NCBI GenBank assembly: GCA_903642225.1
Contig: CAHJWI010000021.1
Coordinates: forward strand, 1 to 64,000
Length of the DNA stretch: 64,000 nt
Direction of reading: 5' to 3'
From: Acidobacteriaceae bacterium
GTDB taxonomy: Bacteria > Acidobacteriota > Terriglobia > Terriglobales > Acidobacteriaceae
Positions within the stretch are counted from its first letter, which is position 1. Each line of letters opens with the position of its first letter. Below are positions 1 to 64,000 of this stretch, one piece after another. Both the position numbers and the translations under genes were made by a program. The notes beneath the pieces were generated by a model, which was given only the letters and a program-made list of their open reading frames with translations, had not been told where the DNA came from and made no database searches.

Positions 1-7
1 CCAAAGC

Positions 8-46
8 AAGGCCCCGCCCTAAGTGCTGCGGCGGGGCCTTTTTTTT
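8..46 (+). terminator. Rho-independent terminator
   Basis: An 11-bp perfect GC-rich stem (8-18 pairing with 30-40) with an 11-nt loop is followed directly by a run of T to position 46. It must end a plus-strand gene that lies upstream of the window. Confidence 0.9.
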
Positions 47-188
47 CGCACCGTGGCTGCAGTTCGCGCCTGTTCAGCAGCTGAGGAACGCAGCCGGCGA
101 GCCACATAGATGCTGTGTATGCTGCATCGTACGTGAGCTGATTGCACGGCCACGTGGCCGCGCCGAGCGTCGCGTGGAGAGTGGACGA

Positions 189-1301
189 ATGAGTGGTATG
201 CGGGTCGTCATCTTCGGCCTTACGGTCAGTTCTTCCTGGGGCAACGGTCACGCCACACTATGGCGCGGCCTGTTGCGGGCGCTTGGGGAACGTGGCCATC
301 ACGTCATCTTTTACGAAAAGAACGTTCAGTATTACCGTGATGCGCGTGATTTGGCGGAGCTACCCGGTGGGGGTACCCTGCGTTTGTACGACAGTCTGGC
401 CGGCATTCGTGTGGAAGCAGAGCGCGCGCTGAGTAGTTGCGATTTGGCGCTCTACAGCAGCTACTGTCCGGATGGGGCTGACGTAGCGGAGATGATCCTT
501 GCTTCCACCGCGGCCATCAAGGCGTTCTACGACCTGGACACGCCGGTGACGCTGGATGCGATGTCCTCCGGCGATACGCCGAGTTACCTGCCTGTGAAGG
601 GCCTTGGTGGGTTCGACCTGGTCCTGAGTTATACCGGTGGCCGTGCGTTGACGGAGCTGCAGACGCGTCTGGGTGCGGGCACCGTGGCACCCTTGTATGG
701 CTGGGTCGATCCGGCATCGCATTATCCGGCGGCAGGGGAGCCGCAGTACACGTGCGATCTGTCGTACCTAGGAACGTACGCCGCAGATCGTCAGCCAACG
801 CTGGAAGAGTTTTTCATCGAACCTGCTCGGCAACTGCCCGCGAATCGCTTTCTGCTGGGCGGCGCGCAATACCCCGAGAACTTTCCGTGGACGCCCAATA
901 TCTACTTCCATCGGCATGTACCACCCAGCGCGCATCCTGCATTTTTCTCGTCCTCGCGCTTCACGCTAAACGTCACGCGCCGCGCCATGGCGTCGTATGG
1001 GTATTGCCCATCCGGCCGGCTATTTGAGGCGGCAGCCTGCGGTACCGCTCTGGTCTCTGACACGTGGCCCGGTATCGAAGAGTTCTTCACGCCGGGGGAA
1101 GAGATTGTTCTGGCGCACACCGCACGGGACGTGCTGGACGCGCTCGCCATGCCGGAGAACCAACGCAACCGCATGGCTCAGGCCGCGCGGGAGCACACGC
1201 TTGCACACCACACGGCGGCTGCGCGAGTGCGGACACTGGAACAACTGTGCGAGCAGGCGCGCTCGGCTGTGCAGCAGAGGGTTTTGCAGGAGACACGGTA
1301 A
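189..1301 (+). CDS. CgeB-like family 1 glycosyltransferase
   Basis: About 370 aa. The N-terminus (MRVVIFGLTVSSSWGNGHA) is a Rossmann-type start of a GT-B glycosyltransferase. The C-terminal part (YGYCPSGRLFEAAACG, then DTWPGIEEFF) matches the donor-binding half of the CgeB/Glyco_trans_1_2 family, as does the product at 57433. The sugar donor and acceptor cannot be told. I chose the ATG at 189 because GGAGA lies 8 nt upstream at 176-180; a GTG at 174 would add five residues and an ATG at 198 would also be possible. The stop overlaps the next gene's start by one base (TAATG), so the two are translated together and probably act in one surface-glycan step. Confidence 0.85.
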   Translation: MSGMRVVIFGLTVSSSWGNGHATLWRGLLRALGERGHHVIFYEKNVQYYRDARDLAELPGGGTLRLYDSLAGIRVEAERALSSCDLALYSSYCPDGADVAEMILASTAAIKAFYDLDTPVTLDAMSSGDTPSYLPVKGLGGFDLVLSYTGGRALTELQTRLGAGTVAPLYGWVDPASHYPAAGEPQYTCDLSYLGTYAADRQPTLEEFFIEPARQLPANRFLLGGAQYPENFPWTPNIYFHRHVPPSAHPAFFSSSRFTLNVTRRAMASYGYCPSGRLFEAAACGTALVSDTWPGIEEFFTPGEEIVLAHTARDVLDALAMPENQRNRMAQAAREHTLAHHTAAARVRTLEQLCEQARSAVQQRVLQETR

Positions 1302-2026
1302 TGTGGGGCATCATCCCGGCTGCCGGCATTGGCAGCCGCATTCAGCCACTGGCGTTCTCGAAAGAATTGCTTCCCGTCGGCAGCACGACGGACGCCGATG
1401 GCAGGGAGCGTCCCCGCGCGGTAAGCGAGTACCTGGTGGAACGTCTGATTACCGCAGGGTGCACCAAGCTCTGCTTCGTCATCTCCCCCGGCAAGTCAGA
1501 CATTCTGGCCTATTACGGTTCGCGGATTTGGGGGGCAGACATTGTGTACGCCGTGCAGCCGACGGCCGGCGGACTGTGCGATGCGCTTTTCCGGGCCATT
1601 CCCGTGGTTGGTGCGGACGAGCCAGTCGCAATCGGCTTGCCGGATACGGTCTGGTTTCCAAAGGACGGCCTGGCGCGACTGCCGGGAAATGTCCTCAGCT
1701 TTCTGCTTTTTCCGACGGAGCATCCGGAGTTCTTCGACGCCGTGATTACCAGTGCAGATGATCGTGTGCAGGCCATTGAGGTGAAGCAGCCTTCGCCGCA
1801 GACGAACTGGGTATGGGGCGCTCTTCGCATGCCGGGAGCTGTTTTTCATGAACTTCACCGGCTGTGGCGGCAGCCTGGCCGAGGGGATGAATACCTGGGT
1901 ACGCTTGTGAACGCCTACCTTCAGCAGGGCGGGGAAGCGGTAGGTATCCGTGCCGGCGAGGCTTATGTGGATACGGGCACTCTCAACGGCTATCGCGCCG
2001 CGTTGAAGCTGCTCACTACGCCATAA
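1301..2026 (+). CDS. sugar nucleotidyltransferase
   Basis: 241 aa. The start MWGIIPAAGIGSRIQPL carries the GxGxR signature of nucleoside-triphosphate sugar transferases (RfbA/GalU-like fold), followed by the conserved KELLPVG. VDTGTLNGY near the C-terminus is typical of the glucose-1-phosphate thymidylyl/uridylyl branch. The family joins a sugar-1-phosphate to an NTP, giving the activated sugar for glycosyltransferases. The ATG overlaps the stop of the preceding glycosyltransferase, with AGGAG about 9 nt upstream, so it may supply that enzyme's donor. Which sugar and nucleotide are used cannot be read from the sequence. It converges on ackA, 15 bp apart. Confidence 0.85.
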   Translation: MWGIIPAAGIGSRIQPLAFSKELLPVGSTTDADGRERPRAVSEYLVERLITAGCTKLCFVISPGKSDILAYYGSRIWGADIVYAVQPTAGGLCDALFRAIPVVGADEPVAIGLPDTVWFPKDGLARLPGNVLSFLLFPTEHPEFFDAVITSADDRVQAIEVKQPSPQTNWVWGALRMPGAVFHELHRLWRQPGRGDEYLGTLVNAYLQQGGEAVGIRAGEAYVDTGTLNGYRAALKLLTTP

Positions 2027-2041
2027 TTTGAGGGCGCGCGG

Positions 2042-3202
2042 TTAGGTGTTCAGCCGCGCCACATGCCGTGCGAGGACGCCGTTCTCATCCGCCGGCAGCA
2101 CGCGTACGGCAACCGTCGCATCGGCAGGCGAGATTAGGCTGGCTCCGTCGGCATCGTTGAGCTTTGCGTCCAACGTAACACCAAGCATTGCCAGCCGCTG
2201 ACATATTTGCGAACGCACCGCCGAGCTGTGCTCACCGATGCCACCGGAAAAGACCAGCAGGTCAAGGCCGCTTAGCACTGTCACATACCCGGCGATGGTC
2301 TTGGCGATCTCCCGACAAAAAATGGTCACCGCCAAGGCTGCCGAATCGTCGGGCCGGGTAAGCAGTTTTTGCATGTCCGCTTCACCGGCCAGCGCCTTCA
2401 GGCCGCTCTCCTTGTTGAATGTCTTCTCCAGTTCGTCGATGGTCAGCGGAGGCACCCCCGGCACGATTGGCCGTTGCAGCAGCAGGCCAACGCCGGGGTC
2501 CAGGTCTCCGGTTCGAGTGCTCATTACGAAGCCACCGGTCGGGCTGACGCCCATGCTGGTGTCCACACTTTGGCCATGCAACATAGCGCATGCGCTGGCA
2601 CCGCTGCCCAAGTGAGCCACGATCGTGCGCGCCGGCAAGCTGCTGCCAAGTGCGTGCACGGCCGACTCGTACGACAGGCCGTGAAAGCCATACCGGCGAA
2701 CACCTGCATTTCGATACACCTCCGGAATCGCATAGGTGAACGCTTCCGGCGGCATGGTTTGGTGGAAGGATGTGTCGAAACAGGCAAACTGCGGCACGCC
2801 GGGGAACTCCGCCTCCACATGGCGCACAAGGTCCAGCGCCGGCGGTATATGCAGTGGCGCGAAGTGCACGGAGTCTTCAAGCGTCTGCAACACCTGCGGA
2901 GTCAGCCGCTGGTCTGCCGTCAGGTGCGGTCCTCCATGAACGATGCGGTGTCCGATGGCGCTCACCGTGGCGCTTACATGCGAGAGCATCTGATGGACGG
3001 CAGCGTCCAGTGCGTCGTGTACGTGGTCGAACTTGGCTGTCTGTTGTGCAAGCACAACAGCATTGGACCCGGTCACCTTTATATCGGCCGCTTCGCTGCC
3101 GATACCGCTGACCGAAGCGCTCACAAGCAGCGCATCTCCAACGTTGTTATAAAGGCCCAGCTTCAAGCTGCTGGAGCCGCTGTTGACCGTCAGAATAGCC
3201 AT
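2042..3202 (-). CDS. ackA: acetate kinase
   Basis: 386 aa, normal for the family. Visible signatures are NSGSSSLK at the N-terminus, HRIVHGG, FDTSFHQTMP, GFHGLSY, AHLGSGAS, the DTSMGVSPTGG block and FSGGIGEHS, which cover the acetate- and nucleotide-binding sites of the ASKHA fold. The enzyme converts acetyl phosphate and ADP to acetate and ATP in the cytoplasm. The start at 3202 (MAILTVNSG) is set by homology; the open frame runs 18 codons further upstream into the preceding gene. It lies 5 nt after the phosphoketolase gene and is clearly in its operon, so its substrate is the acetyl phosphate made there. No good Shine-Dalgarno is seen, which fits translational coupling. Confidence 0.97.
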   Translation of the reverse strand: MAILTVNSGSSSLKLGLYNNVGDALLVSASVSGIGSEAADIKVTGSNAVVLAQQTAKFDHVHDALDAAVHQMLSHVSATVSAIGHRIVHGGPHLTADQRLTPQVLQTLEDSVHFAPLHIPPALDLVRHVEAEFPGVPQFACFDTSFHQTMPPEAFTYAIPEVYRNAGVRRYGFHGLSYESAVHALGSSLPARTIVAHLGSGASACAMLHGQSVDTSMGVSPTGGFVMSTRTGDLDPGVGLLLQRPIVPGVPPLTIDELEKTFNKESGLKALAGEADMQKLLTRPDDSAALAVTIFCREIAKTIAGYVTVLSGLDLLVFSGGIGEHSSAVRSQICQRLAMLGVTLDAKLNDADGASLISPADATVAVRVLPADENGVLARHVARLNT

Positions 3203-3207
3203 TGCAG

Positions 3208-5598
3208 CTACACCGGCTGCTGCGTGGGGGCGAGGGGTGCGCTGGCAGCTGACCACTTCCAGTTCCGCACCTCCGGCATGTCTTCGCCGAACTGTGAGAC
3301 GTACAGCTTGTGCTCCTGGATTTTGACACTGTGCAGCTGGATGACGCGCTGCACGTCCTCCGACATGCGCGGTACGTTGCGCACTGCATCGAGTGCCAGC
3401 GTATAGCGGTCAAGTTTGTTCAGCACCGTCATATCGAAAGGACTCGTTGTTGTTCCTTGCTCGATAAATCCGTGGACGTGGAAGTTGTCGTGGTTGCGGC
3501 GCTTGTAGGTCAGCTTGTGCACGATCGTCGGATATCCGTGAAAGGCGAAAACCACCGGCTTGTCCGTCGTAAACAGGCGATCGAACTCTTCATCCTGAAT
3601 GCCGTGCGGGTGCTCTCCGGGCGTTTCGAGGGTGAACAGGTCGACGACATTGACGAAGCGCACCTTTAATTCCGGTGTCCACTGTCGCAGTACCGTAATG
3701 GCCGCCAGCGCCTCCATTGTCGGCACGTCGCCTGCAGATGCGACCACAACATCCGGCTCCCCCGTAGTGTTCGAGGCCCAGGTCCATTCGCCTACACCTG
3801 CGATCACGTGCCGGGTCGCTGCTTCAATGTCCAGGTACACAGGCGCAGGCTGCTTGCCGGCGATGGTCAGGTTGATGTAGTTGCGCGTGCGCAGGACGTG
3901 GTCCGTGACCGCAAGCAGCGTGTTTGCGTCCGGCGCCAGATAGATACGGACGGTATCTGAGTGTTTATTTGCCACATGGTCGATGAAGCCGGGATCCTGG
4001 TGCGAGAAGCCGTTGTGATCCTGCCTCCACACGTGCGAACTCAGCAGGTAGTTGAGCGACGCGATGGGCTGCCGCCACGGCAGGTGCTTGCACTCCTGCA
4101 GCCACTTGGCGTGCTGGTTGAACATGCTGTCAATGATGTGGATGAATGCCTCGTAACAGCTGAAGTAGCCATGCCTGCCGGTGAGCAGGTAAGCCTCCAG
4201 CCATCCCTCGCACAGGTTCTCGCTCAGCACTTCCATGACGCGGCCGCTCACGCTCAGGTGTTCGTCTACGGCCTCGTAATCCGCGTCCCAGCGCTTGCCG
4301 CTTACCTCGTACACGGCCTGCAGGCGGTTTGACGCTGTTTCGTCTGGGCCGAACAGGCGAAAGTTGTTCGACGGAAGATTCGCCTTCATTACGTCTCGCA
4401 GGTACTTGCCCATCTCTCCCGTGGCACTCGCTTCAGTAACGCATGGGCTTGCGCACTCGACGGCATACTTTCGGAAATCCGGCAGCACAAGCGGTTGTAA
4501 GAGGATGCCGCCGTTTGCATGGGGGTTCATGCCCATGCGCTGCAGGCCCTTGGGTGCAAGCTGGTAGAGGTCGTCGCGCAGGCAGCCCGCCTTGTCGAAG
4601 ACCTCTTCCGGCTTGTAGGAGCGCATCCAGGCCTCAAGCTGCTTCAAGTGTTCGGGATTGGTTTTCACCTCTTCCAGAGGTACCTGGTGCGCACGCCAGG
4701 TACCCTCTACCGGTTTGCCGTCGACGAACTTGGGCCCGGTCCAGCCCTTGGGCGTTCGCAGCACAAGCATGGGCCACATCGGCCTCGTGGCATCATTATT
4801 GTCGCGCGCATGCTTCTGGATCGCACGGATTTCCGCGATCATCGCGTCCATGACCGCAGCCATGCCTTCGTGCATGGTCAGGGGATCATCACCCTCAAGA
4901 AAATGCGGCTTGTAGCCATACCCCTTAAAGAGGCTCTCCAACTCATCGTGCGAAATGCGCGCCAGGACGGTGGGGTTGGCGATCTTGAAGCCGTTCAGGT
5001 GCAGGATCGGCAGAACGGCACCATCCGTGATGGGGTTCAGGAATTTGTTGGAATGCCACGATGTAGCGAGCGTTCCGGTTTCCGCCTCACCGTCGCCCAC
5101 CACGCATGCAACCAGCAGGTCTGGGTTATCGAACGCCGCACCATATGCGTGGACCAGCGAGTAGCCCAGCTCACCGCCTTCGTTGATCGATCCCGGAACG
5201 TTGGGGGCATCATGGCTTGGGATGCCGTAGGGCCAGCTGAACTGGCGAAAGAACGCCTTGATGCCGTCGCGGTCACGCTCGATGTTGGGGTAGATCTCGG
5301 TGTAGCTGCCTTCCATATAGGTGTTGGCCAGAATGCCCGGTGCGCCGTGGCCTGGGCCAATCAGGTACATAATGTTGGCCTGCTGCTCGCGGATGATCCG
5401 GTTCAGATGCACATACACAAAGTTGAGCCCGGGCGTGGTGCCAAAGTGGCCAAGCAGCCGCGGTTTGATGTCGTCCGGCGTAAGCGGCCGCTCCAGCAGC
5501 GGATTGTCCTTCAGGTAGATCTGGCCCACTGACAGGTAGTTCGCAGCGCTCCAGTACTCGTGGAGGGCGAGCGCTTGCTCCTCGGTAAGAACGGGCAT
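3208..5598 (-). CDS. xfp: xylulose-5-/fructose-6-phosphate phosphoketolase
   Basis: About 796 aa, full length for the family. It has [11 protein letters not shown], the ThDP-binding GDGEAETG followed by SWHSNKF, and the C-terminal transketolase-like domain. The ThDP enzyme splits xylulose 5-phosphate (or fructose 6-phosphate) with inorganic phosphate into acetyl phosphate and glyceraldehyde 3-phosphate (or erythrose 4-phosphate). Acetate kinase follows 5 nt downstream and completes the route to ATP plus acetate. The ATG at 5598 (MPVLTEEQ) is preferred because GAGG stands 9 nt upstream; an ATG at 5613 in frame lacks such a site. Confidence 0.96.
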
Positions 5599-6058
5599 CG
5601 AGTTAGACCTCATTGCGTTTGCGTTAGGTGGTGTGATGCCATCGCCAGCGTGATGGTCGGCACGTTCACCGTACCTTTACGACCTTGCCTGCTGCACGCT
5701 CATGCTCTAGCCCTGTGCCGCCGACACTTTGTCAGGCTGCAGGGCGCAGCGAAACCCTGTCGCCGCTGGTTGTGTCGAGATCACAGACGCGGTCAAGCTT
5801 CCAGATGGACTTTGGACTACCCGCGTGTTCTGGATAGACGTTGTGCACACGCATGGCCGCACCGCTGATCAATGGTACGCAGTCAGGTCAGACAGTCTGT
5901 GCTGCTTCCGGCGTCGAACTCACGTGCGCGAAAGGCGTGTCCGCGAGCTGAACGGAACGCCGGTTGCTGTTGCGTTGGCTCCTGTTCGCGCGTGTCATCA
6001 ACACGGATATGCGAACGCGTGCACCGCTCGTCCGTGTGTCCGGCGTCGTACATTAAAT
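5599..6058. other. intergenic region between divergent xfp and type III PKS operon
   Basis: A 460-bp stretch between two divergently transcribed operons. Several short open frames cross it, but none has a ribosome site with a recognisable product. The long open frame from 5729 that reads into the polyketide synthase has no family-like sequence before codon 111. It presumably carries the two promoters, but I could not settle on a convincing -35/-10 pair. No tRNA, repeat or riboswitch-like structure was recognised. Confidence 0.5.
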
Positions 6059-7096
6059 ATGGCTGCGCACCTCCAGCGGATTGCCACGGCAGTCCCCCCA
6101 AACGACGTGCACGCCACGTTTGTCGACTTTGCCCTGGGAATGCTGCAGGATGAGCGCGCACGCACGCTTTTTCTGCGCATGGCAGAGCGTGCCGCCATTG
6201 GGCACCGGCACTCCGTTCTAAGCGTGAACGGTGGCGTGCCCAGCGCGGAGGAGTTCTACAGGCTCGGTTCCTTTCCTTCAACCGGAGACCGCATGCGCCT
6301 GTTTGAAGCGACTGCACCCGGTCTGATGCGTGCCGCACTCGACAAGCTCGCGTTAAGCGATACGGAACTCAACAGTGTTGGCCATGTCATCGTCACCAGC
6401 TGCACGGGCATGGTTGCTCCCGGTCTGGATTTTATTGTTGTGGACCACCTTGGCCTGCCGCATTCCACGGAACGCACCAGCATTGGATTTATGGGCTGCT
6501 ACGCTGCCATCAACGGCCTGAAACTTGCACGACATCTGACCCGTTCCGAACCCGGCAAGCGCACACTACTCGTGAACTTGGAACTGTGCACTCTGCATTT
6601 CCAACAGACCCAATCGCTTGCGGAGGTTCTCAGCTTTCTGGTCTTCGCCGACGGATGCGCCGCGTCGCTGATCGGCAGCGACGAAACCGGACTTGCCCTG
6701 GAGAGCTTCGAGGCAATCGAACTGCCAGGCACCCGCGAGCTAATTACCTGGACCGTGCGCGATAGCGGCTTCGACATGTTCCTTTCCGGCCAGGTTCCAC
6801 TTGAGATCGGCAAGGCGCTTGCCCTGCTGCGATCACGGTTTGCAGGCACGGAAATCTGGGCCATCCACCCCGGTGGTCGATCCGTGCTGGATGCGATTCA
6901 GGAGGCACTGGCGTTAAGACCGGAGGCTCTGGCGGCCTCTCGCGAAACGCTCTGCCGCTTTGGCAACATGTCCTCCGCGACCATCATGTTTGTTCTGAAA
7001 AGGCTGATGCAGACCGCGCGCAAGGGCCAGCAGGGAACCGCCATGAGCTTCGGCCCTGGACTTACCGCAGAAACGATGCGCTTTCGTGCCGTCTAG
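6059..7096 (+). CDS. type III polyketide synthase (chalcone/alkylresorcinol synthase-like)
   Basis: 345 aa. The full catalytic triad of the family is visible: Cys147 in FMGCYAA, His270 in WAIHPGGRS and Asn303 in RFGNMSSATIMF. Such homodimeric enzymes extend an acyl starter with malonyl-CoA and cyclise the product to a resorcinol, pyrone or phloroglucinol. Bacterial members next to a methyltransferase and a flavoprotein (as in the srs phenolic-lipid operon of Streptomyces) make alkylresorcinol-type lipids. An acyl carrier protein and a KAS II-like enzyme in this same operon suggest a fatty acyl starter. The start at the ATG at 6059 is set by homology. It overlaps the next gene by 11 nt. Confidence 0.93.
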   Translation: MAAHLQRIATAVPPNDVHATFVDFALGMLQDERARTLFLRMAERAAIGHRHSVLSVNGGVPSAEEFYRLGSFPSTGDRMRLFEATAPGLMRAALDKLALSDTELNSVGHVIVTSCTGMVAPGLDFIVVDHLGLPHSTERTSIGFMGCYAAINGLKLARHLTRSEPGKRTLLVNLELCTLHFQQTQSLAEVLSFLVFADGCAASLIGSDETGLALESFEAIELPGTRELITWTVRDSGFDMFLSGQVPLEIGKALALLRSRFAGTEIWAIHPGGRSVLDAIQEALALRPEALAASRETLCRFGNMSSATIMFVLKRLMQTARKGQQGTAMSFGPGLTAETMRFRAV

Positions 7097-7823
7097 CCTC
7101 TCGCCGCTGAACGACCAGCACCTCAACTTCACCACCCGCGCACATTTAAGAGAGTGGATGGACGAACCGTGCTCCTATGCAGATTTCCGCGCCTGCCTGC
7201 TATCGCTGCGCCGTTCCAACCGACTCACCTTGAACTATCGTCCCACACTGCTGTGGCTTGGCCAGTTCCGCGACCGTACCACGCCCATGCACATCCTTGA
7301 CGTCGGTTCCGGCGGCGGCGACATGCTGCGCCGCATCGAACGCTGGGGCAAACGCAACCGTATCCCGGTGACCCTTACCGGCATCGACCTGAACCCGCAC
7401 AGCACACGGGCGGCACGGGAATTCAGTCGCGCCTCCAGCCGGATTCATTTCGTCACTGGGAATGTTTTCAGCACAGTGTTCGATACGCCACCCACCCACA
7501 TCATCAGTTCGCTGCTGACCCACCACCTGCCGGAGCCTGAGATTGTGGCGTTGTTGCGCTGGATGGAGGTAACTGCAACCCAAGGCTGGTTCATCAACGA
7601 TCTGCACCGCGATCCTGTGCCGTACCACCTGTACCGCATCGCGGCCAAGGCCCTGCGCTTCCACCCGTTTGTGCAGCACGATGGTCCGGTGTCGATTCGC
7701 CGTGCATTTCGAACCGGGGACTGGCAACGCATGCTCTCTGCCGCGGACCTTGAGTCGGCTGCGGCGATCCAGGCCTTCAAACCCGCCCGGCTGTGTGTGT
7801 CCCGCGTGCAGCCGCATGCCTGA
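7086..7823 (+). CDS. class I SAM-dependent methyltransferase
   Basis: 245 aa from a GTG start at 7086 that lies inside the end of the polyketide synthase gene. Motif I (HILDVGSGGGDMLR) and an acidic GIDLNPHS motif II mark a Rossmann-fold SAM methyltransferase. The N-terminal REWMDEP is like the short leader of methyltransferases linked to type III PKSs. By analogy with SrsB it may methylate the polyketide ring or a hydroxyl group, but the target is not shown. A downstream ATG at 7157 is an alternative start. Its last 8 bases overlap the FAD oxidoreductase gene. Confidence 0.88.
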   Translation: MPSSLSPLNDQHLNFTTRAHLREWMDEPCSYADFRACLLSLRRSNRLTLNYRPTLLWLGQFRDRTTPMHILDVGSGGGDMLRRIERWGKRNRIPVTLTGIDLNPHSTRAAREFSRASSRIHFVTGNVFSTVFDTPPTHIISSLLTHHLPEPEIVALLRWMEVTATQGWFINDLHRDPVPYHLYRIAAKALRFHPFVQHDGPVSIRRAFRTGDWQRMLSAADLESAAAIQAFKPARLCVSRVQPHA

Positions 7824-8955
7824 CGAGCCGCACGTAAGGCTGGAGTCGGCGGCCGCTCACACCGACGTGCTTATTGTCGGCGGCGGCTTGGCCGGAGGAG
7901 CCGCGGCTATTCTCCTCGCGGAGGCAGGCCGCAGCGTTACCCTGCTGGAACGCACACGCGGGCCGCACGACAAAGTCTGCGGAGAGTTTCTTTCCGGTGA
8001 GGCGCTGCAGTACCTGCACCACCTTGGAGTTGATGTGGTACCGCTGGGTGCAAAGCCCATCACTACTTTGCGTTTCCAGCATCGCAGCCGCTGCATGCAG
8101 CAGCAGCTGCCCTTTGCCGCCGCGTCACTCACTCGTCGCGCCCTGGACGAAGCACTATTGGGACGCGCATGTCAGGCCGGCGCACTGGTCCTTCGCGGCG
8201 AGGCCGTGCAGGCCCTTACGCCAACGGCATCAGGCTGGCTCGCTTCAGCCTCCCAAGGTCAGCACTCTGCAACACATGCCATCCTGGCCACCGGCAAGCA
8301 CGATCTTCGCGGCCACGCTCGCACACGCCCGGCAGCTCGCAGTAGCCTGCGCCATGACGGCCTGCTCGCGTTCAACCAGTACTTTCGCCTGACGCCACAG
8401 CAGACCCAGGCTCTGCAGGGTACCGTTCAGATCGCAGTTTTTCCCGGCGGCTACTGCGGCCTGCAGCTGGTTGAGGACGGTACGGCGAATCTCGGTTTGC
8501 TTATCCAGCAGAACCGTCTTCAGAGCCTGGGCAGCAGTTGGCCAAAGCTGCTCGAGCATGTCTGCGCGGCCTCGCCACAGATGGCGCGGTATCTGCATGG
8601 GGCGCAACCGGTCTTGCCAAAGCCTCTCGCGCTTGCACACATTCCCTATGGCTATCGTCGGCAGACGGCACCTGCCAACCTTTACGCTGTGGGAGACCAG
8701 GCCGCTGTCATTCCCTCGTTTTCCGGTGATGGCATGTCCATTGCGCTTCACAGCGGCGTTCTCGCGGCACGGGCCATCCTTGCCGGCCAGTCCAGCCGAG
8801 TCTTTCAGCGGCAACTTGCTCGCCAGCTTCGCGGTCCTATTGCGCTTGCCACATTTGTCTCGCGTGCGCTGCTGCACACGCCAACGTTTGCCGCAGCCGC
8901 AGCACCTTATCTGTTCCGGCAAATCGCGCTCCATACCCGTGTCCCGGTCCAGTAG
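7816..8955 (+). CDS. FAD-dependent oxidoreductase (geranylgeranyl reductase/hydroxylase-like)
   Basis: 379 aa. The dinucleotide-binding VGGGLAGGAAAILLAEAG (about residues 21-38) is at the N-terminus. KVCGEFLSG follows the first domain, and GDQAAVIPSFSGDGMSIAL is the second FAD contact. This is the geranylgeranyl-reductase/PHBH-like flavoprotein superfamily, which hydroxylates aromatic rings or reduces isoprenoid chains. In the type III PKS operon it most likely oxidises or reduces the phenolic-lipid product, as SrsC does, but substrate and reaction are inference. The ATG at 7816 overlaps the methyltransferase gene by 8 nt. Confidence 0.88.
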   Translation: MPDEPHVRLESAAAHTDVLIVGGGLAGGAAAILLAEAGRSVTLLERTRGPHDKVCGEFLSGEALQYLHHLGVDVVPLGAKPITTLRFQHRSRCMQQQLPFAAASLTRRALDEALLGRACQAGALVLRGEAVQALTPTASGWLASASQGQHSATHAILATGKHDLRGHARTRPAARSSLRHDGLLAFNQYFRLTPQQTQALQGTVQIAVFPGGYCGLQLVEDGTANLGLLIQQNRLQSLGSSWPKLLEHVCAASPQMARYLHGAQPVLPKPLALAHIPYGYRRQTAPANLYAVGDQAAVIPSFSGDGMSIALHSGVLAARAILAGQSSRVFQRQLARQLRGPIALATFVSRALLHTPTFAAAAAPYLFRQIALHTRVPVQ

Positions 8956-9000
8956 CCACCCGCTCCATCTGCAACCGGATACACTTCTAAGACCAGCCTC

Positions 9001-9291
9001 ATGACTCCATCCGCCGATTTCGACACCATTGCCGCGCAGGTCAAGGCCCTGTTAGCGGCGGCAAAGCAGCGTCCTGTCGATGACATAGAACTCGACACGG
9101 CGCTCGAAGATCTGCAGGTGGACTCGCTTGACAAAGTCTCGCTCGCCTTCGACATCGAAGAGGCCTACAGCATCTCCATTCCCGAATCCGCGTTATCTAC
9201 CGTCCGCTCTGTTCGAGACATCGTCAACGGCGTCCAGACGCAGCTGCAACAGCGAAACCCACCAGCAGAGACCCCTAAAGAATGCGCATAG
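9001..9291 (+). CDS. acyl carrier protein
   Basis: 96 aa, acidic, with the phosphopantetheine attachment site DSLDKVSLAFDIEE (Ser42). The family carries acyl chains as thioesters. It stands between the flavoprotein and a KAS II-like gene whose start overlaps its last 10 bases. It is therefore probably a dedicated carrier of this operon rather than the housekeeping AcpP: fatty acid genes usually near acpP are absent. It could hand an acyl starter to the type III PKS or carry an elongated chain; the sequence does not decide. Confidence 0.9.
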   Translation: MTPSADFDTIAAQVKALLAAAKQRPVDDIELDTALEDLQVDSLDKVSLAFDIEEAYSISIPESALSTVRSVRDIVNGVQTQLQQRNPPAETPKECA

Positions 9292-10487
9292 TCGTTACCG
9301 GCATGGGAGCCGTTACCCCACTTGGCCTGACCGCCGCAGAGTTTCAACAGGCCATCTTCGCCGACATCACCGGCATCGGCCCCATGGCTGCCGACGACCC
9401 CGCCGCAAAGGGTCTTGCATTCAAAGAGACCGGTCGCGTTCGCGGCTTCGATCCTGAAGCCCATCTTACGCCGCAGCAGATCGCGCTCTCGGAACGCGGC
9501 TCGCAGATGGGGCTCGTCGCCGCACAGGAGGCGTTGCAGCAATCCGGCTTGATCGGCACTCTGCCCGGCGAAGACATTGCCGCCGTCATTGGCTGCTCGA
9601 CCGGTGGGCGCTCCGTTGAAGAGCCGGAGACGGCAAAGCTATACACGAAAGGCACTCGCGTCCACCCCTTCACCGTGCCGCGCGTCATGGCTTCCAGCGG
9701 CACCAGCCTCATCAGCATGCAGCACGGCATCACCGGCCCCGCCTATGCCGTCTCCACTGCCTGTTCCTCCGCCACTCACGCCATTGGCCAGGCGCTCCAC
9801 CTTATCCGGAGCGGTGCGGTGACAGCGGCTGTGTGCGGTGGTCATGAGGCGCCGCTGACCTGGGGGTTCCTGCGCGCCTGGGACAGCCTTCGTGTTGTCT
9901 CTCCCACGCGGTGCAGACCTTTTGCCGCAGACCGTGACGGCATGACCATTGCAGAAGGTGCCGCCATGCTGGTGCTGGAAACAGAGGAGCATGCCTTGGC
10001 GCGTGGCGCCCAGATTTACGCTGAAGTCGCCGGATTCGGCATGTCTGCTGATGCCCACCACATTACCCAGGCCAGCACCGACGGCCCTGCCAGAGCCATG
10101 CGCCTGGCCCTGCGCGACGCAGGTGCATCGGCGAACGGTGTCGGCTACATCAACGCCCACGGCACCGGCACCCTGGTGAACGACCGCACAGAAGCCGCCG
10201 CTATTCATGCCGTCTTTGGCGATCGCGGCTCCTGCGTTCCCGTGAGCTCCACCAAGGCTCAGCACGGTCACGCCATGGGAGCCTCCGGTGCCATGGAGGC
10301 GTTGGCCACGATCTTCTCGCTCCAGATGCAGATGCTTCCCTCAACTGCCGGTATGACCACGGTTGATTCCGCACTCCAGATTGACGTGATCACCGGCCCT
10401 GCCCGGCCCGCACCCGTTACGCTCGCGCTCTCCAACTCCTTCGCGTTCGGGGGCCTCAACGCCGTTCTTGCCCTGCGGCGTTATTGA
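9282..10487 (+). CDS. beta-ketoacyl-ACP synthase (KAS II/FabF-like)
   Basis: 401 aa. The thiolase-fold catalytic residues are present: Cys161 in STACSSATHA, His293 in NAHGTGTLVND and His330 in STKAQHGHAMGASG. It condenses acyl-ACP with malonyl-ACP. The start MRIVVTGMGAVTPLG is standard and overlaps the ACP gene, so both are translated together. With its ACP it may build or extend the side chain used by the type III PKS at the head of the operon. It could also be a chain-length-factor-like specialised KAS, although its catalytic Cys is kept. Confidence 0.92.
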   Translation: MRIVVTGMGAVTPLGLTAAEFQQAIFADITGIGPMAADDPAAKGLAFKETGRVRGFDPEAHLTPQQIALSERGSQMGLVAAQEALQQSGLIGTLPGEDIAAVIGCSTGGRSVEEPETAKLYTKGTRVHPFTVPRVMASSGTSLISMQHGITGPAYAVSTACSSATHAIGQALHLIRSGAVTAAVCGGHEAPLTWGFLRAWDSLRVVSPTRCRPFAADRDGMTIAEGAAMLVLETEEHALARGAQIYAEVAGFGMSADAHHITQASTDGPARAMRLALRDAGASANGVGYINAHGTGTLVNDRTEAAAIHAVFGDRGSCVPVSSTKAQHGHAMGASGAMEALATIFSLQMQMLPSTAGMTTVDSALQIDVITGPARPAPVTLALSNSFAFGGLNAVLALRRY

Positions 10488-10566
10488 GGGGCGTGGGTCA
10501 AGGATACGCTTGGCGCAGCAGAATTTACTTTTCGGATGAGCAGGTTTGACTGCCGACCAGCATCAC

Positions 10567-11043
10567 ATGACGATGCTCTTCCGTGCACTGCTTCTGACCA
10601 GCCTTCTTCCCGCCTTCGCCCTCCCGGCGCAGTACGCGCCCTCTGTCCCGCCATCTGACGGCATCCTGGGCTTTTGGTCGACCGACGCCGGTTCGGTGCT
10701 TCATGTGGATCACTGCGGCGAACACATTTGCATCACCGTCGTTACTATTTCTCAAAAGGCGCCGGGCGTTATGGATGAACGCAATCCGGATGCCAGCATG
10801 CACTCGCGTCCAATCTGCAAACTCAACATCGGTACGGATTTCGATTTAAAAGATGCCGATCATGCCGAAAACGGCAGGGTCTACGATCCCGAAATCGGCA
10901 AGACCTACAAGTCAGCCATGTTCAGCGAGGGCAATACGCTGCATCTGCGCGGCTACATCGGCTTCAAGGCACTTGGCCGCACCCAGACCTGGACCCGTAC
11001 CTCTGCCCAGTACGCCACGTGTGTTGGCACCACCCATCGCTAA
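10567..11043 (+). CDS. DUF2147 family secreted protein
   Basis: About 158 aa with an N-terminal signal peptide (MTMLFRALLLTSLLPAFALPA). The mature part has the DUF2147 pattern: GFWSTDAGSVLHVDHCGEHIC, then DPEIGKTYKSAM and LRGYIGFKALGRTQTWTR. The family is periplasmic or secreted, with no established activity. The ATG at 10567 is taken; an ATG two codons later and an upstream TTG at 10546 are alternatives, and no clear Shine-Dalgarno decides. It follows the polyketide operon by 79 bp on the same strand but shows no functional link to it. Confidence 0.8.
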   Translation: MTMLFRALLLTSLLPAFALPAQYAPSVPPSDGILGFWSTDAGSVLHVDHCGEHICITVVTISQKAPGVMDERNPDASMHSRPICKLNIGTDFDLKDADHAENGRVYDPEIGKTYKSAMFSEGNTLHLRGYIGFKALGRTQTWTRTSAQYATCVGTTHR

Positions 11044-11059
11044 TGGCACCCTATTCCTT

Positions 11060-12238
11060 CTAAGGAGCGATCAGAGCGGAGCAGGCCCGGTCCAGGTCGC
11101 CCTGGCGCTTACCGAAGCAGAACCGCAACATGGTCTGGCCGCGTCCGTTCGCAAAAAATGCTGAACCCGCAACGGCTGCAACGCCCGTCTGGCTCAGCAA
11201 AGTTCGTGCTCGCTCGGCCGCTGTCGCACCTGCAATGTGGGAAGCATCTGCCAGCACGTAATAGGCCCCGTTCGGCTTGGGTGCACCAAACCCTGCTTGT
11301 GTGAGCGCCGTACATAACTGGTCCCGCTTTGCCCTGTGATCGCTGGCCAACTGCGAGTAGAACGGTGTGGACCCCAGCTGCCGCAGGCCCTCTAACGCGC
11401 CGTATTGCGACACCGATGGACTGCAGATGTACACCAGATCATGGAAGTACCCGATCGCCGGCACAAACGCGGCAGGTGCCGTCAGGTATCCCACACGCCA
11501 CCCCGTGACGCTGAACGTCTTCGACAGGCCGGAGATCGTCACGGTTCGCTCGCGCATGCCGGGCAGCGTCGCCATGCTTACATGCTCGGCACCGTCGTAG
11601 ACGAAGTATTCGTAGATCTCGTCCGTAATCACCAGCAAGTCGCGATCCATGGCGAGTTGCGCAACGGCTTCCAACTCCGCACGGCTAAACACTTTTCCCG
11701 CCGGATTGGATGGCGTATTGATGATGATCGCGCGCGTTTTGTCTGTCAAAGCTGCACGCAGCGCGTCGACATCAAGCGTCCACTCCGGCGCGGAAAGCGG
11801 TACCGGGACCGGAACCATGCGCAGGCTGAGCAGGGTGCTGACGTGGTACCCGTACAGCGGCTCAAACACCACCACCTCATCGCCGGGGTTCAGCAGGGCC
11901 AGCAGTGTGGCGTAAAGCGCTCCGGTTGCGCCATTCGTCACCAGTACTTCTGTTGTCGGGTCGGCAGCAATGCCGTTGTAGCTTTCCAGCTTTGCCGCAA
12001 TGGCCGTTCGCAGATCTGCAATGCCATCCAGCCGCGTGTAGATGTTGTAGCCATCCGCAATTGCCGCATGCGCACCGGCCTCTACGGCCGCCGGCACCTC
12101 CGTGTCGCAGATACCCTGCGCCAGGTTGATGCCGCCCACACGGTCGCATTCCACGCTCATGGCGCGAATCTCAGACTGAACAGCAGCCGGCGCGATGAAA
12201 CTCAATCGGCTGCGAGGAGGGGCAACGGCACTCGGCAT
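11060..12238 (-). CDS. class I/II pyridoxal-phosphate aminotransferase
   Basis: 392 aa. It has TNGATGALYATL, the NTPSNPAGKVFS motif, VITDEIYEYFVY and the PLP lysine Lys240 in TISGLSKTFSVTGWRVGY. This is the aspartate aminotransferase fold-type I family (AspC/YbdL-like); the amino donor cannot be assigned. The start at 12238 is fixed by a perfect AAGGAGG 4 nt upstream; the open frame extends another 45 codons without homology. It is divergent from the membrane protein/Xre pair at 12386. Confidence 0.92.
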   Translation of the reverse strand: MPSAVAPPRSRLSFIAPAAVQSEIRAMSVECDRVGGINLAQGICDTEVPAAVEAGAHAAIADGYNIYTRLDGIADLRTAIAAKLESYNGIAADPTTEVLVTNGATGALYATLLALLNPGDEVVVFEPLYGYHVSTLLSLRMVPVPVPLSAPEWTLDVDALRAALTDKTRAIIINTPSNPAGKVFSRAELEAVAQLAMDRDLLVITDEIYEYFVYDGAEHVSMATLPGMRERTVTISGLSKTFSVTGWRVGYLTAPAAFVPAIGYFHDLVYICSPSVSQYGALEGLRQLGSTPFYSQLASDHRAKRDQLCTALTQAGFGAPKPNGAYYVLADASHIAGATAAERARTLLSQTGVAAVAGSAFFANGRGQTMLRFCFGKRQGDLDRACSALIAP

Positions 12239-12242
12239 GGTG

Positions 12243-12249
12243 CCTCCTT
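12243..12249 (-). promoter_or_regulatory. Shine-Dalgarno site of aminotransferase
   Basis: A perfect AAGGAGG on the minus strand, 4 nt before the ATG at 12238. It decides between this start and the longer open frame. Confidence 0.85.
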
Positions 12250-12319
12250 GAGTGGGAGTTCTATCAGCATAAACCTGCGGTGCAAAAGCAGGTGCGAGCC
12301 ATCGTCCGTGTAAGAAAAA

Positions 12320-12374
12320 TTGACACGTCCTCCGCCCTTCCTTAAGGTAGTACATGTAAAGAATTGTTGACATG
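12320..12374 (+). promoter_or_regulatory. promoter with palindromic operator of the membrane protein/Xre pair
   Basis: TTGACA at 12320-12325, a 17-nt spacer and TAAGGT at 12343-12348 form a likely sigma-70 promoter. Just downstream, 12353-12374 is a 22-bp near-perfect palindrome with CATGT/ACATG ends around a central AATT. It would cover the transcription start. The ribosome site GGGAGGA (12374-12380) begins at its last base. The layout is that of an operator for autorepression by the small Xre protein encoded second in the operon. Confidence 0.65.
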
Positions 12375-12385
12375 GGAGGACGGCG

Positions 12386-12790
12386 ATGGGGTACCAGGAG
12401 AAACGCAGCTGGATTTTACTTGGCGTGGAAACACTGTTCTACAGCACGTATTTTTGGGAACTGCATCACGGCCACCTTCACTTCCACACTGCGCTTTGGA
12501 TCATTCTCGGAATGGTGGTTGCGCAGATCGTATTGCACAGCGTACTGGCCCTGACCACGTTGCCGGCGAAGAAAGATGAGCGCGACATCGGTATTGAGAA
12601 CCGCGCCTACCGCACCGGGTATCTGGCTCTGTGCCTCTCCGTCGTGGCTGTTCTAGCCGTCGTTGCTCATCGTTTTGAGGGCCCTGTTCTGCAGAGCTTC
12701 TTTGTGGTGAATACGCTGCTCTTCGTGCTTGCCGTCGCCGAGCTTGCGAAGCTCGTCACACAGGTTACGCTCTACCGCAGGTATGCATGA
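12386..12790 (+). CDS. small membrane protein paired with Xre regulator
   Basis: 134 aa with four hydrophobic segments, at about residues 10-24, 35-54, 78-97 and 102-122, joined by a charged loop (KKDERDIGIENRAYR). The layout is like DUF2178-type membrane proteins, which often sit beside a small Xre repressor, but I cannot confirm the family. GGGAGGA lies 5 nt before the ATG. Its stop overlaps the Xre start (ATGA), so the two are one unit. Function unknown. Confidence 0.8.
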   Translation: MGYQEKRSWILLGVETLFYSTYFWELHHGHLHFHTALWIILGMVVAQIVLHSVLALTTLPAKKDERDIGIENRAYRTGYLALCLSVVAVLAVVAHRFEGPVLQSFFVVNTLLFVLAVAELAKLVTQVTLYRRYA

Positions 12791-13014
12791 GCGGTCGCGT
12801 GCGTAACAGTTTGTGCACCCTGCGCGGTGAACGCAACCTTACTCAGCAGGATCTCGCAGACCGCATCGGCGTCTCCCGCCAGACAGTGAACGCTATTGAA
12901 GGGGAGAAGTATTCCCCTTCCCTTGAGGTCGCTTTCAGCATTGCGGAAGTTTTGCAATTGGGTTTGGAGGAGGTTTTCCAGTTCGAGCGGAACAGCAAAA
13001 AGCGGAGGGACTGA
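12787..13014 (+). CDS. Xre-family transcriptional regulator
   Basis: 75 aa and essentially only a helix-turn-helix: RGERNLTQQDLADRIGVSRQTVNAIEGEKYSPSLEVA covers the HTH_3 domain at about residues 14-50. Stand-alone domains of this size bind DNA as dimers. It is coupled by a 4-nt overlap to the membrane protein and probably represses both through the palindrome at 12353-12374 (inference). It converges on the unknown gene at 13064. Confidence 0.9.
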   Translation: MSGRVRNSLCTLRGERNLTQQDLADRIGVSRQTVNAIEGEKYSPSLEVAFSIAEVLQLGLEEVFQFERNSKKRRD

Positions 13015-13063
13015 GTAGTTGAGAGCATGGGGCGGCAGCAGCCGACTATGTCAATCGCCTTGC

Positions 13064-13687
13064 TTACGGGGTGTGGTCCGATGGTTTGGCCTCGTCGCAA
13101 CTGGAGACAGCTTTCGGACGGCTGGCGCCGAACTCGGTCGTTCTGCACTCGTCAAAGATGGAGCAGTAACACGCACTTGCGTGAAGGTGAAAGCGAGCAT
13201 CGTTCAACAGCTTCCACTCGGCGAGCGCAGCTGGAGAGTTTGGTTTCGGCCAACTGAAGACTTGCCGATGCTCACCACTGCGCATGAGTGTGGATGAGAT
13301 GAATTGCGAGGTGAATGCTGCCCCTGGGTCAAGCTTGGCGACTCTCTCGTACAACGCTCCGCCGGAGTAGTCGGTGCCTTTGTCATCGCGCAGGCGGAAC
13401 CAGGCGATCCGCGCGGGCCCGGTTCCGACGTTGGAAAGTACCATGCTGATGGCCTGCTTGCCGTCGTCTCCCAGGTTAGAGCTGTCGAGCATTAGGAGGG
13501 GCGTGGACTGTGCACTGACGAGACGTGTGTTCTGCTCCACCAGGGCATGCATTGACCTTTCGGATTGCAGGGAGGTGAGCAGCGATGCGATAGACAGGCA
13601 GACCACTGCAACTGGTACAACCATGTCGAACCATGGAAGGCCCGTCTTCGCATGGTGCTGGTGTGGCACTTCCGGCGGTTCGATCAT
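13064..13687 (-). CDS. hypothetical single-pass membrane protein
   Basis: 207 aa. A short N-terminal tail is followed by one transmembrane segment (about residues 22-40, MVVPVAVVCLSIASLLTSL). The rest is polar, with a stretch like a beta-sandwich (PLLMLDSSNLGDDGKQA, VLSNVGTGPARIAWF). The pattern of a membrane anchor with an extracytoplasmic beta domain of the 'NVGTGPA' kind is common in hypothetical bacterial proteins, but I know no function. It stands alone between the Xre gene and rfbG. Confidence 0.65.
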   Translation of the reverse strand: MIEPPEVPHQHHAKTGLPWFDMVVPVAVVCLSIASLLTSLQSERSMHALVEQNTRLVSAQSTPLLMLDSSNLGDDGKQAISMVLSNVGTGPARIAWFRLRDDKGTDYSGGALYERVAKLDPGAAFTSQFISSTLMRSGEHRQVFSWPKPNSPAALAEWKLLNDARFHLHASACYCSIFDECRTTEFGASRPKAVSSCDEAKPSDHTP

Positions 13688-13789
13688 GGTGCGTGTGACC
13701 TCACGGGTGCGACTGCGCTGTTACTGATCCCTTATGCAGCCTGGTATGGCCTCAACTGTAAAGCATCTGTTTGCCGGCTGGAGTTGCCG

Positions 13790-14914
13790 TCAGGCAGATC
13801 GCTTCAGCAAGGTCTCGTACGCCGCAATCTGCGCCATGGTGAATGCCTGCATGTTTTCGCTGCGCCCCTGCGCCTTGTACCACTCCACCAGCCACTCCAG
13901 CGTTGTGCCGATGTGCAGGGAGGGGTGCCACCCAAGCTCGGCGCGCGCCTTGCTTGCGTCCAGCTTCAGGTAGCCGGCTTCGTGCGCTCCGGGATCGGCG
14001 TCCAGCGTCCACTTTGCGCCGTCTCCCCAGACCTGCACCATCTTTTCGGCAATGCGCCCAACTGGCCAGGCGTCATCGTCTGCCGGGCCAAAGTTCCACG
14101 CTGTTGCTGCCTGGGCGTTGCCCTTGAAGATCTCCTCCGCGATTCGCATATAGCCCCATACTGGCTCCAGCACGTGCTGCCACGGACGGATGCTGTTCGG
14201 ACGTCGGATGCGCACGTCGTCACCACGCAGAAAGCCGCGCACCAGGTCTGGAATGAGGCGATCGTCAGACCAGTCGCCGCCGCCGATGACGTTGCCCGCG
14301 CGGCCACTCGCGATTCCGCAGCGGTGTTCCGCAAACTTGCCCACGTTAAAGAACGACTGGCGGTAGGCCGCAGTCACCAGTTCAGCGCACGCCTTGGATG
14401 AGGAGTATGGGTCATACCCACCCAGCGCCTCATTCTCGCGATAGCCCCAGTGCCATTCCTTGTTCTCGTAGCACTTATCCGTTGTTACAGAGACTACCGC
14501 TCGTACCGAAGGAACTTTGCGAACAGCTTCCAACACGTGCGCTGTGCCGAGCACGTTGGTGGAGTAGGTTCCGAGCGGATCGACGTACGATAACCGGACC
14601 AACGGCTGCGCCGCCATGTGGATGACGATCTCCGGCCTGAACTCCGTCATGCTTTTTTCAAGCGTTTCGCGATCGAGGATATTGCCGCGAACATCCTCCA
14701 CCACTGAGCCGATCCGGGCTTCATCAAGGAGGTTGGGCGTCGTGTAAGGGTCCAGCGCATACCCACGAACGGTGGCACCGAGCTTCGCAAGCCAAAGCGA
14801 CATCCAACCGCCTTTGAAGCCGGTGTGACCGGTCATGAACACTCGCCGACCTTGCCACACGGACGCGTCAGGCGCGGTTACCAGAGCTTCCACGGAGCCT
14901 TGCCTTTCGCCCAC
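13790..14914 (-). CDS. rfbG: CDP-glucose 4,6-dehydratase
   Basis: About 374 aa, extended SDR fold. [19 protein letters not shown] is the NAD-binding site and characteristic of Rfb[14 protein letters not shown] and the YSSSK catalytic pair follow. It converts CDP-glucose to CDP-4-keto-6-deoxyglucose, the second step to CDP-3,6-dideoxyhexoses. Two GTG starts are possible, at 14914 and 14893 (11 residues before the conserved WQGRRVF); both overlap the end of rfbF, which encodes the preceding step. The rfbF-rfbG order on the minus strand, facing rfbH, is a split form of the usual rfbFGH cluster. Confidence 0.95.
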
Positions 14915-15648
14915 AGTTCTTCCAGCTGGTGCTTGTCGCGCAGGGCATCCATGGCCTGCCAGAATCCATGGTGGAAGAAGGCTTGGACTTCGCCCTTGGC
15001 GACCAGGGCCTCCATCGGCTCGCGCTCAAACATCCACTCGTCGTTGGTCACTTCTTCCAGCACGCGAGGTGAGAGGACGAAGAAGCCGCCGTTGATCCAG
15101 CCGCCCTCATCCTTTGGCTTTTCCTGGAATGCGTAGACGTGATTGTTCTTCAAACCGAGAGCGCCAAAACGTGCGTTCGGTTGCACGGATGTGAGCGTCA
15201 CTTCTTTGCCATGCTGCTTGTGGAACTCAACGAGTTCGGTGATGTTCACGTCGCTTACGCCATCGCCATAGGTCATGCAGAAGGCCTCTTCACCCTCCAG
15301 GTACTTGCCGACGCGACGGAGACGGCCGCCGGTGCCTGTGGTGTCTCCCGTGTCGACCAGGGTGACCTTCCAGGGCTCTGCAACCGACTGATGCACGGTC
15401 ATGGAGTTGTCGCTCATATCGAACGTCACGTCAGACATGTGGAGAAAGTAGTTGGCGAAATATTCCTTGATGACATATCCCTTGTATCCGCAACAAACAA
15501 TAAAGTCGTTGATGCCGTAGTGGGAGTAGATCTTCATGATGTGCCAAAGGATGGGACGGCCGCCAATCTCAACCATTGGCTTGGGTCGAACGGAGGTTTC
15601 TTCGCTGAGCCTTGTGCCCAAGCCGCCGGCTAGAATTACTGCTTTCAT
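14878..15648 (-). CDS. rfbF: glucose-1-phosphate cytidylyltransferase
   Basis: 256 aa, the family's usual length. [35 protein letters not shown] and GDGVSDVNI are the classic RfbF/DdhA signatures. It makes CDP-glucose from CTP and glucose 1-phosphate, the entry reaction to CDP-dideoxyhexoses. The start at 15648 is chosen by homology, with a GAGGACGAG purine stretch just upstream; the frame stays open 30 codons further without family sequence. It is first in the rfbF-rfbG operon. Confidence 0.97.
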
Positions 15649-15787
15649 CGTGCTCGTCCTCGGGCGCGGGTTGAGTGATTGCTCGCGATTCGCACGGCGA
15701 TTGGCGCAGCGCTCAACGAATCGGGGGCACAGACACACTGTAGCGTAACTCGTGTAGGCGATAGCATGTGTATTCTGTTCTCAGATT
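15649..15787. promoter_or_regulatory. divergent promoter region rfbF / rfbH
   Basis: A 139-bp gap between the divergent rfbFG and rfbH operons must hold both promoters. No Shine-Dalgarno is seen before the rfbH ATG at 15788, where the preceding sequence is T- and A-rich (GTGTATTCTGTTCTCAGATT). The rfbH message might therefore have a very short leader. No exact -35/-10 boxes can be fixed. Confidence 0.35.
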
Positions 15788-17125
15788 ATGACCGAGAAAG
15801 CACAAGCGCTTCGAGAACAGATTCTTGCCCTGACGCAGCAATTCCATGCGGAGGCCTTTCCGGCGCGCGAGTTTGTGCCCGGTACGTCGACAGTCCCCGT
15901 GAGCGGCAAGGTGATTGATGGCAACGACATAAGCGCGGTTGTTGATTCAGCGCTTGATGCATGGTTCACAACTGGCAGATGGGCAAAGGATTTTGAGAAA
16001 AAGCTGGCGCGTTTCTTCGGTTTGCGGTCAGCCTCGCTGGTCAACTCCGGATCGTCGGCGAACCTGGTTGCGTTCTCTGCGTTGACGTCGCCCAAGTTGG
16101 GCGACCGGCAGATCAAGGCGGGCGACGAGGTCATTACCGTTGCGGCGGGATTTCCGACGACGGTGAACCCGATTATTCAGAACCGCTGCGTGCCTGTGTT
16201 CATCGACGTGACGCTGCCACACTACGAGATTGATGTAACGAAGCTGGAAGAGGCTCGCACGGAGAAAACCAAGGCTGTGATGGTCGCCCACACGCTGGGA
16301 AATGCCTTTGACGTCAAGACGGTTTCGGAATTCTGCAAGAAGTACAACCTGTGGCTTATCGAGGACTGCTGTGACGCGCTGGGCACCACGCTGAACGGGC
16401 AGAAGGTCGGTACATTCGGTGATATTGCAACGGTGAGCTTTTACCCGGCACACCACATCACCATGGGCGAGGGTGGAGCCGTGCTGACGGATAAGCCAGC
16501 GCTGAAGGTGCTGATTGAAAGCTTTCGTGACTGGGGTCGCGATTGCTGGTGTGAGCCGGGTGTGGACAACACGTGCGGAAAGCGTTTTGACTGGCAGCTG
16601 GGTACGCTGCCGTGCGGCTACGACCACAAGTACACGTACAGCCACGTGGGCTACAACCTGAAGGCGACGGACATGCAGGCCGCGCTGGGCGTATCTCAAA
16701 TTGAGAAACTTCCGGGGTTTATCGAGAAGCGCAAAGCAAATTTCTTGTACCTGAAAAGTGCTTTGCAAGAAGCGGAGCAGTGGCTGGTCCTGCCGGAGGC
16801 GACGCCGGGTTGCGACGCAAGCTGGTTCGGGTTCCCCATTGCGGTGAAGCCGGACGCGGGCTTTAGCCGCGATCAGTTGACGCGCACCCTGGACACGGCA
16901 AAGGTTGGCACGCGTTTGGTGTTTGCGGGAAATTTACTCCGCCAGCCGGCGTATGAGGGTTGGGAGTATCGCGTGGTGGGTGAGTTGACCAATACGGACT
17001 ACGTGATGAACCAGGTTTTCTGGTGCGGCATTTACCCCGGCCTTACGGAGCCCATGCTGGACTACATTGCGAAGACGATCATCGATTTTGCGAAGAATCC
17101 CAACCCGTTGCCCATCACCCAGTAG
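15788..17125 (+). CDS. rfbH: CDP-4-keto-6-deoxyglucose 3-dehydrase (E1)
   Basis: 445 aa. It is an aminotransferase-fold enzyme in which the usual PLP lysine is replaced: [16 protein letters not shown] has histidines at 222-223, the hallmark of E1, which uses PMP without a Schiff base to lysine. The [2Fe-2S] ligand pattern C-X57-C-X1-C-X7-C is complete (Cys195, 253, 255, 263). It removes the C3 hydroxyl of CDP-4-keto-6-deoxyglucose, giving the intermediate that an E3 reductase turns into the 3,6-dideoxy sugar. No E3 gene is in the window. It heads the plus-strand sugar operon. Confidence 0.96.
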
Positions 17126-17127
17126 AG

Positions 17128-17155
17128 GTCACCTGGCACGTTCAGGTGACTACTT
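17128..17155 (+). terminator. possible attenuator/terminator after rfbH
   Basis: An 8-bp perfect stem, 17128-17135 with 17143-17150 (GTCACCTG/CAGGTGAC), has a 7-nt loop and is followed by TACTTTT. The stem is short and the T-run weak, so it may only partly stop transcription between rfbH and the aldolase operon. Confidence 0.5.
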
Positions 17156-17185
17156 TTCAGCGGAGTACGAAAGGATCATGACCGG

Positions 17186-17983
17186 ATGAACACGCGCGAA
17201 CGGAAGATGCTCGACCTGCTGAACAAGGGTCACCAGGAATACGGATATGTGGCGGTGAAGGCGGAGTATGAGGCCGAGGGCACGCGCGTCGACGAGATGC
17301 TGCGCCTTGTCGAGATCTGCCGCAAGGCCGGCCTGAAGCTCGCCATCAAAATTGGCGGTTGCGAGGCGATGCGGGACCTGATCGAGACCAAGCAGATTGG
17401 TGTGGATTACATTATCGCTCCGATGATCGAGAGCCGCTATGCGCTGTCGAAGTTTGCGGAGGCCGTGGACAAGGTGTACCCGAAGGAAGAGCAAGGCGAT
17501 ACTGACTTCCTGTTCAACCTCGAAACCGTGAACGCGTTCCAAGTTCTGGACGAGATGACCGATTTCGCGCAGAAGTCGCCGGAGATCGCGGGCGTCGTTT
17601 TTGGACGTGTGGACTTTTCGTTGTCTGCCTCGCTTGGCCGCGACGCGATCAACGGCAAGGAAGTCACCGATTACGTGTTGAAGACTGCCGCAGCCGCAAA
17701 GGCGAAGGGCCTGGATATGGTCGTTGGTGGCGGTGTGTCGAGCGATTCGATACCGGTGCTGAAGGAGATGGTTGCGGTACACCTGACCCGGTTTGAGACG
17801 CGCAAGGTGATCTTCGACGGCCAGGCAGCGAATGCCGCGCATATTGATCAAGGCCTGCTGAACGCGGTGCATTTCGAGCTGTTGTGGCTGTTGAACAAGC
17901 GCGATTACTACGGCTCCATTCAGCAGGAAGACGCGAAGCGTATCGACATGCTGGAGAAGCGCTGGGCAGTGCTGAACAAGTAA
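17186..17983 (+). CDS. HpcH/HpaI aldolase/citrate lyase family protein
   Basis: 265 aa. It has the TIM-barrel signatures of the family: [10 protein letters not shown] near residue 25, [23 protein letters not shown] (Glu113) and FGRVDFSLS (Asp143); the Glu and Asp are the expected metal ligands. Relatives cleave or form C-C bonds between pyruvate (or acetyl-CoA) and an aldehyde. Inside a CDP-deoxysugar operon it may add a three-carbon unit to a sugar aldehyde or release pyruvate for the ThDP enzyme downstream; neither is shown. Its stop overlaps the SDR start (TAATG). Confidence 0.85.
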
Positions 17984-18693
17984 TGGCGATGCATCGGCTG
18001 CTGGTTTTCGGTGCAAGCGGTGCGATTGGCGGGGCCATTGCGGCTGATGCGGTGGCCCGTGGGTGGGACGTTACCGGCGTTGCGCGGAAGCTGCCGGAGC
18101 AGGCCATTGAGGGTGTTGGCTTTGAGGCCGTTGATCCGCTTGCAAAGGATCTGGATCAAAGTTTCCTGGCGTCGTCAGAGCCGTTCGATGCGGTGTGCTG
18201 GGCGCAGGGCGCGAACGTGAACGACAACATCTCGACATTGGATGTAGCGCGGCACCGGGAGATCTACGAGGCAAACTGCGTGTACATCCTGGTGACGATG
18301 CAGGCGCTGCTGCAGATGGGCAAGCTGCGGGCGCCGGCCAAACTATGCGTGATCAGTTCCATCTGGCAGAACCTTGCACGGCAAAGCAAGCTGACGTATT
18401 GCATGACGAAGGCTGCGCTGCAGGGGTTGGTGCTTTCGTGTTCGGCTGATCTGGCGAGCGATGGGCACGTGATCAACGCTGTGTTGCCTGGGGCTTTGGA
18501 TACGCCGATGACGCGGAAAAACCTGAGTGCGGAGCAGATCGGGCGGCTTACAGGGGCAACGCAGTTCAGTCGTTTACCGGCGCTGCATGACGTGTCGAGC
18601 ACGGTGCTTTTTTTGTGTTCGCCGGAGAATACCGGTATTACCGGCCAGTTTATAGCCGCCGATTTGGGGTTCAGCCATGTCCGCATCGTTTGA
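17983..18693 (+). CDS. short-chain dehydrogenase/reductase
   Basis: 236 aa classical SDR. It has LLVFGASGAIGGAIA for cofactor binding, the catalytic Ser in CVISSIW and the Tyr/Lys pair in TYCMTK. It shares one base with the aldolase stop and overlaps the next gene by 17 nt, so it acts in the same pathway. It probably reduces or oxidises a keto group of the modified sugar. YerF in yersiniose synthesis does such a step after YerE, but equivalence is only a guess. Confidence 0.88.
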   Translation: MAMHRLLVFGASGAIGGAIAADAVARGWDVTGVARKLPEQAIEGVGFEAVDPLAKDLDQSFLASSEPFDAVCWAQGANVNDNISTLDVARHREIYEANCVYILVTMQALLQMGKLRAPAKLCVISSIWQNLARQSKLTYCMTKAALQGLVLSCSADLASDGHVINAVLPGALDTPMTRKNLSAEQIGRLTGATQFSRLPALHDVSSTVLFLCSPENTGITGQFIAADLGFSHVRIV

Positions 18694-19753
18694 GATTGAG
18701 TCGTCGACGGGGCCATACACGGTGCACGTGGAGTCTGGTGCGTTCTCGCGCTGGCTCGCAGCTTTCGGTAAAAGCGCGGTGATCAGCGACGCCTTCTTTA
18801 CCTCGCGGTTCGAGGAGGCAGGCGCCAAGGCAACGTTTGTCGTGGCAGCGGAGACGAACAAATCGCTGGAGGCCTCGCCCGGCATTATCGAGACGATGCG
18901 CAAGGGTGGAGCGAACCGGCAAACTCACCTTGTGGCTGTGGGCGGTGGGATCACGCAGGACCTCTCTGCGTTTATTGCGTCGGTGTATATGCGCGGGCTG
19001 AAGTGGACGTATGTGCCGACGACGGTGCTGGCGATGGTGGACTCATGCATTGGTGGCAAGAGCTCGATCAACGTGGGCCCGTACAAAAACCTGGTGGGGA
19101 CATTCCATTCGCCGGAAGTGGTGCTGGTGGACCCGGAGTTCATCCGAACGCTGCCGGCGGACCAGCAGGCAAGTGGGCTGATTGAAGCGGTGAAAATCTG
19201 TTTCTGCCGGGGAAATGAGTCGTTCGAGAAGCACCTGGCGACGGAGCCTGCCGTGGACATGCCGGCGGTGCAGCTGGAAGCCTTGATCGTGAATAGTTTG
19301 CTGTCGAAGAAGTGGTTTATCGAGATTGATGAGTTCGATAACAAGGAGCGACTGCTGCTGAACTTCGGGCACACGTTTGGGCATGCGATGGAAGGTGCGT
19401 CGCACTTTGCGATCATGCACGGGATCGGCGTGGGGCTTGGGATTCAGTGTGCGGTGGCGTTCCAGGAGCTGCGCGGTGTGAGCTACGACGGCGCACCGAA
19501 GGTAGCGAAGCTGAAGGCGCACCTGCGGCAGATGATCGGCAGTGACCAGACGGCGGTTGCAGAGCTGAAGAAGCTCAATCTGGACGATGTTTTAGACCGG
19601 GTGGCGAGCGACAAGAAGCATGGCGCGGACTTTTATGCGCTAATTTTGATTGCCCCGGATGGCGGGGTGGTGCTGGAGAAGTTGCCGAAGACGCCTGAGA
19701 CGCTGGCGATGGTGGGCAAGGCGATTGAACGTGTGGTGGAGAGCTGGGCATGA
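18677..19753 (+). CDS. 3-dehydroquinate synthase-like sugar phosphate cyclase
   Basis: 358 aa. It is clearly of the AroB superfamily: NAD site GGGITQD (89-95), PTTVLAMVDSCIGGKSSIN (115-132), KN (137-138), the metal ligands Glu170, His232 and His248, and active-site-like Lys128, Lys211, Arg225, Asn229 and His236. The family cyclises sugar phosphates to carbocycles (dehydroquinate, valiolones, deoxy-inosose). The setting in a CDP-deoxysugar operon, and Asp221 with KER where AroB has an ETGLR-type sequence, argue for a non-shikimate substrate. Its stop overlaps the ThDP gene (ATGA). Confidence 0.88.
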   Translation: MSASFEIESSTGPYTVHVESGAFSRWLAAFGKSAVISDAFFTSRFEEAGAKATFVVAAETNKSLEASPGIIETMRKGGANRQTHLVAVGGGITQDLSAFIASVYMRGLKWTYVPTTVLAMVDSCIGGKSSINVGPYKNLVGTFHSPEVVLVDPEFIRTLPADQQASGLIEAVKICFCRGNESFEKHLATEPAVDMPAVQLEALIVNSLLSKKWFIEIDEFDNKERLLLNFGHTFGHAMEGASHFAIMHGIGVGLGIQCAVAFQELRGVSYDGAPKVAKLKAHLRQMIGSDQTAVAELKKLNLDDVLDRVASDKKHGADFYALILIAPDGGVVLEKLPKTPETLAMVGKAIERVVESWA

Positions 19754-21522
19754 CGGAAAAGTATTCAGATGTGTTGGCACAGTGGTTGGCGGAGTTAGGG
19801 TATACGCATTGCTTTTTTGTAGCGGGCGGCAACATTATGCACCTGCTGGAAAGCTGCAGCCACACCATGACCTGTGTGCCGGTGGTGCACGAGGTAGCGG
19901 CCGGGATTGCCGCGGAATACTTCAACGAGGTTCACCTGGGCAGCAAGGCGTTTGCGATGGTGACGGCAGGGCCGGGGCTGACGAACATTGTGACGGCGCT
20001 GGGCGGTGCGTGGCTGGAGAGCCGGGAGCTGCTGGTGATTGGCGGACAGGTGAAGACTGCCGATTTGAACCGTGGGCAGGTGCGGCAGCGCGGTATCCAG
20101 GAGATTGATGGCGTTGCCATTGCCGCGCCGGTCGCGGAAAAGTCTTTGCTGGTGGACAAGGTTGTGGATCGCGGCACGTTTGCAGAGATGACGTACTGCG
20201 GCATGAGTGGACGCAAAGGGCCGGTGTTCCTGGAGATCCCGCTGGATGTGCAGGGTAGCAAGGTGGAACGTGCGGAGCTTGATACGTCAACTCCAGCGGC
20301 TGTGCCGGCGTTTGAGCCAATAGCCGAAGGAACCCTTGCCGTTATTGCGCAGAAGCTGAAGGACGCGAAGAGGCCGGCTTTGCTGCTGGGAGCCGGTATT
20401 GACCGGGAGGTTGCGGCAGGTTTGCAGGATGCGCTGGCGGGGCTGGGCGTGCCGGTGTTTCTGACATGGAACGCGATGGACCGGATGGGGTCGGACCACC
20501 CGATGTACTTTGGCAGGCCGAACACGTGGGGGCAGCGCTACAGCAATGTGCTGCTGCAGCAGAGCGACCTGCTGATTGCGCTAGGCACTCGGCTGAGCAT
20601 GCAGCAGACCGGCTTTAACTGGCAGGGCTTTGCGCCGGTGGCAGAGGTGGTGCATGTGGATTGCGATCGCGAGGAGTTGGAGAAGGGGCATCCCAGGGTG
20701 GACCTGCCGGTGTGTGGCGATGCGAACGTTGTGCTGAAGTATTTGACGACGCAGCCGGGCGGGGCCTGGGGCGAGTGGGTTGCGTTTGCACGTGAGGTCA
20801 AGGCGGCGCTGCCGCTGGTGGAGGACGGCAACAATACCGGCGACGGCTATCTTTCGCCGTGGGTGTTTGCGGACAAGCTTGGAGCGCTGACGAAGGCCGA
20901 TGACATTGTAATTCCGTGTTCGAGCGGAAGCGCGTTCACGATCATGATGCAGACGTTTGCGCAGAAGTATGGGCAGCGGATTGTGACGGACAAGGGCCTG
21001 GCGAGCATGGGGTACGGCTTGAGCGGGGCGATTGGCGCGGCGGTGGCGGGCAAGGGCAGACGCACCATCCTGGTGGAGGGGGACGGTGGGTTCATCCAGA
21101 ATCTGCAGGAGCTGGGGACGGCTGCTGCGAATAAGCTGAACCTGAAGATCTTCATCTTTGACGACAACGGGTATGCGTCGATTCGCATGACGCAGATCAA
21201 TTACTTCGGCGGCCGGTATGTGGGTTGCGATACGTCGACCGGGCTGGGTATTCCCAAGTGGGAGCACCTGTTTGCGGCGTATGACATACCGGTAATGCGT
21301 GTGGGGATTGGGTACGAAAAGGATCCGGAGTTTCTCGCGAGGATGGAAGCGGAGGGACCGGCGGCATTTCTGGTTCACATCGATCCGAAGCAGACGTATT
21401 TTCCGAAGATTACGAGTCGCGTGACGGAGAGTGGGGGGATGGAGTCGAACCCGCTGCATCGGATGAGTCCGGAGTTGAGCGAGGCGACGGCGGCGCAGGT
21501 TTTTCGGTACCTGCCGGTATAG
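19750..21522 (+). CDS. acetolactate synthase-like ThDP-dependent enzyme (YerE-like)
   Basis: 590 aa with all three domains of the acetohydroxyacid synthase family. The catalytic Glu48 sits in VVHEVAAGIAAEY. GPGLTNIVTALGGAW follows, and the ThDP/Mg site runs from GDGG (444-447) to Asn473 in DDNGYASIR. It decarboxylates pyruvate or another 2-keto acid and transfers the two-carbon unit. In CDP-dideoxyhexose loci the known example is YerE, which adds an acetyl branch at C4 of CDP-4-keto-3,6-dideoxyglucose; this is the leading hypothesis here. It overlaps the cyclase by 4 nt and the next gene starts 3 nt after it. Confidence 0.9.
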   Translation: MTEKYSDVLAQWLAELGYTHCFFVAGGNIMHLLESCSHTMTCVPVVHEVAAGIAAEYFNEVHLGSKAFAMVTAGPGLTNIVTALGGAWLESRELLVIGGQVKTADLNRGQVRQRGIQEIDGVAIAAPVAEKSLLVDKVVDRGTFAEMTYCGMSGRKGPVFLEIPLDVQGSKVERAELDTSTPAAVPAFEPIAEGTLAVIAQKLKDAKRPALLLGAGIDREVAAGLQDALAGLGVPVFLTWNAMDRMGSDHPMYFGRPNTWGQRYSNVLLQQSDLLIALGTRLSMQQTGFNWQGFAPVAEVVHVDCDREELEKGHPRVDLPVCGDANVVLKYLTTQPGGAWGEWVAFAREVKAALPLVEDGNNTGDGYLSPWVFADKLGALTKADDIVIPCSSGSAFTIMMQTFAQKYGQRIVTDKGLASMGYGLSGAIGAAVAGKGRRTILVEGDGGFIQNLQELGTAAANKLNLKIFIFDDNGYASIRMTQINYFGGRYVGCDTSTGLGIPKWEHLFAAYDIPVMRVGIGYEKDPEFLARMEAEGPAAFLVHIDPKQTYFPKITSRVTESGGMESNPLHRMSPELSEATAAQVFRYLPV

Positions 21523-21525
21523 CCG

Positions 21526-22584
21526 ATGATCAACCCTGCCAAGCCTATCGACGAGGCTGACCTGCGAGCAGTTCTGGAGCAGACGGAGCCGCTCTGGGGG
21601 GCGATGCGCGGGGAGCGTGTGTTTTTGACGGGTGCCACGGGTTTTTTTGGCGCGTGGCTGCTGGAGAGTTTTGCGTATTGCAATCGCCGGTTGGGATTGA
21701 AGGCGCAGGCTGTTGCACTGTCGCGGCGGCCTGAGAGTTTCCAAGCGAAGATGCCACACCTGTTTGCGGACGGTGCGATTGTGCTGCATGCAGGCGATGT
21801 GCGCGATTTTAGCTTTCCGGACGGGGAGTTTGGGTTTGCCGTGCATGCGGCAACCGAGGCGAGTGCGAAGCAGCTGGCGGAGGCGCCGGGAGAAATGCTT
21901 TCAACGATTCTTACGGGGACGGAGCGGACGCTGCAATTTGCCGAGCAGGCGGGTGCCGGGAGGGTGTTGCTGACGAGTTCGGGCGCGGTATATGGACGGC
22001 AGCCGAGCGACGTGGTTTGTCTGCCGGAGGAGTATGCGGGTGCGCCGGATTGCACGCAAGTGGGCAGCGTGTATGGCGAGGGCAAGCGGGCGAGCGAGCT
22101 AATGTGTGCGCTGTACGCGAAGCAGTTTGGCTTTGAGTGTGCGATCGCGCGGTGCTGGGCTTTCTGCGGACCGCACCTAGCGTTGGATATTCACTTTGCC
22201 ATCGGGAATTTCATTCGGGATGTCATGGCTGGGGGGCCTATCCGCATTGGCGGGGACGGTACGCCGACGCGGTCTTTTATGTATGCGGGTGACCTGGCCA
22301 CTTGGCTTTGGACGATGCTGTTCAGAGCTCCATCGCAGCGTGCGTTCAACGTTGGATCGGCGGAGAGTGTGAGCATTTTCCAGTTGGCAGAGCTAGTTCG
22401 TGATGCGCTGGGAAGCGATGTTCGGATTGAGGTAGCAAAGGTTCCGGTCGAGGGTGCGGCGGTGTCTCGGTATGTTCCGTCGGTAGAGCGGGCGAACAGG
22501 GAACTTGGGCTGCACTGCACCGTTCCACTCAGGGAGACGATTCGCCGGACAGCCGCATGGTACGGTTGGACGGGTAGGCCGTAG
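21526..22584 (+). CDS. NAD-dependent sugar epimerase/dehydratase
   Basis: 352 aa extended SDR. It has the NAD site VFLTGATGFFGAWLL, TSSGAVYG with the catalytic Ser, YGEGK with the Tyr/Lys pair, and SFMYAGDLA with FNVGSAESVSI further on. Such enzymes epimerise, reduce or dehydrate nucleotide sugars. It starts 3 nt after the ThDP enzyme and is the last sugar-modifying gene before the glycosyltransferase, so it may reduce the 4-keto or side-chain keto group. The exact reaction is unknown. Confidence 0.9.
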   Translation: MINPAKPIDEADLRAVLEQTEPLWGAMRGERVFLTGATGFFGAWLLESFAYCNRRLGLKAQAVALSRRPESFQAKMPHLFADGAIVLHAGDVRDFSFPDGEFGFAVHAATEASAKQLAEAPGEMLSTILTGTERTLQFAEQAGAGRVLLTSSGAVYGRQPSDVVCLPEEYAGAPDCTQVGSVYGEGKRASELMCALYAKQFGFECAIARCWAFCGPHLALDIHFAIGNFIRDVMAGGPIRIGGDGTPTRSFMYAGDLATWLWTMLFRAPSQRAFNVGSAESVSIFQLAELVRDALGSDVRIEVAKVPVEGAAVSRYVPSVERANRELGLHCTVPLRETIRRTAAWYGWTGRP

Positions 22585-22670
22585 CCGACGTGGCTTGGTG
22601 CCGCAGCGAGCCGCGCTGTGCCGTCGCAGAAGTCGCTTTGGAACACTCCGAAAACCGTGGAGCAGAGGGC

Positions 22671-23600
22671 ATGAAGAAGATCAGTGTGGTGAGTCCGGCG
22701 TACAACGAATCGGGCAACGTGCAGCCACTGGTGGAGCGCGTTCGTGCGGTGTTTGCAGGGCTGCCGCAGTATGAGTATGAGCACATCATCATTGATAATG
22801 CGTCGACCGACGCGACTGTAGACGAGCTGCGGGTGCTTGCCGCCGAAGACCCGCACGTAAAGGTGATTGTGAATGCGCGCAACTTTGGTCACATCCGGTC
22901 GCCGCACCACGCCATGATGGAGGCGGACGGGGATGCGATTGTGGTGCTGCTGAGCGACCTGCAGGATCCGCCGGAGTTAATTGCAGACTTTGTGCGCGAC
23001 TGGGAGCTTGGATGGAAGGTTGTTGTCGGGATCAAGACGACAAGCGAAGAGAGCGGCCTGATGTACCGCGTGCGCACGCTGTATTACAAGACGGTGGAAC
23101 GGCTGACCAGTGTGCAGGTGCTGCAGCACTACACCGGCTTCGGTCTGTATGACCGGCAGGTGATGGACGTCGTCCGTCGCTATGGCGATCCGTACCCCTA
23201 CTTTCGCGGCATGGTGGCGGAGGTGGGTTTCCCCATCAAGCAGATTGAGTATGGGCAGAAGCGGCGGATGCGCGGCATCACCAAAAATAACTTTTACACG
23301 TTGTATGACATGGCGATGCTCGGCATCACCAACCTGTCGAAGGTGCCTCTGCGGATGGTGACGTTCGGCGGGTTTGTGTTCGCGGCCATCTCGCTTGTGC
23401 TTGGCATGATCTATTTGGTGGCGAAGCTGTTGTTCTGGAACCACTTTGAGCTGGGGCTTGCGCCGACAATGATCGGACTATTCTTTTTGGGGTCGGTGCA
23501 GCTGATCGCCATTGGCATCATTGGCGAGTACGTGGGATCGATCCACACCATTGTGCAGAACCGGCCTTTGGTGACGGAAAAGGAACGCATCAACTATTGA
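22671..23600 (+). CDS. GT2 polyprenyl-phosphate glycosyltransferase
   Basis: 309 aa. The GT-A domain has SVVSPAYNESGN, IIDNASTDAT and LLSDLQDPP (the DxD-like metal site). Two C-terminal membrane helices follow (about 238-262 and 268-292), as in DPM1/ArnC/GtrB-like enzymes that load a sugar on a polyprenyl phosphate. The ATG at 22671 is chosen because GAGGG precedes it and homology starts there; the frame is open from 22590. GtrA follows after 17 nt, so the pair probably loads and flips a lipid-linked sugar made by this locus. Confidence 0.92.
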   Translation: MKKISVVSPAYNESGNVQPLVERVRAVFAGLPQYEYEHIIIDNASTDATVDELRVLAAEDPHVKVIVNARNFGHIRSPHHAMMEADGDAIVVLLSDLQDPPELIADFVRDWELGWKVVVGIKTTSEESGLMYRVRTLYYKTVERLTSVQVLQHYTGFGLYDRQVMDVVRRYGDPYPYFRGMVAEVGFPIKQIEYGQKRRMRGITKNNFYTLYDMAMLGITNLSKVPLRMVTFGGFVFAAISLVLGMIYLVAKLLFWNHFELGLAPTMIGLFFLGSVQLIAIGIIGEYVGSIHTIVQNRPLVTEKERINY

Positions 23601-23617
23601 GAGCAGCGGGGTATTAG

Positions 23618-24100
23618 ATGGCGCTGACAGACCACGTTCCCAAAGGCGAGGCGTTGCGATTTCTGCTGGCAGGCGGGGGCAACACGCTGTTCGGCCTGGT
23701 GGACACGTTTCTCATGACGTTTGTGTGCGTGCACCTGAACCCGGGGCATGCAGCGCTGATGACAAGCGCGGCAACGTTGCTGTCCACGGTTGTGAACATC
23801 ACGGTATCGTTTTTTTCGTACAAGTGGTTCGTGTTCAAGAGCAAAGGCAATGCGCTGCAGGAGTATCTACGCAGTTTTGCGGTGTACGGTCCGAGTCTGC
23901 TGATCAGCGTGTTTGTGGCTGGGCCCATGGCAGCCGGCCTGGCGCACTGGCTGCCGCAGCCGCGCTTCGCGCCTTATGTGGCGCAGGCGATCATTGTGGC
24001 GGTGGCGATTGTGCCGCAATTTATGGGGCATAAGAAATTCACGTTCAAGAAGCAGGTGTCGCCGGTGGAGGTTGTCGCATCCACTGAGGAGTTGCTTTGA
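23618..24100 (+). CDS. GtrA family membrane protein
   Basis: 160 aa with four predicted membrane helices (about 15-38, 44-66, 86-108, 118-137) and the GtrA pattern: EALRFLLAGGGNTLFG at the start, NITVSFFSYKWFVFK in the middle and GHKKFTFK at the end. Family members are thought to flip polyprenyl-phosphate sugars for decoration of O-antigen or cell-wall glycans. It lies directly after the polyprenyl-phosphate glycosyltransferase, its usual partner. Confidence 0.9.
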   Translation: MALTDHVPKGEALRFLLAGGGNTLFGLVDTFLMTFVCVHLNPGHAALMTSAATLLSTVVNITVSFFSYKWFVFKSKGNALQEYLRSFAVYGPSLLISVFVAGPMAAGLAHWLPQPRFAPYVAQAIIVAVAIVPQFMGHKKFTFKKQVSPVEVVASTEELL

Positions 24101-24116
24101 AAGTGTGAGGCTCTTG

Positions 24117-25046
24117 ATGCGTATGGATGTGTGTGCCGTTCTGCTCGGCATGGCTGTTTCGGGTTCGTCGTTGCTGGCTCAGAGCAGTGCTCCGGTGCAG
24201 TACGTGAACACAACGGAAATGAACCAGCCGCAGGATGTGCACATGCCGGTGCCACTGTGGCCCGGTGGCGCGCCGGGCGCGCTGGGCAAGGCGGAGACGG
24301 ATGTGCCCACAGTAGCGGTGTACCTGCCGGCGGCTAACCCGACGCATACGGCGGTAGTGATTGCGCCGGGTGGCGGATACCACGACCTGGCCATGGACCA
24401 TGAAGGTCTGCAGGTAGCACAGTGGTTGAATGCACATGGCGTGGCGGCGCTGGTGCTGAAGTATCGGCTGGGTCCCGTGTACCACCAACCGGTGGAGATG
24501 GAGGATGCCCAGCGTGCCGTGCGGTATGCGCGCTCGCATGCGGCCGCCATGGATGTGCAGCCGAACCATATCGGTATGTGGGGCTTTTCTGCCGGCGGGC
24601 ACCTGGCTGCGATTACCGGGACCAAGTTCGACGGCGGTAACGCTTCGGCGAACGACCCGATCGATCGGGTATCGAGCCGGCCAGACTTTCTTGTTCTGGC
24701 GTACCCCGTGATCAGCATGGAGGACGGGATTACGCATAGCGGGTCGCAGAAGAATCTGCTTGGCGACGACCTAACCCCTGCGGTGAAGTCAGCTTTCAGT
24801 GCGGACGAGCAGGTGACGGCGCAGACACCGCCGACGTTCATCTTTTCGACAACGGATGATGCCGTGGTGCCGGTGATGAACTCGGTGCGGATGTACGAGG
24901 CACTGGTAAAGAGTGGCGTCCCGGTGGAGATGCACATTTACCGGCGCGGACGCCATGGGCTGGGCCTGGCGCAGGCTGACCCGGAGGTGAGTGGCTGGCC
25001 GGACCTGCTCTACCACTGGATGCACGAGAATGGATGGGCGCAGTAG
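24117..25046 (+). CDS. secreted alpha/beta hydrolase (esterase/acetylxylan esterase-like)
   Basis: 309 aa with an N-terminal signal peptide (MRMDVCAVLLGMAVSGSSLLA). The oxyanion region APGGGYHDLA, the nucleophile in GFSAGGHLA, the acid in STTDDAVVPV and the His in RGRHGLGLA complete a catalytic triad. It resembles the BD-FAE/Axe-like esterases that remove acyl groups from plant polysaccharides; the substrate is not shown. The ATG at 24117 is preferred; the frame is open far upstream through gtrA. It ends 2 bp before the end of the convergent permease gene. Confidence 0.85.
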   Translation: MRMDVCAVLLGMAVSGSSLLAQSSAPVQYVNTTEMNQPQDVHMPVPLWPGGAPGALGKAETDVPTVAVYLPAANPTHTAVVIAPGGGYHDLAMDHEGLQVAQWLNAHGVAALVLKYRLGPVYHQPVEMEDAQRAVRYARSHAAAMDVQPNHIGMWGFSAGGHLAAITGTKFDGGNASANDPIDRVSSRPDFLVLAYPVISMEDGITHSGSQKNLLGDDLTPAVKSAFSADEQVTAQTPPTFIFSTTDDAVVPVMNSVRMYEALVKSGVPVEMHIYRRGRHGLGLAQADPEVSGWPDLLYHWMHENGWAQ

Positions 25047-25048
25047 CT

Positions 25049-26284
25049 CTACTCGTATCGCAGGGCTTCAGCAGGCAGGATGCGTGCGGCGGCTGAGCTT
25101 GGATAAAGCGTTGCGAGGAGCGCCGTGACGAGGGAGACGGCGGTGACCAGGACGCCGTCGATGGCGCGGGGTGCGAAGGGCAGTGCGTCCAGCGAGTACA
25201 CCTCTGCTGAGAGCGGGATGAAGTGGTAGTGCCCGCCGGCCCAGGAGAGGGTGTATCCGATGACCAGGCCGATGATGGTGCCGGTGACCGAGATGAGCAG
25301 CCCCTGTGCAAGAAAGATGCGGCGCACCTGTGCGGGCTGAACGCCGAAGCTCATAAGAACGGCGATGTCCCTGGTTTTCTCCATGACGAGCATGGTGAGC
25401 GCGATGAGGATGTTGAGAGCGGCGACACAGACAATGAGCGCGATGACGATGAAGGTAACGACCTGCTCCAGGCGTAGGGCGCGGAAGAGTTCGCGATTCT
25501 GCTCCATCCAGTTCGTCGTCTGGTAACCGGGACCGGCGGCGGCTTCAAGCTGGTGGGCGATGGCCGGGGCGTTGTAGAGATCGTCGATTTTGAAGGACAG
25601 GACAGTGATGACGTCGGGGTTGCTGAAGAGGCGCTGGGCGTCGGACATGCGGACGAAGCCATAGCTGGAATCGTACTGATAGAAGCCTGAGTGGAAGATG
25701 GCGGCCAGCTGATAGCGGACAAAGCGAGGCTGCAGGCCGAAGGGGGTGAGTTCCCCCTGTGGGCTGGTGACGAGGATGCTGTCTCCTGGACGTGCGCCGA
25801 GGGTCTGGGCAAGGTCGCTGCCGAGAACCAGCGGCGGCAGGGTACCCGGAATCGAACGCTGGCTGAGTGGGGACGTTGTGCCTTCGCGTACGGTCTGCAG
25901 CAGGTCGGAGACGGTAGTCTCGTCGGCAGGCACAATGCCCTTAATGAGGGCACCGCCGCTGCGTGGACCGCGGGAGACGAGTACCTGTCCGTAAAAGCCG
26001 GGTGCAACGGCGACGACGTGCGACTGAGCCTTGAGGCGTGCGAGCAGGGGACGCCAATCGCGAATGCCGTCACCGGCGATGCGCATGAGTTCCACGTGGG
26101 CGGTGGAGCCAAGCAGACGTGCTTGAAGGTCGCGCCGCATGCCGTTGGTGATGGCAAGCGCGATGATTAAGGAGGCGACGCCTGCCGCGACACCGAGCAC
26201 AGAGATGGCCGTAATGACTCCGATGACGGCCTGCCGGCGTTTGGCGCGGAGGTAGCGTGCTGCGATAAAGAGTTCGAACCTCAT
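25049..26284 (-). CDS. LolC/LolE-type ABC transporter permease
   Basis: 411 aa. An N-terminal cytoplasmic ELFIAARYLRAKRR leads into a first membrane helix (about 20-45). A periplasmic domain of about 220 residues follows, then three C-terminal helices (about 270-400) in an FtsX-like fold. This is the lipoprotein-releasing (LolCDE) permease type; MacB-like permeases are close alternatives. No ATPase gene is adjacent. The upstream neighbours on this strand, 49 bp away, encode a secreted propeller and an S55 protein. Confidence 0.85.
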   Translation of the reverse strand: MRFELFIAARYLRAKRRQAVIGVITAISVLGVAAGVASLIIALAITNGMRRDLQARLLGSTAHVELMRIAGDGIRDWRPLLARLKAQSHVVAVAPGFYGQVLVSRGPRSGGALIKGIVPADETTVSDLLQTVREGTTSPLSQRSIPGTLPPLVLGSDLAQTLGARPGDSILVTSPQGELTPFGLQPRFVRYQLAAIFHSGFYQYDSSYGFVRMSDAQRLFSNPDVITVLSFKIDDLYNAPAIAHQLEAAAGPGYQTTNWMEQNRELFRALRLEQVVTFIVIALIVCVAALNILIALTMLVMEKTRDIAVLMSFGVQPAQVRRIFLAQGLLISVTGTIIGLVIGYTLSWAGGHYHFIPLSAEVYSLDALPFAPRAIDGVLVTAVSLVTALLATLYPSSAAARILPAEALRYE

Positions 26285-26333
26285 GCGGCGAGCCCGTGGT
26301 CTCGCGCTGCGCTGCGGGATGGGGCGGGGCGTC

Positions 26334-28532
26334 TCATTGGGCGAGGGCCTTTGCGGTAACGTTATTCTCAGAGCGATCGAAGACGCGGATGGCGATGCTG
26401 TGCTCCCCGTTGCCGGTGACGGGGGTGTCTACGTGGTAGTGCTCTGTTTGCGCGTCGGAAAGCTTTCCAACTGGTTCGAGGTACTGCCAGGGACCGGCGT
26501 CGATGGAGAATTCTGCGCGGGCGATGGCACTGGTAGTGTCGTGCGCTTCAAAGTTTGCGAGCAGGTGGCCGTTGGCCAGCGATGCCGCGATGGGACCGGC
26601 GATGGGCGGCGTTGTGTCCAGCGTAAATGGTGCGGAACTACGCTCCGATTGCAGCGCATCGGCGGCGTTGTGCACCGGCAGATCGGAGGCGACGACCCGC
26701 AGTTCGTAGTCGCCATCGGGGAGCAGGTTGCTGTCGAAGCTGTAGGTGCGTTCAGCGAGTTTGTCCTTGAGCAGACGCCATGTCTTTTCGTGGGTGTTGC
26801 GGAGGTACAGCGCGAAGGTCAGATCGTCGTTGTTGGGGTCGCGCGCGATCCAGCGGGCGGTGACGGCGCTGCGGTCGCGCTGTGCCAGCAGGGGGCCGGG
26901 CGTAGCTTCGCTGGGTGGCGTGCTGGAGGCAGGAGTCGCACTCTTGAAGGCGATGGAGATCGTATTTCCGGGGCCGGATGGAGGTGTGTTTGGGATGCGT
27001 GCTCCGGGCTGCACGACGATGTCCTCAATGAGAGGAGGCAGGTTGCGCGGGAGATAGTTGACGGTGATTGCGTCAAGTTGCGCGCCTCCGTGCAGCACGG
27101 CCTTCCACTGCATGTAGCGGGCCAGAGGCACGGGGAGGGGAGTCTGCGCGGCAGCGACAGGTTGCCAGGGTGACCAGAGATCGCCCAGAGCGCTACGGAC
27201 GTTCTCCACGTTGCCGGAGCGCGCAAATAGATCGACACCGGGGGTGGCGGTGGGTTCCATGCGGCCCCACAGGGTCGCGATTTCGCCGTCGAAGACTTCT
27301 GATAGATAGGTGGCGTCGGCGGCTGGAGCGTCGCTTAATCGGACCAGCTTGCCGCTGTTCGCGGTTGTGATCAGGAGGGCGTTGGCTGCGGGGGCAATGG
27401 CGACTGCCTGGCTTGCGTCGACATGTGCGACGTCGGTGTAAACGCCGGGGTGCTGGGGGTCGACCTGATAAATGTGGCCATGGTTGCCGGTCGCGACGGT
27501 GAGCGTGCCGTTGTGGAAGGCGAGGGCGTAGATGAGTTCGTCGCGCAGGGTGAGCAGGCGAAGTGGTGTGCCGTCGGGTGCGATGCGGTAGACCTCTGAA
27601 CCATCCGGGACGAGGGCATTGGGTGTGGCGGAGAGGGACGACCCCGGCTGCTGAAAAGTGATGGAGATGCGGGGTTCGCCGGCGGCAGGCAGGGGAGGCA
27701 GCGCGGATGGCCGGCGGTCGCCGACGGCGGCGAGGTAGAGGTTACCGGCCGGGTCAAGCGCGAGGGATGTGATCTCGTGCTTGGGCGCGGTGAAGAGGGC
27801 GAAGGGCTTTCCATCTGGGGTGATGCGGTAGACGATGCCGGCGCCGTCGGAACCGATATAGACCGTACCGTCTGGCGCGAGCAGCAGCGTGCGAAAGTGC
27901 TGGTCTCCGGACTTGAAGAGCACCTGCGGCCTGGTGCCGGGTTTAAGGGAGATGCGGTAGAGCGTTGCGGGTGCGCCGGTTGCGACAAGAATGTCGCCGG
28001 TGCGTTCGACGGCGACGCTCCACAGGTATTTTGGTTTTTCGGGCGTGGTGGTCGTGTCGAAAATGAGCTCGGGTTTGCCCGGTGCGGACGCGGCAATGCG
28101 GTATAGCTTGCCGTCGGGCGACGTTCCTGCAAGCAGGGAGCCGTCGGGCAGTGCTGCGAGCGTTTGGACGTTGGATTCCTTGAAGTCGGCGCGGACTGAG
28201 CTCTTGCCGACCCCATCGAAGTGGAGCAGCTGTGAGCCGCCTGTGATAGCTCCCGTGCCGGCGTAGATGCCGGTGTCGGTGGAGAGGAGCGACCACAGGT
28301 ATGTCGCTGAGCTTGTGCTAAGCATGCTCATGGTGGGAGCGGGCGTGATGCGGCCGTCGTTGCGCAAGGCCACATTTTGCGGGGTGCCGCGTTCGAATTC
28401 TTCGAACCGGTTCGTGGTCCACTGGCGGGTACCCTGCGCGCCGAGCGTTGTGGCACACAGTGCGGAGAGCAGCAGCGCTCTTAGTAATAGCTGTGAGCGA
28501 AGGTGGCTGGATAGGAGCGGGTACTTCGACAA
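26334..28532 (-). CDS. secreted beta-propeller protein
   Basis: 732 aa. An N-terminal signal peptide (LLLRALLLSALCATTLGAQ) is followed by repeated propeller blades of the kind LAALPDGSLLAGTSPDGKLYRI, VAVERTGDILVATGAPATLYRI and LLLAPDGTVYIGSDGAGIVYRI, over about residues 75-400. The C-terminal third is fibronectin/Ig-like, with DYELRVVASD and APFTLDTTPP. Such repeats bind ligands or proteins; no enzyme motif is seen. The start is a TTG at 28532 with GAGGAA about 9 nt upstream. It follows the S55 protein gene by 41 bp and precedes a LolC/E-type permease, suggesting an envelope function. Confidence 0.8.
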   Translation of the reverse strand: MSKYPLLSSHLRSQLLLRALLLSALCATTLGAQGTRQWTTNRFEEFERGTPQNVALRNDGRITPAPTMSMLSTSSATYLWSLLSTDTGIYAGTGAITGGSQLLHFDGVGKSSVRADFKESNVQTLAALPDGSLLAGTSPDGKLYRIAASAPGKPELIFDTTTTPEKPKYLWSVAVERTGDILVATGAPATLYRISLKPGTRPQVLFKSGDQHFRTLLLAPDGTVYIGSDGAGIVYRITPDGKPFALFTAPKHEITSLALDPAGNLYLAAVGDRRPSALPPLPAAGEPRISITFQQPGSSLSATPNALVPDGSEVYRIAPDGTPLRLLTLRDELIYALAFHNGTLTVATGNHGHIYQVDPQHPGVYTDVAHVDASQAVAIAPAANALLITTANSGKLVRLSDAPAADATYLSEVFDGEIATLWGRMEPTATPGVDLFARSGNVENVRSALGDLWSPWQPVAAAQTPLPVPLARYMQWKAVLHGGAQLDAITVNYLPRNLPPLIEDIVVQPGARIPNTPPSGPGNTISIAFKSATPASSTPPSEATPGPLLAQRDRSAVTARWIARDPNNDDLTFALYLRNTHEKTWRLLKDKLAERTYSFDSNLLPDGDYELRVVASDLPVHNAADALQSERSSAPFTLDTTPPIAGPIAASLANGHLLANFEAHDTTSAIARAEFSIDAGPWQYLEPVGKLSDAQTEHYHVDTPVTGNGEHSIAIRVFDRSENNVTAKALAQ

Positions 28533-28573
28533 GGTTTGATGTTCCTCGATTGTGCTGGCTTGTTTCGCGTCGC

Positions 28574-30325
28574 TTACCGGATGAGCAAAGTAAGCACCTG
28601 TGATCCGCTGACTGCGGCATTTTGCGGGGCTGAGGCAGCGACGGTTGCTGTCTCTGACGTGAAGGAGATCTCTCGGCTTTCCCGCAAGGATTGCAGGGCG
28701 TTGACCATGGATGGCGGAAGCGACGGCAATGCTTGCACGGGTGTAACGGCCTGGGTCTGGTGGTCGAGAAGCGTGACGTAGAGGCGGTCGTTGGAATGCG
28801 TGCGGTTAAGTTGGGCGATGGTGTCTGCGACGCCAAGGGCGTGGGCTGCAGAGGCCGGCGGAGGCGCAAATACGCGATCGAGCGAGGTGGCGTCGCCCAC
28901 CAGAATGCGGAGGGGGCCGGCTTCAAGGGTGGTGGGCAGGGTGACGGTTTGACGGACGGTGCGTGGGCCGGCCTGCCACGGACGAAGCGTGGTTTCTACC
29001 GTGATGGTCTCGCCGGGGTGCGCTTCATCTGTGCTGAGCCTGGCGGATTCCACCTGCATGGTTTGGCGGCTGGGAACGAGCGCTGCTTGCAGGTGAACGC
29101 CGGTGATGACTGGTTGCTGCAGGGGGTCTGCGTACACACGGGCAAAGCGCTGGGCGACGAAGACCGCCGCCTGACCCGCCGCTGCGCCACCCTCACCGGA
29201 GGAGAGCACCTGGTCTATGGTGAGCGATGGATATCCAGTGACGTCGACGGTGCCGGTGAGGTGCAGACTCATCTCAGCGCCGGCGGTGTCGGTTCCACTC
29301 AGCGCCTGAAAGATGCCTGCCAGCAGCACCTGCGGCGTGAGGTCGCGGTTGTTCAGGACTTCAAAGTGCAGGGACCGCGGTGGCAGGCCGGAGTTCGGCG
29401 GGGTCTGCACGTCGACCGAGACGGGAATCATGGGAGCAGTCTGACCGAAGCGGCCGGCGATGGCATTCTGGCGATCTTCGGTGAAGGCACCGACCGTCTC
29501 CGTCGTGTTGACGATTTTGAAGGCGTTCATGGGTGAGGGCAGGGTGGCCAGAACCTCTGCCTTGGTCATGGGCATATCAATGGTGCCGTACTGGGTGATG
29601 GGGTGGCCGCAGGCGAGGAGCTGGTGCTCGTCGACGTAGGTCACGGTGCAGGTGGCCGCGATGTTGAGGTCTCCGCGCGCGAGGATGGCGGAGACGGCCG
29701 AGCCGGGGATGATTGGGTCAGCGTTCGCGGAAGCGGGTGCAGCGGCTCCGCCGAGACCGGCCACCGGTTCGAGACCCAGCTTTCGGAAACCGTCGCCGTA
29801 TAAGTCGAGTGCCTGCGCGCCAAAGCCGCTAAAGACCAAGGGTGTTGCGATGGGCTGTGCACCGTCAGGAGGCCGGGAAGTCTCCGGTCGGCCTGCTGGA
29901 AGATCGCGCACCTCAAACATCAGGGAGATGGGTGTGATGCCGCAGATGGGCTCCTTGCTGAATTGACCGATGCGGAAGCTGAGCGCGCCCAGCAGTTTGC
30001 CGTCGACGTAGACAGGCGAGCCGCTCATGCCAGCGACGACGCCGGTGAACTCCGGCTTTGTGCCATGCAGGCGCCCAAGGATCATGTCCTGGCCGGGGCC
30101 GATGGCGTCCTTAAGCAGGCCCAGGATCTCCACATCCATGGGCTCTGGAACAGTTCCTTCAAAGACCGTCCAGGCTGTGCCGTGCAGTCCACGGTGGACT
30201 TGTGCGAGGGGAAAGACAGGCGCGTGCAGAGGCGGGCCGCTTTGGGCGCGCAGCGGAAGCATGGTTACAGCGGCAGACATGGAACACAGGAGAAGAAGGC
30301 GAGTAGCCTTTCGGAGGGCAGCCAC
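28574..30325 (-). CDS. SpoIVB-like S55 peptidase domain protein
   Basis: About 583 aa with a signal peptide (KATRLLLLCSMSAAV). The pattern LHGTAWTVFEGTVPEPMDVE, then GPGQDMILGRL, then VVAGMSGSPVYVDG (Ser103) and LLACGHPITQYG is that of the S55 domain proteins found in Acidobacteriota and Deltaproteobacteria. Spore-former SpoIVB is a serine protease with the same GMSGSP; activity here is unproven. The GTG at 30325 puts a basic n-region right before the hydrophobic core; a TTG at 30361 would add 12 residues. It is divergent from the VWA gene. Confidence 0.8.
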   Translation of the reverse strand: MAALRKATRLLLLCSMSAAVTMLPLRAQSGPPLHAPVFPLAQVHRGLHGTAWTVFEGTVPEPMDVEILGLLKDAIGPGQDMILGRLHGTKPEFTGVVAGMSGSPVYVDGKLLGALSFRIGQFSKEPICGITPISLMFEVRDLPAGRPETSRPPDGAQPIATPLVFSGFGAQALDLYGDGFRKLGLEPVAGLGGAAAPASANADPIIPGSAVSAILARGDLNIAATCTVTYVDEHQLLACGHPITQYGTIDMPMTKAEVLATLPSPMNAFKIVNTTETVGAFTEDRQNAIAGRFGQTAPMIPVSVDVQTPPNSGLPPRSLHFEVLNNRDLTPQVLLAGIFQALSGTDTAGAEMSLHLTGTVDVTGYPSLTIDQVLSSGEGGAAAGQAAVFVAQRFARVYADPLQQPVITGVHLQAALVPSRQTMQVESARLSTDEAHPGETITVETTLRPWQAGPRTVRQTVTLPTTLEAGPLRILVGDATSLDRVFAPPPASAAHALGVADTIAQLNRTHSNDRLYVTLLDHQTQAVTPVQALPSLPPSMVNALQSLRESREISFTSETATVAASAPQNAAVSGSQVLTLLIR

Positions 30326-30457
30326 GTCTACAGAGTAGAGGCGCGACGCCGCGCATGCCAACTGCCGCGCGGTATCCGGATGTTCATGGCACGCAGCGAT
30401 GAACCGGCGCTAGGACCAGCGGGAACGCGGTACAGTTTTGACCAGAGGGAATCCAGA

Positions 30458-31615
30458 GTGACGCTTGACCTTCGTATCTTCCGCACTGCGGCCGCAGTTG
30501 CCTTGACGCTGGGCTTCCCCGCGGCAACTTTGCCTGCGCAGACCACTACGCCGACCAAGCCCGCGGCACAGACCGACGACAGTGGACCGCAGCAGGATAA
30601 TGGCCCGATTGTGCTGAAGAAGAAAAAGGAAGGCACAGACGAGCCGCCGCCCGCACCCGCCGAGGAAAAGGTCAAGAATCCTGATGGCCTGGGGAACTAC
30701 TCCCTGCGTGTGGATGTGCCGGTAGTGACAGTGGATGTAAGTGTGCAGCTGGACAAGACGCGGCAGTTTGTGCCGGGGCTGAAGGCCGGAAACTTCCGGG
30801 TGATGGAAGATGGCACGCCACAGAAGGTTGCGGATGTGCAGATGCGGCAGGCGCCGATCACGGCAGTTATGCTGCTGGAGTTTGCGGCAAACAGCTGGTC
30901 GTTCATTCAGGATATGCGGCAATCGTCGTATGTGTTCTTCCGGTCGTTAAAGCCGGAGGACTACATTGCGGTGATTACATTTGACCTGCGGACGCACATC
31001 CTTACGGACTTTACGCGCGATAAAGACGTGACTGCGCAAGCGTTGCAGACACTTACTATTCCCGGGTTTTCAGATACGGATGAGTTTGACGCGTTGTATG
31101 AAACGCTGGATCGAACAAGTCGCATTGATGGGCGGAAATACATCATTCTGATATCAAGCGGGCGAGATACATTTTCAAAAATTACGTTGGACACGATGCT
31201 GAAAAAAGTACGCTCTACACCCAACGTGACCATTTATACGATCAGTACTGGTGGGCTTGCGCGCGTGATGGCTGATAGTTACGGACGCCAGGGGCCGGAA
31301 TCGCGCATGGACTACTTACAGGCAGACAACCAGATGCGCACCTTTTCTTCACTTACTGGCGGCAAGTCTTACTTTCCCCGGTTTCAGGGCGAGTTACCGG
31401 ACATCTTCTCGGAAATTAATCAGTCGATTCGGAACCAGTATGTGTTGACGTATCGACCGACAAATACGGCGCAGGATGGTACCTTCCGGAAGATCAAGGT
31501 GGACCTGGTGGACAAGGAAGGCCTGCCGCTGACGATGGTGGACGAAAAAAACAAAAAATTGAAGTACACAATAACGGCGCGTGACGGGTACCGTGCGCGC
31601 AATCCGGTGGAGTAA
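30458..31615 (+). CDS. VWFA-related acidobacterial-type secreted protein
   Basis: 385 aa from a GTG at 30458 with AGAGGGA some 10 nt upstream; the open frame begins far earlier, antisense to the S55 gene. A signal peptide (RTAAAVALTLGFPAATLPA), a Pro/Lys-rich linker and then the family core (VTVDVSVQLD, FRVMEDGTPQKVADV) are seen, followed by a von Willebrand A fold (YIILISSGRDTFSK). This family is expanded in Acidobacteriota. The MIDAS motif DxSxS is degenerate here (Glu141, Ala143, Asn145), so metal-dependent binding is doubtful. Role unknown, probably extracytoplasmic protein interaction. Confidence 0.85.
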   Translation: MTLDLRIFRTAAAVALTLGFPAATLPAQTTTPTKPAAQTDDSGPQQDNGPIVLKKKKEGTDEPPPAPAEEKVKNPDGLGNYSLRVDVPVVTVDVSVQLDKTRQFVPGLKAGNFRVMEDGTPQKVADVQMRQAPITAVMLLEFAANSWSFIQDMRQSSYVFFRSLKPEDYIAVITFDLRTHILTDFTRDKDVTAQALQTLTIPGFSDTDEFDALYETLDRTSRIDGRKYIILISSGRDTFSKITLDTMLKKVRSTPNVTIYTISTGGLARVMADSYGRQGPESRMDYLQADNQMRTFSSLTGGKSYFPRFQGELPDIFSEINQSIRNQYVLTYRPTNTAQDGTFRKIKVDLVDKEGLPLTMVDEKNKKLKYTITARDGYRARNPVE

Positions 31616-31621
31616 GTGCAC

Positions 31622-32161
31622 TTAGTCGAGGTGGAGGGGGCGGCGGATCACACCTGGCGTGGGTACGGTGTCACGGTCGACAATCAGGATTTGCTCACGT
31701 TCCGAGGCAGCGACCACCGTCAACGCAAGGCCGAGGAACAGGACTGCGCCTTCAAGGGCGGTCGAAAATCGGTGTCGGTTTTCGAAGTCCTGTCGCAAAG
31801 GGGAGCCCGTCATGAGCGCTTCAATCTGGCCGCCGGCAAGGATACGGTCGTGCTCCATGGGACCGATGATGAAGTGGTTCGACGCAAAAGTCAGCAGCAT
31901 CATGCCGAAGGCCAGGCCAAGTTGCACGAAGGGCAGTCGCGCGTGCTGTCGCAACAGCCGCACGGCAATGATGAGCAACACACCACACCACAAGCCGATG
32001 CTGTGAAGCGTGAGCAGCGAAGCACCTATGAGGGTGCCAAGGTGTGGCGACTTGCCAAGAATGCGGAAGGCACTGGGTGCGAGCACCGCGCCGAAAAACA
32101 CGATGCCGCCCAGCCAGAGGATGAGCGCAAGCGAACGCAGGGTGCGAGCAAGGGTCTGCAT
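31622..32161 (-). CDS. DUF4149-like membrane protein
   Basis: 179 aa with four membrane helices at about residues 6-28, 41-64, 76-96 and 135-155; the N-terminus LRSLALILWLGGIVFFGAVLAP and the HRFSTALEGAVLF helix suit DUF4149 proteins. No function is known for the family. The start at 32161 (MQTLART) is chosen by this topology; the frame is open for another 288 codons upstream without any sensible protein. It ends 6 bp from the convergent VWA gene. Confidence 0.75.
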   Translation of the reverse strand: MQTLARTLRSLALILWLGGIVFFGAVLAPSAFRILGKSPHLGTLIGASLLTLHSIGLWCGVLLIIAVRLLRQHARLPFVQLGLAFGMMLLTFASNHFIIGPMEHDRILAGGQIEALMTGSPLRQDFENRHRFSTALEGAVLFLGLALTVVAASEREQILIVDRDTVPTPGVIRRPLHLD

Positions 32162-32190
32162 AGCCCCAGTGTACGTGGCACACGCCGCCC

Positions 32191-32853
32191 ATGAGTGCGC
32201 TGCAGCGACAGGTTGCCGAACTGTGGATGGGGCTGACGCTGCAACGGAACTGCGGTCCGGGTACGCTGTCAGTGTGCGTCTACGACGAAGGCATGTCTGT
32301 AGCCTTTGCATTGGCGTGCATTGGTTGTGGTGGGGCCGTGCTGCTGCTTGCGGAGGAGAAGGCGGATGCTCGGCAGGCTGCGCGGAGTGGTGCGGCGGAC
32401 TTTGTCGTGGACACGCTGAGTGAGGCTCTGCGCATACTGAAGAATGAAATACGGCAGCACCGTCCGGTTGCGGTGGCGCTTTCGGGTGGCGTTGAGGCCC
32501 ATCTTGAAGGCATGGTGGAGCGTGGGGTGCAGCCCCAGTTTGCCGTCGCTGCGCATGGTGGCTTCCACCCGTGGTCTGCGCTGGTGGAGCGCGGCGCCGT
32601 TCGAGTAGATCCCCAAGAATCAGCACAGTATGGACTGTGTGGCGCGGCTTTGGAAGGTTTCTGTCCTGAGGTGCAGACCGCGGCAAACGTTGCCGATCGG
32701 CGTGCACTTGACGAAAGATTGCTGGGGGAGTTGACTGCCGTGGCACCGGGCCCCGGACAGCGCGCTGCGACACGGTGGATACAGGTAGCACCGCGATTTT
32801 TTCCGCGTGAGCGTGATCGCGTTTTCTGGCGGCACTGGAACGAGAGGGCATGA
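32191..32853 (+). CDS. hypothetical protein, weakly urocanase-like
   Basis: 220 aa, no signal peptide. A Rossmann-like middle part (SVCVYDEGMSVAFALACIGCGG) and the stretch AHLEGMVERGVQPQFAVAAHGGFHPW recall the region of urocanate hydratase around its TDQTSAHDP motif. The key residues of that motif are not kept and the protein is far too short for urocanase (about 550 aa). I therefore give no function. Its stop overlaps the start of the S4-domain gene (ATGATG), so the two are co-translated. Confidence 0.65.
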   Translation: MSALQRQVAELWMGLTLQRNCGPGTLSVCVYDEGMSVAFALACIGCGGAVLLLAEEKADARQAARSGAADFVVDTLSEALRILKNEIRQHRPVAVALSGGVEAHLEGMVERGVQPQFAVAAHGGFHPWSALVERGAVRVDPQESAQYGLCGAALEGFCPEVQTAANVADRRALDERLLGELTAVAPGPGQRAATRWIQVAPRFFPRERDRVFWRHWNERA

Positions 32854-33230
32854 TGACCGGCGTACGACTGGATAAGTGGCTTTGGGCAGCGCGTTTCTTC
32901 AAGACGCGTACGCTCGCCGCACGTGCCTGCGAAACCAATCGCGCGCGCATTGGTGGACAGACTGCAAAGTCGTCTCGTGAGGTGCGCCTGGGCGACGCTC
33001 TGCAGGTGCAGACGGAAACATCCACCTTTGAAGTGGAGGTGCTTGGATTGAGCGATATGCGTGGTCCGGCAAGCGTGGCTCAGGCACTGTATCGCGAGAC
33101 GGAGGAGAGCAAGAGGAAGCGGGAAGAGCAGGCGGCCCAGCGCCGCCTTATGCCGACGTTCGAAGTTGTGAATGCCGGCAAACCGACAAAGAAAGACCGT
33201 CGCAGGTACGACAGTTTCAGAGACCGCTGA
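32850..33230 (+). CDS. S4-domain RNA-binding protein (Hsp15-like)
   Basis: 126 aa. The S4 domain VRLDKWLWAARFFKTRTLAA starts right at the N-terminus and runs to about residue 60. A basic, charged C-terminal tail (KKDRRRYDSFRDR) is typical of HslR/Hsp15. Hsp15 binds stalled 50S subunits that carry nascent chains and frees them for reuse. It is coupled to the preceding gene by a 4-nt overlap and abuts the convergent glycosyltransferase gene with no gap. Confidence 0.9.
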   Translation: MMTGVRLDKWLWAARFFKTRTLAARACETNRARIGGQTAKSSREVRLGDALQVQTETSTFEVEVLGLSDMRGPASVAQALYRETEESKRKREEQAAQRRLMPTFEVVNAGKPTKKDRRRYDSFRDR

Positions 33231-34208
33231 TCAGGCCTGCATGGATTCTTCAGACGAGCGCAGCCGCACCATGCGCTCGACGGCGTAGGGTGCTCTGCTG
33301 CTGCCGGAATGGAAGTGGCGCACCTGCAACTCGCCGAGTAGACCAATGCCCATAACCTGAATGCCGGCCAGGATCAGGACGCCGGCGATAACGAACATTG
33401 GGCCGTGCGCCTGCAGCACGTGTCCGCCTTGTGTGATCTTGAGCAGAAGGAGCCACAGCGCGATGCCCCCACCCGTCAGCATGCTGAGTGCGCCAAAACT
33501 GCCGAAGAAGTGGAGTGGGCGCGTCAGATACTTCAGGAGGAACCGTATCGTAAGCAGGTCGAAGAAAACGCGAAATGTGCGCGATATACCGTAGTGGCTC
33601 TTGCCATAGACGCGCGCCGGGTTCGAGATGGGCACTTCGCAAATGGTCGCGCCGTACCACGAGGCTAGCGCAGGGATGAAACGGTGCATCTGGCCATAAA
33701 GCGGGATACTCTGGATCACTTCGCGACGGTAGGCCTTGAAAGTGGTGCCGAAGTCGTGGATGTCGACGCCGCTGAGCCTGGCCATGAGCCAGTTCGCCGC
33801 GCGGGAAGGGATGCGGCGCAGGACGAAGTTGTCGCCGCGCTGTGATCTCCAGCCGCTTACGACGTCGTAGCCTTCCTCGAGCTTGGCGAGGAATTGGGGA
33901 ATCTCTGCGGGGTCGTGCTGCAGGTCACCATCCATGGCGATGACGAAATCGCCGTTGGCATGATCGAAACCAGCCGCAAGGGCGCTGGTCTGGCCGAAAT
34001 TGCGACGCAGCTTGATGACCAGCACACGGCTGTCGACCGCTGCGATCTCCTCAAGCAGCCGATAAGTGCGGTCCCGCGATCCGTCGTCGATAAAGAGCAA
34101 TTCAAAGGGATCGCCCACCTGCTCCATGACGTCTTTGAGGCGGTCATAGAGCGCGGTGACGTTCTCTTCCTCGTTGTGAAACGGAACGACGATGGAGTAT
34201 TTTGCCAC
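33231..34208 (-). CDS. GT2 family polyprenyl-phosphate glycosyltransferase
   Basis: 325 aa. The GT-A domain has SIVVPFHNEEENV, LLFIDDGSRDRTYR, MDGDLQHDPAEIPQF and VVSGWRSQRGD; two membrane helices lie at about 236-258 and 269-291. This is the ArnC/DPM1-like group that transfers a sugar from a nucleotide to undecaprenyl phosphate. The sugar is unknown. It is separate from the similar enzyme at 22671 and has no flippase gene beside it. Confidence 0.92.
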   Translation of the reverse strand: MAKYSIVVPFHNEEENVTALYDRLKDVMEQVGDPFELLFIDDGSRDRTYRLLEEIAAVDSRVLVIKLRRNFGQTSALAAGFDHANGDFVIAMDGDLQHDPAEIPQFLAKLEEGYDVVSGWRSQRGDNFVLRRIPSRAANWLMARLSGVDIHDFGTTFKAYRREVIQSIPLYGQMHRFIPALASWYGATICEVPISNPARVYGKSHYGISRTFRVFFDLLTIRFLLKYLTRPLHFFGSFGALSMLTGGGIALWLLLLKITQGGHVLQAHGPMFVIAGVLILAGIQVMGIGLLGELQVRHFHSGSSRAPYAVERMVRLRSSEESMQA

Positions 34209-34374
34209 TCTACGATTCTACGCCACAGGCATTCCGTGGGTTTGACGATTTGGCCGGTATTGCTGTAGCTCGCGCACTTGAGGAGTTCGCGTGGCCGGAA
34301 ACGTGTGGCGCAGGTAACCAAAGATGGTGCATCCGGTGCACACGGGCGCGCGCCGGTGCTACCGTGGGGACACT

Positions 34375-34851
34375 ATGGCAAAGCGGGTCATCGTGATCAT
34401 TCTGGTTGCGCTGGTGGTCGTGGGTCTTACCAGCTATGCCTATACACGCTATCGCGACCGCCGCATTGAGGCAGGCGAAGTTGTTGACGAAAGCGGCAAT
34501 GCTGTTGGGTCAGGTGCCGGCGGGCAAACGAAGGTGGCGAACTCGACGAATGACGGGTCGGACGATGAATCCGCGCGTGTGGTGGGCAGGCGTCCGGCTT
34601 TCGCGACGGTGTCGCCGGCTGCGGTAACGCCTGTTCAGACGCCGTCGAGCGCAGCCCCTGCGACGGATACGATTGCTGCCAACCCGCCCAACGGGAGGGT
34701 ATTTGCAGGCACGGGTCAGTTTCAGGTGTACCGGCAGGGCGACCTGACATGGCGTGTGAATACGGCGGACGGGAGCACGTGCATCCTGTTTGCCACGGAA
34801 GAACAGTGGCGCAAGCCGATTGTGTACCGCAACGGTTGCGTCAGGGGTTAG
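34375..34851 (+). CDS. hypothetical single-pass membrane protein
   Basis: 158 aa. One N-terminal helix (VIVIILVALVVVGLTSYAY, about residues 5-23) precedes a low-complexity Ser/Asp/Ala/Pro linker (about 30-105) and a short C-terminal domain with FQVYRQGDLTWRVN, CILFATEEQWRKP and YRNGC, which has two Cys that could pair. GGGGA lies before the ATG at 34375. No family recognised; probably an anchored extracytoplasmic protein. Confidence 0.65.
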   Translation: MAKRVIVIILVALVVVGLTSYAYTRYRDRRIEAGEVVDESGNAVGSGAGGQTKVANSTNDGSDDESARVVGRRPAFATVSPAAVTPVQTPSSAAPATDTIAANPPNGRVFAGTGQFQVYRQGDLTWRVNTADGSTCILFATEEQWRKPIVYRNGCVRG

Positions 34852-34887
34852 CCTGAAGCTGAGCCGAGCGGATCCGACGGGCTTTGG

Positions 34888-36867
34888 CTAACTGACGTGC
34901 ACGACCGGCCGTTTGTCGGGGTTCGGCACTGCCCGGCGCAACACCTCCTGTGTGAGCGGCGCGGCGTCGCCTTCTCCGCTAAAGAAGAAACGGGCGAGGT
35001 TGGCCAGGGGGCTGGCCTCGGTCCAGCGGAAGTATACGTGCGGTACCTTGCCGGTCCGTTCACTCAGGAACAGAAGCATGGCGGCGATGGAATTTGCGAC
35101 GACAGGACTATCCGTGCTGAGGATACTGTGGCGTCCGACGCGTCTGCCGGAGACGGTGATGGTCTCTGTGAAATCGGAAGCGTCGCCCCGGTTCACCTCG
35201 AAGAAGATCAGGCATTCTTCTTCGCTGAGGTTGTGGTAGTAGCGGACCTTCCGGTCGGAGTAGGCGAGCTTCCCTTCCTCATCGCCGGCCTCCGGGCCAC
35301 GCGCCACGAGGCGAATGAGCTGGTCGTCATCCTCGTCCAGGATGGCCGCTGCCGTGTCGTCCAGGGAGACTTCGGTGATGCGGAGCTCCACCGACCGGAC
35401 TGCGCGCGAGTAAAGTGACGTGACAAGGATCGCCAGGATGAAGATGGAGGCAATCTTGAGGCCTTCAGGCCTCTCAAACATGTTGACGACCGTGGTGTAG
35501 ATGAAGATTCCGGTGGTGACGATGAAGGCCGCCCGCAGCAGCTTGTTTGGCCACACGCTGAGCAGCACGGCGACCGAAGCGGAGGTGATGAGTACAAGAA
35601 CGCCGGTTGCGTACGCTCCGCCCTGTGCGTCCACGTCTGCCTTGAACAGCAGCGTGACTAGTGTAGCGATGCCCATAAAGACGAGGACAAGCGGGCGTGA
35701 CGCGCGTGCCCACTCCGGCGCCATGCCGAAGCGGGGCAGGTACCGCGGAATAAGGTTAAGCAGACCCGCCATGGCAGATGCGCCGGCGAAACCGAGAATC
35801 AGAATGGTGGAGATGTCGTAGGCCGAGCCGAGGGTTGGCCCGAGATACTGGTGTGCCAGCCACGCCATGGCACGACCGTTGGCATCGCCACCTGGTGCGA
35901 ACTGCTTTGCGGGGATAAGTACGGTGGTCACGATAGATGTCGCCATGAGGAAGACACTCATGATGACGGCTGCGGTGACCAGCAGACGCCGCGCATTGCG
36001 AATGCGTTCCTCGGTGTTTGCGGCCTTGATGAGCGGCATGACGGCCACGCCTGTCTCAAACCCGGAAAGACCCAAGGCAAGTTTTGGGAACAGCAGGATG
36101 CCGACGCCAAGCATCTTCCAGCGACTTTCGTGTAGTTGAAGCACATGGTCATGCCAGCGTGACATGAGGTCCGGGTGCCGAAAAATCTGCTGGATGGCAA
36201 CCAAGACGACTACGCTGTTGAGCGCAAGATACGCCGCCACGAGAACGGTCGCGATGCCGATAGCTTCCTTGAAGCCTTTTAGGAAAATGGCGCACAGAAC
36301 GGCAAGGATGAGCAGGGTGACAATGATCTGGTGATCCATCCAGTGAGGAGTGACGGGGTTGCCGATGAAGTGTGCCGCGCCGTCTGCCGCGGAAAGCGTC
36401 ATGGTGATGACAAAATCTGTGGTGGCGAAGCCGAGGAGCACAAGGACGAACAGTTTGCCGCCCCACGCTGGAAAGATCTTCTGGAGCATGGCGATGCTGC
36501 CCTGGCCATAAGGGCTTTGCTGGCAGACCCGCTTGTACACCGGCAATGCGGCAAACAGGGTGACCAGCACCAGAATCAACGTGGCAAGCGGGCTCAACAT
36601 GCCCGCAGCCAGGAAGGCGATGCCCGGCTGATAGCCAAGAGTCGAGAAATAGTCGACGCCGGTGAGGCACATGACCCGCCACCATGCACTCTGCGACTCC
36701 GGCTCATGTTCGGCATCTTTGGCGCTAGGCACCTGCAAATCCGCCAGCAACCATGACTTGAGGTCCATGCAGGGTGGGAGTGGTAAGAGAGGGGGAAGGT
36801 TGGCTCGCCGGGCGGCAAGCTGCACCATGGACCGAGCGGACGATTCATCGTGCATTCGCATGTTCAA
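34888..36867 (-). CDS. APC-superfamily permease with C-terminal soluble domain
   Basis: 659 aa. About 12 membrane helices lie between residues 68 and 475, including GVDYFSTLGYQPGIAFLAAG (the helix-1 substrate region of APC transporters) and a GLSGFETGVAVMPLI stretch in the middle. The last 180 residues are soluble, with VRYYHNLSEEECLIFFEVN and VYFRWTEASP. Substrate unknown: amino acids, polyamines or K+ are all possible in this superfamily. Divergent from the PhoB-like regulator gene; a shorter start at a downstream ATG (MDLKSW) is possible. Confidence 0.85.
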   Translation of the reverse strand: MNMRMHDESSARSMVQLAARRANLPPLLPLPPCMDLKSWLLADLQVPSAKDAEHEPESQSAWWRVMCLTGVDYFSTLGYQPGIAFLAAGMLSPLATLILVLVTLFAALPVYKRVCQQSPYGQGSIAMLQKIFPAWGGKLFVLVLLGFATTDFVITMTLSAADGAAHFIGNPVTPHWMDHQIIVTLLILAVLCAIFLKGFKEAIGIATVLVAAYLALNSVVVLVAIQQIFRHPDLMSRWHDHVLQLHESRWKMLGVGILLFPKLALGLSGFETGVAVMPLIKAANTEERIRNARRLLVTAAVIMSVFLMATSIVTTVLIPAKQFAPGGDANGRAMAWLAHQYLGPTLGSAYDISTILILGFAGASAMAGLLNLIPRYLPRFGMAPEWARASRPLVLVFMGIATLVTLLFKADVDAQGGAYATGVLVLITSASVAVLLSVWPNKLLRAAFIVTTGIFIYTTVVNMFERPEGLKIASIFILAILVTSLYSRAVRSVELRITEVSLDDTAAAILDEDDDQLIRLVARGPEAGDEEGKLAYSDRKVRYYHNLSEEECLIFFEVNRGDASDFTETITVSGRRVGRHSILSTDSPVVANSIAAMLLFLSERTGKVPHVYFRWTEASPLANLARFFFSGEGDAAPLTQEVLRRAVPNPDKRPVVHVS

Positions 36868-36915
36868 GCCATGAATGCGCTAGGCTTGGCGGCAGCGGGA
36901 GGTTTCCGCGGACGA

Positions 36916-36921
36916 GAGGAG
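36916..36921 (+). promoter_or_regulatory. Shine-Dalgarno deciding a TTG start
   Basis: GAGGAG, 6 nt before the TTG at 36928. It favours this start of the response regulator over the ATG codons at 36850 and 36871. Confidence 0.7.
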
Positions 36922-36927
36922 CACGCT

Positions 36928-37617
36928 TTGCCGCAGACAGTGTTTTTGCTTGAGGACGACGCGGATATTGCGAAGCTGGTGACCCTGCACCTGCAGGGTG
37001 CCGGGTACGAGGTGCGTGCTTTTACCAGCGCCGCAGATGTGGTACCCGAGGCGCAAAAGAGCTCGCCTGCAGTCTTTCTGCTGGACATCATGGTTCCCGG
37101 CGGCGGTGGTCTGGATGTGTGCCGCAGGTTGCGATCCAACCCGCACCTGAGCACCGTGCCCATCATCTTTTTGACCGCGCTGGCCACCGAGGCCGACAGG
37201 GTGCAGGGGTTGGAACTTGGCGCAGACGACTACATTACCAAGCCGTTCAGCACACGTGAACTGATGGCCCGTGTCAAGGCCGTGCTGCGACGGTTTGAGA
37301 GGCCGGAGACGCCGGAGACCATCCGTTTCGGTGACATTGAGATTGACGGCGGTGCCATGCTGCTGAAGGTGAGAGGCTTGGCGGTGACGACAACGGCCAC
37401 AGAGTTCAGACTGCTGGACTACCTGGCGCGGCATCCCGGCAGGGTGTTTTCTCGCGATCAGTTGCTGGATGCGGTGTGGGGCGACGCGCGTTTTGTGACA
37501 CCGCGGTCGGTGGATGTGTATGTTCGCCGCATCCGGGAGAAAATCGAGGACGACGCGGAAGATCCACGTTACCTGAAGACGATGCGTGGCGCGGGATACC
37601 GTTTCGAACGCGGGTAA
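36928..37617 (+). CDS. phoB: OmpR-family response regulator (PhoB-like)
   Basis: 229 aa from TTG. The receiver domain has the acidic pair at residues 10-11 (LLEDDAD), the phospho-acceptor Asp53 in FLLDIMVPGG and the Lys in GADDYITKPFS. The winged-helix DNA-binding domain ends with VDVYVRRIREKIEDD and GAGYRF. The histidine kinase follows at once and phoU comes next, so this is probably the phosphate-starvation regulator PhoB. OmpR family members look alike, so the symbol rests on context. Confidence 0.88.
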   Translation: MPQTVFLLEDDADIAKLVTLHLQGAGYEVRAFTSAADVVPEAQKSSPAVFLLDIMVPGGGGLDVCRRLRSNPHLSTVPIIFLTALATEADRVQGLELGADDYITKPFSTRELMARVKAVLRRFERPETPETIRFGDIEIDGGAMLLKVRGLAVTTTATEFRLLDYLARHPGRVFSRDQLLDAVWGDARFVTPRSVDVYVRRIREKIEDDAEDPRYLKTMRGAGYRFERG

Positions 37618-37659
37618 CGCCAGGTATGCCATGCTTTGCAGAAAGAGAGGCGCAGGCAT

Positions 37660-39030
37660 TTGAGGTCTGTCTCCATTTCGTGGCTGGTGTTCAGCCTGTT
37701 GCTGGTGGTGGCTGCCGCCGCGATGATGACGGGTATGTATACGAGCGGAGCCGGATTCGGCGCGAAGTTTGCGGCATTCGCGTGTCTTGTACTTGCGGTG
37801 TGCATGGCTTTGGCGGTGCTGCGTTGGCGGCTTCGGTCGGAGTCGACCATTTTTGAGGAGCTTGTTGCCACGGCGGGTGTTGGGCCCAGCCCCAGCCCGG
37901 AGTTCGGCAGTCTCCCAAGGCGATTGGCGCAGCGCGAAGATGAGGCCGCAACAAGGCTGGCGCAGACAGACGAGAGCCGCCACCAGCTTGAAGTGCTGCT
38001 GGAAGGTATGCAGGACGGCGTTCTGGGTGTGGACGCCGCGGGCCGCGTGCAGTGGACCAATACACAGATGACTCGCCTGCTGGAGACACACGGCCTTGGT
38101 GGCGCGGTGCGCCTGGGACGCAGTGTGACGCACACCCTGCGCGACCCGGTCCTGCTTGCAGCAGTTCATCAGGCGGTCGAGAACGGCAAACCCGTCGAAG
38201 TACGGAGCCCGACGCTCTTGCCCAACCGCATCTTTGATGTAAACGCGGCACCGCTGCCCGGTGGAGGTGCTGTCGTTGTGCTGCATGACGTCACGCGCAC
38301 CGAGGCTGTGGAGCGCACGCAGCGGGAGTTTGTCGCCAACGTGTCGCATGAGTTGCGAACGCCGCTGACATCGATCATCGGCTACGTGGAGACGATGCTG
38401 GACACTGAACCCCTGCAAACGCACGCGCGGGAGTACATGGAAACCGTGCTGAAGAATGCCACACGCATGAGCCGGCTGACAGAAGACCTGCTCGTGCTGG
38501 CGCGGGTGGAGGATGCAGACCGCAGCCTACGCATGGAGCCCGTGGGTGCCGACGAGCTTTTGCAGGAAGCATTGCTGCTGGCAGAAGCTGCGGCGTTTGG
38601 TGAGCAGGCCCTGTTCCAGATTGACCGAACGACGAGCGTGAACGTGCTTGCGGATGAACACGCCGTTGGCCAGGTGCTGGGAAACCTGATGGAAAATGCG
38701 GCAAAGTATGGGGGTCGCAGTTCCGACGAACGAGCGCGCGTTGTGCTTGGAGCTGTGCTCACACCGAACGGTGCTGCCGTGCAGTTTTCAGTGCGCGACT
38801 TCGGCGCGGGGATCGCACTGGAGCACCAGGAACGAATCTTCGAACGCTTTTACCGCGTAGACAAAGCGCGGTCCAGGGAGAGTGGCGGCACGGGACTTGG
38901 ACTGGCCATTGCACGGCACCTGATCGAAGAGCAGGGCGGCAAGCTGCGAGTTGCCAGCACCCTTGGCGAGGGAAGTACCTTCAGCTTTACGCTGCCCGTT
39001 GCGTCACCAGGCTTGACCGCCATTGGCTGA
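37660..39030 (+). CDS. phoR: sensor histidine kinase (PhoR-like)
   Basis: About 456 aa. Two membrane helices lie near the N-terminus (SWLVFSLLLVVAAAAMM and FACLVLAVCMALAVLRW) with almost no periplasmic loop, then a PAS-like domain (LLEGMQDGVLGVDAAGRV). The HisKA phospho-acceptor (His230 in FVANVSHELRTPLTS) and the HATPase boxes NLMENAAKYGG, VRDFGAGI and GGTGLGLAIARH follow. The short loop is typical of PhoR, which senses phosphate through the transporter and PhoU rather than directly. A TTG at 37660 has GAGAGG 9 nt upstream; a TTG at 37636 would add eight residues. Confidence 0.9.
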   Translation: MRSVSISWLVFSLLLVVAAAAMMTGMYTSGAGFGAKFAAFACLVLAVCMALAVLRWRLRSESTIFEELVATAGVGPSPSPEFGSLPRRLAQREDEAATRLAQTDESRHQLEVLLEGMQDGVLGVDAAGRVQWTNTQMTRLLETHGLGGAVRLGRSVTHTLRDPVLLAAVHQAVENGKPVEVRSPTLLPNRIFDVNAAPLPGGGAVVVLHDVTRTEAVERTQREFVANVSHELRTPLTSIIGYVETMLDTEPLQTHAREYMETVLKNATRMSRLTEDLLVLARVEDADRSLRMEPVGADELLQEALLLAEAAAFGEQALFQIDRTTSVNVLADEHAVGQVLGNLMENAAKYGGRSSDERARVVLGAVLTPNGAAVQFSVRDFGAGIALEHQERIFERFYRVDKARSRESGGTGLGLAIARHLIEEQGGKLRVASTLGEGSTFSFTLPVASPGLTAIG

Positions 39031-39120
39031 GCGGGGGGTGGTCTTCGGGTCATCTGAAGAGATTCGCTGCAGAAGGACGGCGAAGGTACCCAGGCATGTG
39101 CCGCCGAAGGAGCAAGAGGC

Positions 39121-39148
39121 TTGCATGATTGACGCGATATTCATGCAA
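39121..39148. promoter_or_regulatory. inverted repeat upstream of phoU
   Basis: TTGCATGA (39121-39128) and TCATGCAA (39141-39148) form a perfect 8-bp inverted repeat with a 12-nt spacer that contains TTGAC. It lies 130 nt before the phoU start in a 247-bp gap after phoR. It could be an operator or part of a promoter region; it does not match the E. coli pho box. Confidence 0.45.
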
Positions 39149-39277
39149 TCGAGGTAGGCTTTAGACAACGTCCGGCGGTCAAGGATGCCGGTAGTCGTTC
39201 ATGTAACAAGCCAGAGTGTGTGTCAGCGCTCCGTGCTGTACGCGTACCGAGTACTACACGACCGGAGGTTCCGAGCA

Positions 39278-39943
39278 ATGCGCACACGGTTTCGCCAGTC
39301 GCTGGATGAGTTGAAGGAAAAGCTGTTGATCATGGCCGGCTTCAGCGAGCAGGCGATTCAACGATCGATTGAAGCGTACCGTACGCGCGATGAGTCGCTT
39401 GTGGAGCTTGTGCGGCGCACGGAAAGCGCGGTGAATCGGCTGGAACGCGAGATCGATGCAGCTGCACTTGACCTGCTTGCAACCGAACAACCCATGGCTG
39501 TGGATTTGCGGTTCATCCTGTCGGTGATTCGCATCAATGCGGATTTGGAGCGGGTCGGTGATCTGGCGGTGAACATCGCCCTTCGCGCGCGAGAGATGAA
39601 CTCCTTTGCGGACATCAATTTGCCGGTGGATATTCCGCGCATGGGCACGCTGGCCGCAGCGATGGTGCGCAAGTCTCTGGACGCGTTTATCGACGGGGAT
39701 GCAGCACTGGCCGAGAGTGTGCTTTTGCTTGATGCTGAAGTGGATCAGATCAATCGTGCGGCTTTCCGTTCGTTGAGTGAACTCATCAAGCGCGACCCGG
39801 AGACCACTCCACAGGCGCTGAACGCCATCATGATAGCTCGCAACCTGGAGCGGGTGGGCGACCACGCGACGAACATTGCGGAAGACGTCATCTTCTGGGT
39901 GCGTGGTCGAGATGTTCGTCATAACGTCAGCGCGGCGGCCTGA
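39278..39943 (+). CDS. phoU: phosphate-specific transport system accessory protein PhoU
   Basis: 221 aa, typical length. Two PhoU three-helix repeats are seen, each with the E/D-x-x-R-V-G-D motif: ADLERVGDLAVNIA and RNLERVGDHATNIAED, which bind metal clusters. PhoU links the Pst phosphate importer to PhoR and holds the regulon off when phosphate is ample. The ATG at 39278 is fixed by GGAGG 9 nt upstream; the frame is open 31 codons earlier. pst genes are not in the window. Confidence 0.95.
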   Translation: MRTRFRQSLDELKEKLLIMAGFSEQAIQRSIEAYRTRDESLVELVRRTESAVNRLEREIDAAALDLLATEQPMAVDLRFILSVIRINADLERVGDLAVNIALRAREMNSFADINLPVDIPRMGTLAAAMVRKSLDAFIDGDAALAESVLLLDAEVDQINRAAFRSLSELIKRDPETTPQALNAIMIARNLERVGDHATNIAEDVIFWVRGRDVRHNVSAAA

Positions 39944-39991
39944 CGGCAGCGCCTGGCTTTGTGTTGTTGCATGCCGGCAAACGCGACAGCA

Positions 39992-42900
39992 TCATTGCCC
40001 TGCCGGCTGCACCTCAGGCTCATATGGCCAGTAGTCCAGGTGCGGCAGCATGGGATGGTACAGGGCCAGCATCACCTGCCCCGGGCTGATCGAGCCTGAG
40101 CTGAGTGAGCGCAGAGCAAGCTTGGCATACATCCGCAGGGCCGGCGAGTAGAGGCTGCGCTCCTCCTGTAGAAATTCATCCCGCACTGCGCCGGCTATTT
40201 CAGCACCACGGCGCGCCGACGTTTTGTAATCCACAATCCACAGAACATCGTCGCCTTGCTGGCCGGGTGCGATCCCCGCAAGAAAGCTGCGGTCGAACCT
40301 GTAACGCGACACCGGTCCGGTGTTCGCACTGCTCGCCGAGGTATCGAAGAGTTCTCCCTCGTTAATGGCCTGAGGATGCGGTGCCAGCAACCATTGTCCC
40401 TGCGGGTCGGCAAGCGTATTTTGCAGGGCAGTGGCAACGTCATCGCAGACGCGTTCTGTCTCGCGTGGGGAGAGACCGCCCATTCGCACCATGTTGAAAA
40501 TTCGTCTGGACCATGCCGCGACATCTGGTGTGGTGTTTGTCGTTGCCTTTAACTCAGCAAGGTGTTGCAGGAAAGCGTGCACCGTTGTGCCCAGAACGCG
40601 CGCTGCCAGCGAGCCGTTGGGCCGTAGCAGGGCACCATTGAAATGGGAGGTGGCGATGGGTTCCGCAGAGTACTGCGGGAAAGGTGTTTTGATCGTCAAG
40701 AGAGGCAGCCTGCGAAGAGGGACGAAGCCCCGTGCCTCCATAGTGTCGCCGGTCTGCCACGACGTCTCTGCCGATGCGGCAATGGCCAGGCCTTGAACAT
40801 GCAGGGGGCGTGCGGGGAAGGGCAGCATGGGTGTGATTGAGGGCCCCGCGAAGTGGCTTCCAGCGGCGTTCCATGCCGCCTGCAAAAGCGTGCTCTTTGG
40901 TACGGAAGGCTTGCCATCCTTGTTGGTCTGCGGTGATGCGAAGAGGTGCAGAGCGGTACGCGCGCGGGTGGCGGCCACGTAGAACAGGCGTTGCAACTCA
41001 GCCTGTTCGGCACGGGTGCGCAAGCCGCTCAGGAAGCAGTTCAGCCTTCCCGGATCGTCGCCCCGCTTGTGAATGGGTGCAAGCAAAATGTAAGGGCGAC
41101 CTTCGGCATCGGTCTGCGGCAACTCGGCCCAGTCCAGCAGGGCAGCCCTGTTCCCCTGGCTTACGCGGTGCAGGCCGGGTACGAACACGGTGTCCCACTC
41201 CAGGCCTTTTGCTTTATGAATGGTAAGGACATCGATCGCTTGCAAATCACTGTCCGCATCGGCGTACAGGGCCTTCAAGCGCTGACCCAGGCTGTCCAGA
41301 TTGATCGGCTCTGCCGATGCCTCCATGCGCTCCAGCAACTCCATGTAGGCGCGCACATTGCGGCGCTGCCGAGGGGTGACGCAGAGGTCAGCCTGCAGTG
41401 CGTGCCACACCATGTCGACGTCTGCAGACAGGGGCGCGCGTCCCCGGCGCGTCACCGCACCGTCCAGTACGTCGAGCGTGCGCAGAAGCCGCAGCCGGGC
41501 TTCTGCCGAAAGGAGCATCGCGCGTTGGCGAAGGTGTGTACGGAGAGCTTTCTTACGAGAGCTTCGGTCGTCACCGCTGGTCACTGTGTAGAGGTCGCTC
41601 AGAGTCAAGCCGCACCATGGGGCTCGTAACACCGCAAGCCATGCCGTGCGGTCTGCGGGATGCAACAGCGCACGTGTAATGGCAAGCGCGTCCAGAACCT
41701 CAGGACGCTCCGCAAGCGTCTCCATTTCCACCGCTCGAAATGGGACGTGTGCTTCGCCCAGTTTTTTCATCACCTGCACTGCGTGCCGCCGTGTGCGGAC
41801 CAGCACCGCCATGGTGCCTGGTGTACCGCCGCTCGTTCGCGCGCGACGTTGCAGTGCCAGTGCCGTGAAGGCAATCGTCTCTGCTTCTTCTCGATGAACC
41901 CGTCGAGCTTCTTCTGCTTTGGCGGCAGCGTCCGCGTGCTTGTCCTGTTGCGCGGCATGCCACTCCATCAGGTCGCCTGGCGTTGCTTTCTGCGCTGGTC
42001 TTGCCGGAGTGTAACCGATTGTCTCGGCGTCCTGAAACACGGCCTCAAAGGTGCGGTTGAACTCGCGCACAAGACCCGCGCCAGAGCGGAAATTGCTGGT
42101 CAATTGCAAGGGCTGCAGGGGGATGTGTCCCAGCCTGCAGTTGCGCATGCTCGCCATGAAGCGCTCCACCTTTGCCTGCCTGAACAGGTAGATCGACTGC
42201 TTCGGATCACCGACCAGGAACACCGTCTGGTTTACGCCGTTCCAGCCTGCGGTGAGTGTCTCCAGCAAGTCGTACTGGGCTGATGATGTGTCCTGCATTT
42301 CGTCCACCAGCAGATGCTCCAGTCGCATACCAAGGCGATCTGCATCGCCGGCCCGCAGAGTGGCACGCGCGGCCAGCGAGAGCTCTGTAAAGTCACAGAC
42401 CTCCTTTGTCGCGAACAGCAGCCTTAGTTCCACGAGCGCGTGGTAGAGCAGGCGGAACAGGGCCTTTGCGACATGCCACTGATCGTCCGGGTAATGGCGT
42501 GGCGGCAGCTCACGCAGGCCGCAGAGCAGGCTCATCAGCGTATTGTCGTGCTTCAGTTCATCAATGGCCTGCAGCAAGTGGGCCTTTTGCTGCTTGCTCA
42601 TTTTCAGCCCAACATGGTTGAGACTTAAACTTTTGCGCCAGCCATCCTTTGTGACCATCAAGCCTGCGAGCATCTCCCAGTGGCGCACGTCGTCTGCAGC
42701 GAGACCCGGCGCATGGGGAAGGCTTCCGCATGCGAGCACCGGGTTCGGCTTGTCGTCATAGCCCTCGGCGTCGGCAAGCATATGTGCCAGCGCGGCAACC
42801 TGCTGCAGCAGGCCGGGGCTGAATCGTTTGTGGATCTCTGTGAGTGCGGCGCACAGGACCCCTTCAAGAGCCTCATCCAGCCGGGGCCGAACGGCTGCGT

Positions 42901-43567
42901 CCAGGGCAGCTTCATCCAGCAAGTCGCGGCCAAGTGGAATCAGACTTGCCCATTGTTCCCGGGTTGCGAGCATCTGGGCGAGCAGTGCCTCGCAGTCGCC
43001 GAGGTCTGCATCCCGATGGAGCAGCACCAACTCAAGTGCGTGGTTCAGCGCGGCATCGTTGCCGCCAAGTTGCAGCAGGACCCCGCGTGCGGCGGCGCGA
43101 TAGAGCGGCATGGCGTCTGTCACGGGCGTCGCCTGGCCGATGCCGCCGGAGAGCACCGGTGCCGAGCGCGCGATCTCCGCACAGAGTGAATCAATCGTTC
43201 GCAGGTTCAGGCGATGCGGTTGCGTTTGCAGGTTCCAACCGCGGTCGGCGTTGCGGGCACTAACGGCGCTGGCGGCCGTCCAGGTTTCACGGTCGAACTC
43301 TTTCGCGTGGTCGGGCAATGGCTGCTGCGCTGTTTCAAGCGCGGCAAGCACCCGTTGCCGCATTTCTGCCGCGGCCTTGTTGGTGAAGGTAAGGGCCAGC
43401 ACAGCTTCAGGCTGGTCGACGACAGTGAGCAACCGGAGGTAGCGCTGGATCAGCAGGCCCGTCTTGCCGGAGCCTGCAGGCGCCTCGACGATGAAGGAGC
43501 GGCGAACGTCCAAAGCTTCGCGGCGCGTTCCCAGGTCATGCGATGAAGGAAAGGCGAGGATGCTCAA
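39992..43567 (-). CDS. addA: AddA-type helicase-nuclease
   Basis: 1191 aa, full length. UvrD-like motifs are present: Walker A EAPAGSGKTGLL (residues 28-39), VDEMQDTSSAQYDL, LVGDPKQSIYLFRQA and VLTIHKAKGLEWD. The C-terminus carries a RecB-type nuclease with VDYKTS and a long insertion after it. With AddB it unwinds and resects double-strand ends for RecA-dependent repair. Its ATG overlaps the addB stop by 4 nt, so the subunits are made together. It converges on phoU, 48 bp apart. Confidence 0.94.
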   Translation of the reverse strand: MSILAFPSSHDLGTRREALDVRRSFIVEAPAGSGKTGLLIQRYLRLLTVVDQPEAVLALTFTNKAAAEMRQRVLAALETAQQPLPDHAKEFDRETWTAASAVSARNADRGWNLQTQPHRLNLRTIDSLCAEIARSAPVLSGGIGQATPVTDAMPLYRAAARGVLLQLGGNDAALNHALELVLLHRDADLGDCEALLAQMLATREQWASLIPLGRDLLDEAALDAAVRPRLDEALEGVLCAALTEIHKRFSPGLLQQVAALAHMLADAEGYDDKPNPVLACGSLPHAPGLAADDVRHWEMLAGLMVTKDGWRKSLSLNHVGLKMSKQQKAHLLQAIDELKHDNTLMSLLCGLRELPPRHYPDDQWHVAKALFRLLYHALVELRLLFATKEVCDFTELSLAARATLRAGDADRLGMRLEHLLVDEMQDTSSAQYDLLETLTAGWNGVNQTVFLVGDPKQSIYLFRQAKVERFMASMRNCRLGHIPLQPLQLTSNFRSGAGLVREFNRTFEAVFQDAETIGYTPARPAQKATPGDLMEWHAAQQDKHADAAAKAEEARRVHREEAETIAFTALALQRRARTSGGTPGTMAVLVRTRRHAVQVMKKLGEAHVPFRAVEMETLAERPEVLDALAITRALLHPADRTAWLAVLRAPWCGLTLSDLYTVTSGDDRSSRKKALRTHLRQRAMLLSAEARLRLLRTLDVLDGAVTRRGRAPLSADVDMVWHALQADLCVTPRQRRNVRAYMELLERMEASAEPINLDSLGQRLKALYADADSDLQAIDVLTIHKAKGLEWDTVFVPGLHRVSQGNRAALLDWAELPQTDAEGRPYILLAPIHKRGDDPGRLNCFLSGLRTRAEQAELQRLFYVAATRARTALHLFASPQTNKDGKPSVPKSTLLQAAWNAAGSHFAGPSITPMLPFPARPLHVQGLAIAASAETSWQTGDTMEARGFVPLRRLPLLTIKTPFPQYSAEPIATSHFNGALLRPNGSLAARVLGTTVHAFLQHLAELKATTNTTPDVAAWSRRIFNMVRMGGLSPRETERVCDDVATALQNTLADPQGQWLLAPHPQAINEGELFDTSASSANTGPVSRYRFDRSFLAGIAPGQQGDDVLWIVDYKTSARRGAEIAGAVRDEFLQEERSLYSPALRMYAKLALRSLSSGSISPGQVMLALYHPMLPHLDYWPYEPEVQPAGQ

Positions 43568-46191
43568 CCCACATCCTCTTCCAAGTCATCCTCTCCCACT
43601 TCCAGGGAGTCCGGATCAAGGCGACAGAGCATACGCTGGCGGCAGTGCTTGCAGGTGCCCGGGTACTCCCGCGGGTCCACGCGTGCATCACCCCCGGCAA
43701 AGTCGTTGCTGAGCCGCACCAGGGTGCCCCACCACTCTTCCATCTGCTGGTCGAAGCTCTCGGTGTGCTCCTTGCTTTTGCCCGCGAGTAGAAGCGGTGT
43801 CGCCGGCGGAAACGATTGCATGCCCAGCTTTGTCTCGCCCGGTTTTACGGCTGCAAACGCGATTGCCTGTACGTTGTCCAGACCAGCGGCAACGGCGTAG
43901 AAGGGGAGTTGCGGCTCCTCAGGACGTGTACCCATCCAGCCGCTTGCAGACGGCGTGCCGGTTTTGTAATCGATCAGTACCGTCGATGTCTCACCGTTGT
44001 GGTCTACCATGTCGATACGATCTACCCGCACGTCGAAATGCAACGAGCCCAGCTGAGCCTCAGCCTTGCGCTCCGTGTCGCTCACCCGAAAGGCGGGACG
44101 CTGCGCTTCAAAGTGGAGCCAGTGCAGGAGGACCTGTCGTAGTCGGCGGCGCTGCACCTCTAGGTAGGCCGCAGACCAGGCATGACGGGTGTTGACCTGC
44201 AGCACGGCATCGATGTCTGCCTGGACGGCAGCCTTCAGCTCGCCGGCCGCATGCAGGCGCAACAACTCGGCTTGCGTGCCGGTCCGTTGCCAGAAGAGCT
44301 CCAGTACTTTGTGCAGCAGATTGCCACGGTCGCGCGCATCATAGCCAAGGTCTACGAAGTCAGGCTCAGTGGAGTACAGCCGCCGCTCTGCAAAGGCACG
44401 GAACGCGCACGCCGCCTGACTCTGCAGCACAGCAACGCCGCCGGGGACGGGTGCGTCTGAGGCGAACGCCGGGCCTGTGTCGTCACGGAACTCGTCCAGC
44501 ATCAGCTGATCCTGTCGGTCTGCGTACGCCGTGCCCTCTGCACGCTCAAGGTTCGGAAACAAACGCAGCACTGCGGCGTGTCGTGCCTCTCCCGCTTTAT
44601 TCGACGCGGCGTAGCTGACGGTGATCTCCCGTGCACTGCGGAGCAGGCGATCGGTGATCCTACGATGGGCCTCTCCGTCCTGCGCAGGATCGGTCCCCGG
44701 CATGCCGAACTCCACCTGCAGGGCCCAGGGTAGCAGCGGCGACGCGGACCGTTTGCCATTCCAGCGTGTCTCGTCTGCGTGGGCAAACCACAGCGTGTCG
44801 GCGGTGACGCCGCGTGCCTCGTCGGGACTGAGGATCTGGATCGGTGCTCCCCGATTTTCGGGTGCGAATCGAAGCTGCGCCGCACCGTCGTCCAGCATGC
44901 CCAGGAACTCCGTAAACGGCATGGAACGTTCAAAGATGTCCAGCGATGCCATACCGTCCAGCAGATCGTTCCAGCGTTCCAGTGCTTGATACTCAATGCT
45001 TGAAAGGCCGCGTGGTCCAGGCCAGCCGGCGGCTTGCAACACCTCTGCCATGCTCTGTGCCCAGGCACCCGGCGTGCGAACGCCCCTGAGCTGCTGGGAT
45101 GCGGTCGCGACGGCATGCAGCACCCGGCGCGTGTCAGGTTCGCATTGGTTCGCGAGGGACTGCATCGTCCACTCCGGACAGACCTGAGCCGGAGCTCGCA
45201 GGATCCTGACCTCAAGCTCCGCGGCGGCTTCCACTCCTACTCCGAAATCGAGATAAGGCGATTGCAGTAAGAGGCCGACGGATGCGACGGAAGCGGGACC
45301 CAATGCCCAGCGAAGAAGCGCAAGCGCATCGGCCGCAATGGGCAAGCTCCGCAACGCCCGACCCTCAGAAAACTCCCAGGACAGTTCCACGGTGGCGTCC
45401 TGGCTGGTGGAGAGCGACTGACGAAGCTGACGCTCCAGCGCCGGTCGGCAGGCGTCGGTATCGGGCAGAACGACCACGATGTTTCTCCGGTTTTGCGCCA
45501 ACGCGTCACGCAGGAAAGTTCCAAGGTTCAACCATTCCGCGTACTCGTCGCTGCAGCGCAACACGGTCGCCCTGTTCACCTGCACCTGAAGCACATCTGC
45601 AGCGTTAAGGCTGGTGACCACGACGCTTTCTGCGGCCGCTCTCTCCAGCAAACGTTGACGTGAGGGCGGCAAGTCGTCAAAGCCCAGTAGCACCAGGGGA
45701 GTAGTCACCATGTTGCCGGGCAAGCTCCCAAGCGCATCGTCGAGTGCCGCGGGCGGCAGCAGCCGTTGCTGCCGGCACTGGTGCGAATAGGCGCGAAACC
45801 AGCTTTCGAACTGTGCCGCATCGCTTCCAGCCGATCCTTTGAAATGAAGCGAAGCGTCTGCGGCGCCATGGGTGTGCAGCAGGTGTTGAGCCTGTACGCA
45901 GAGGTCCACGAGTGAGCGCAATGGGCGAAGAGTTTGCAACTCGGAGTTGCGGAGAACGTCTGCCCACAGCTCCGCATTCTGCATCGGGTTCAGCAACACC
46001 CTGTCCTCATCGCCGCGAAGCAGCGCTCCCTGCCAAAGCTGCGCTGTCCACGCCCCCCATGGCAGCACCGTCGGCCGCAGCGTCGGATCGGCCTGCAGGA
46101 GCTTGTCGCGCCACAGCTGTGCTGACCTCTGCGTGGGGGTCAACAGGATTGCGCCAGTGCGCATGCTGGCTTGCAGCTGTGGAGAAAGCAT
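43564..46191 (-). CDS. addB: AddB-type nuclease subunit
   Basis: 875 aa. The C-terminal PD-(D/E)XK nuclease has the GNLLHKVLELFW helix (His627) and LIDYKTG. The iron-sulfur ligands of AddB are visible: Cys595 in AACAFRAF, then Cys847, Cys850 and Cys856 in TCKHCRQRMLC (C-X2-C-X5-C). The N-terminal helicase-like half lacks a Walker A motif, as in Alphaproteobacterial AddB but unlike the Bacillus protein. It works with AddA, encoded just downstream with a 4-nt overlap. The MFS gene ends 7 nt upstream of its start. Confidence 0.92.
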   Translation of the reverse strand: MLSPQLQASMRTGAILLTPTQRSAQLWRDKLLQADPTLRPTVLPWGAWTAQLWQGALLRGDEDRVLLNPMQNAELWADVLRNSELQTLRPLRSLVDLCVQAQHLLHTHGAADASLHFKGSAGSDAAQFESWFRAYSHQCRQQRLLPPAALDDALGSLPGNMVTTPLVLLGFDDLPPSRQRLLERAAAESVVVTSLNAADVLQVQVNRATVLRCSDEYAEWLNLGTFLRDALAQNRRNIVVVLPDTDACRPALERQLRQSLSTSQDATVELSWEFSEGRALRSLPIAADALALLRWALGPASVASVGLLLQSPYLDFGVGVEAAAELEVRILRAPAQVCPEWTMQSLANQCEPDTRRVLHAVATASQQLRGVRTPGAWAQSMAEVLQAAGWPGPRGLSSIEYQALERWNDLLDGMASLDIFERSMPFTEFLGMLDDGAAQLRFAPENRGAPIQILSPDEARGVTADTLWFAHADETRWNGKRSASPLLPWALQVEFGMPGTDPAQDGEAHRRITDRLLRSAREITVSYAASNKAGEARHAAVLRLFPNLERAEGTAYADRQDQLMLDEFRDDTGPAFASDAPVPGGVAVLQSQAACAFRAFAERRLYSTEPDFVDLGYDARDRGNLLHKVLELFWQRTGTQAELLRLHAAGELKAAVQADIDAVLQVNTRHAWSAAYLEVQRRRLRQVLLHWLHFEAQRPAFRVSDTERKAEAQLGSLHFDVRVDRIDMVDHNGETSTVLIDYKTGTPSASGWMGTRPEEPQLPFYAVAAGLDNVQAIAFAAVKPGETKLGMQSFPPATPLLLAGKSKEHTESFDQQMEEWWGTLVRLSNDFAGGDARVDPREYPGTCKHCRQRMLCRLDPDSLEVGEDDLEEDVG

Positions 46192-46198
46192 TCTCCGT

Positions 46199-47413
46199 TT
46201 ATACGCTTTTGACGGCTTCTGACCGCACCGCTGCAGACCTGTTGAAGCTGCGCTGAAAACTCAACAGCAGCAGGAGCGCCACGCCGGCCGCCGGCAAGAG
46301 TAACGCGACCCGCAACGACCCTGCGGCGGCTGAGAGCTGTCCCACCAGCCAGGGAATGGCTGCAGCGCCCAGGCCGGAAACTGCGATGATTCTGCCGGCC
46401 TGCGATGCCGTGGAACCCTGCGCCACAAGGGCCGAAAGTACCAGTGGAAACCACGGCGACAGGGCTATGCCGGCAAGCGCGGCGCAGGTGGCAATGGCCA
46501 GGGTTCCCTGTACGTTGAGCATTGCAAGCAGAGCGACAACACCTGTGGCTAGCCCGGCACGCAGCAGCACACGTTCTGAGATATACCGAAGCAGAACCGG
46601 TGCGAGCAGGCGTGTAAGTGTGAGCGAGGCCCAGAAGGCCGTTGTACTCACCGCCATACCGCGCCAACCTCCCGCGGCGTTGTACCGATGATCGAACGTC
46701 GTGAGCCAGCCGCCAAGGCTGGTTTCAACGCCGCCATACAGAAACAGCAGGCTGCAGAAAAAGACGTAAGCAGGGCGGGAGAGGCCGGCAGAGACATTGA
46801 CCTCAGCGTGCTCGGCTGCCGGAGTCGCACGCCGCCAGAGTGTCGCGGCCAGGCCCGCAAACAGAAGCATGGCGGCACCTGTAAGCACCGCTGCCGCAGG
46901 GGTGGACCGGAGCAGTCGCAGCAATAGCAGGGGAGCTGTAAGTGCGCCCAGGCTCCAGGTGAAATTGAGCAGCGTGAGTGCGGCCCCCCGCCGCTGCGCC
47001 CATTTTGACGACGCAAGCAGATTTACGGCGGTCAGAGTCTGGCCGATGCCATACCCCAGCACAACCAACGCAGAGAGGGCCCACACAAGGTGCGGTGCGG
47101 CGTTAACGACCAGCGCAAGGCCGGCAAAACCGCACCCTGCCGCGATGAGGCCGCGCAGCATCGACCGCCGGAGTGGAGTTGACGTCGTCCATCCACCAAG
47201 GAAGGCTCCGCCGAACTGGGCGGCAAGCATCGTACCCGCACCCCTGTCTGAGAGGTGCAGCCTGGCTGTAAGGGTGGGCAGCATGGGTCCCAGAAAGACC
47301 GTGCCAAAACCTGTCAGCAGGATGCAGTAGTGCAGCAGGGCAGCGGGCAGGTGGGCTCTCGGGTCGTCGCCCGCGCGGTGAACTTCATCGGTGTGCACTG
47401 CGGTTTTCAGCAC
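46199..47413 (-). CDS. MFS transporter
   Basis: 404 aa with about 12 membrane helices in two halves. The second half begins near residue 220 (AYVFFCSLLFLYGGVETSLGGWL), where an EtSLGGWL stretch recalls FucP/sugar-type MFS proteins. Substrate unknown. It is the first gene of the minus-strand run with addB-addA (7-nt gap), though a functional link is not evident. Divergent from the SCO1-like gene. Confidence 0.87.
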   Translation of the reverse strand: MLKTAVHTDEVHRAGDDPRAHLPAALLHYCILLTGFGTVFLGPMLPTLTARLHLSDRGAGTMLAAQFGGAFLGGWTTSTPLRRSMLRGLIAAGCGFAGLALVVNAAPHLVWALSALVVLGYGIGQTLTAVNLLASSKWAQRRGAALTLLNFTWSLGALTAPLLLLRLLRSTPAAAVLTGAAMLLFAGLAATLWRRATPAAEHAEVNVSAGLSRPAYVFFCSLLFLYGGVETSLGGWLTTFDHRYNAAGGWRGMAVSTTAFWASLTLTRLLAPVLLRYISERVLLRAGLATGVVALLAMLNVQGTLAIATCAALAGIALSPWFPLVLSALVAQGSTASQAGRIIAVSGLGAAAIPWLVGQLSAAAGSLRVALLLPAAGVALLLLLSFQRSFNRSAAVRSEAVKSV

Positions 47414-47487
47414 AACAGTTTTCTCCGGCCACGCACCCTCTTCAGGTGCGGTCGCTCATTCCGCTGCAACTGTAGCAGGACAGTACG

Positions 47488-48420
47488 ATGCCGTTCACGG
47501 ACTATCATGATGATGTGAAGCATATGCGTTACATGACGATCTGCGTAGCGCTCCTCCTGTTGTTGCTGGATGGCTGCAAACGCGGCAATGAAGACATCGG
47601 CAAACGAAGCGACGAGCAGACCTTTCCCATTCGCGGGCGGATCGTGTCCGTCGACCCTGCCACGAATCAAATCACCTTGGCGCATGAGGCTGTTCCCGGC
47701 TTCATGGGAGCCATGACCATGCCGTACAGGCTGGGCGTTCCCGGGGCCATCGGCGAGCTGCACCCCGGCGATGTCATCACTGCGCGCATCGTGGTGGAAA
47801 AGGACAGCGACGGCGAGTACCACAACGCAAACCTTGATCGCATTGTGACCGTGGGCCAGGCCAAGGCGGACTATGTGCCGGTGAAGCAGTATCACGTTCC
47901 GAAGGTGGGCGACGCCGTACCAAATTTCAGGCTGCTGGACCAGAGTGGAAAGACGCTAACGCTCAGCCAATTCAAGGGCAAGGCCGTGCTGCTGACCTTC
48001 ATTTACACACGCTGCCCGCTAGGCGACTTTTGTCCCAAGATGAGCCGCAACTTTGCCGAAGTGAATACCGCCCTTGCTGCAGACAAGTCGCTTTATGCCC
48101 GGACCGATTTGATCTCGATCTCGTTTGACCCGGTGTACGACAAGCCCGGTGTGCTCAAGAGTTACGGCGCGGCTTACACCGGCAGGTACACGCAGGAAAC
48201 GTTCGATCACTGGCAGTTCGCGGCACCGTCGCAGGACGAGCTGCCCAAGGTGGAGCAATATTTCAACGTGGGTGTAACCGGTGCCGATGCATCGCTCACG
48301 CATTCACTTTCGACAGTGCTGATCGATCCTGCCGGCACAATTGCCGCATGGTATCCAGGCAATGATTGGAAGCCGGCAGATGTAATTGCGGATATGCGGC
48401 GCGTTGCCACAAAGTCTTAG
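47488..48420 (+). CDS. CusF-SCO1 fusion lipoprotein
   Basis: 310 aa. A lipoprotein signal ends in a lipobox (LLLLLLDGC). A CusF-like copper domain follows at about residues 48-120 (GRIVSVDPATNQITLAHEAV, with GFMGAMTMPY holding the Met ligands), then an SCO1/SenC thioredoxin fold with VLLTFIYTRCPLGDFCPKMS and the His in LTHSLSTVLID. Proteins of this kind deliver copper to the CuA centre of cytochrome oxidase. The Cys spacing is C-X5-C rather than the classic C-X3-C. Start ATG at 47488 (AGGA 8 nt upstream) or 47524, which gives a shorter leader. Confidence 0.9.
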   Translation: MPFTDYHDDVKHMRYMTICVALLLLLLDGCKRGNEDIGKRSDEQTFPIRGRIVSVDPATNQITLAHEAVPGFMGAMTMPYRLGVPGAIGELHPGDVITARIVVEKDSDGEYHNANLDRIVTVGQAKADYVPVKQYHVPKVGDAVPNFRLLDQSGKTLTLSQFKGKAVLLTFIYTRCPLGDFCPKMSRNFAEVNTALAADKSLYARTDLISISFDPVYDKPGVLKSYGAAYTGRYTQETFDHWQFAAPSQDELPKVEQYFNVGVTGADASLTHSLSTVLIDPAGTIAAWYPGNDWKPADVIADMRRVATKS

Positions 48421-48443
48421 GGGTTCAGGAAGCGAGTGATGAA

Positions 48444-48824
48444 TTGGCTAAGTTAACGATGGTGTTCGGTGGTTTGCTGGTGCTGCTGGGCGTGGGTGTG
48501 TACCTGTCAGTTGGGGAGCGTGCGCCGACTTCGCTGATACCGGCCGCGTTTGGGTTGCTGCTGCTGATTTTCGGTGTGCTGGCAAATACCGAGAACGTGA
48601 GTCGGCGCAAGCTGTGGATGCACATCGCTGTGACAGTCGGCTTGATTGGCTTTGTTTTCCCGTTTTCAACGTCGCTACCGCGCGTCATCCGAGCTGCGCA
48701 GGGACAGCAGATCGTGAGGCCGCTGGCGGTAGAGGAAGAGATGGCGATGGCATTCATCTGCCTGGTGTACACGGCGCTATGCGTGCGATGGTTCATTGCG
48801 CGGCGGCGTGAGCGGACCGCGTAA
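48444..48824 (+). CDS. small four-helix membrane protein
   Basis: About 126 aa with four membrane helices (VFGGLLVLLGVGVYLSV, IPAAFGLLLLIFGVLA, MHIAVTVGLIGFVFPF and AMAFICLVYTALCVRWFI). It follows the SCO1-like gene by 23 nt on the same strand and could be in its operon. The start is uncertain: a TTG at 48444 or an ATG at 48459 (MVFGG). No family name can be given. Confidence 0.7.
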   Translation: MAKLTMVFGGLLVLLGVGVYLSVGERAPTSLIPAAFGLLLLIFGVLANTENVSRRKLWMHIAVTVGLIGFVFPFSTSLPRVIRAAQGQQIVRPLAVEEEMAMAFICLVYTALCVRWFIARRRERTA

Positions 48825-48885
48825 GCACTGAGTCCATCGATGTGCGTCCGCATCAGAGAAGTACGTCGTCAGAGGAGAGCTGGGC

Positions 48886-50784
48886 ATGGGAACTTTCGGG
48901 CAGGGAATGCACGGCAGCGGAGGCCGAAGCATGGAGCGACCGTCGCGCAACACCGCTCGCTCTGCATCGGCGGAAATGACGGCGAAGAAGAAGCCGAAGT
49001 TCAGTGAGGTGTGGCCGGAAATCAAGAAGCTGATGGCACCTCGCAAGTGGCTTCTGCTGGGCAGCTTCGCGATCATGGTGATGAACCGGGGAAGCGGGCT
49101 CGTGCTGCCGGCGTCGACGAAGTACCTGATCGACAACGTGATGAAGCGGCACGAACTAAACCTGCTGCCCTGGATTGTGGGTGCAGTGGTGGCGGCTACG
49201 ATCGTCCAGGGCATTACGAGCTACGCACTGACCCAGTTGCTGAGCAAGGCAGGCCAGCGTTTGATCACCGAACTGCGCATGCAGGTGCAGCAGCACATCG
49301 GCAGACTGCCTGTTCGCTTTTACGACGAGAATCGTACAGGCACGCTGGTCGCGCGCATTATGACGGACGTGGAAGGCGTGCGGAACCTGGTGGGCACGGG
49401 CCTGGTCGAATTCTTGGGTGGTCTGCTCACTGCGGGCTTTGCGTTTGGGTACCTGATCTTCTTGTCTGTGAAGATGACGCTGCTGACCTTTACGATCCTC
49501 CTCCTGTTTGCGTTCATTCTGCAGCGGGCGTTCAAGACGATCCGGCCGATCTTCCGTGAACGCGCAAAGCTGAATGCCGAGGTGACCGGGCGGTTGACGG
49601 AGTCGCTGGGCGGCGTGCGCGTTATTAAGGGCTATCACGCGGAGGAGAGCGAGGCCGCGATCTTCGGCACCAATGTTAAGCGGCTGCTGGACAACGTGAT
49701 CAGCACGCTGACAGCGCAAAGCGTGATGGCGCTGGCGAGCACGGCCGTGCTGGGTGTGGTGGGTGCGCTGGTGATGTGGATGGGCGCACGGCAGGTGGTT
49801 GCAGGGCAACTCTCGACCGGCGGGTATGTGACCTACGTTATGTTTTTGGCGTTCATGATCGCGCCGATTGCCGGCTTGGTTTCGATCGGGACGCAGCTGA
49901 CCGAGGCGCTTGCGGGCCTTGACCGGACAGCAGAGATTCTGAAGGAGGCCGAGGAGGACCGGGATCCGAGGCGGACGGTGGAACTGGACACCATCCGCGG
50001 CGACGTGCGCTTCAGCGACGTGAGCTTCGAGTACGAGGCAGGGAAGCCGGTGCTGCACGGGATCGCGTTTGAGTCGCACCCAGGCAGCGTAACGGCGCTG
50101 GTGGGGTCGTCCGGGTCCGGCAAGTCCACCATCATCTCGCTGGTGTGTGCGTTTCATTCAGCAACCAGCGGGCAGATCTTGATTGATGGGGTGGACCTGT
50201 CGACGGTGCGCATTGGCAGCTACCGCTCGCAGCTTGGCGTAGTGCTGCAGGAGACGTTCCTCTTTGACGGTTCCATTCGGCAGAACATCCTGTTTTCGCG
50301 TCCAAACGCGACCGAGGAACAGCTGATGGAGGCTTGTCGAATCGCGCGTGTGGACGAATTTGCCGAGCGCTTCGATGAGGGGTACGAAACGATCGTGGGC
50401 GAGCGCGGAGTGAAGCTCTCCGGTGGGCAGCGGCAGCGGCTTTCCATTGCGCGTGCAATCCTGGCTGACCCGCGCATCCTTATCCTCGACGAGGCCACCA
50501 GCTCGCTCGACAGCGAAAGTGAAGCCATGATTCAGCATGGGTTGAGCTACCTGATGCGGGGCCGCACGACCTTTGTCATAGCGCATCGCCTGTCGACGAT
50601 TCGCAATGCAGATCAGATCCTGGTGGTGGAGAAGGGGCACATCGTCGAGCGTGGGACGCACGCCTCCCTGTATGCGCTCCGAGGCCGTTATCGGGAGTTA
50701 TACGACCGGCAGCACGGGCTGGAGACCAACCTGTTCCTTGCTCCCGGAGAAGGTGACGTTGTACCCGAGCCAGTCGCCGTCTGA
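48886..50784 (+). CDS. ABC exporter, fused permease and ATPase (MsbA-like)
   Basis: 632 aa. A charged N-terminal tail of about 55 residues precedes a six-helix ABC exporter membrane domain (about 55-350). The ATPase follows with Walker A VGSSGSGKSTI, Q-loop LQETFLFDG, signature LSGGQRQRLSIARAIL, Walker B ILILDEATSSLDS and the His switch IAHRLST. Such homodimers export lipids (MsbA), drugs or peptides; the substrate is not known. An intrinsic terminator follows 3 bp after its stop. Confidence 0.93.
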   Translation: MGTFGQGMHGSGGRSMERPSRNTARSASAEMTAKKKPKFSEVWPEIKKLMAPRKWLLLGSFAIMVMNRGSGLVLPASTKYLIDNVMKRHELNLLPWIVGAVVAATIVQGITSYALTQLLSKAGQRLITELRMQVQQHIGRLPVRFYDENRTGTLVARIMTDVEGVRNLVGTGLVEFLGGLLTAGFAFGYLIFLSVKMTLLTFTILLLFAFILQRAFKTIRPIFRERAKLNAEVTGRLTESLGGVRVIKGYHAEESEAAIFGTNVKRLLDNVISTLTAQSVMALASTAVLGVVGALVMWMGARQVVAGQLSTGGYVTYVMFLAFMIAPIAGLVSIGTQLTEALAGLDRTAEILKEAEEDRDPRRTVELDTIRGDVRFSDVSFEYEAGKPVLHGIAFESHPGSVTALVGSSGSGKSTIISLVCAFHSATSGQILIDGVDLSTVRIGSYRSQLGVVLQETFLFDGSIRQNILFSRPNATEEQLMEACRIARVDEFAERFDEGYETIVGERGVKLSGGQRQRLSIARAILADPRILILDEATSSLDSESEAMIQHGLSYLMRGRTTFVIAHRLSTIRNADQILVVEKGHIVERGTHASLYALRGRYRELYDRQHGLETNLFLAPGEGDVVPEPVAV

Positions 50785-50787
50785 CAC

Positions 50788-50815
50788 AAAAGCCTGCTCA
50801 TTGAGCAGGCTTTTT
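50788..50815. terminator. bidirectional intrinsic terminator
   Basis: A 12-bp perfect stem (50788-50799 with 50803-50814), a 3-nt loop, and A-tract/T-tract flanks on the two sides. It lies between the convergent ABC exporter (plus) and the unknown gene at 50834 (minus) and can serve both. Confidence 0.9.
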
Positions 50816-50833
50816 GTGGCGCCGCTGCTTTCG

Positions 50834-51262
50834 TTACATCGTCGAGTTATTCTTCCGCTGCAGGCCGGCGTCTTGCAGTTGCTGTGACGACAAACCGGTT
50901 AAGTGGATACCCGTACCAGCTACCGCGTTTGTGTCCGACACCTGGTCCGGCTTGAGAATTCCGGCGTCGAGCATGGCTGTATTTGCCTCATCCGCTGACT
51001 CATACCTGCCCTCGTACAGCTCAGACGTGTTCGTTGGACTGCCGATGCGGACCTGTACCGAACTGCCCTGCTGAAGCATGGAGAGTACCGCCTCACCCAG
51101 CATGGTGTCGGACTGACCTGCGGTCAGGTGCTCTGCATCGACGTGGCTGACAAGGTTGCTGTCGCCCGCGGCGAGGTCTCCCGGCGTTTCCAGGCCGGCC
51201 TCCATGTGGTCCACTTCTTCTACGTGTTTCGCGCCTGAGGCGATGTCCTGCTTGGTTGTCAT
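50834..51262 (-). CDS. hypothetical protein
   Basis: 142 aa, acidic and soluble, no signal peptide. It has SDTMLGEAVLSMLQQGSSVQV in the middle and DAGILKPDQVSDTNAVAGTG near the end; EGRYESADEANTAMLDAG suggests an alpha/beta domain. The start at 51262 (MTTKQDIA) is chosen since the frame upstream runs through the end of the peptidase gene, 40 nt away on the same strand. No family recognised. Confidence 0.65.
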   Translation of the reverse strand: MTTKQDIASGAKHVEEVDHMEAGLETPGDLAAGDSNLVSHVDAEHLTAGQSDTMLGEAVLSMLQQGSSVQVRIGSPTNTSELYEGRYESADEANTAMLDAGILKPDQVSDTNAVAGTGIHLTGLSSQQLQDAGLQRKNNSTM

Positions 51263-51302
51263 ACCAGGTATGAGTCGCCGCGCGCGCCGCGGGTTGTGGC
51301 GT

Positions 51303-53423
51303 CTAGGCCATACCGAGCTCGCGAAGGGTAAATGCGTAGTCCATCGCAATCTCCTTCAGGTAGTCGTATCGGCCCGACGCGCCACCATGGCCTGCGTCCA
51401 TATTGGTATGAAGCAGGAGCGGCCTCTCCGGATTCGTCTTGAGCGTGCGCAACTTTGCCACGAACTTGGCGGGCTCCCAATACATGACCTGGGAGTCGTT
51501 GAGGCTGGTCTTGACGAGGGTGGCGGGATAGGCGCTGGGTTGGAGATTGTCATAGGGCGAGTAGTTGCGCATGTAAGTAAAGGCGGGCTCTTCGTTGGGG
51601 TTTCCCCACTCCTCGTACTCGGCGACGGTGAGGGGGAGCGAGGCGTCGAGCATGGTATTCATGACGTCGACGAAGGGCACGTGGGAAAGGACGATGCGGA
51701 AGAGGTCCGGGCGCATGTTGGCGACGGCACCCATGAGCAGGCCGCCGGCGCTGCCGCCTTCGATGACGAGCTTGTCGGATGCGCCGTACTGCTGATTGAT
51801 GAGGGCTTCTGCGGCGGCGATGAAGTCTGTGAAGGTATTGCGTTTTTCCATCATCTTGCCGCTGTCGTGCCACGCGTCGCCGAGCTCGCCGCCGCCGCGG
51901 ATGTGGGCGTAGGCCATGACGAAACCACGGTCGAGGAGGGTGAGGCGGGTGGCGGAGAAGCCGATAGGAAGGGCGTAGCCATAGGAGCCGTAGCCGTAGA
52001 GATGGACGGGGTTGGTGCCGTCTTTCTGGAACTTGTCGCGGCGGTAGACGAGGGAGACAGGGACCCGGACGCCGTCGGTTGCGGTGATCCAGAGACGCTC
52101 TGAGGCGTAGAGGTTGCGGTCAAAGTTGCCGGGGACTTCCTGCTGCTTGAGGAGCTTCGCTTCGCCAGTCTTGACGGTGTATTCGTAGACCGAGGCGGGT
52201 GTGACGAGCGAGGTGTAGGTGTAGCGAAAGGTGGGTGTGTCGAACTCGCGGTTTGCGGAAAGGCCGGCGCTGTAGGCAGGTTCGGGGAAGCTGACGACCT
52301 TGATGTCGAGGATGGGTTCGGACTCGGGGTCGGTCTCATTGCCGGTTTGAAGAACGTTGTTTTTGAAAGGGATAACGCGGAGGCGGTCGAGGCCGTCGAC
52401 GGTTTCAGAGGCGACGGCGAAGCTTTGGAAGAGGTCAAAGCTGTCGAGCGGGACGGTGGGCTGCTCGGGAAGGATTTCGGTCCAGGATTCGCGGCCGGGG
52501 TCGTTAACCGGGGCAGTGACGACGCGAAAGTTTTTGCCGGTGTCGTTTACGCGGATATAGAAGAGGTTGTCGCGGTGGTCGACGTCGTACTCCTGGTCAG
52601 CAATGCGCGGTGCGATGAGGCGGAAGGCGGCGGTGGGGGTGTTGGCCTCGATGTAGTGACACTCGGAGGTGGTGTGGCTGCCGCACTCAAGTAGAAGGTA
52701 CTTGCGGTCGCGGGTGCGTCCGATGCCGACGTTGAATCGTTCGTCTGACTCTTCGAAGACAAGGGTGTCGCTGGCCTGAGACTGGCCGAGGGTGTGGCGG
52801 AAAACCTGGTTCTGGCGCTTGGTCTGGTCATCCTCGACGCTGTAGAAGAGGGTGGTGTTGTCGGGTGCCCAAACGATGGAGCCGACGCGCTCGGCCGTGT
52901 CGGGGAGGAGTTCGCCGTTGCGCAAATTTTTCAGGTGTAGGGTGTACTGCCGGAAGCCGGTGGTATCCGTCGAGTAGGCGAGAAGGTTTCCGTCCTGGCT
53001 GACGGTAAAGCCGCCGAGCGACATGAAGCTGTGACCTTCAGCAAGCTGATTGACATCGAGCAACACCTCTTCCGGCGCGTCAGCGCTGTAAGTGCGGTCA
53101 GCTGCGGCATGACGGCGACAGTGGATCGGGTACTGTTTCCCCTCGACGGTGTGAGTGTAGTAGAACCAGGCACCATCGCGCACAGGGAGGGAGGTATCGG
53201 TTTCCTTGATGTGGCTGAGCATCTTCCGATATAAAGACGCTTGTAATTCGTCCGTGCCGGCAAGGTGGGCTGCTGTGTAATCGTTCTCTGCGGTGAGGTA
53301 CGCAATGACCTCTGGCGAGTCCTTCTCGCGCAGCCAGAAGTAGTCGTCCTCCAATCTCTGCGAATGAATGTGGGTGGGGTGGGGTTCACGACGCGCGACG
53401 GGTGCTTGTAGTTCGACAGCCAT
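51303..53423 (-). CDS. S9 family oligopeptidase B-like serine peptidase
   Basis: About 706 aa. A seven-bladed propeller N-terminal half (starting near DDYFWLREKDSPEVIAYL) is followed by an alpha/beta hydrolase domain. Its nucleophile is in IEGGSAGGLLMGA, the Asp in VKTSLNDSQVMY and the His in NMDAGHGGASGRYD; RGGGELGDAWHDSG is also typical. Oligopeptidase B cuts short peptides after Arg or Lys. The start at 53423 is by homology; an upstream frame of 61 codons has no family sequence and overlaps the divergent gene. No signal peptide, so probably cytoplasmic. Confidence 0.92.
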   Translation of the reverse strand: MAVELQAPVARREPHPTHIHSQRLEDDYFWLREKDSPEVIAYLTAENDYTAAHLAGTDELQASLYRKMLSHIKETDTSLPVRDGAWFYYTHTVEGKQYPIHCRRHAAADRTYSADAPEEVLLDVNQLAEGHSFMSLGGFTVSQDGNLLAYSTDTTGFRQYTLHLKNLRNGELLPDTAERVGSIVWAPDNTTLFYSVEDDQTKRQNQVFRHTLGQSQASDTLVFEESDERFNVGIGRTRDRKYLLLECGSHTTSECHYIEANTPTAAFRLIAPRIADQEYDVDHRDNLFYIRVNDTGKNFRVVTAPVNDPGRESWTEILPEQPTVPLDSFDLFQSFAVASETVDGLDRLRVIPFKNNVLQTGNETDPESEPILDIKVVSFPEPAYSAGLSANREFDTPTFRYTYTSLVTPASVYEYTVKTGEAKLLKQQEVPGNFDRNLYASERLWITATDGVRVPVSLVYRRDKFQKDGTNPVHLYGYGSYGYALPIGFSATRLTLLDRGFVMAYAHIRGGGELGDAWHDSGKMMEKRNTFTDFIAAAEALINQQYGASDKLVIEGGSAGGLLMGAVANMRPDLFRIVLSHVPFVDVMNTMLDASLPLTVAEYEEWGNPNEEPAFTYMRNYSPYDNLQPSAYPATLVKTSLNDSQVMYWEPAKFVAKLRTLKTNPERPLLLHTNMDAGHGGASGRYDYLKEIAMDYAFTLRELGMA

Positions 53424-53505
53424 GCTCAGAGGATATCGTCTCAGGGCGGGAGTTGCTCTTGGAAGACGAGGCAACCTGATATCTGCGAACCGCGTATCAT
53501 CGGTT

Positions 53506-54357
53506 ATGATGGCCCGCTGGCAATCGCGTGTATCTGCTCTGGCGCTCGGACTCTGTCTCCTGTTCGTGGGTTTTGTCCGTGCCTTTGCAGAGTCGCTGAA
53601 AGACATAGCCGCTCCAACAAACTATGTGACGGACTTGGCTGGAGTGCTGAATGACAGCACCAAGAGCGACCTGGATGCACTCTGCCACAGCGTAGAAACT
53701 CAGGCCAGGGCGCAGGTGTTTGTGGTCACACTGCACCGCATCGACGGCGATGTGGATACGCAGACCTTCGCCACCGACCTGTACCACCAGTGGAAGATCG
53801 GTGATGCGAAAACAGACCGCGGCGTGCTGCTACTGTTCTCCATCGACGACCACAAGCGCTGGATCACGACCGGCTATGGCGTGGAGGGTGTTCTGCCGGA
53901 CGCCAGGGTCGGCGACATTGGCCGTGAAATGGTGCCGGACCTGCAGGCGGGAAATTACAACGGCGCGGTGCGGGCCGGCGTCAATGGCGTTGCGCAGGTT
54001 ATTGCGCAGGATGCCGGCGTGACGCTGCAAACCGTGCAGCAACCCAGGCCCGCTCGGTCGCAGAACCGTGTTGGCGGCTCCGGCATAGTTGGGCTGCTGA
54101 TCTTCTTTGCCATCATGTTCATGATCCTGCGCAATAGCGGCGGCGGTCGTGGTGGGCGTGGCGGTGGTGGCGGGTTTTTGCCTGGCTTGATCCTGGGCGG
54201 CCTGATGAGTGGAGGTCGGCGCGGTGGTTTTGGTGGCGGTGACTCTGGTGGAGGCTTCGGCGGCGGTGGTTTTGACGGCGGTGGCGACTCCGGCGGCGGC
54301 TTCGGCGGTGGCGGAGGCGGCGATTCTGGCGGAGGCGGCGCTGGTGGCAGTTGGTAA
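53506..54357 (+). CDS. TPM domain protein (YgcG-like) with Gly-rich tail
   Basis: About 283 aa. Signal peptide (ALALGLCLLFVGFVRAFA), TPM domain (NYVTDLAGVLNDSTKSDLD, DRGVLLLFSIDDHKRWITTG, GVEGVLPDARVGDIGREMV), one membrane helix (GIVGLLIFFAIMFMIL, about 192-208) and a tail almost wholly of Gly with Asp, Ser, Phe. Plant TPM proteins take part in photosystem II repair; bacterial ones are membrane-linked and usually paired with LemA, as here. Tandem ATGs stand at 53506 and 53509. Confidence 0.88.
   Translation: MMARWQSRVSALALGLCLLFVGFVRAFAESLKDIAAPTNYVTDLAGVLNDSTKSDLDALCHSVETQARAQVFVVTLHRIDGDVDTQTFATDLYHQWKIGDAKTDRGVLLLFSIDDHKRWITTGYGVEGVLPDARVGDIGREMVPDLQAGNYNGAVRAGVNGVAQVIAQDAGVTLQTVQQPRPARSQNRVGGSGIVGLLIFFAIMFMILRNSGGGRGGRGGGGGFLPGLILGGLMSGGRRGGFGGGDSGGGFGGGGFDGGGDSGGGFGGGGGGDSGGGGAGGSW
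54130..54354 (+). repeat. Gly-rich low-complexity coding repeat
   Basis: Degenerate repeats of GGCGGTGGC-like units with GACTCTGG insertions encode the GGGDSGGGFGGGG-type tail of the TPM protein. The antisense strand is open as a proline-rich frame for the same reason. Confidence 0.7.
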
Positions 54358-54408
54358 AGTTTGAACGAAACGAGGATGAAGAACGTGGCACAGATGTTGA
54401 ATGGGAAC

Positions 54409-54413
54409 GGAGG
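54409..54413 (+). promoter_or_regulatory. Shine-Dalgarno of LemA
   Basis: GGAGG, 7 nt before the ATG at 54421. It favours this start over in-frame codons at 54361 (TTG) and 54376 (ATG). Confidence 0.65.
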
Positions 54414-54420
54414 TTCCGGC

Positions 54421-54999
54421 ATGCGCAAGAGCTATACGGGAATCATAATTCTAGTGGTGCTGGTGCTGGGGGCACTGCTGATTGGCGGCAGTTATGTTTC
54501 AGCGCGCAACACCATGGCAGTCAAGAGCAACCAGGTGGACGCGAGCTTCTCTGAGATCGACGTGAATCTGCAGCGGCGCGCCGACCTGATACCCAACCTG
54601 GTCGCCAGTGTGAAGGGTTACGCCAAAGTCGAGACGACCATCCTGACAAACATCGCGGAGGCACGCAGCGGTTTGCTCCAGGCCAAAACTCCGGATGAAA
54701 AGCTCGCCGCGAACGATCGGCTCTCTGTGGCGTTGCTTCCACTTACACGCATGCAAGAGGCGTATCCAAACCTAAAGAGCGACGCCCAGTTTCAGCGGCT
54801 TGAGGACGAACTGTCCGGCACTGAAAACCGAATTGCAGTCGCGCGCCGCCGCTACAACGCGTCCATTCTGGATTACAACAACACGGTTTCCGTTTTTCCG
54901 AACAGCCTCTTCGCGGGTTCCAGCTATCCCAAGAAGACGGGCTACTTTGCCGCAGACCCAACATCCAAGGCTGCACCGAAGGTTGATTTCGGAAACTAG
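54421..54999 (+). CDS. lemA: LemA family protein
   Basis: 192 aa. One N-terminal membrane helix (IIILVVLVLGALLIGGSYV) precedes the LemA helical domain: NQVDASFSEIDVNLQRRADL, IPNLVASVKGYAKVE, LSGTENRIAVARRRYN and YNNTVSVFPNSLFA. These are the well-kept blocks of the family, with most of the protein outside the cytoplasm. The function is unsettled. Its usual neighbour, a TPM protein, lies 63 bp upstream. A shared terminator follows. Confidence 0.92.
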   Translation: MRKSYTGIIILVVLVLGALLIGGSYVSARNTMAVKSNQVDASFSEIDVNLQRRADLIPNLVASVKGYAKVETTILTNIAEARSGLLQAKTPDEKLAANDRLSVALLPLTRMQEAYPNLKSDAQFQRLEDELSGTENRIAVARRRYNASILDYNNTVSVFPNSLFAGSSYPKKTGYFAADPTSKAAPKVDFGN

Positions 55000-55010
55000 G
55001 ATCGAAACAG

Positions 55011-55039
55011 AAAGGCCGTCGCATAGAGCGACGGCCTTT
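55011..55039. terminator. bidirectional intrinsic terminator
   Basis: A 12-bp perfect stem, 55011-55022 with 55028-55039 (AAAGGCCGTCGC and its complement), with a 5-nt loop. It sits between the convergent LemA gene and the STAS gene; the T-run beyond the stem is short on both sides. Confidence 0.8.
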
Positions 55040-55056
55040 CCTTGCCCGATTAAGAC

Positions 55057-55404
55057 TTATTTTGAGAATGAGGCAACAGCGCTTGCTTCGTCGTCCTTTA
55101 CATCAAACACTGTGTAAAGCTTGGTGATCTGTAGCAGGTCCTTGACCTTCTTGGTCAGGTTCAGCAATTTCAGCTCTCCGCCAGCATTCTTCACAGAGGT
55201 GTACGCGCTCACCAGCTCGCCAAGGCCGGAGCTGTCCATGTAGCTGACGTCGCCAAGGTTCAGCAGGATGTATTTCTCGCCCTTGTTCAGCAGGTCGCGG
55301 ATGGCGTCACGCACGGTGACACTGCCCTCGCCCAGGGTGATGCGGCCGCTCAAGTCCAGAATGACAATGCCGTCTACCTGGCGCGTGCTTACCTTGATGC
55401 TCAT
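55057..55404 (-). CDS. STAS anti-sigma factor antagonist (RsbV-like)
   Basis: 115 aa. The STAS domain has VILDLSGRITLGEG and the phosphorylation site YMDSSGLGEL (Asp57-Ser58-Ser59). When unphosphorylated such proteins bind the kinase/anti-sigma factor and free the sigma factor; phosphorylation on Ser ends this. Its partner kinase is encoded just upstream on the same strand (43-bp gap), in reverse of the usual RsbV-RsbW order. No sigma factor gene is near. Confidence 0.93.
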   Translation of the reverse strand: MSIKVSTRQVDGIVILDLSGRITLGEGSVTVRDAIRDLLNKGEKYILLNLGDVSYMDSSGLGELVSAYTSVKNAGGELKLLNLTKKVKDLLQITKLYTVFDVKDDEASAVASFSK

Positions 55405-55446
55405 TGGTCCTCCTTGGGAGGGTGCCCGTGAAGTCAGGCACCGAAA

Positions 55447-55887
55447 CTACGGGTTGAGTGGGCCGGTGGTGCGGTGCTTGATCATGGTCAGCTCCGTGCC
55501 CGGGGTGAGTTGGCGAAAGTGTACCTCATCCATTAAAGCGCGCATCAGGAACACGCCACGGCCAGAGCCGCGCAGGATGTTTTCCGGCAAAAGTGGATCA
55601 GGAAGAACAGCTGCATTGAAGCCGGTGCCCTCGTCTGCGATACGAATGGTCATGTCGCTCGCACTGGCTTCCAGAGACGCATGGACCTGCTTGTCCCGGC
55701 TGTATGTGTTGCCGTGCAAAACAGCATTCACGGTAGCTTCGCGCACTGCCATCGCAATGTTCGCCGCATCATCTTCGTCAAAGCCGTGGTCTGACGCAAA
55801 CTTCTCGGCCTCTTGCTCCATACGATCGACTGTATCGAGCGTAGAGGGAAGCGTGAGCGTCTGGCGGCCTGTGATGGACTCGTTCAA
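55447..55887 (-). CDS. anti-sigma factor serine kinase (RsbW/SpoIIAB-like)
   Basis: 146 aa. The GHKL ATPase boxes are present: IAMAVREATVNAVLHGN (N box), IRIADEGTGF (G1) and GSGRGVFLMRALMDEV (G2). The family phosphorylates the STAS antagonist and sequesters a sigma factor. Start TTG at 55887 has GAGG 4 nt upstream; the longer frame to 56100 runs to the divergent gene's leader without homology. It pairs with the STAS protein as a partner switch; the target may be a phosphatase or sigma factor encoded elsewhere. Confidence 0.88.
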   Translation of the reverse strand: MNESITGRQTLTLPSTLDTVDRMEQEAEKFASDHGFDEDDAANIAMAVREATVNAVLHGNTYSRDKQVHASLEASASDMTIRIADEGTGFNAAVLPDPLLPENILRGSGRGVFLMRALMDEVHFRQLTPGTELTMIKHRTTGPLNP

Positions 55888-56164
55888 GAGACCTCGGAGA
55901 GTAGGACAGCGTGGAATGCGTTGAAGTGGCCGGTACTCGGAAAGTCTGCTTGCCACAGAGAGGAAAGTCAAGCAGGGAAAGCTGCGCACCGAAGGTTTGC
56001 TAGCGTGTTCTACGCACGGGGCCACAGACCGGTTCCATCCACGCACGCCCGATTCACACAGGCAGGTCGCGCGCCACTCTCGCGTGCGGTTAGACTGCAC
56101 CTAGACTGCCGCACGGTCTGCGTACACCACCGCCCCGCCATCTGCCAGGAAAGGCACCTCGCCC

Positions 56165-57436
56165 ATGAGCCATACTCACGCTCACAACACGACCGTTGCC
56201 CTTTTGCAGGGTTCGCCGGTGTATGACGCAGAAGGCAAGGTCAGCGGCCGGATTGCAGAATTCCTAGTAAACGGCACGGAAGCTTCGACCCACGTGTCTG
56301 AACTTCTGCTTACCACAAATGGCAAGATGAGCGGCAAGGGCGCCATAGCCGTTCCACTCAAGAGCCTCTCGTTGCGCAACGACGGCAGCTTGCGGCTCCA
56401 TGGGCCTGTTGTCGAGAAGTCGGCAGAAGACCTCGCCGCCAGTGTTTGCCTGGAGCGCGACCTACTCGACCAGCAGATTATCGACGTCCATGGCCACAAA
56501 GTCGTCCGCGTGAACGATGTCGATCTTATATGGGAGGCGCAGGACGACGTTGTCTGCGACCTTCGCATCGCCGAGGTAGAGGTCGGCATGCGTGGAGCGG
56601 CGCGCCGCTTGCTGAAAGGCCTGCCTCCAAAGGCGATCAATGCGGTAGCGTTGCGCTTTTCTCCGCGTCCCATTCCTTGGGAGTTTGTAGACCTGATCGA
56701 CCGCGACCCGGCACGGCGTGTTCGCCTGAAGGTTGCGGAAGACAGGCTCTCGCGCATGCATCCGTCCGACATCGCAGACATCCTGGAAGAGCTTGGACCG
56801 GCAGAGCGCGATGCTGTTTTCACGTCCCTCAACGAGGAGGTTGCAGCGGAAGCGCTGGAAGAGGTCGACCCAAAACTGCAGCGCTCCTTGCTGGAGCATA
56901 TGGATAGTGGCCGCGTTGCGGACATTGTGGAAGAGATGGATCCCGCCGCTGCCGCCGACCTGTTATCCGAACTTTCGGAAGAGCGGTCCGACGCGATCCT
57001 GGAGCAGATGGAGCCGGAGGAGCGGCAGGAAGTTGAGGACCTGCTGGAGTTCCGCGACGACGAGGCAGCAGGCCTGATGACGACGGAGTACGTCTCTGTG
57101 TCGGAAGCGGCGACCGTCAGCGTTGCCGTGGAGGCGCTCCGCGCCTTTGAAGGCTCGCTGGAAACCGTGTCTGAGATTTATCTGGTCGACGCCGCCGATC
57201 ACCTGAAGGGTGTCGTCAACCTGTCGCGAATCCTGCTTGCGCCGGTAGATGCGCAGCTGGGATCGATCAAAGATGAACGGGTGCATTGCTGCACGCTGGA
57301 AACCCGCGGCAAAGAAATTGCCGCGCAATTCGACAAGTACAACCTGCGCGCGTTGCCCGTGCTTGAAGAGGACGGTCGTCTGGCCGGCGTGATTCTGGCA
57401 GAGCACGTCATTGCGCTTTTGCGGGAAGGCCAGTGA
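56165..57436 (+). CDS. MgtE N-domain/CBS protein with PRC-like N-terminus
   Basis: 423 aa without any membrane helix. A PRC-barrel-like part (GSPVYDAEGKVSGRIAEFLV and VVEKSAEDL, to about residue 150) precedes the MgtE N-terminal superhelix (about 195-300, with the repeating DIADILEELGPAERDAVF and VADIVEEMDPAAAADLLSEL). Tandem CBS domains follow (about 305-420, AGLMTTEYVSVSEA and YNLRALPVLEEDGRL). In MgtE this module senses Mg2+ and gates the pore, which is missing here. It overlaps the next gene by 4 nt and leads to an NRAMP-family transporter, which it could control (inference). Confidence 0.88.
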   Translation: MSHTHAHNTTVALLQGSPVYDAEGKVSGRIAEFLVNGTEASTHVSELLLTTNGKMSGKGAIAVPLKSLSLRNDGSLRLHGPVVEKSAEDLAASVCLERDLLDQQIIDVHGHKVVRVNDVDLIWEAQDDVVCDLRIAEVEVGMRGAARRLLKGLPPKAINAVALRFSPRPIPWEFVDLIDRDPARRVRLKVAEDRLSRMHPSDIADILEELGPAERDAVFTSLNEEVAAEALEEVDPKLQRSLLEHMDSGRVADIVEEMDPAAAADLLSELSEERSDAILEQMEPEERQEVEDLLEFRDDEAAGLMTTEYVSVSEAATVSVAVEALRAFEGSLETVSEIYLVDAADHLKGVVNLSRILLAPVDAQLGSIKDERVHCCTLETRGKEIAAQFDKYNLRALPVLEEDGRLAGVILAEHVIALLREGQ

Positions 57437-58503
57437 CCCGTGTGAAGATCTTGTACGCCGCGCCGATCTCGCCGAACGACTCCGCGGAGTACCGCCGGCT
57501 TGCACTCGTTCGCGCTGGCCACACCGTTGTCCCATTCAATACGTATGCCTATGGCATGAAGAACCCGTTGCTTCGAAAAGTCGAGTATCGGCTCGCCGCC
57601 GGACCCGAAGTCGCGCGTATGAATCGCGATCTGCTGGCACTTGCGTCGATGGAAAAGCCGGACGTGCTGTGGTGCGACAAGGTCCTCTGGATATATCCGA
57701 GCACTCTGGATACGCTGCGAGCGTGGGGTGTTCGCACCGTGTCCTACATGATTGACAACTTTTTTGGACCGCGCCGCGATCCCGGTTGGCGCCTGTATGC
57801 CAGGACGATCTCCCATTACGATCTGCACTGCACGCAGCGCGATGCGAATGTACGCGACTACCTTGCCGCCGGTGCACAGAACGTCATCAAGATCCAAACT
57901 GCGTTCGAGCCGACCGTGCACTATCCCGCTCCCGTGCCGTACACCGATGTGCAGCGGGACAGGGGTGTGTCGTTCATCGGCACGACGTACGACCAGCGAC
58001 CAGCGACCCTGATGCGCATGGCAGAGGAAGGCCTGCCGGTCGTCATAAGTGGCGGCGAGCATCACTGGAAACATGCACTCCCATCGGCTGAGTTTGCAGC
58101 CCTGTACCGTGAGGGTGAGTTGTATAACGAGCGTTACCGCTCCGCCATCTGGCGCTCCAAAATTAATCTCAGCTTCCTCACACATTCCAACGCAGACGAG
58201 TTCGTACACAAGAGTTTTGAAATTGCGGCGTGCGGTGGTTTTCTGCTGGCGGAACGCTCGCCCGGCCACGCGGAGCGTTTTGTTGAAGGTGAGGAGGCTG
58301 CCTTCTTCAGCGGCTACGACGAGCTTGTCGCGCAGGTGCGGCGGTACCTGCCGGATGAAGTCGCACGCGCGCGCATTGCCCTGGCCGGCCAGCGCCGCGC
58401 CTGGACCGGCGGTTACGACAATGACACACAGGTGCGCCGCATCCTCGACCGGGTATTGCAGCTTGCGCCCCTGCACCACGATCGTCAGGCGGTGATCGCG
58501 TGA
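57433..58503 (+). CDS. CgeB-like family 1 glycosyltransferase
   Basis: 356 aa from a GTG that overlaps the MgtE-domain gene. The N-terminus VKILYAAPISPNDSAEYRR and the C-terminal HKSFEIAACGGFLLAERSPG with a FVEGEEAAFFSGYDEL block mark the CgeB/Glyco_trans_1_2 family. It resembles the product at 189-1301. It also overlaps the NRAMP gene by 4 nt (GTGA), so it is made together with two ion-related proteins; why is unclear. Confidence 0.85.
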   Translation: MTRVKILYAAPISPNDSAEYRRLALVRAGHTVVPFNTYAYGMKNPLLRKVEYRLAAGPEVARMNRDLLALASMEKPDVLWCDKVLWIYPSTLDTLRAWGVRTVSYMIDNFFGPRRDPGWRLYARTISHYDLHCTQRDANVRDYLAAGAQNVIKIQTAFEPTVHYPAPVPYTDVQRDRGVSFIGTTYDQRPATLMRMAEEGLPVVISGGEHHWKHALPSAEFAALYREGELYNERYRSAIWRSKINLSFLTHSNADEFVHKSFEIAACGGFLLAERSPGHAERFVEGEEAAFFSGYDELVAQVRRYLPDEVARARIALAGQRRAWTGGYDNDTQVRRILDRVLQLAPLHHDRQAVIA

Positions 58504-59804
58504 GCAGTTGGTGGAAGCAGTGGCGCGTTCGCATTCTGTTCTTCCTCGCGGCCCTCGGTCCAGGTTTTATCACGGCCAACGTGGACAACGACGCCGGCGG
58601 CATTTTTACCTACTCCCAGGCAGGCGCGCAGTACGGCTACTCGCTGCTTTGGACCATGCTGCCCATCACGCTCGCGCTCATCGTCGTGCAGGAGATGTGT
58701 GCACGCATGGGCGCCGTCACCGGCAAGGGTCTCAGCGACCTGATCCGTGAGGAATTCGGTCTGCGCATCACGCTGGTCTGCATGGTGCTGCTTGTCATCG
58801 TCAACTTTCTGAACGTGGTCACAGAGTTTGCAGGCATCGCTGGTTCCATGCAGCTCTTTCATGTTTCCAAATTCATCAGCGTTCCTGTTGGAGCGCTGCT
58901 GGTATGGGCGCTTGTCGTGCGCGGCGATTACAAGAGCGTCGAAAAGATCTTCCTCTTTGCCTCGGTGGTGTACCTGGCCTACATTGTTGCCGGCGTGCTT
59001 GGCCGGCCGGACTGGCACGAGGCTCTTGCCGAAACAGTGAAGCTGCCTCCGCGCTCGGCATGGAAAGATCATGCGTACCTGTACTCCACGATTGCCGTCA
59101 TTGGTACGACCATCACACCGTGGATGCAGTTTTACCTGCAATCTTCCATCGTGGAAAAGGGTGTCACGATGCGGCAGTACAAGGCCACCCGCATTGACGT
59201 GATCGTTGGGTCCATCTTTACCGACATCGTCGCCTGGTTCATCGTCGTGGTCTGTGCCGCAACCCTCTTCGTTCACGGCATGCGCAACATTTCGCTGCCC
59301 AGCGATGCGGCGGAAGCCTTGCGTCCCATCGCCGGCGACTACGCCTTCATCCTCTTTGCTGCGGGTCTGTTCAACGCATCATTGTTCGCGGCATCCATCC
59401 TGCCGCTGACAACGGCCTACACCGTTTGCGAAGGTCTGGGTTTTGAGAGCGGCCTGGATCGTACATGGAAGCAGGCACCGGTCTTTTATTGGTTCTACAC
59501 ACTACTGATTGTTTGTGGTGCGGCTGTTGTGTTGCTGCCGGGATTCAATATCGTCAGTACGGCAATCCTGTCGCAGGTACTCAATGGCTTGCTGCTGCCG
59601 GTCATCCTGTATTTCATGCTCAAGCTGATCAACAACAAGCAACTGATGGGGGAGTACACCAACTCGCGCTGGTTCAACATCGTCGCCTGGAGCACCGCCA
59701 TCATTGTGGTGTCACTCAGCTTTGCGTTGGTGTGGGATGCAGTCCGACCGCATGCGGCGGCCGCTGCTGCCTATTTCCACGTGCCTTCGCCTACAAAGCG
59801 ATAA
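58500..59804 (+). CDS. NRAMP-family divalent metal transporter, atypical metal site
   Basis: 434 aa, about 11-12 membrane helices, GTG start. GPGFITANVDNDAGG (20-34) aligns with the helix-1 GPG...DPGN of NRAMP, but Pro and Asn of DPGN are Ala and Gly. In helix 6, the canonical M-P-H is T206-P207-W208 (GTTITPWMQFYLQ). Loss of the Met that favours Mn/Fe and excludes Mg/Ca, together with the MgtE-type sensor protein in the operon, suggests Mg2+ or another hard cation; this is inference. Its last 34 bp overlap the convergent response regulator gene. Confidence 0.87.
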   Translation: MSSWWKQWRVRILFFLAALGPGFITANVDNDAGGIFTYSQAGAQYGYSLLWTMLPITLALIVVQEMCARMGAVTGKGLSDLIREEFGLRITLVCMVLLVIVNFLNVVTEFAGIAGSMQLFHVSKFISVPVGALLVWALVVRGDYKSVEKIFLFASVVYLAYIVAGVLGRPDWHEALAETVKLPPRSAWKDHAYLYSTIAVIGTTITPWMQFYLQSSIVEKGVTMRQYKATRIDVIVGSIFTDIVAWFIVVVCAATLFVHGMRNISLPSDAAEALRPIAGDYAFILFAAGLFNASLFAASILPLTTAYTVCEGLGFESGLDRTWKQAPVFYWFYTLLIVCGAAVVLLPGFNIVSTAILSQVLNGLLLPVILYFMLKLINNKQLMGEYTNSRWFNIVAWSTAIIVVSLSFALVWDAVRPHAAAAAAYFHVPSPTKR

Positions 59805-60517
59805 CCGACACCGCGCACTGTCACCAGACGCGCAGGTCGCACCGGATCGACTTCAAGGTAGCGCCGCAAGCGGACCACAAAATTGTCGATTGCGCGAGTG
59901 TCCGTGTCTTCCCGCACACGCCACACCTCCTCCAGAATCTCACGACGTGACACGACCTTGCCGACGCGATCGATGAGGTAATGCAGCAGGTCCGCTTCCA
60001 TCAGCGTCAGGTGGACCGTCTGTTCTGGCGTGACAATCTCGAGCGTGTCAAAGTGAATGGATCGATCACCCAACTGGAAGACGTTCCGGTCATCCGTCAA
60101 CGTCTGCTCGCCCGGAGCGCTGACGGGGAGCGCGCGCTGCCACTGCATGCGCCGCAGCAGACTGTGCAGTCGCGCAAACAGGATGGACAGCTCGAAAGGT
60201 TTGGGCAGGTAATCGTCGGCACCTGCCTCAAAGCCCTCAAGTACGTCTTCCGGCCGACCGCGCGCAGTCAGCATAAGAATAGGGACGTAGTTGTTTGCAG
60301 CGCGCAGTTGGCGGGCGATGTCGAAGCCCTCGATGCCTGGCAACATCACATCCAGCAGCACAGCCGCTGGCGCTTCCGGCGTGTTTAGCAGGTACTCTAA
60401 GGCGGCCTCGCCGTCTGCTTCGTGGTGCATCCGGTAACCCTCCGCACGCAGGTTGAACAGCAGCGCCTCTGCAAGGTGGGCCTCATCTTCTACCAGGGCG
60501 ATCAACTCGCCGCTCAT
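59771..60517 (-). CDS. OmpR-family response regulator
   Basis: 248 aa. Receiver domain with IALVEDEAHLA, Asp56 in VLLDVMLPGIEG and the Lys in GADDYLPKPFE. The winged helix ends with TRAIDNFVVRLRRYLEVDP and VRGVGYRF. The kinase gene lies upstream with a 4-nt overlap (ATGA). The stimulus is unknown; genes next to it concern metal transport on one side and fatty acid desaturation on the other. Confidence 0.93.
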   Translation of the reverse strand: MSGELIALVEDEAHLAEALLFNLRAEGYRMHHEADGEAALEYLLNTPEAPAAVLLDVMLPGIEGFDIARQLRAANNYVPILMLTARGRPEDVLEGFEAGADDYLPKPFELSILFARLHSLLRRMQWQRALPVSAPGEQTLTDDRNVFQLGDRSIHFDTLEIVTPEQTVHLTLMEADLLHYLIDRVGKVVSRREILEEVWRVREDTDTRAIDNFVVRLRRYLEVDPVRPARLVTVRGVGYRFVGEGTWK

Positions 60518-61482
60518 GCGCGTAGCTCGGGCTGTTCTGCCGCGCGCGGTATCGGCTGCAACAGGGCGCTTAGCAGGGGGAGACGCACTGTAATCGTCGT
60601 TCCATGACCGGGCCCGTAGCTCTGCGCTGATGTGTCGCCACCGTGCTGGCGAACGATAGCCCCTGTAATGAACAGGCCTAGACCGGTGCCCTTGATGCGT
60701 GCGCTCTCCCGGCTCGTCACGCGGTAAAAGCGGTGGAAAACGCGCTTCAGCTGTGCCGGTGGGATCCCTAGACCCGTGTCGGTGATGCGCAGCATGACTG
60801 TATCCTCGCGCAGTACGGACAGCTCAGCAGTGATGTCAACGCCGCCGGGCGAATACTTCACCGCGTTATCAAGAATGTTGAGCAGTGCCGTCCGCAAACC
60901 CTGCGCCTCGCCTGCAACGAACACCGACCGTGCCCCTGCCTGGTCGTCCAGCCGCATCGCACTGTTGCTCAGGTGATGGCGGCGAACAGTCTCGGCCAAG
61001 ACCTCGTGGGTCATCTGCCGCAAGTCGACCGGCAACCTGGCTTTACCCTGCTTCACCACGCCTTTTGCGTTCGCCTCGCCCGCACGCAATATTTGCTCTA
61101 CCGTGCTCAGCAGCCGATCGCTGTCTTCCATCATGCGCCCGTAAAATTCGTGCCGTTGCGCGTCGTCCATCGGGCGCCGCTGCAGGGTTTCCAGATACAG
61201 CCGAATCGATGCTATGGGTGTCTTCAACTCATGCGTAACGGCATTCAAAAAACTGTCCTGCCGCTCATTGCGTCGAACTTCCCGCACCAGAAAGATCGTG
61301 TTCAGGATGAGTCCCGCAATGATGACCGAAAAAAAGATAATGCCTAGAACGAAGTACACCACGTGCAGTTGATGTACGTTCAGAATGATCCAGCCGACAT
61401 TCAGCGCGGCCGCCAGCCCGGTAAGGCAAACGCCCAGCGTCACAAAGGTCGCAACGGCTCCGCGGCGGCGGGTGATGTTCAT
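60514..61482 (-). CDS. sensor histidine kinase
   Basis: 322 aa. Two N-terminal membrane helices (about 10-34 and 41-65) have almost no loop between them. HisKA follows with His84 in FLNAVTHELKTPIASIR, then HATPase boxes LLNILDNAVKYSPGG, ITDTGLGIPPAQ and GTGLGLFITG. The lack of a sensor loop points to detection in the membrane or through a partner. It is first in the two-gene operon; the desaturase gene lies upstream with a terminator between. Confidence 0.92.
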   Translation of the reverse strand: MNITRRRGAVATFVTLGVCLTGLAAALNVGWIILNVHQLHVVYFVLGIIFFSVIIAGLILNTIFLVREVRRNERQDSFLNAVTHELKTPIASIRLYLETLQRRPMDDAQRHEFYGRMMEDSDRLLSTVEQILRAGEANAKGVVKQGKARLPVDLRQMTHEVLAETVRRHHLSNSAMRLDDQAGARSVFVAGEAQGLRTALLNILDNAVKYSPGGVDITAELSVLREDTVMLRITDTGLGIPPAQLKRVFHRFYRVTSRESARIKGTGLGLFITGAIVRQHGGDTSAQSYGPGHGTTITVRLPLLSALLQPIPRAAEQPELRA

Positions 61483-61532
61483 AGGGACAGGGTAAAGCAG
61501 TAAGTGGCAAGTGCTTCCAGAAAGGATTAAGC

Positions 61533-61566
61533 AAAAAGTGGGCCAGGCGAATAGCCCGGCCCACTT
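61533..61566 (-). terminator. intrinsic terminator after desaturase
   Basis: A 9-bp stem, 61536-61544 with 61558-61566, with an inner GGC/GCC pairing. Read on the minus strand it ends in a run of T (complement of 61533-61537). It lies 20 bp after the desaturase stop. Confidence 0.85.
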
Positions 61567-61586
61567 ACTTCTCTTCTTACATCTGC

Positions 61587-62600
61587 CTACATGCCTGCAG
61601 GCTTTGGGTTAAGTCTGTCGAATTTCGCAATCTGGACCTTCTTGGCGAGGCCGACCTTTTCCATCAGCCAGATGCCGTAGTAGTTCACGTCGAACTCGTA
61701 CCAGGCCAGGCCATGCCGCGCGCTTACCGGGTGCGCGTGGTGGTTGTTATGCCAGCCCTCGCCACCGGTCAGCAGGGCGACGATCCAGTTGTTGCGGCTG
61801 TCATCCTTGGTCTCAAAGCGACGCCCACCCCAAAGGTGAGTCGCACTGTTGACCAGCCACGTGCTGTGTAAGCCGGCGGTGACGCGGAGGAACGTGCCCC
61901 AAAGCATCATCCCAACGGCACCCTTGACCCCACCAAAGTAGCCGCCGATCGCAACCTGCAGCAGGCCAGAGACTGTGAGCGGAACCCAATGGTACTTGCT
62001 GAGCCAACGCTGGCCCGGGTCGCGTGTAAGGTCGGGGGCATAACGACCCAGCAGGGCGGTTTCACTGTGCAACGCACGGCCACTCAGGATCCAGCCGGCA
62101 TGCGCCCACCAGGTGCCGTCGTGCGGCGTGTGCGGGTCGCCTTCGTGATCGCTGAACTGGTGGTGTACACGGTGTGTCGCTACCCAGAAGATCGGTCCGC
62201 CCTCAAGCGCCAGGGTGCCGCAGCCGCTGATGATCAGCTCCAGCCAGCGCGGAACGCGGTACCCGCGGTGCGTAAGCAGCCGATGATAGCCCATGCCGAT
62301 CCCCACATTAATCGCCAGGAAGTACATGACGACAAACGCAAGCAGGTTCTTCCACGAAAAGAAGAACAGCGCGGCAAATGCGCCCACGTGAAAAAGGCCC
62401 ATGAACACGCTGGTGATCCAGTTGATCTCACTTTCCTGGTGCTCGCGGCCCATGCGCAGATCCTCGCGCACCTTGCGGCGGGTCGCTTCTACCACGTCGC
62501 GCACGGACGGCGTTGTGAGTGACGTATAGCCGCCGGTCTGCTCATCAATGTGTTGGGCGATCTCGGCGTCGGTCGGAATGTGTGGAGTGGCGGTCGACAT
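61587..62600 (-). CDS. delta-9 acyl-CoA/acyl desaturase
   Basis: 337 aa. The three His boxes of membrane desaturases are complete: HRLLTHR, HRVHHQFSDHEGDPHTP and GWHNNHHAHP. Four membrane helices fall around about 60-105 and 190-235, with a 50-residue N-terminal tail. It puts a cis double bond at C9 of saturated fatty acyl chains and so sets membrane fluidity. The three boxes and the extra NSATHLWGGRRFE match the stearoyl-CoA desaturase type. It is alone in its transcript. Confidence 0.95.
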   Translation of the reverse strand: MSTATPHIPTDAEIAQHIDEQTGGYTSLTTPSVRDVVEATRRKVREDLRMGREHQESEINWITSVFMGLFHVGAFAALFFFSWKNLLAFVVMYFLAINVGIGMGYHRLLTHRGYRVPRWLELIISGCGTLALEGGPIFWVATHRVHHQFSDHEGDPHTPHDGTWWAHAGWILSGRALHSETALLGRYAPDLTRDPGQRWLSKYHWVPLTVSGLLQVAIGGYFGGVKGAVGMMLWGTFLRVTAGLHSTWLVNSATHLWGGRRFETKDDSRNNWIVALLTGGEGWHNNHHAHPVSARHGLAWYEFDVNYYGIWLMEKVGLAKKVQIAKFDRLNPKPAGM

Positions 62601-62678
62601 GAATCCTCTTCGTGTACTGCGTTGGTGAGTGCGTGCTCTGTGGGTTCGACTTCATCCCGTACCAACACGCTAGCAGCG

Positions 62679-62708
62679 TTGACCGAAACGCTTTGTAACA
62701 CTTATGTA
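62679..62708 (+). promoter_or_regulatory. possible promoter of manA
   Basis: TTGACC (62679-62684), an 18-nt spacer and TATGTA (62703-62708) resemble sigma-70 boxes, 85 nt before the manA start. The -10 match is only moderate. Confidence 0.35.
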
Positions 62709-62792
62709 AGGTCAGCCTGCAACTATGCCCAGCCTGCCTTTTGTACCGAAATGGCGCTCATATCGCAGCCGCGTTGATACCATGAAAGCATC

Positions 62793-63740
62793 GTGCAGAC
62801 ACTTTCTCCGTTCACGCTCAAGCCGTTCTTCTCGCCTCGCCCCTGGGGTCGCGGCGATCTCTCGCCCTGGTACTCCCCCGACGAACTGCCCAACACAGAG
62901 GAACCGATCGGGGAGGCATGGCTCACAGGCCCCGCCTGCCTGATAGGCGACGGTCGATACGAAGGGCTTGAGCTGCGTCAACTCGCTGTGGAGCATGCGG
63001 AAGAATTGCTGGGCGAGTGGCGCGTCGAAGGTGAATTCCCACTGTTGCTGAAGCTTCTCTTTCCGGACCAAAAGTTATCGGTGCAGGTGCACCCTGACGA
63101 CACCCAGGCCCGTGCCATGGGCCAGCCGCGCGGCAAAACTGAGTGCTGGTACGTGGTGGCGGCCGCTGACGGTGCCGAGGTTGCATGCGGCCTGCGCGAC
63201 GGCGTTGCGCCGGAGCAGATGCGTGCCGCTGCCGCCGATGGGTCGATGGAAAGCCTGTTGCGCATGGTCCCGGTAACCGCTGGCGACATGGTGTTTGTGG
63301 ATGCGGGAACGGTTCATGCCATCGGTCCCGGAGTGACCCTGCTGGAGACGCAGCAGACGTCCGACACAACGTTCCGCCTGTATGACTACGGCAGGCCGCG
63401 CGAACTTCACCTGGAGCAGGGCATCGCCGCAAGCCGAGTGCAAACGCGTGCCGGCAAGGTGCAGCCGACGATTGCGGGCAGGGGGGTGCGTCTGATTCAG
63501 GAGCAGTATTTTACGGTCGACCGATTCGAGCTGAACGCCGGCGACCGGCTGCAGCTGCATGACGCCATCGGTCGGCCGCACTGCTTTACCACCCTGTCCG
63601 GCTCCGGCACCCTTTGCGAAGTCGGAGATGTGGCAGGATCTCGGCTGCGTCGGGCGCAGTCAGCCATTGTGCCGGCCCGCTGTGGCGCAGTGGAGTTGCT
63701 CGCGGGCGACTCCCTTACTGTTGTGCGTTCTATGGTGTAG
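62793..63740 (+). CDS. manA: mannose-6-phosphate isomerase, class I
   Basis: 315 aa from GTG. It has PWGRGDL and GEAWLTGPAC, the metal-binding LSVQVHPDD followed by TECWYV, and VFVDAGTVHAIGPGVTLLETQQTSDTTFRLYDYGR, which contains the second His and the Arg near the active site. The zinc cupin enzyme interconverts fructose 6-phosphate and mannose 6-phosphate, supplying GDP-mannose for glycans. This is the short (about 315 aa) type found in Firmicutes and Acidobacteriota. Confidence 0.93.
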   Translation: MQTLSPFTLKPFFSPRPWGRGDLSPWYSPDELPNTEEPIGEAWLTGPACLIGDGRYEGLELRQLAVEHAEELLGEWRVEGEFPLLLKLLFPDQKLSVQVHPDDTQARAMGQPRGKTECWYVVAAADGAEVACGLRDGVAPEQMRAAAADGSMESLLRMVPVTAGDMVFVDAGTVHAIGPGVTLLETQQTSDTTFRLYDYGRPRELHLEQGIAASRVQTRAGKVQPTIAGRGVRLIQEQYFTVDRFELNAGDRLQLHDAIGRPHCFTTLSGSGTLCEVGDVAGSRLRRAQSAIVPARCGAVELLAGDSLTVVRSMV

Positions 63741-63811
63741 GTGCTGAGGTTTGCACAGAGATGGTTTCGCTTGTCTCGCGTAGTGTGCCGCTTCCGGTAA
63801 ACTCATCTTCG

Positions 63812-64000
63812 ATGCGCGTCTTCGGGATTGACTGCGGGACGGAATACACCGGCTGGGGTGTTGTCGACCTGGTGGAAACAGCACGTGAAAGTCGTCTTGT
63901 GCCGGTTGCTGCCGGTGCGGTCAAGCTGGACAAAAGGCAGAAGACCCCGTTGCGTTTGCACCAGGTGCACGTGGAGCTTTGCGGCCTGCTTGCGGTGTAC
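63812..64000 (+). CDS. ruvC: crossover junction endodeoxyribonuclease RuvC (5' part)
   Basis: First 63 codons only; the gene runs off the window. MRVFGIDCGTEYTGWGVVD is the RuvC start, with Asp7 as the first catalytic acid of the RNase H-like fold. RuvC cuts Holliday junctions made by RuvAB. The family usually has Pro where this has Cys8 (GIDPG). It lies 71 bp after manA and has no clear Shine-Dalgarno before the ATG. Confidence 0.88.
   Translation, partial: MRVFGIDCGTEYTGWGVVDLVETARESRLVPVAAGAVKLDKRQKTPLRLHQVHVELCGLLAVY

Follow-up and report, generated by a model that had tools for sequence, protein, structure and literature searches.

An NRMT-clade SLC11 transporter and its MgtE-derived partner gene in an Acidobacteriaceae genome, and the distribution of NRMT and the MgtE pore in Terriglobia

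An ordinary NRMT-clade SLC11 protein, a transporter type already known, is encoded in the window (the whole stretch of DNA analysed, 64,000 nucleotides), and an MgtE-derived partner gene, which was absent from an earlier note on this DNA, is the best local clue. The transporter is probably a LeuT-fold carrier whose widened ion site would serve the uptake of hydrated Mg2+, and probably of Mn2+, without proton coupling, and its gene is probably cotranscribed with that of a regulator acting in trans. This soluble partner would be a descendant of the N-CBS portion of MgtE, the cytosolic half of that channel, and would most likely report the cytosolic divalent-cation level and restrain the carrier, with NRMT serving as a housekeeping Mg2+ importer. 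The useful part of the analysis is the pattern in the class Terriglobia: genomes without MgtE tend to have NRMT and a poreless MgtE sensor instead, and the two states are also exchanged inside genera. The exclusion and the sensor-residue patterns were computed here, and neither was found in the open-access literature searched.

The features of the locus are as follows.

55057-56100, minus strand: STAS-domain and HATPase_c_2 genes (Pfam), divergent from the operon and 64 bases off, presumably a pair of the anti-sigma type
56165..57436, plus strand: partner gene, 423 amino acids, with a PRC-barrel match slightly under the cut-off, MgtE_N and CBS domain(s) (Pfam and MgtE alignment)
57433..58503, plus strand: glycosyltransferase-like gene (Pfam Glyco_trans_1_2; model matches GT-B enzymes)
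58500..59804, plus strand: NRMT-clade SLC11 transporter, 434 amino acids, GTG start (Pfam Nramp; EleNRMT 7qia the best match in sequence and fold)
58590..58601, plus strand: helix-1 site motif D-A-G-G (canonical NRAMP: DPGN; DNA and alignment)
59106..59123, plus strand: helix-6 site motif T-T-I-T-P-W (canonical NRAMP: A-T-V-M-P-H; DNA and alignment)
59771-61482, minus strand: response regulator and histidine kinase genes (Pfam), convergent with NRMT; the end of the response-regulator ORF overlaps the 3′ end of NRMT by 34 bases

The transporter and its ion site

The earlier note had placed an NRAMP-family gene at 58500-59804 on the plus strand, and exactly these coordinates were obtained for the ORF. 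The product matched Pfam Nramp with 317.1 bits (E 1.9e-94), passed the general NCBIfam model NF037982.1 (Nramp family divalent metal transporter; 75.4 bits, cut-off 50) and stayed below the cut-off of PRK00701.1 for MntH (158.6 bits, cut-off 430). In a PDB sequence search, EleNRMT of Eggerthella lenta (7qia; further structures 7qic, 7qji and 7qjj) was at the top (E 1.5e-111), with 192 of 397 aligned residues (48%) identical, and the best canonical NRAMP was DraNramp (E 8.9e-31). An AlphaFold model (mean pLDDT 82.6, pTM 0.84) was compared by Foldseek with known structures, a check that the earlier note had proposed, and EleNRMT 7qia again came first (E 2.8e-27, TM 0.87/0.94, rmsd 2.3), ahead of the best DraNramp entry (E 1.3e-17). 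Sequence, structure and context thus agree with the class named in that note, the NRAMP-related Mg transporters. In a FastTree phylogeny with only one NRMT (EleNRMT) and two NRAMPs as references, 53 Terriglobia sequences and EleNRMT were placed apart from the two canonical Nramps with a node support of only 0.66, and in this same small-reference tree the window transporter lay 1.72 substitutions per site from EleNRMT versus 3.36 from DraNramp. Among the best 80 of 428 relatives, seven named records were 80-88% identical over the transporter, six of them Terriglobus and one named only Acidobacteria, which places the window in Terriglobus or in its immediate vicinity.

The replacement of DPGN by DAGG and of M-P-H by T-P-W, on which the earlier note had been built, was confirmed in the DNA and by alignment. 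Codons 58590-58601 (GAC GCC GGC GGC) encode D31-A-G-G34 and codons 59106-59123 (ACG ACC ATC ACA CCG TGG) encode T203-T-I-T206-P-W208, and these columns align with DPGN and ATVMPH of DraNramp and of the second Nramp of the genome. D31 and G34 stand opposite D55 and G58 of EleNRMT, T203 opposite T224, and T206 opposite the Ala three residues further, whereas W208 takes the place of the first helix-6b His. The D, G, T and Q of the ion site of EleNRMT (D55, G58, T224 and Q379) and its helix-3 Glu (E133) are all conserved in the window transporter, and the published NRMT signature, DxxG-TxxA/T (PMC8806188), is present as D31..G34 and T203..T206; the two proteins differ at the former Met position, Ala in EleNRMT and Thr in the window, which is within the A/T of the signature. 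An NRMT alignment was made from 32 sequences (the window plus 31 of the best 80 loci), in which D31, G34, P207 and W208 are invariant (32/32). Position 203 carries T in 31 sequences with A in the other one, and the Met position, 206, carries T in 19, A in 13 and M in none. Such constancy among relatives shows that the motif change is not due to chance.

Charged positions outside the ion site are altered as well. DraNramp and the genome's own MntH have D in helix 3, H in helix 6b and two R in helix 9, columns that we take to be the proton path residues of DraNramp; the window transporter has V106, W208, Y333 and T334 in these columns, and the helix-3 Glu is retained as E109. At the second helix-6b His, the window has Leu or Gln depending on gap placement, and His in neither case. 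EleNRMT likewise has Trp for the first helix-6b His and has lost the charged residues of helices 3 and 9, its charged and His positions being described as replaced in like fashion (PMC8806188).

The partner gene and the layout of the locus

Residues 193-419 of the partner were aligned to the N and CBS domains of Thermus thermophilus MgtE (2yvx, 2zy9) with E 4.1e-29, and its PRC-barrel match (20.6) was just under the Pfam cut-off (21.2). The protein stops 4 residues past the position of MgtE residue 252; of the N domain, CBS domains, plug helix and pore that make up an MgtE channel, it contains MgtE_N and CBS only. The association of NRMT with a gene for an MgtE cytosolic domain is not new, having been reported in 2014 (PMC4072509). 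Among the open-access papers listed, titles and abstract openings showed no later study of an MgtE-like partner of NRMT, which is not proof of absence.

At each end the glycosyltransferase gene shares a 4-nt GTGA with the adjoining gene, at 57433 and 58500, and because of these overlaps the partner, glycosyltransferase and NRMT genes are probably cotranscribed. Its model (pLDDT 88.1) matched many GT-B folds at 10-15% identity, and a PDB search with its sequence returned no relatives at E up to 10. The layout was surveyed in genome contigs carrying the best 80 of 428 transporter relatives, with partner and glycosyltransferase counted at tblastn E < 1e-20 and the gene start taken as the start codon nearest the match (one incomplete glycosyltransferase, in L036, and one incomplete partner, in L048, were left out of the count). 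Both genes were found in 40 of these loci, the partner only in 15, the glycosyltransferase only in 2 and neither in 23, where less than 3 kb lies upstream of NRMT in 12 of the 23 loci with neither gene, in both glycosyltransferase-only loci and in one partner-only locus. The order partner, glycosyltransferase, NRMT on one strand was kept in 39 of the 40 loci with both genes (39/80 overall), the exception being L104, in which NRMT comes first. The 4-nt overlap between glycosyltransferase and NRMT recurs in 8 of the 40, and gaps of 2.6-4.4 kb were found in other loci. By Pfam, GMC oxidoreductase and aldo/keto reductase genes occupy the gap in L058 (L058:1540-5816) and a GMC oxidoreductase gene that in L067 (L067:3331-5928), and gap ORFs similar to these were found in L040, L083 and L087; ORFs on the opposite strand lie between partner and NRMT in L089, L091, L106 and L108.

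Spacing across the class was compared by lower coordinates for the best 60 MgtE_N matches listed (53 with an NRMT position, 7 without). In 29 of the 53, NRMT is on the strand of the partner and starts no more than 2 kb downstream, and in 16 it starts 2-9 kb downstream, with 3 far off or on the other strand and 5 on another contig; in G037 and G197, partner and NRMT are 100-200 kb apart. Of 20 distant regions, mostly picked because both matches were listed near each other, 18 have the partner immediately before NRMT, both on one strand and with no glycosyltransferase, the exceptions being L147 (partner about 6 kb off) and L146 (no partner).

Two side observations concern these loci. The glycosyltransferase and the GMC oxidoreductase and aldo/keto reductase genes between partner and NRMT look like a sugar-modification cassette. 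In L043, a contig titled Verrucomicrobia, NRMT is 76% and the partner 51% identical to those of the window, and this contig is probably mislabelled or part of a mixed metagenome bin.

The Mg2+-site residues of Thermus MgtE, as named in PMC5882242, were mapped onto the partners. In an alignment of 41 close partners (the window and 40 of the best 80 loci), E59 (Mg7) is acidic and D95 (Mg6) is D in all 41, the Mg4 pair D91 and D247 is lost in 40 and kept as D in L111 only, and D226 and D250 (Mg5) are D in none; the window's own partner has the Mg4 and Mg5 residues replaced. Among partners of other GTDB families (17 sequences), D95 (17/17), D91 (16/17) and D247 (17/17) are kept, E59 is acidic in 12, D226 is replaced by N in all and D250 is D in none. 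L131 and L147, from more distant genera of the window's GTDB family, have residues like these other-family partners and unlike the window. The full-length MgtE proteins of the class that were compared, 14 in number, all keep D91, D247 and D250, with E59 acidic in 10, D95 kept in 8 and D226 kept in 8, and positions 59, 95 and 226 are therefore variable also in working channels or their relatives. The free-standing partners have N at 226 and lack D250 in 60 of 60, and they contain no plug helix, their length beyond position 252 being 0-8 residues versus 195-210 in MgtE. The Mg4 and Mg5 pattern would fit either a retuned Mg2+ sensor or one that has stopped sensing Mg2+, and the comparison names sensor residues of the partner that are worth testing.

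NRMT and the MgtE pore across Terriglobia

NRMT and three Mg2+ routes (MgtE, CorA and MgtA, with CorB/CorC types outside the survey) were searched for in a sample of 200 Terriglobia genomes. A genome was counted as NRMT-bearing at best E < 1e-40 (weakest counted 2.4e-50, G161; strongest excluded 4.5e-31, G042), as having the MgtE pore at E < 1e-10 (32 genomes, with 5 weaker ones dropped; G062 shows a partial match and 9% contamination), as having CorA at E < 1e-40 (46 genomes, with incomplete best matches in G027, G039 and G068 and 26 weaker genomes uncounted) and as having MgtA over the curated cut-off (42 genomes).

NRMT is present in 171 of the 200 genomes. The MgtE pore was found in 11 of these 171 versus 21 of the 29 that lack NRMT (Fisher P 2e-14), and by genus in 10/69 with NRMT versus 12/15 without (P 2e-6; counted by hand from genus labels, with g4, g51, g65, g66 and g67, which contain both states, placed on both sides), P values that overstate the case because genomes share ancestry and some are incomplete. 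The exchanges within genera are the stronger part of this evidence: in g51, G157 has NRMT and G060 and G085 have MgtE; in g65, G106 has NRMT and G112 MgtE; and in g66, G109 has NRMT, G174 MgtE and G186 neither. MgtE_N without the MgtE pore was found in 159 of the 171 NRMT-bearing genomes; among the 8 genomes that lack both NRMT and the pore, 5 have no MgtE_N, 2 have a weak match (E 3.7e-4 and 4.6e-4) and one, G193, a strong one. The MgtE pore, CorA (E < 1e-40) and MgtA over the cut-off are all missing from 94/171 NRMT-bearing versus 2/29 NRMT-lacking genomes. Taken alone over the 200 genomes, neither CorA (39/171 versus 7/29) nor MgtA (35/171 versus 7/29) shows exclusion with NRMT. Near-exclusion of the MgtE pore is what one would expect from a replacement of MgtE by NRMT with a sensor half, and it therefore provides a modest new argument for Mg2+.

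In the genome of the window itself (3.66 Mb, 94% complete), no match to PF01769, the MgtE pore, and no MgtA over the curated cut-off were found. A CorA with the GMN motif is present, so that NRMT is not the sole candidate Mg2+ route here; a separate canonical Nramp with DPGN/MPH is also present, so that Mn2+ uptake has another candidate.

The transported ion and the role of the partner

The earlier note had proposed, from the lost Met of helix 6, that the protein moves Mg2+ or another hard ion. Mg2+ transport by the window NRMT is likely, but the motif alone is no proof: the Met is indeed replaced, yet its absence is insufficient evidence, because EcoDMT given three NRMT site residues is reported to have retained Mn2+ transport and shown no Mg2+ interaction (PMC8806188). 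The substrates described for EleNRMT are Mg2+ and Mn2+, not Ca2+, without H+ coupling (PMC8806188); Ca2+ as the other hard ion is therefore disfavoured, and by analogy Mn2+ is probably also a substrate of the window NRMT.

By taxonomy, the nearest experimentally tested protein is NrmT of Acidobacterium capsulatum (Acp2977), a species placed with Terriglobus in one NCBI family, Acidobacteriaceae. By its description (PMC4072509), this system resembles that of the window in lacking an M-box and in having a gene for an MgtE cytosolic domain upstream, and differs in that this gene (Acp2976) is immediately upstream there, whereas a glycosyltransferase lies between in the window. Full rescue of a B. 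subtilis Mn-uptake mutant was reported for it, whereas rescue of a Mg-uptake mutant was partial, required low millimolar Mg2+ and was not improved by the partner gene, and the authors regarded the protein as a likely Mn2+ transporter (PMC4072509). By analogy, this complementation stands against a pure Mg2+ reading of the window NRMT. The NRMT-clade proteins of Clostridium acetobutylicum (Ca_c0685 and Ca_c3329), likened here by description, include an MgtE-like gene in the Ca_c0685 operon and differ by an M-box riboswitch, which the same source takes as a sign of Mg2+ specificity (PMC4072509). An Rfam scan of the whole window gave no family, M-box included, at gathering score, and a riboswitch-controlled locus was rejected on this result. 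The question left in 2014, on the function of the MgtE-like fragment and on the choice between Mg2+ and Mn2+ as the ion of acidobacterial NRMT, is now directly testable in cultured Terriglobus.

Alternatives to Mg2+ uptake under a partner acting in trans were weighed on these data. A carrier importing mainly Mn2+, with Mg2+ moved only at millimolar concentrations and an MgtE-like partner that senses Mn2+ or has another task, would accord with the A. capsulatum complementation (PMC4072509), with Mn2+ transport by EleNRMT (PMC8806188), with the loss of the Mg4 and Mg5 residues in the window's partner and with the missing M-box, but it is judged unlikely: the exclusion of the MgtE pore fits a Mg2+ route and not a Mn2+ route, 131 of the 171 NRMT-bearing genomes have an MntH-like Nramp (E < 1e-60 to the genome's own MntH, by similarity alone and motifs aside) beside the DPGN/MPH Nramp found here, and the ion-site residues are those of EleNRMT save for the allowed A/T. 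Drift of a canonical Mn2+/Fe2+ NRAMP at its metal site, for which the shared Pfam family might be cited, is highly improbable and was rejected, since sequence and fold match EleNRMT, DAGG/TPW stands instead of DPGN/MPH, the changed residues are common to EleNRMT and conserved in 32 relatives (invariant or T/A, with the one A at 203), and a separate canonical Nramp exists in the genome.

It is rather unlikely that the partner regulates something other than the carrier, for example the glycosyltransferase pathway, with a merely historical gene order. The glycosyltransferase is nearer to the partner than to NRMT in many loci, oxidoreductase and reductase genes precede NRMT in some, opposite-strand ORFs lie between partner and NRMT in four, G037 and G197 have partner and NRMT far from each other, and the A. 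capsulatum partner left Mg rescue unchanged (PMC4072509); against this, the partner is directly upstream of NRMT without a glycosyltransferase in 18 of the 20 distant regions, mostly chosen for proximity, and G193 alone among the 8 genomes lacking NRMT and pore has a strong MgtE_N. Regulation of the carrier in trans, the preferred reading, can tentatively be extended: many Terriglobia may have swapped the MgtE channel for a two-protein system in which a free sensor half gates the unrelated NRMT, loss of Mg4 being a further retuning around Terriglobus, Granulicella and Edaphobacter. The idea that the family as a whole has lost Mg4, and that this loss accounts for the A. capsulatum result, was dropped, because L131 and L147 of the same GTDB family and the close relative L111 keep Mg4.

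Variants of the NRMT site were noted in other loci. L147 (G123:C4:119900-131000) carries two adjacent NRMTs with DAGG/ATIAPW and DPGG/TTITPW, and the latter motifs also occur in L146, the second NRMT copy of G115 (G115:C17:52500-57000), which has no partner within its 4.5 kb region. In the NRMT of L135, Glu replaces the helix-1 Asp, and in those of L129, L132, L138 and L144 the otherwise conserved helix-3 Glu is Asn and the helix-6 motif is TSVAPW; judging from these residues, a different ion preference is possible in all five.
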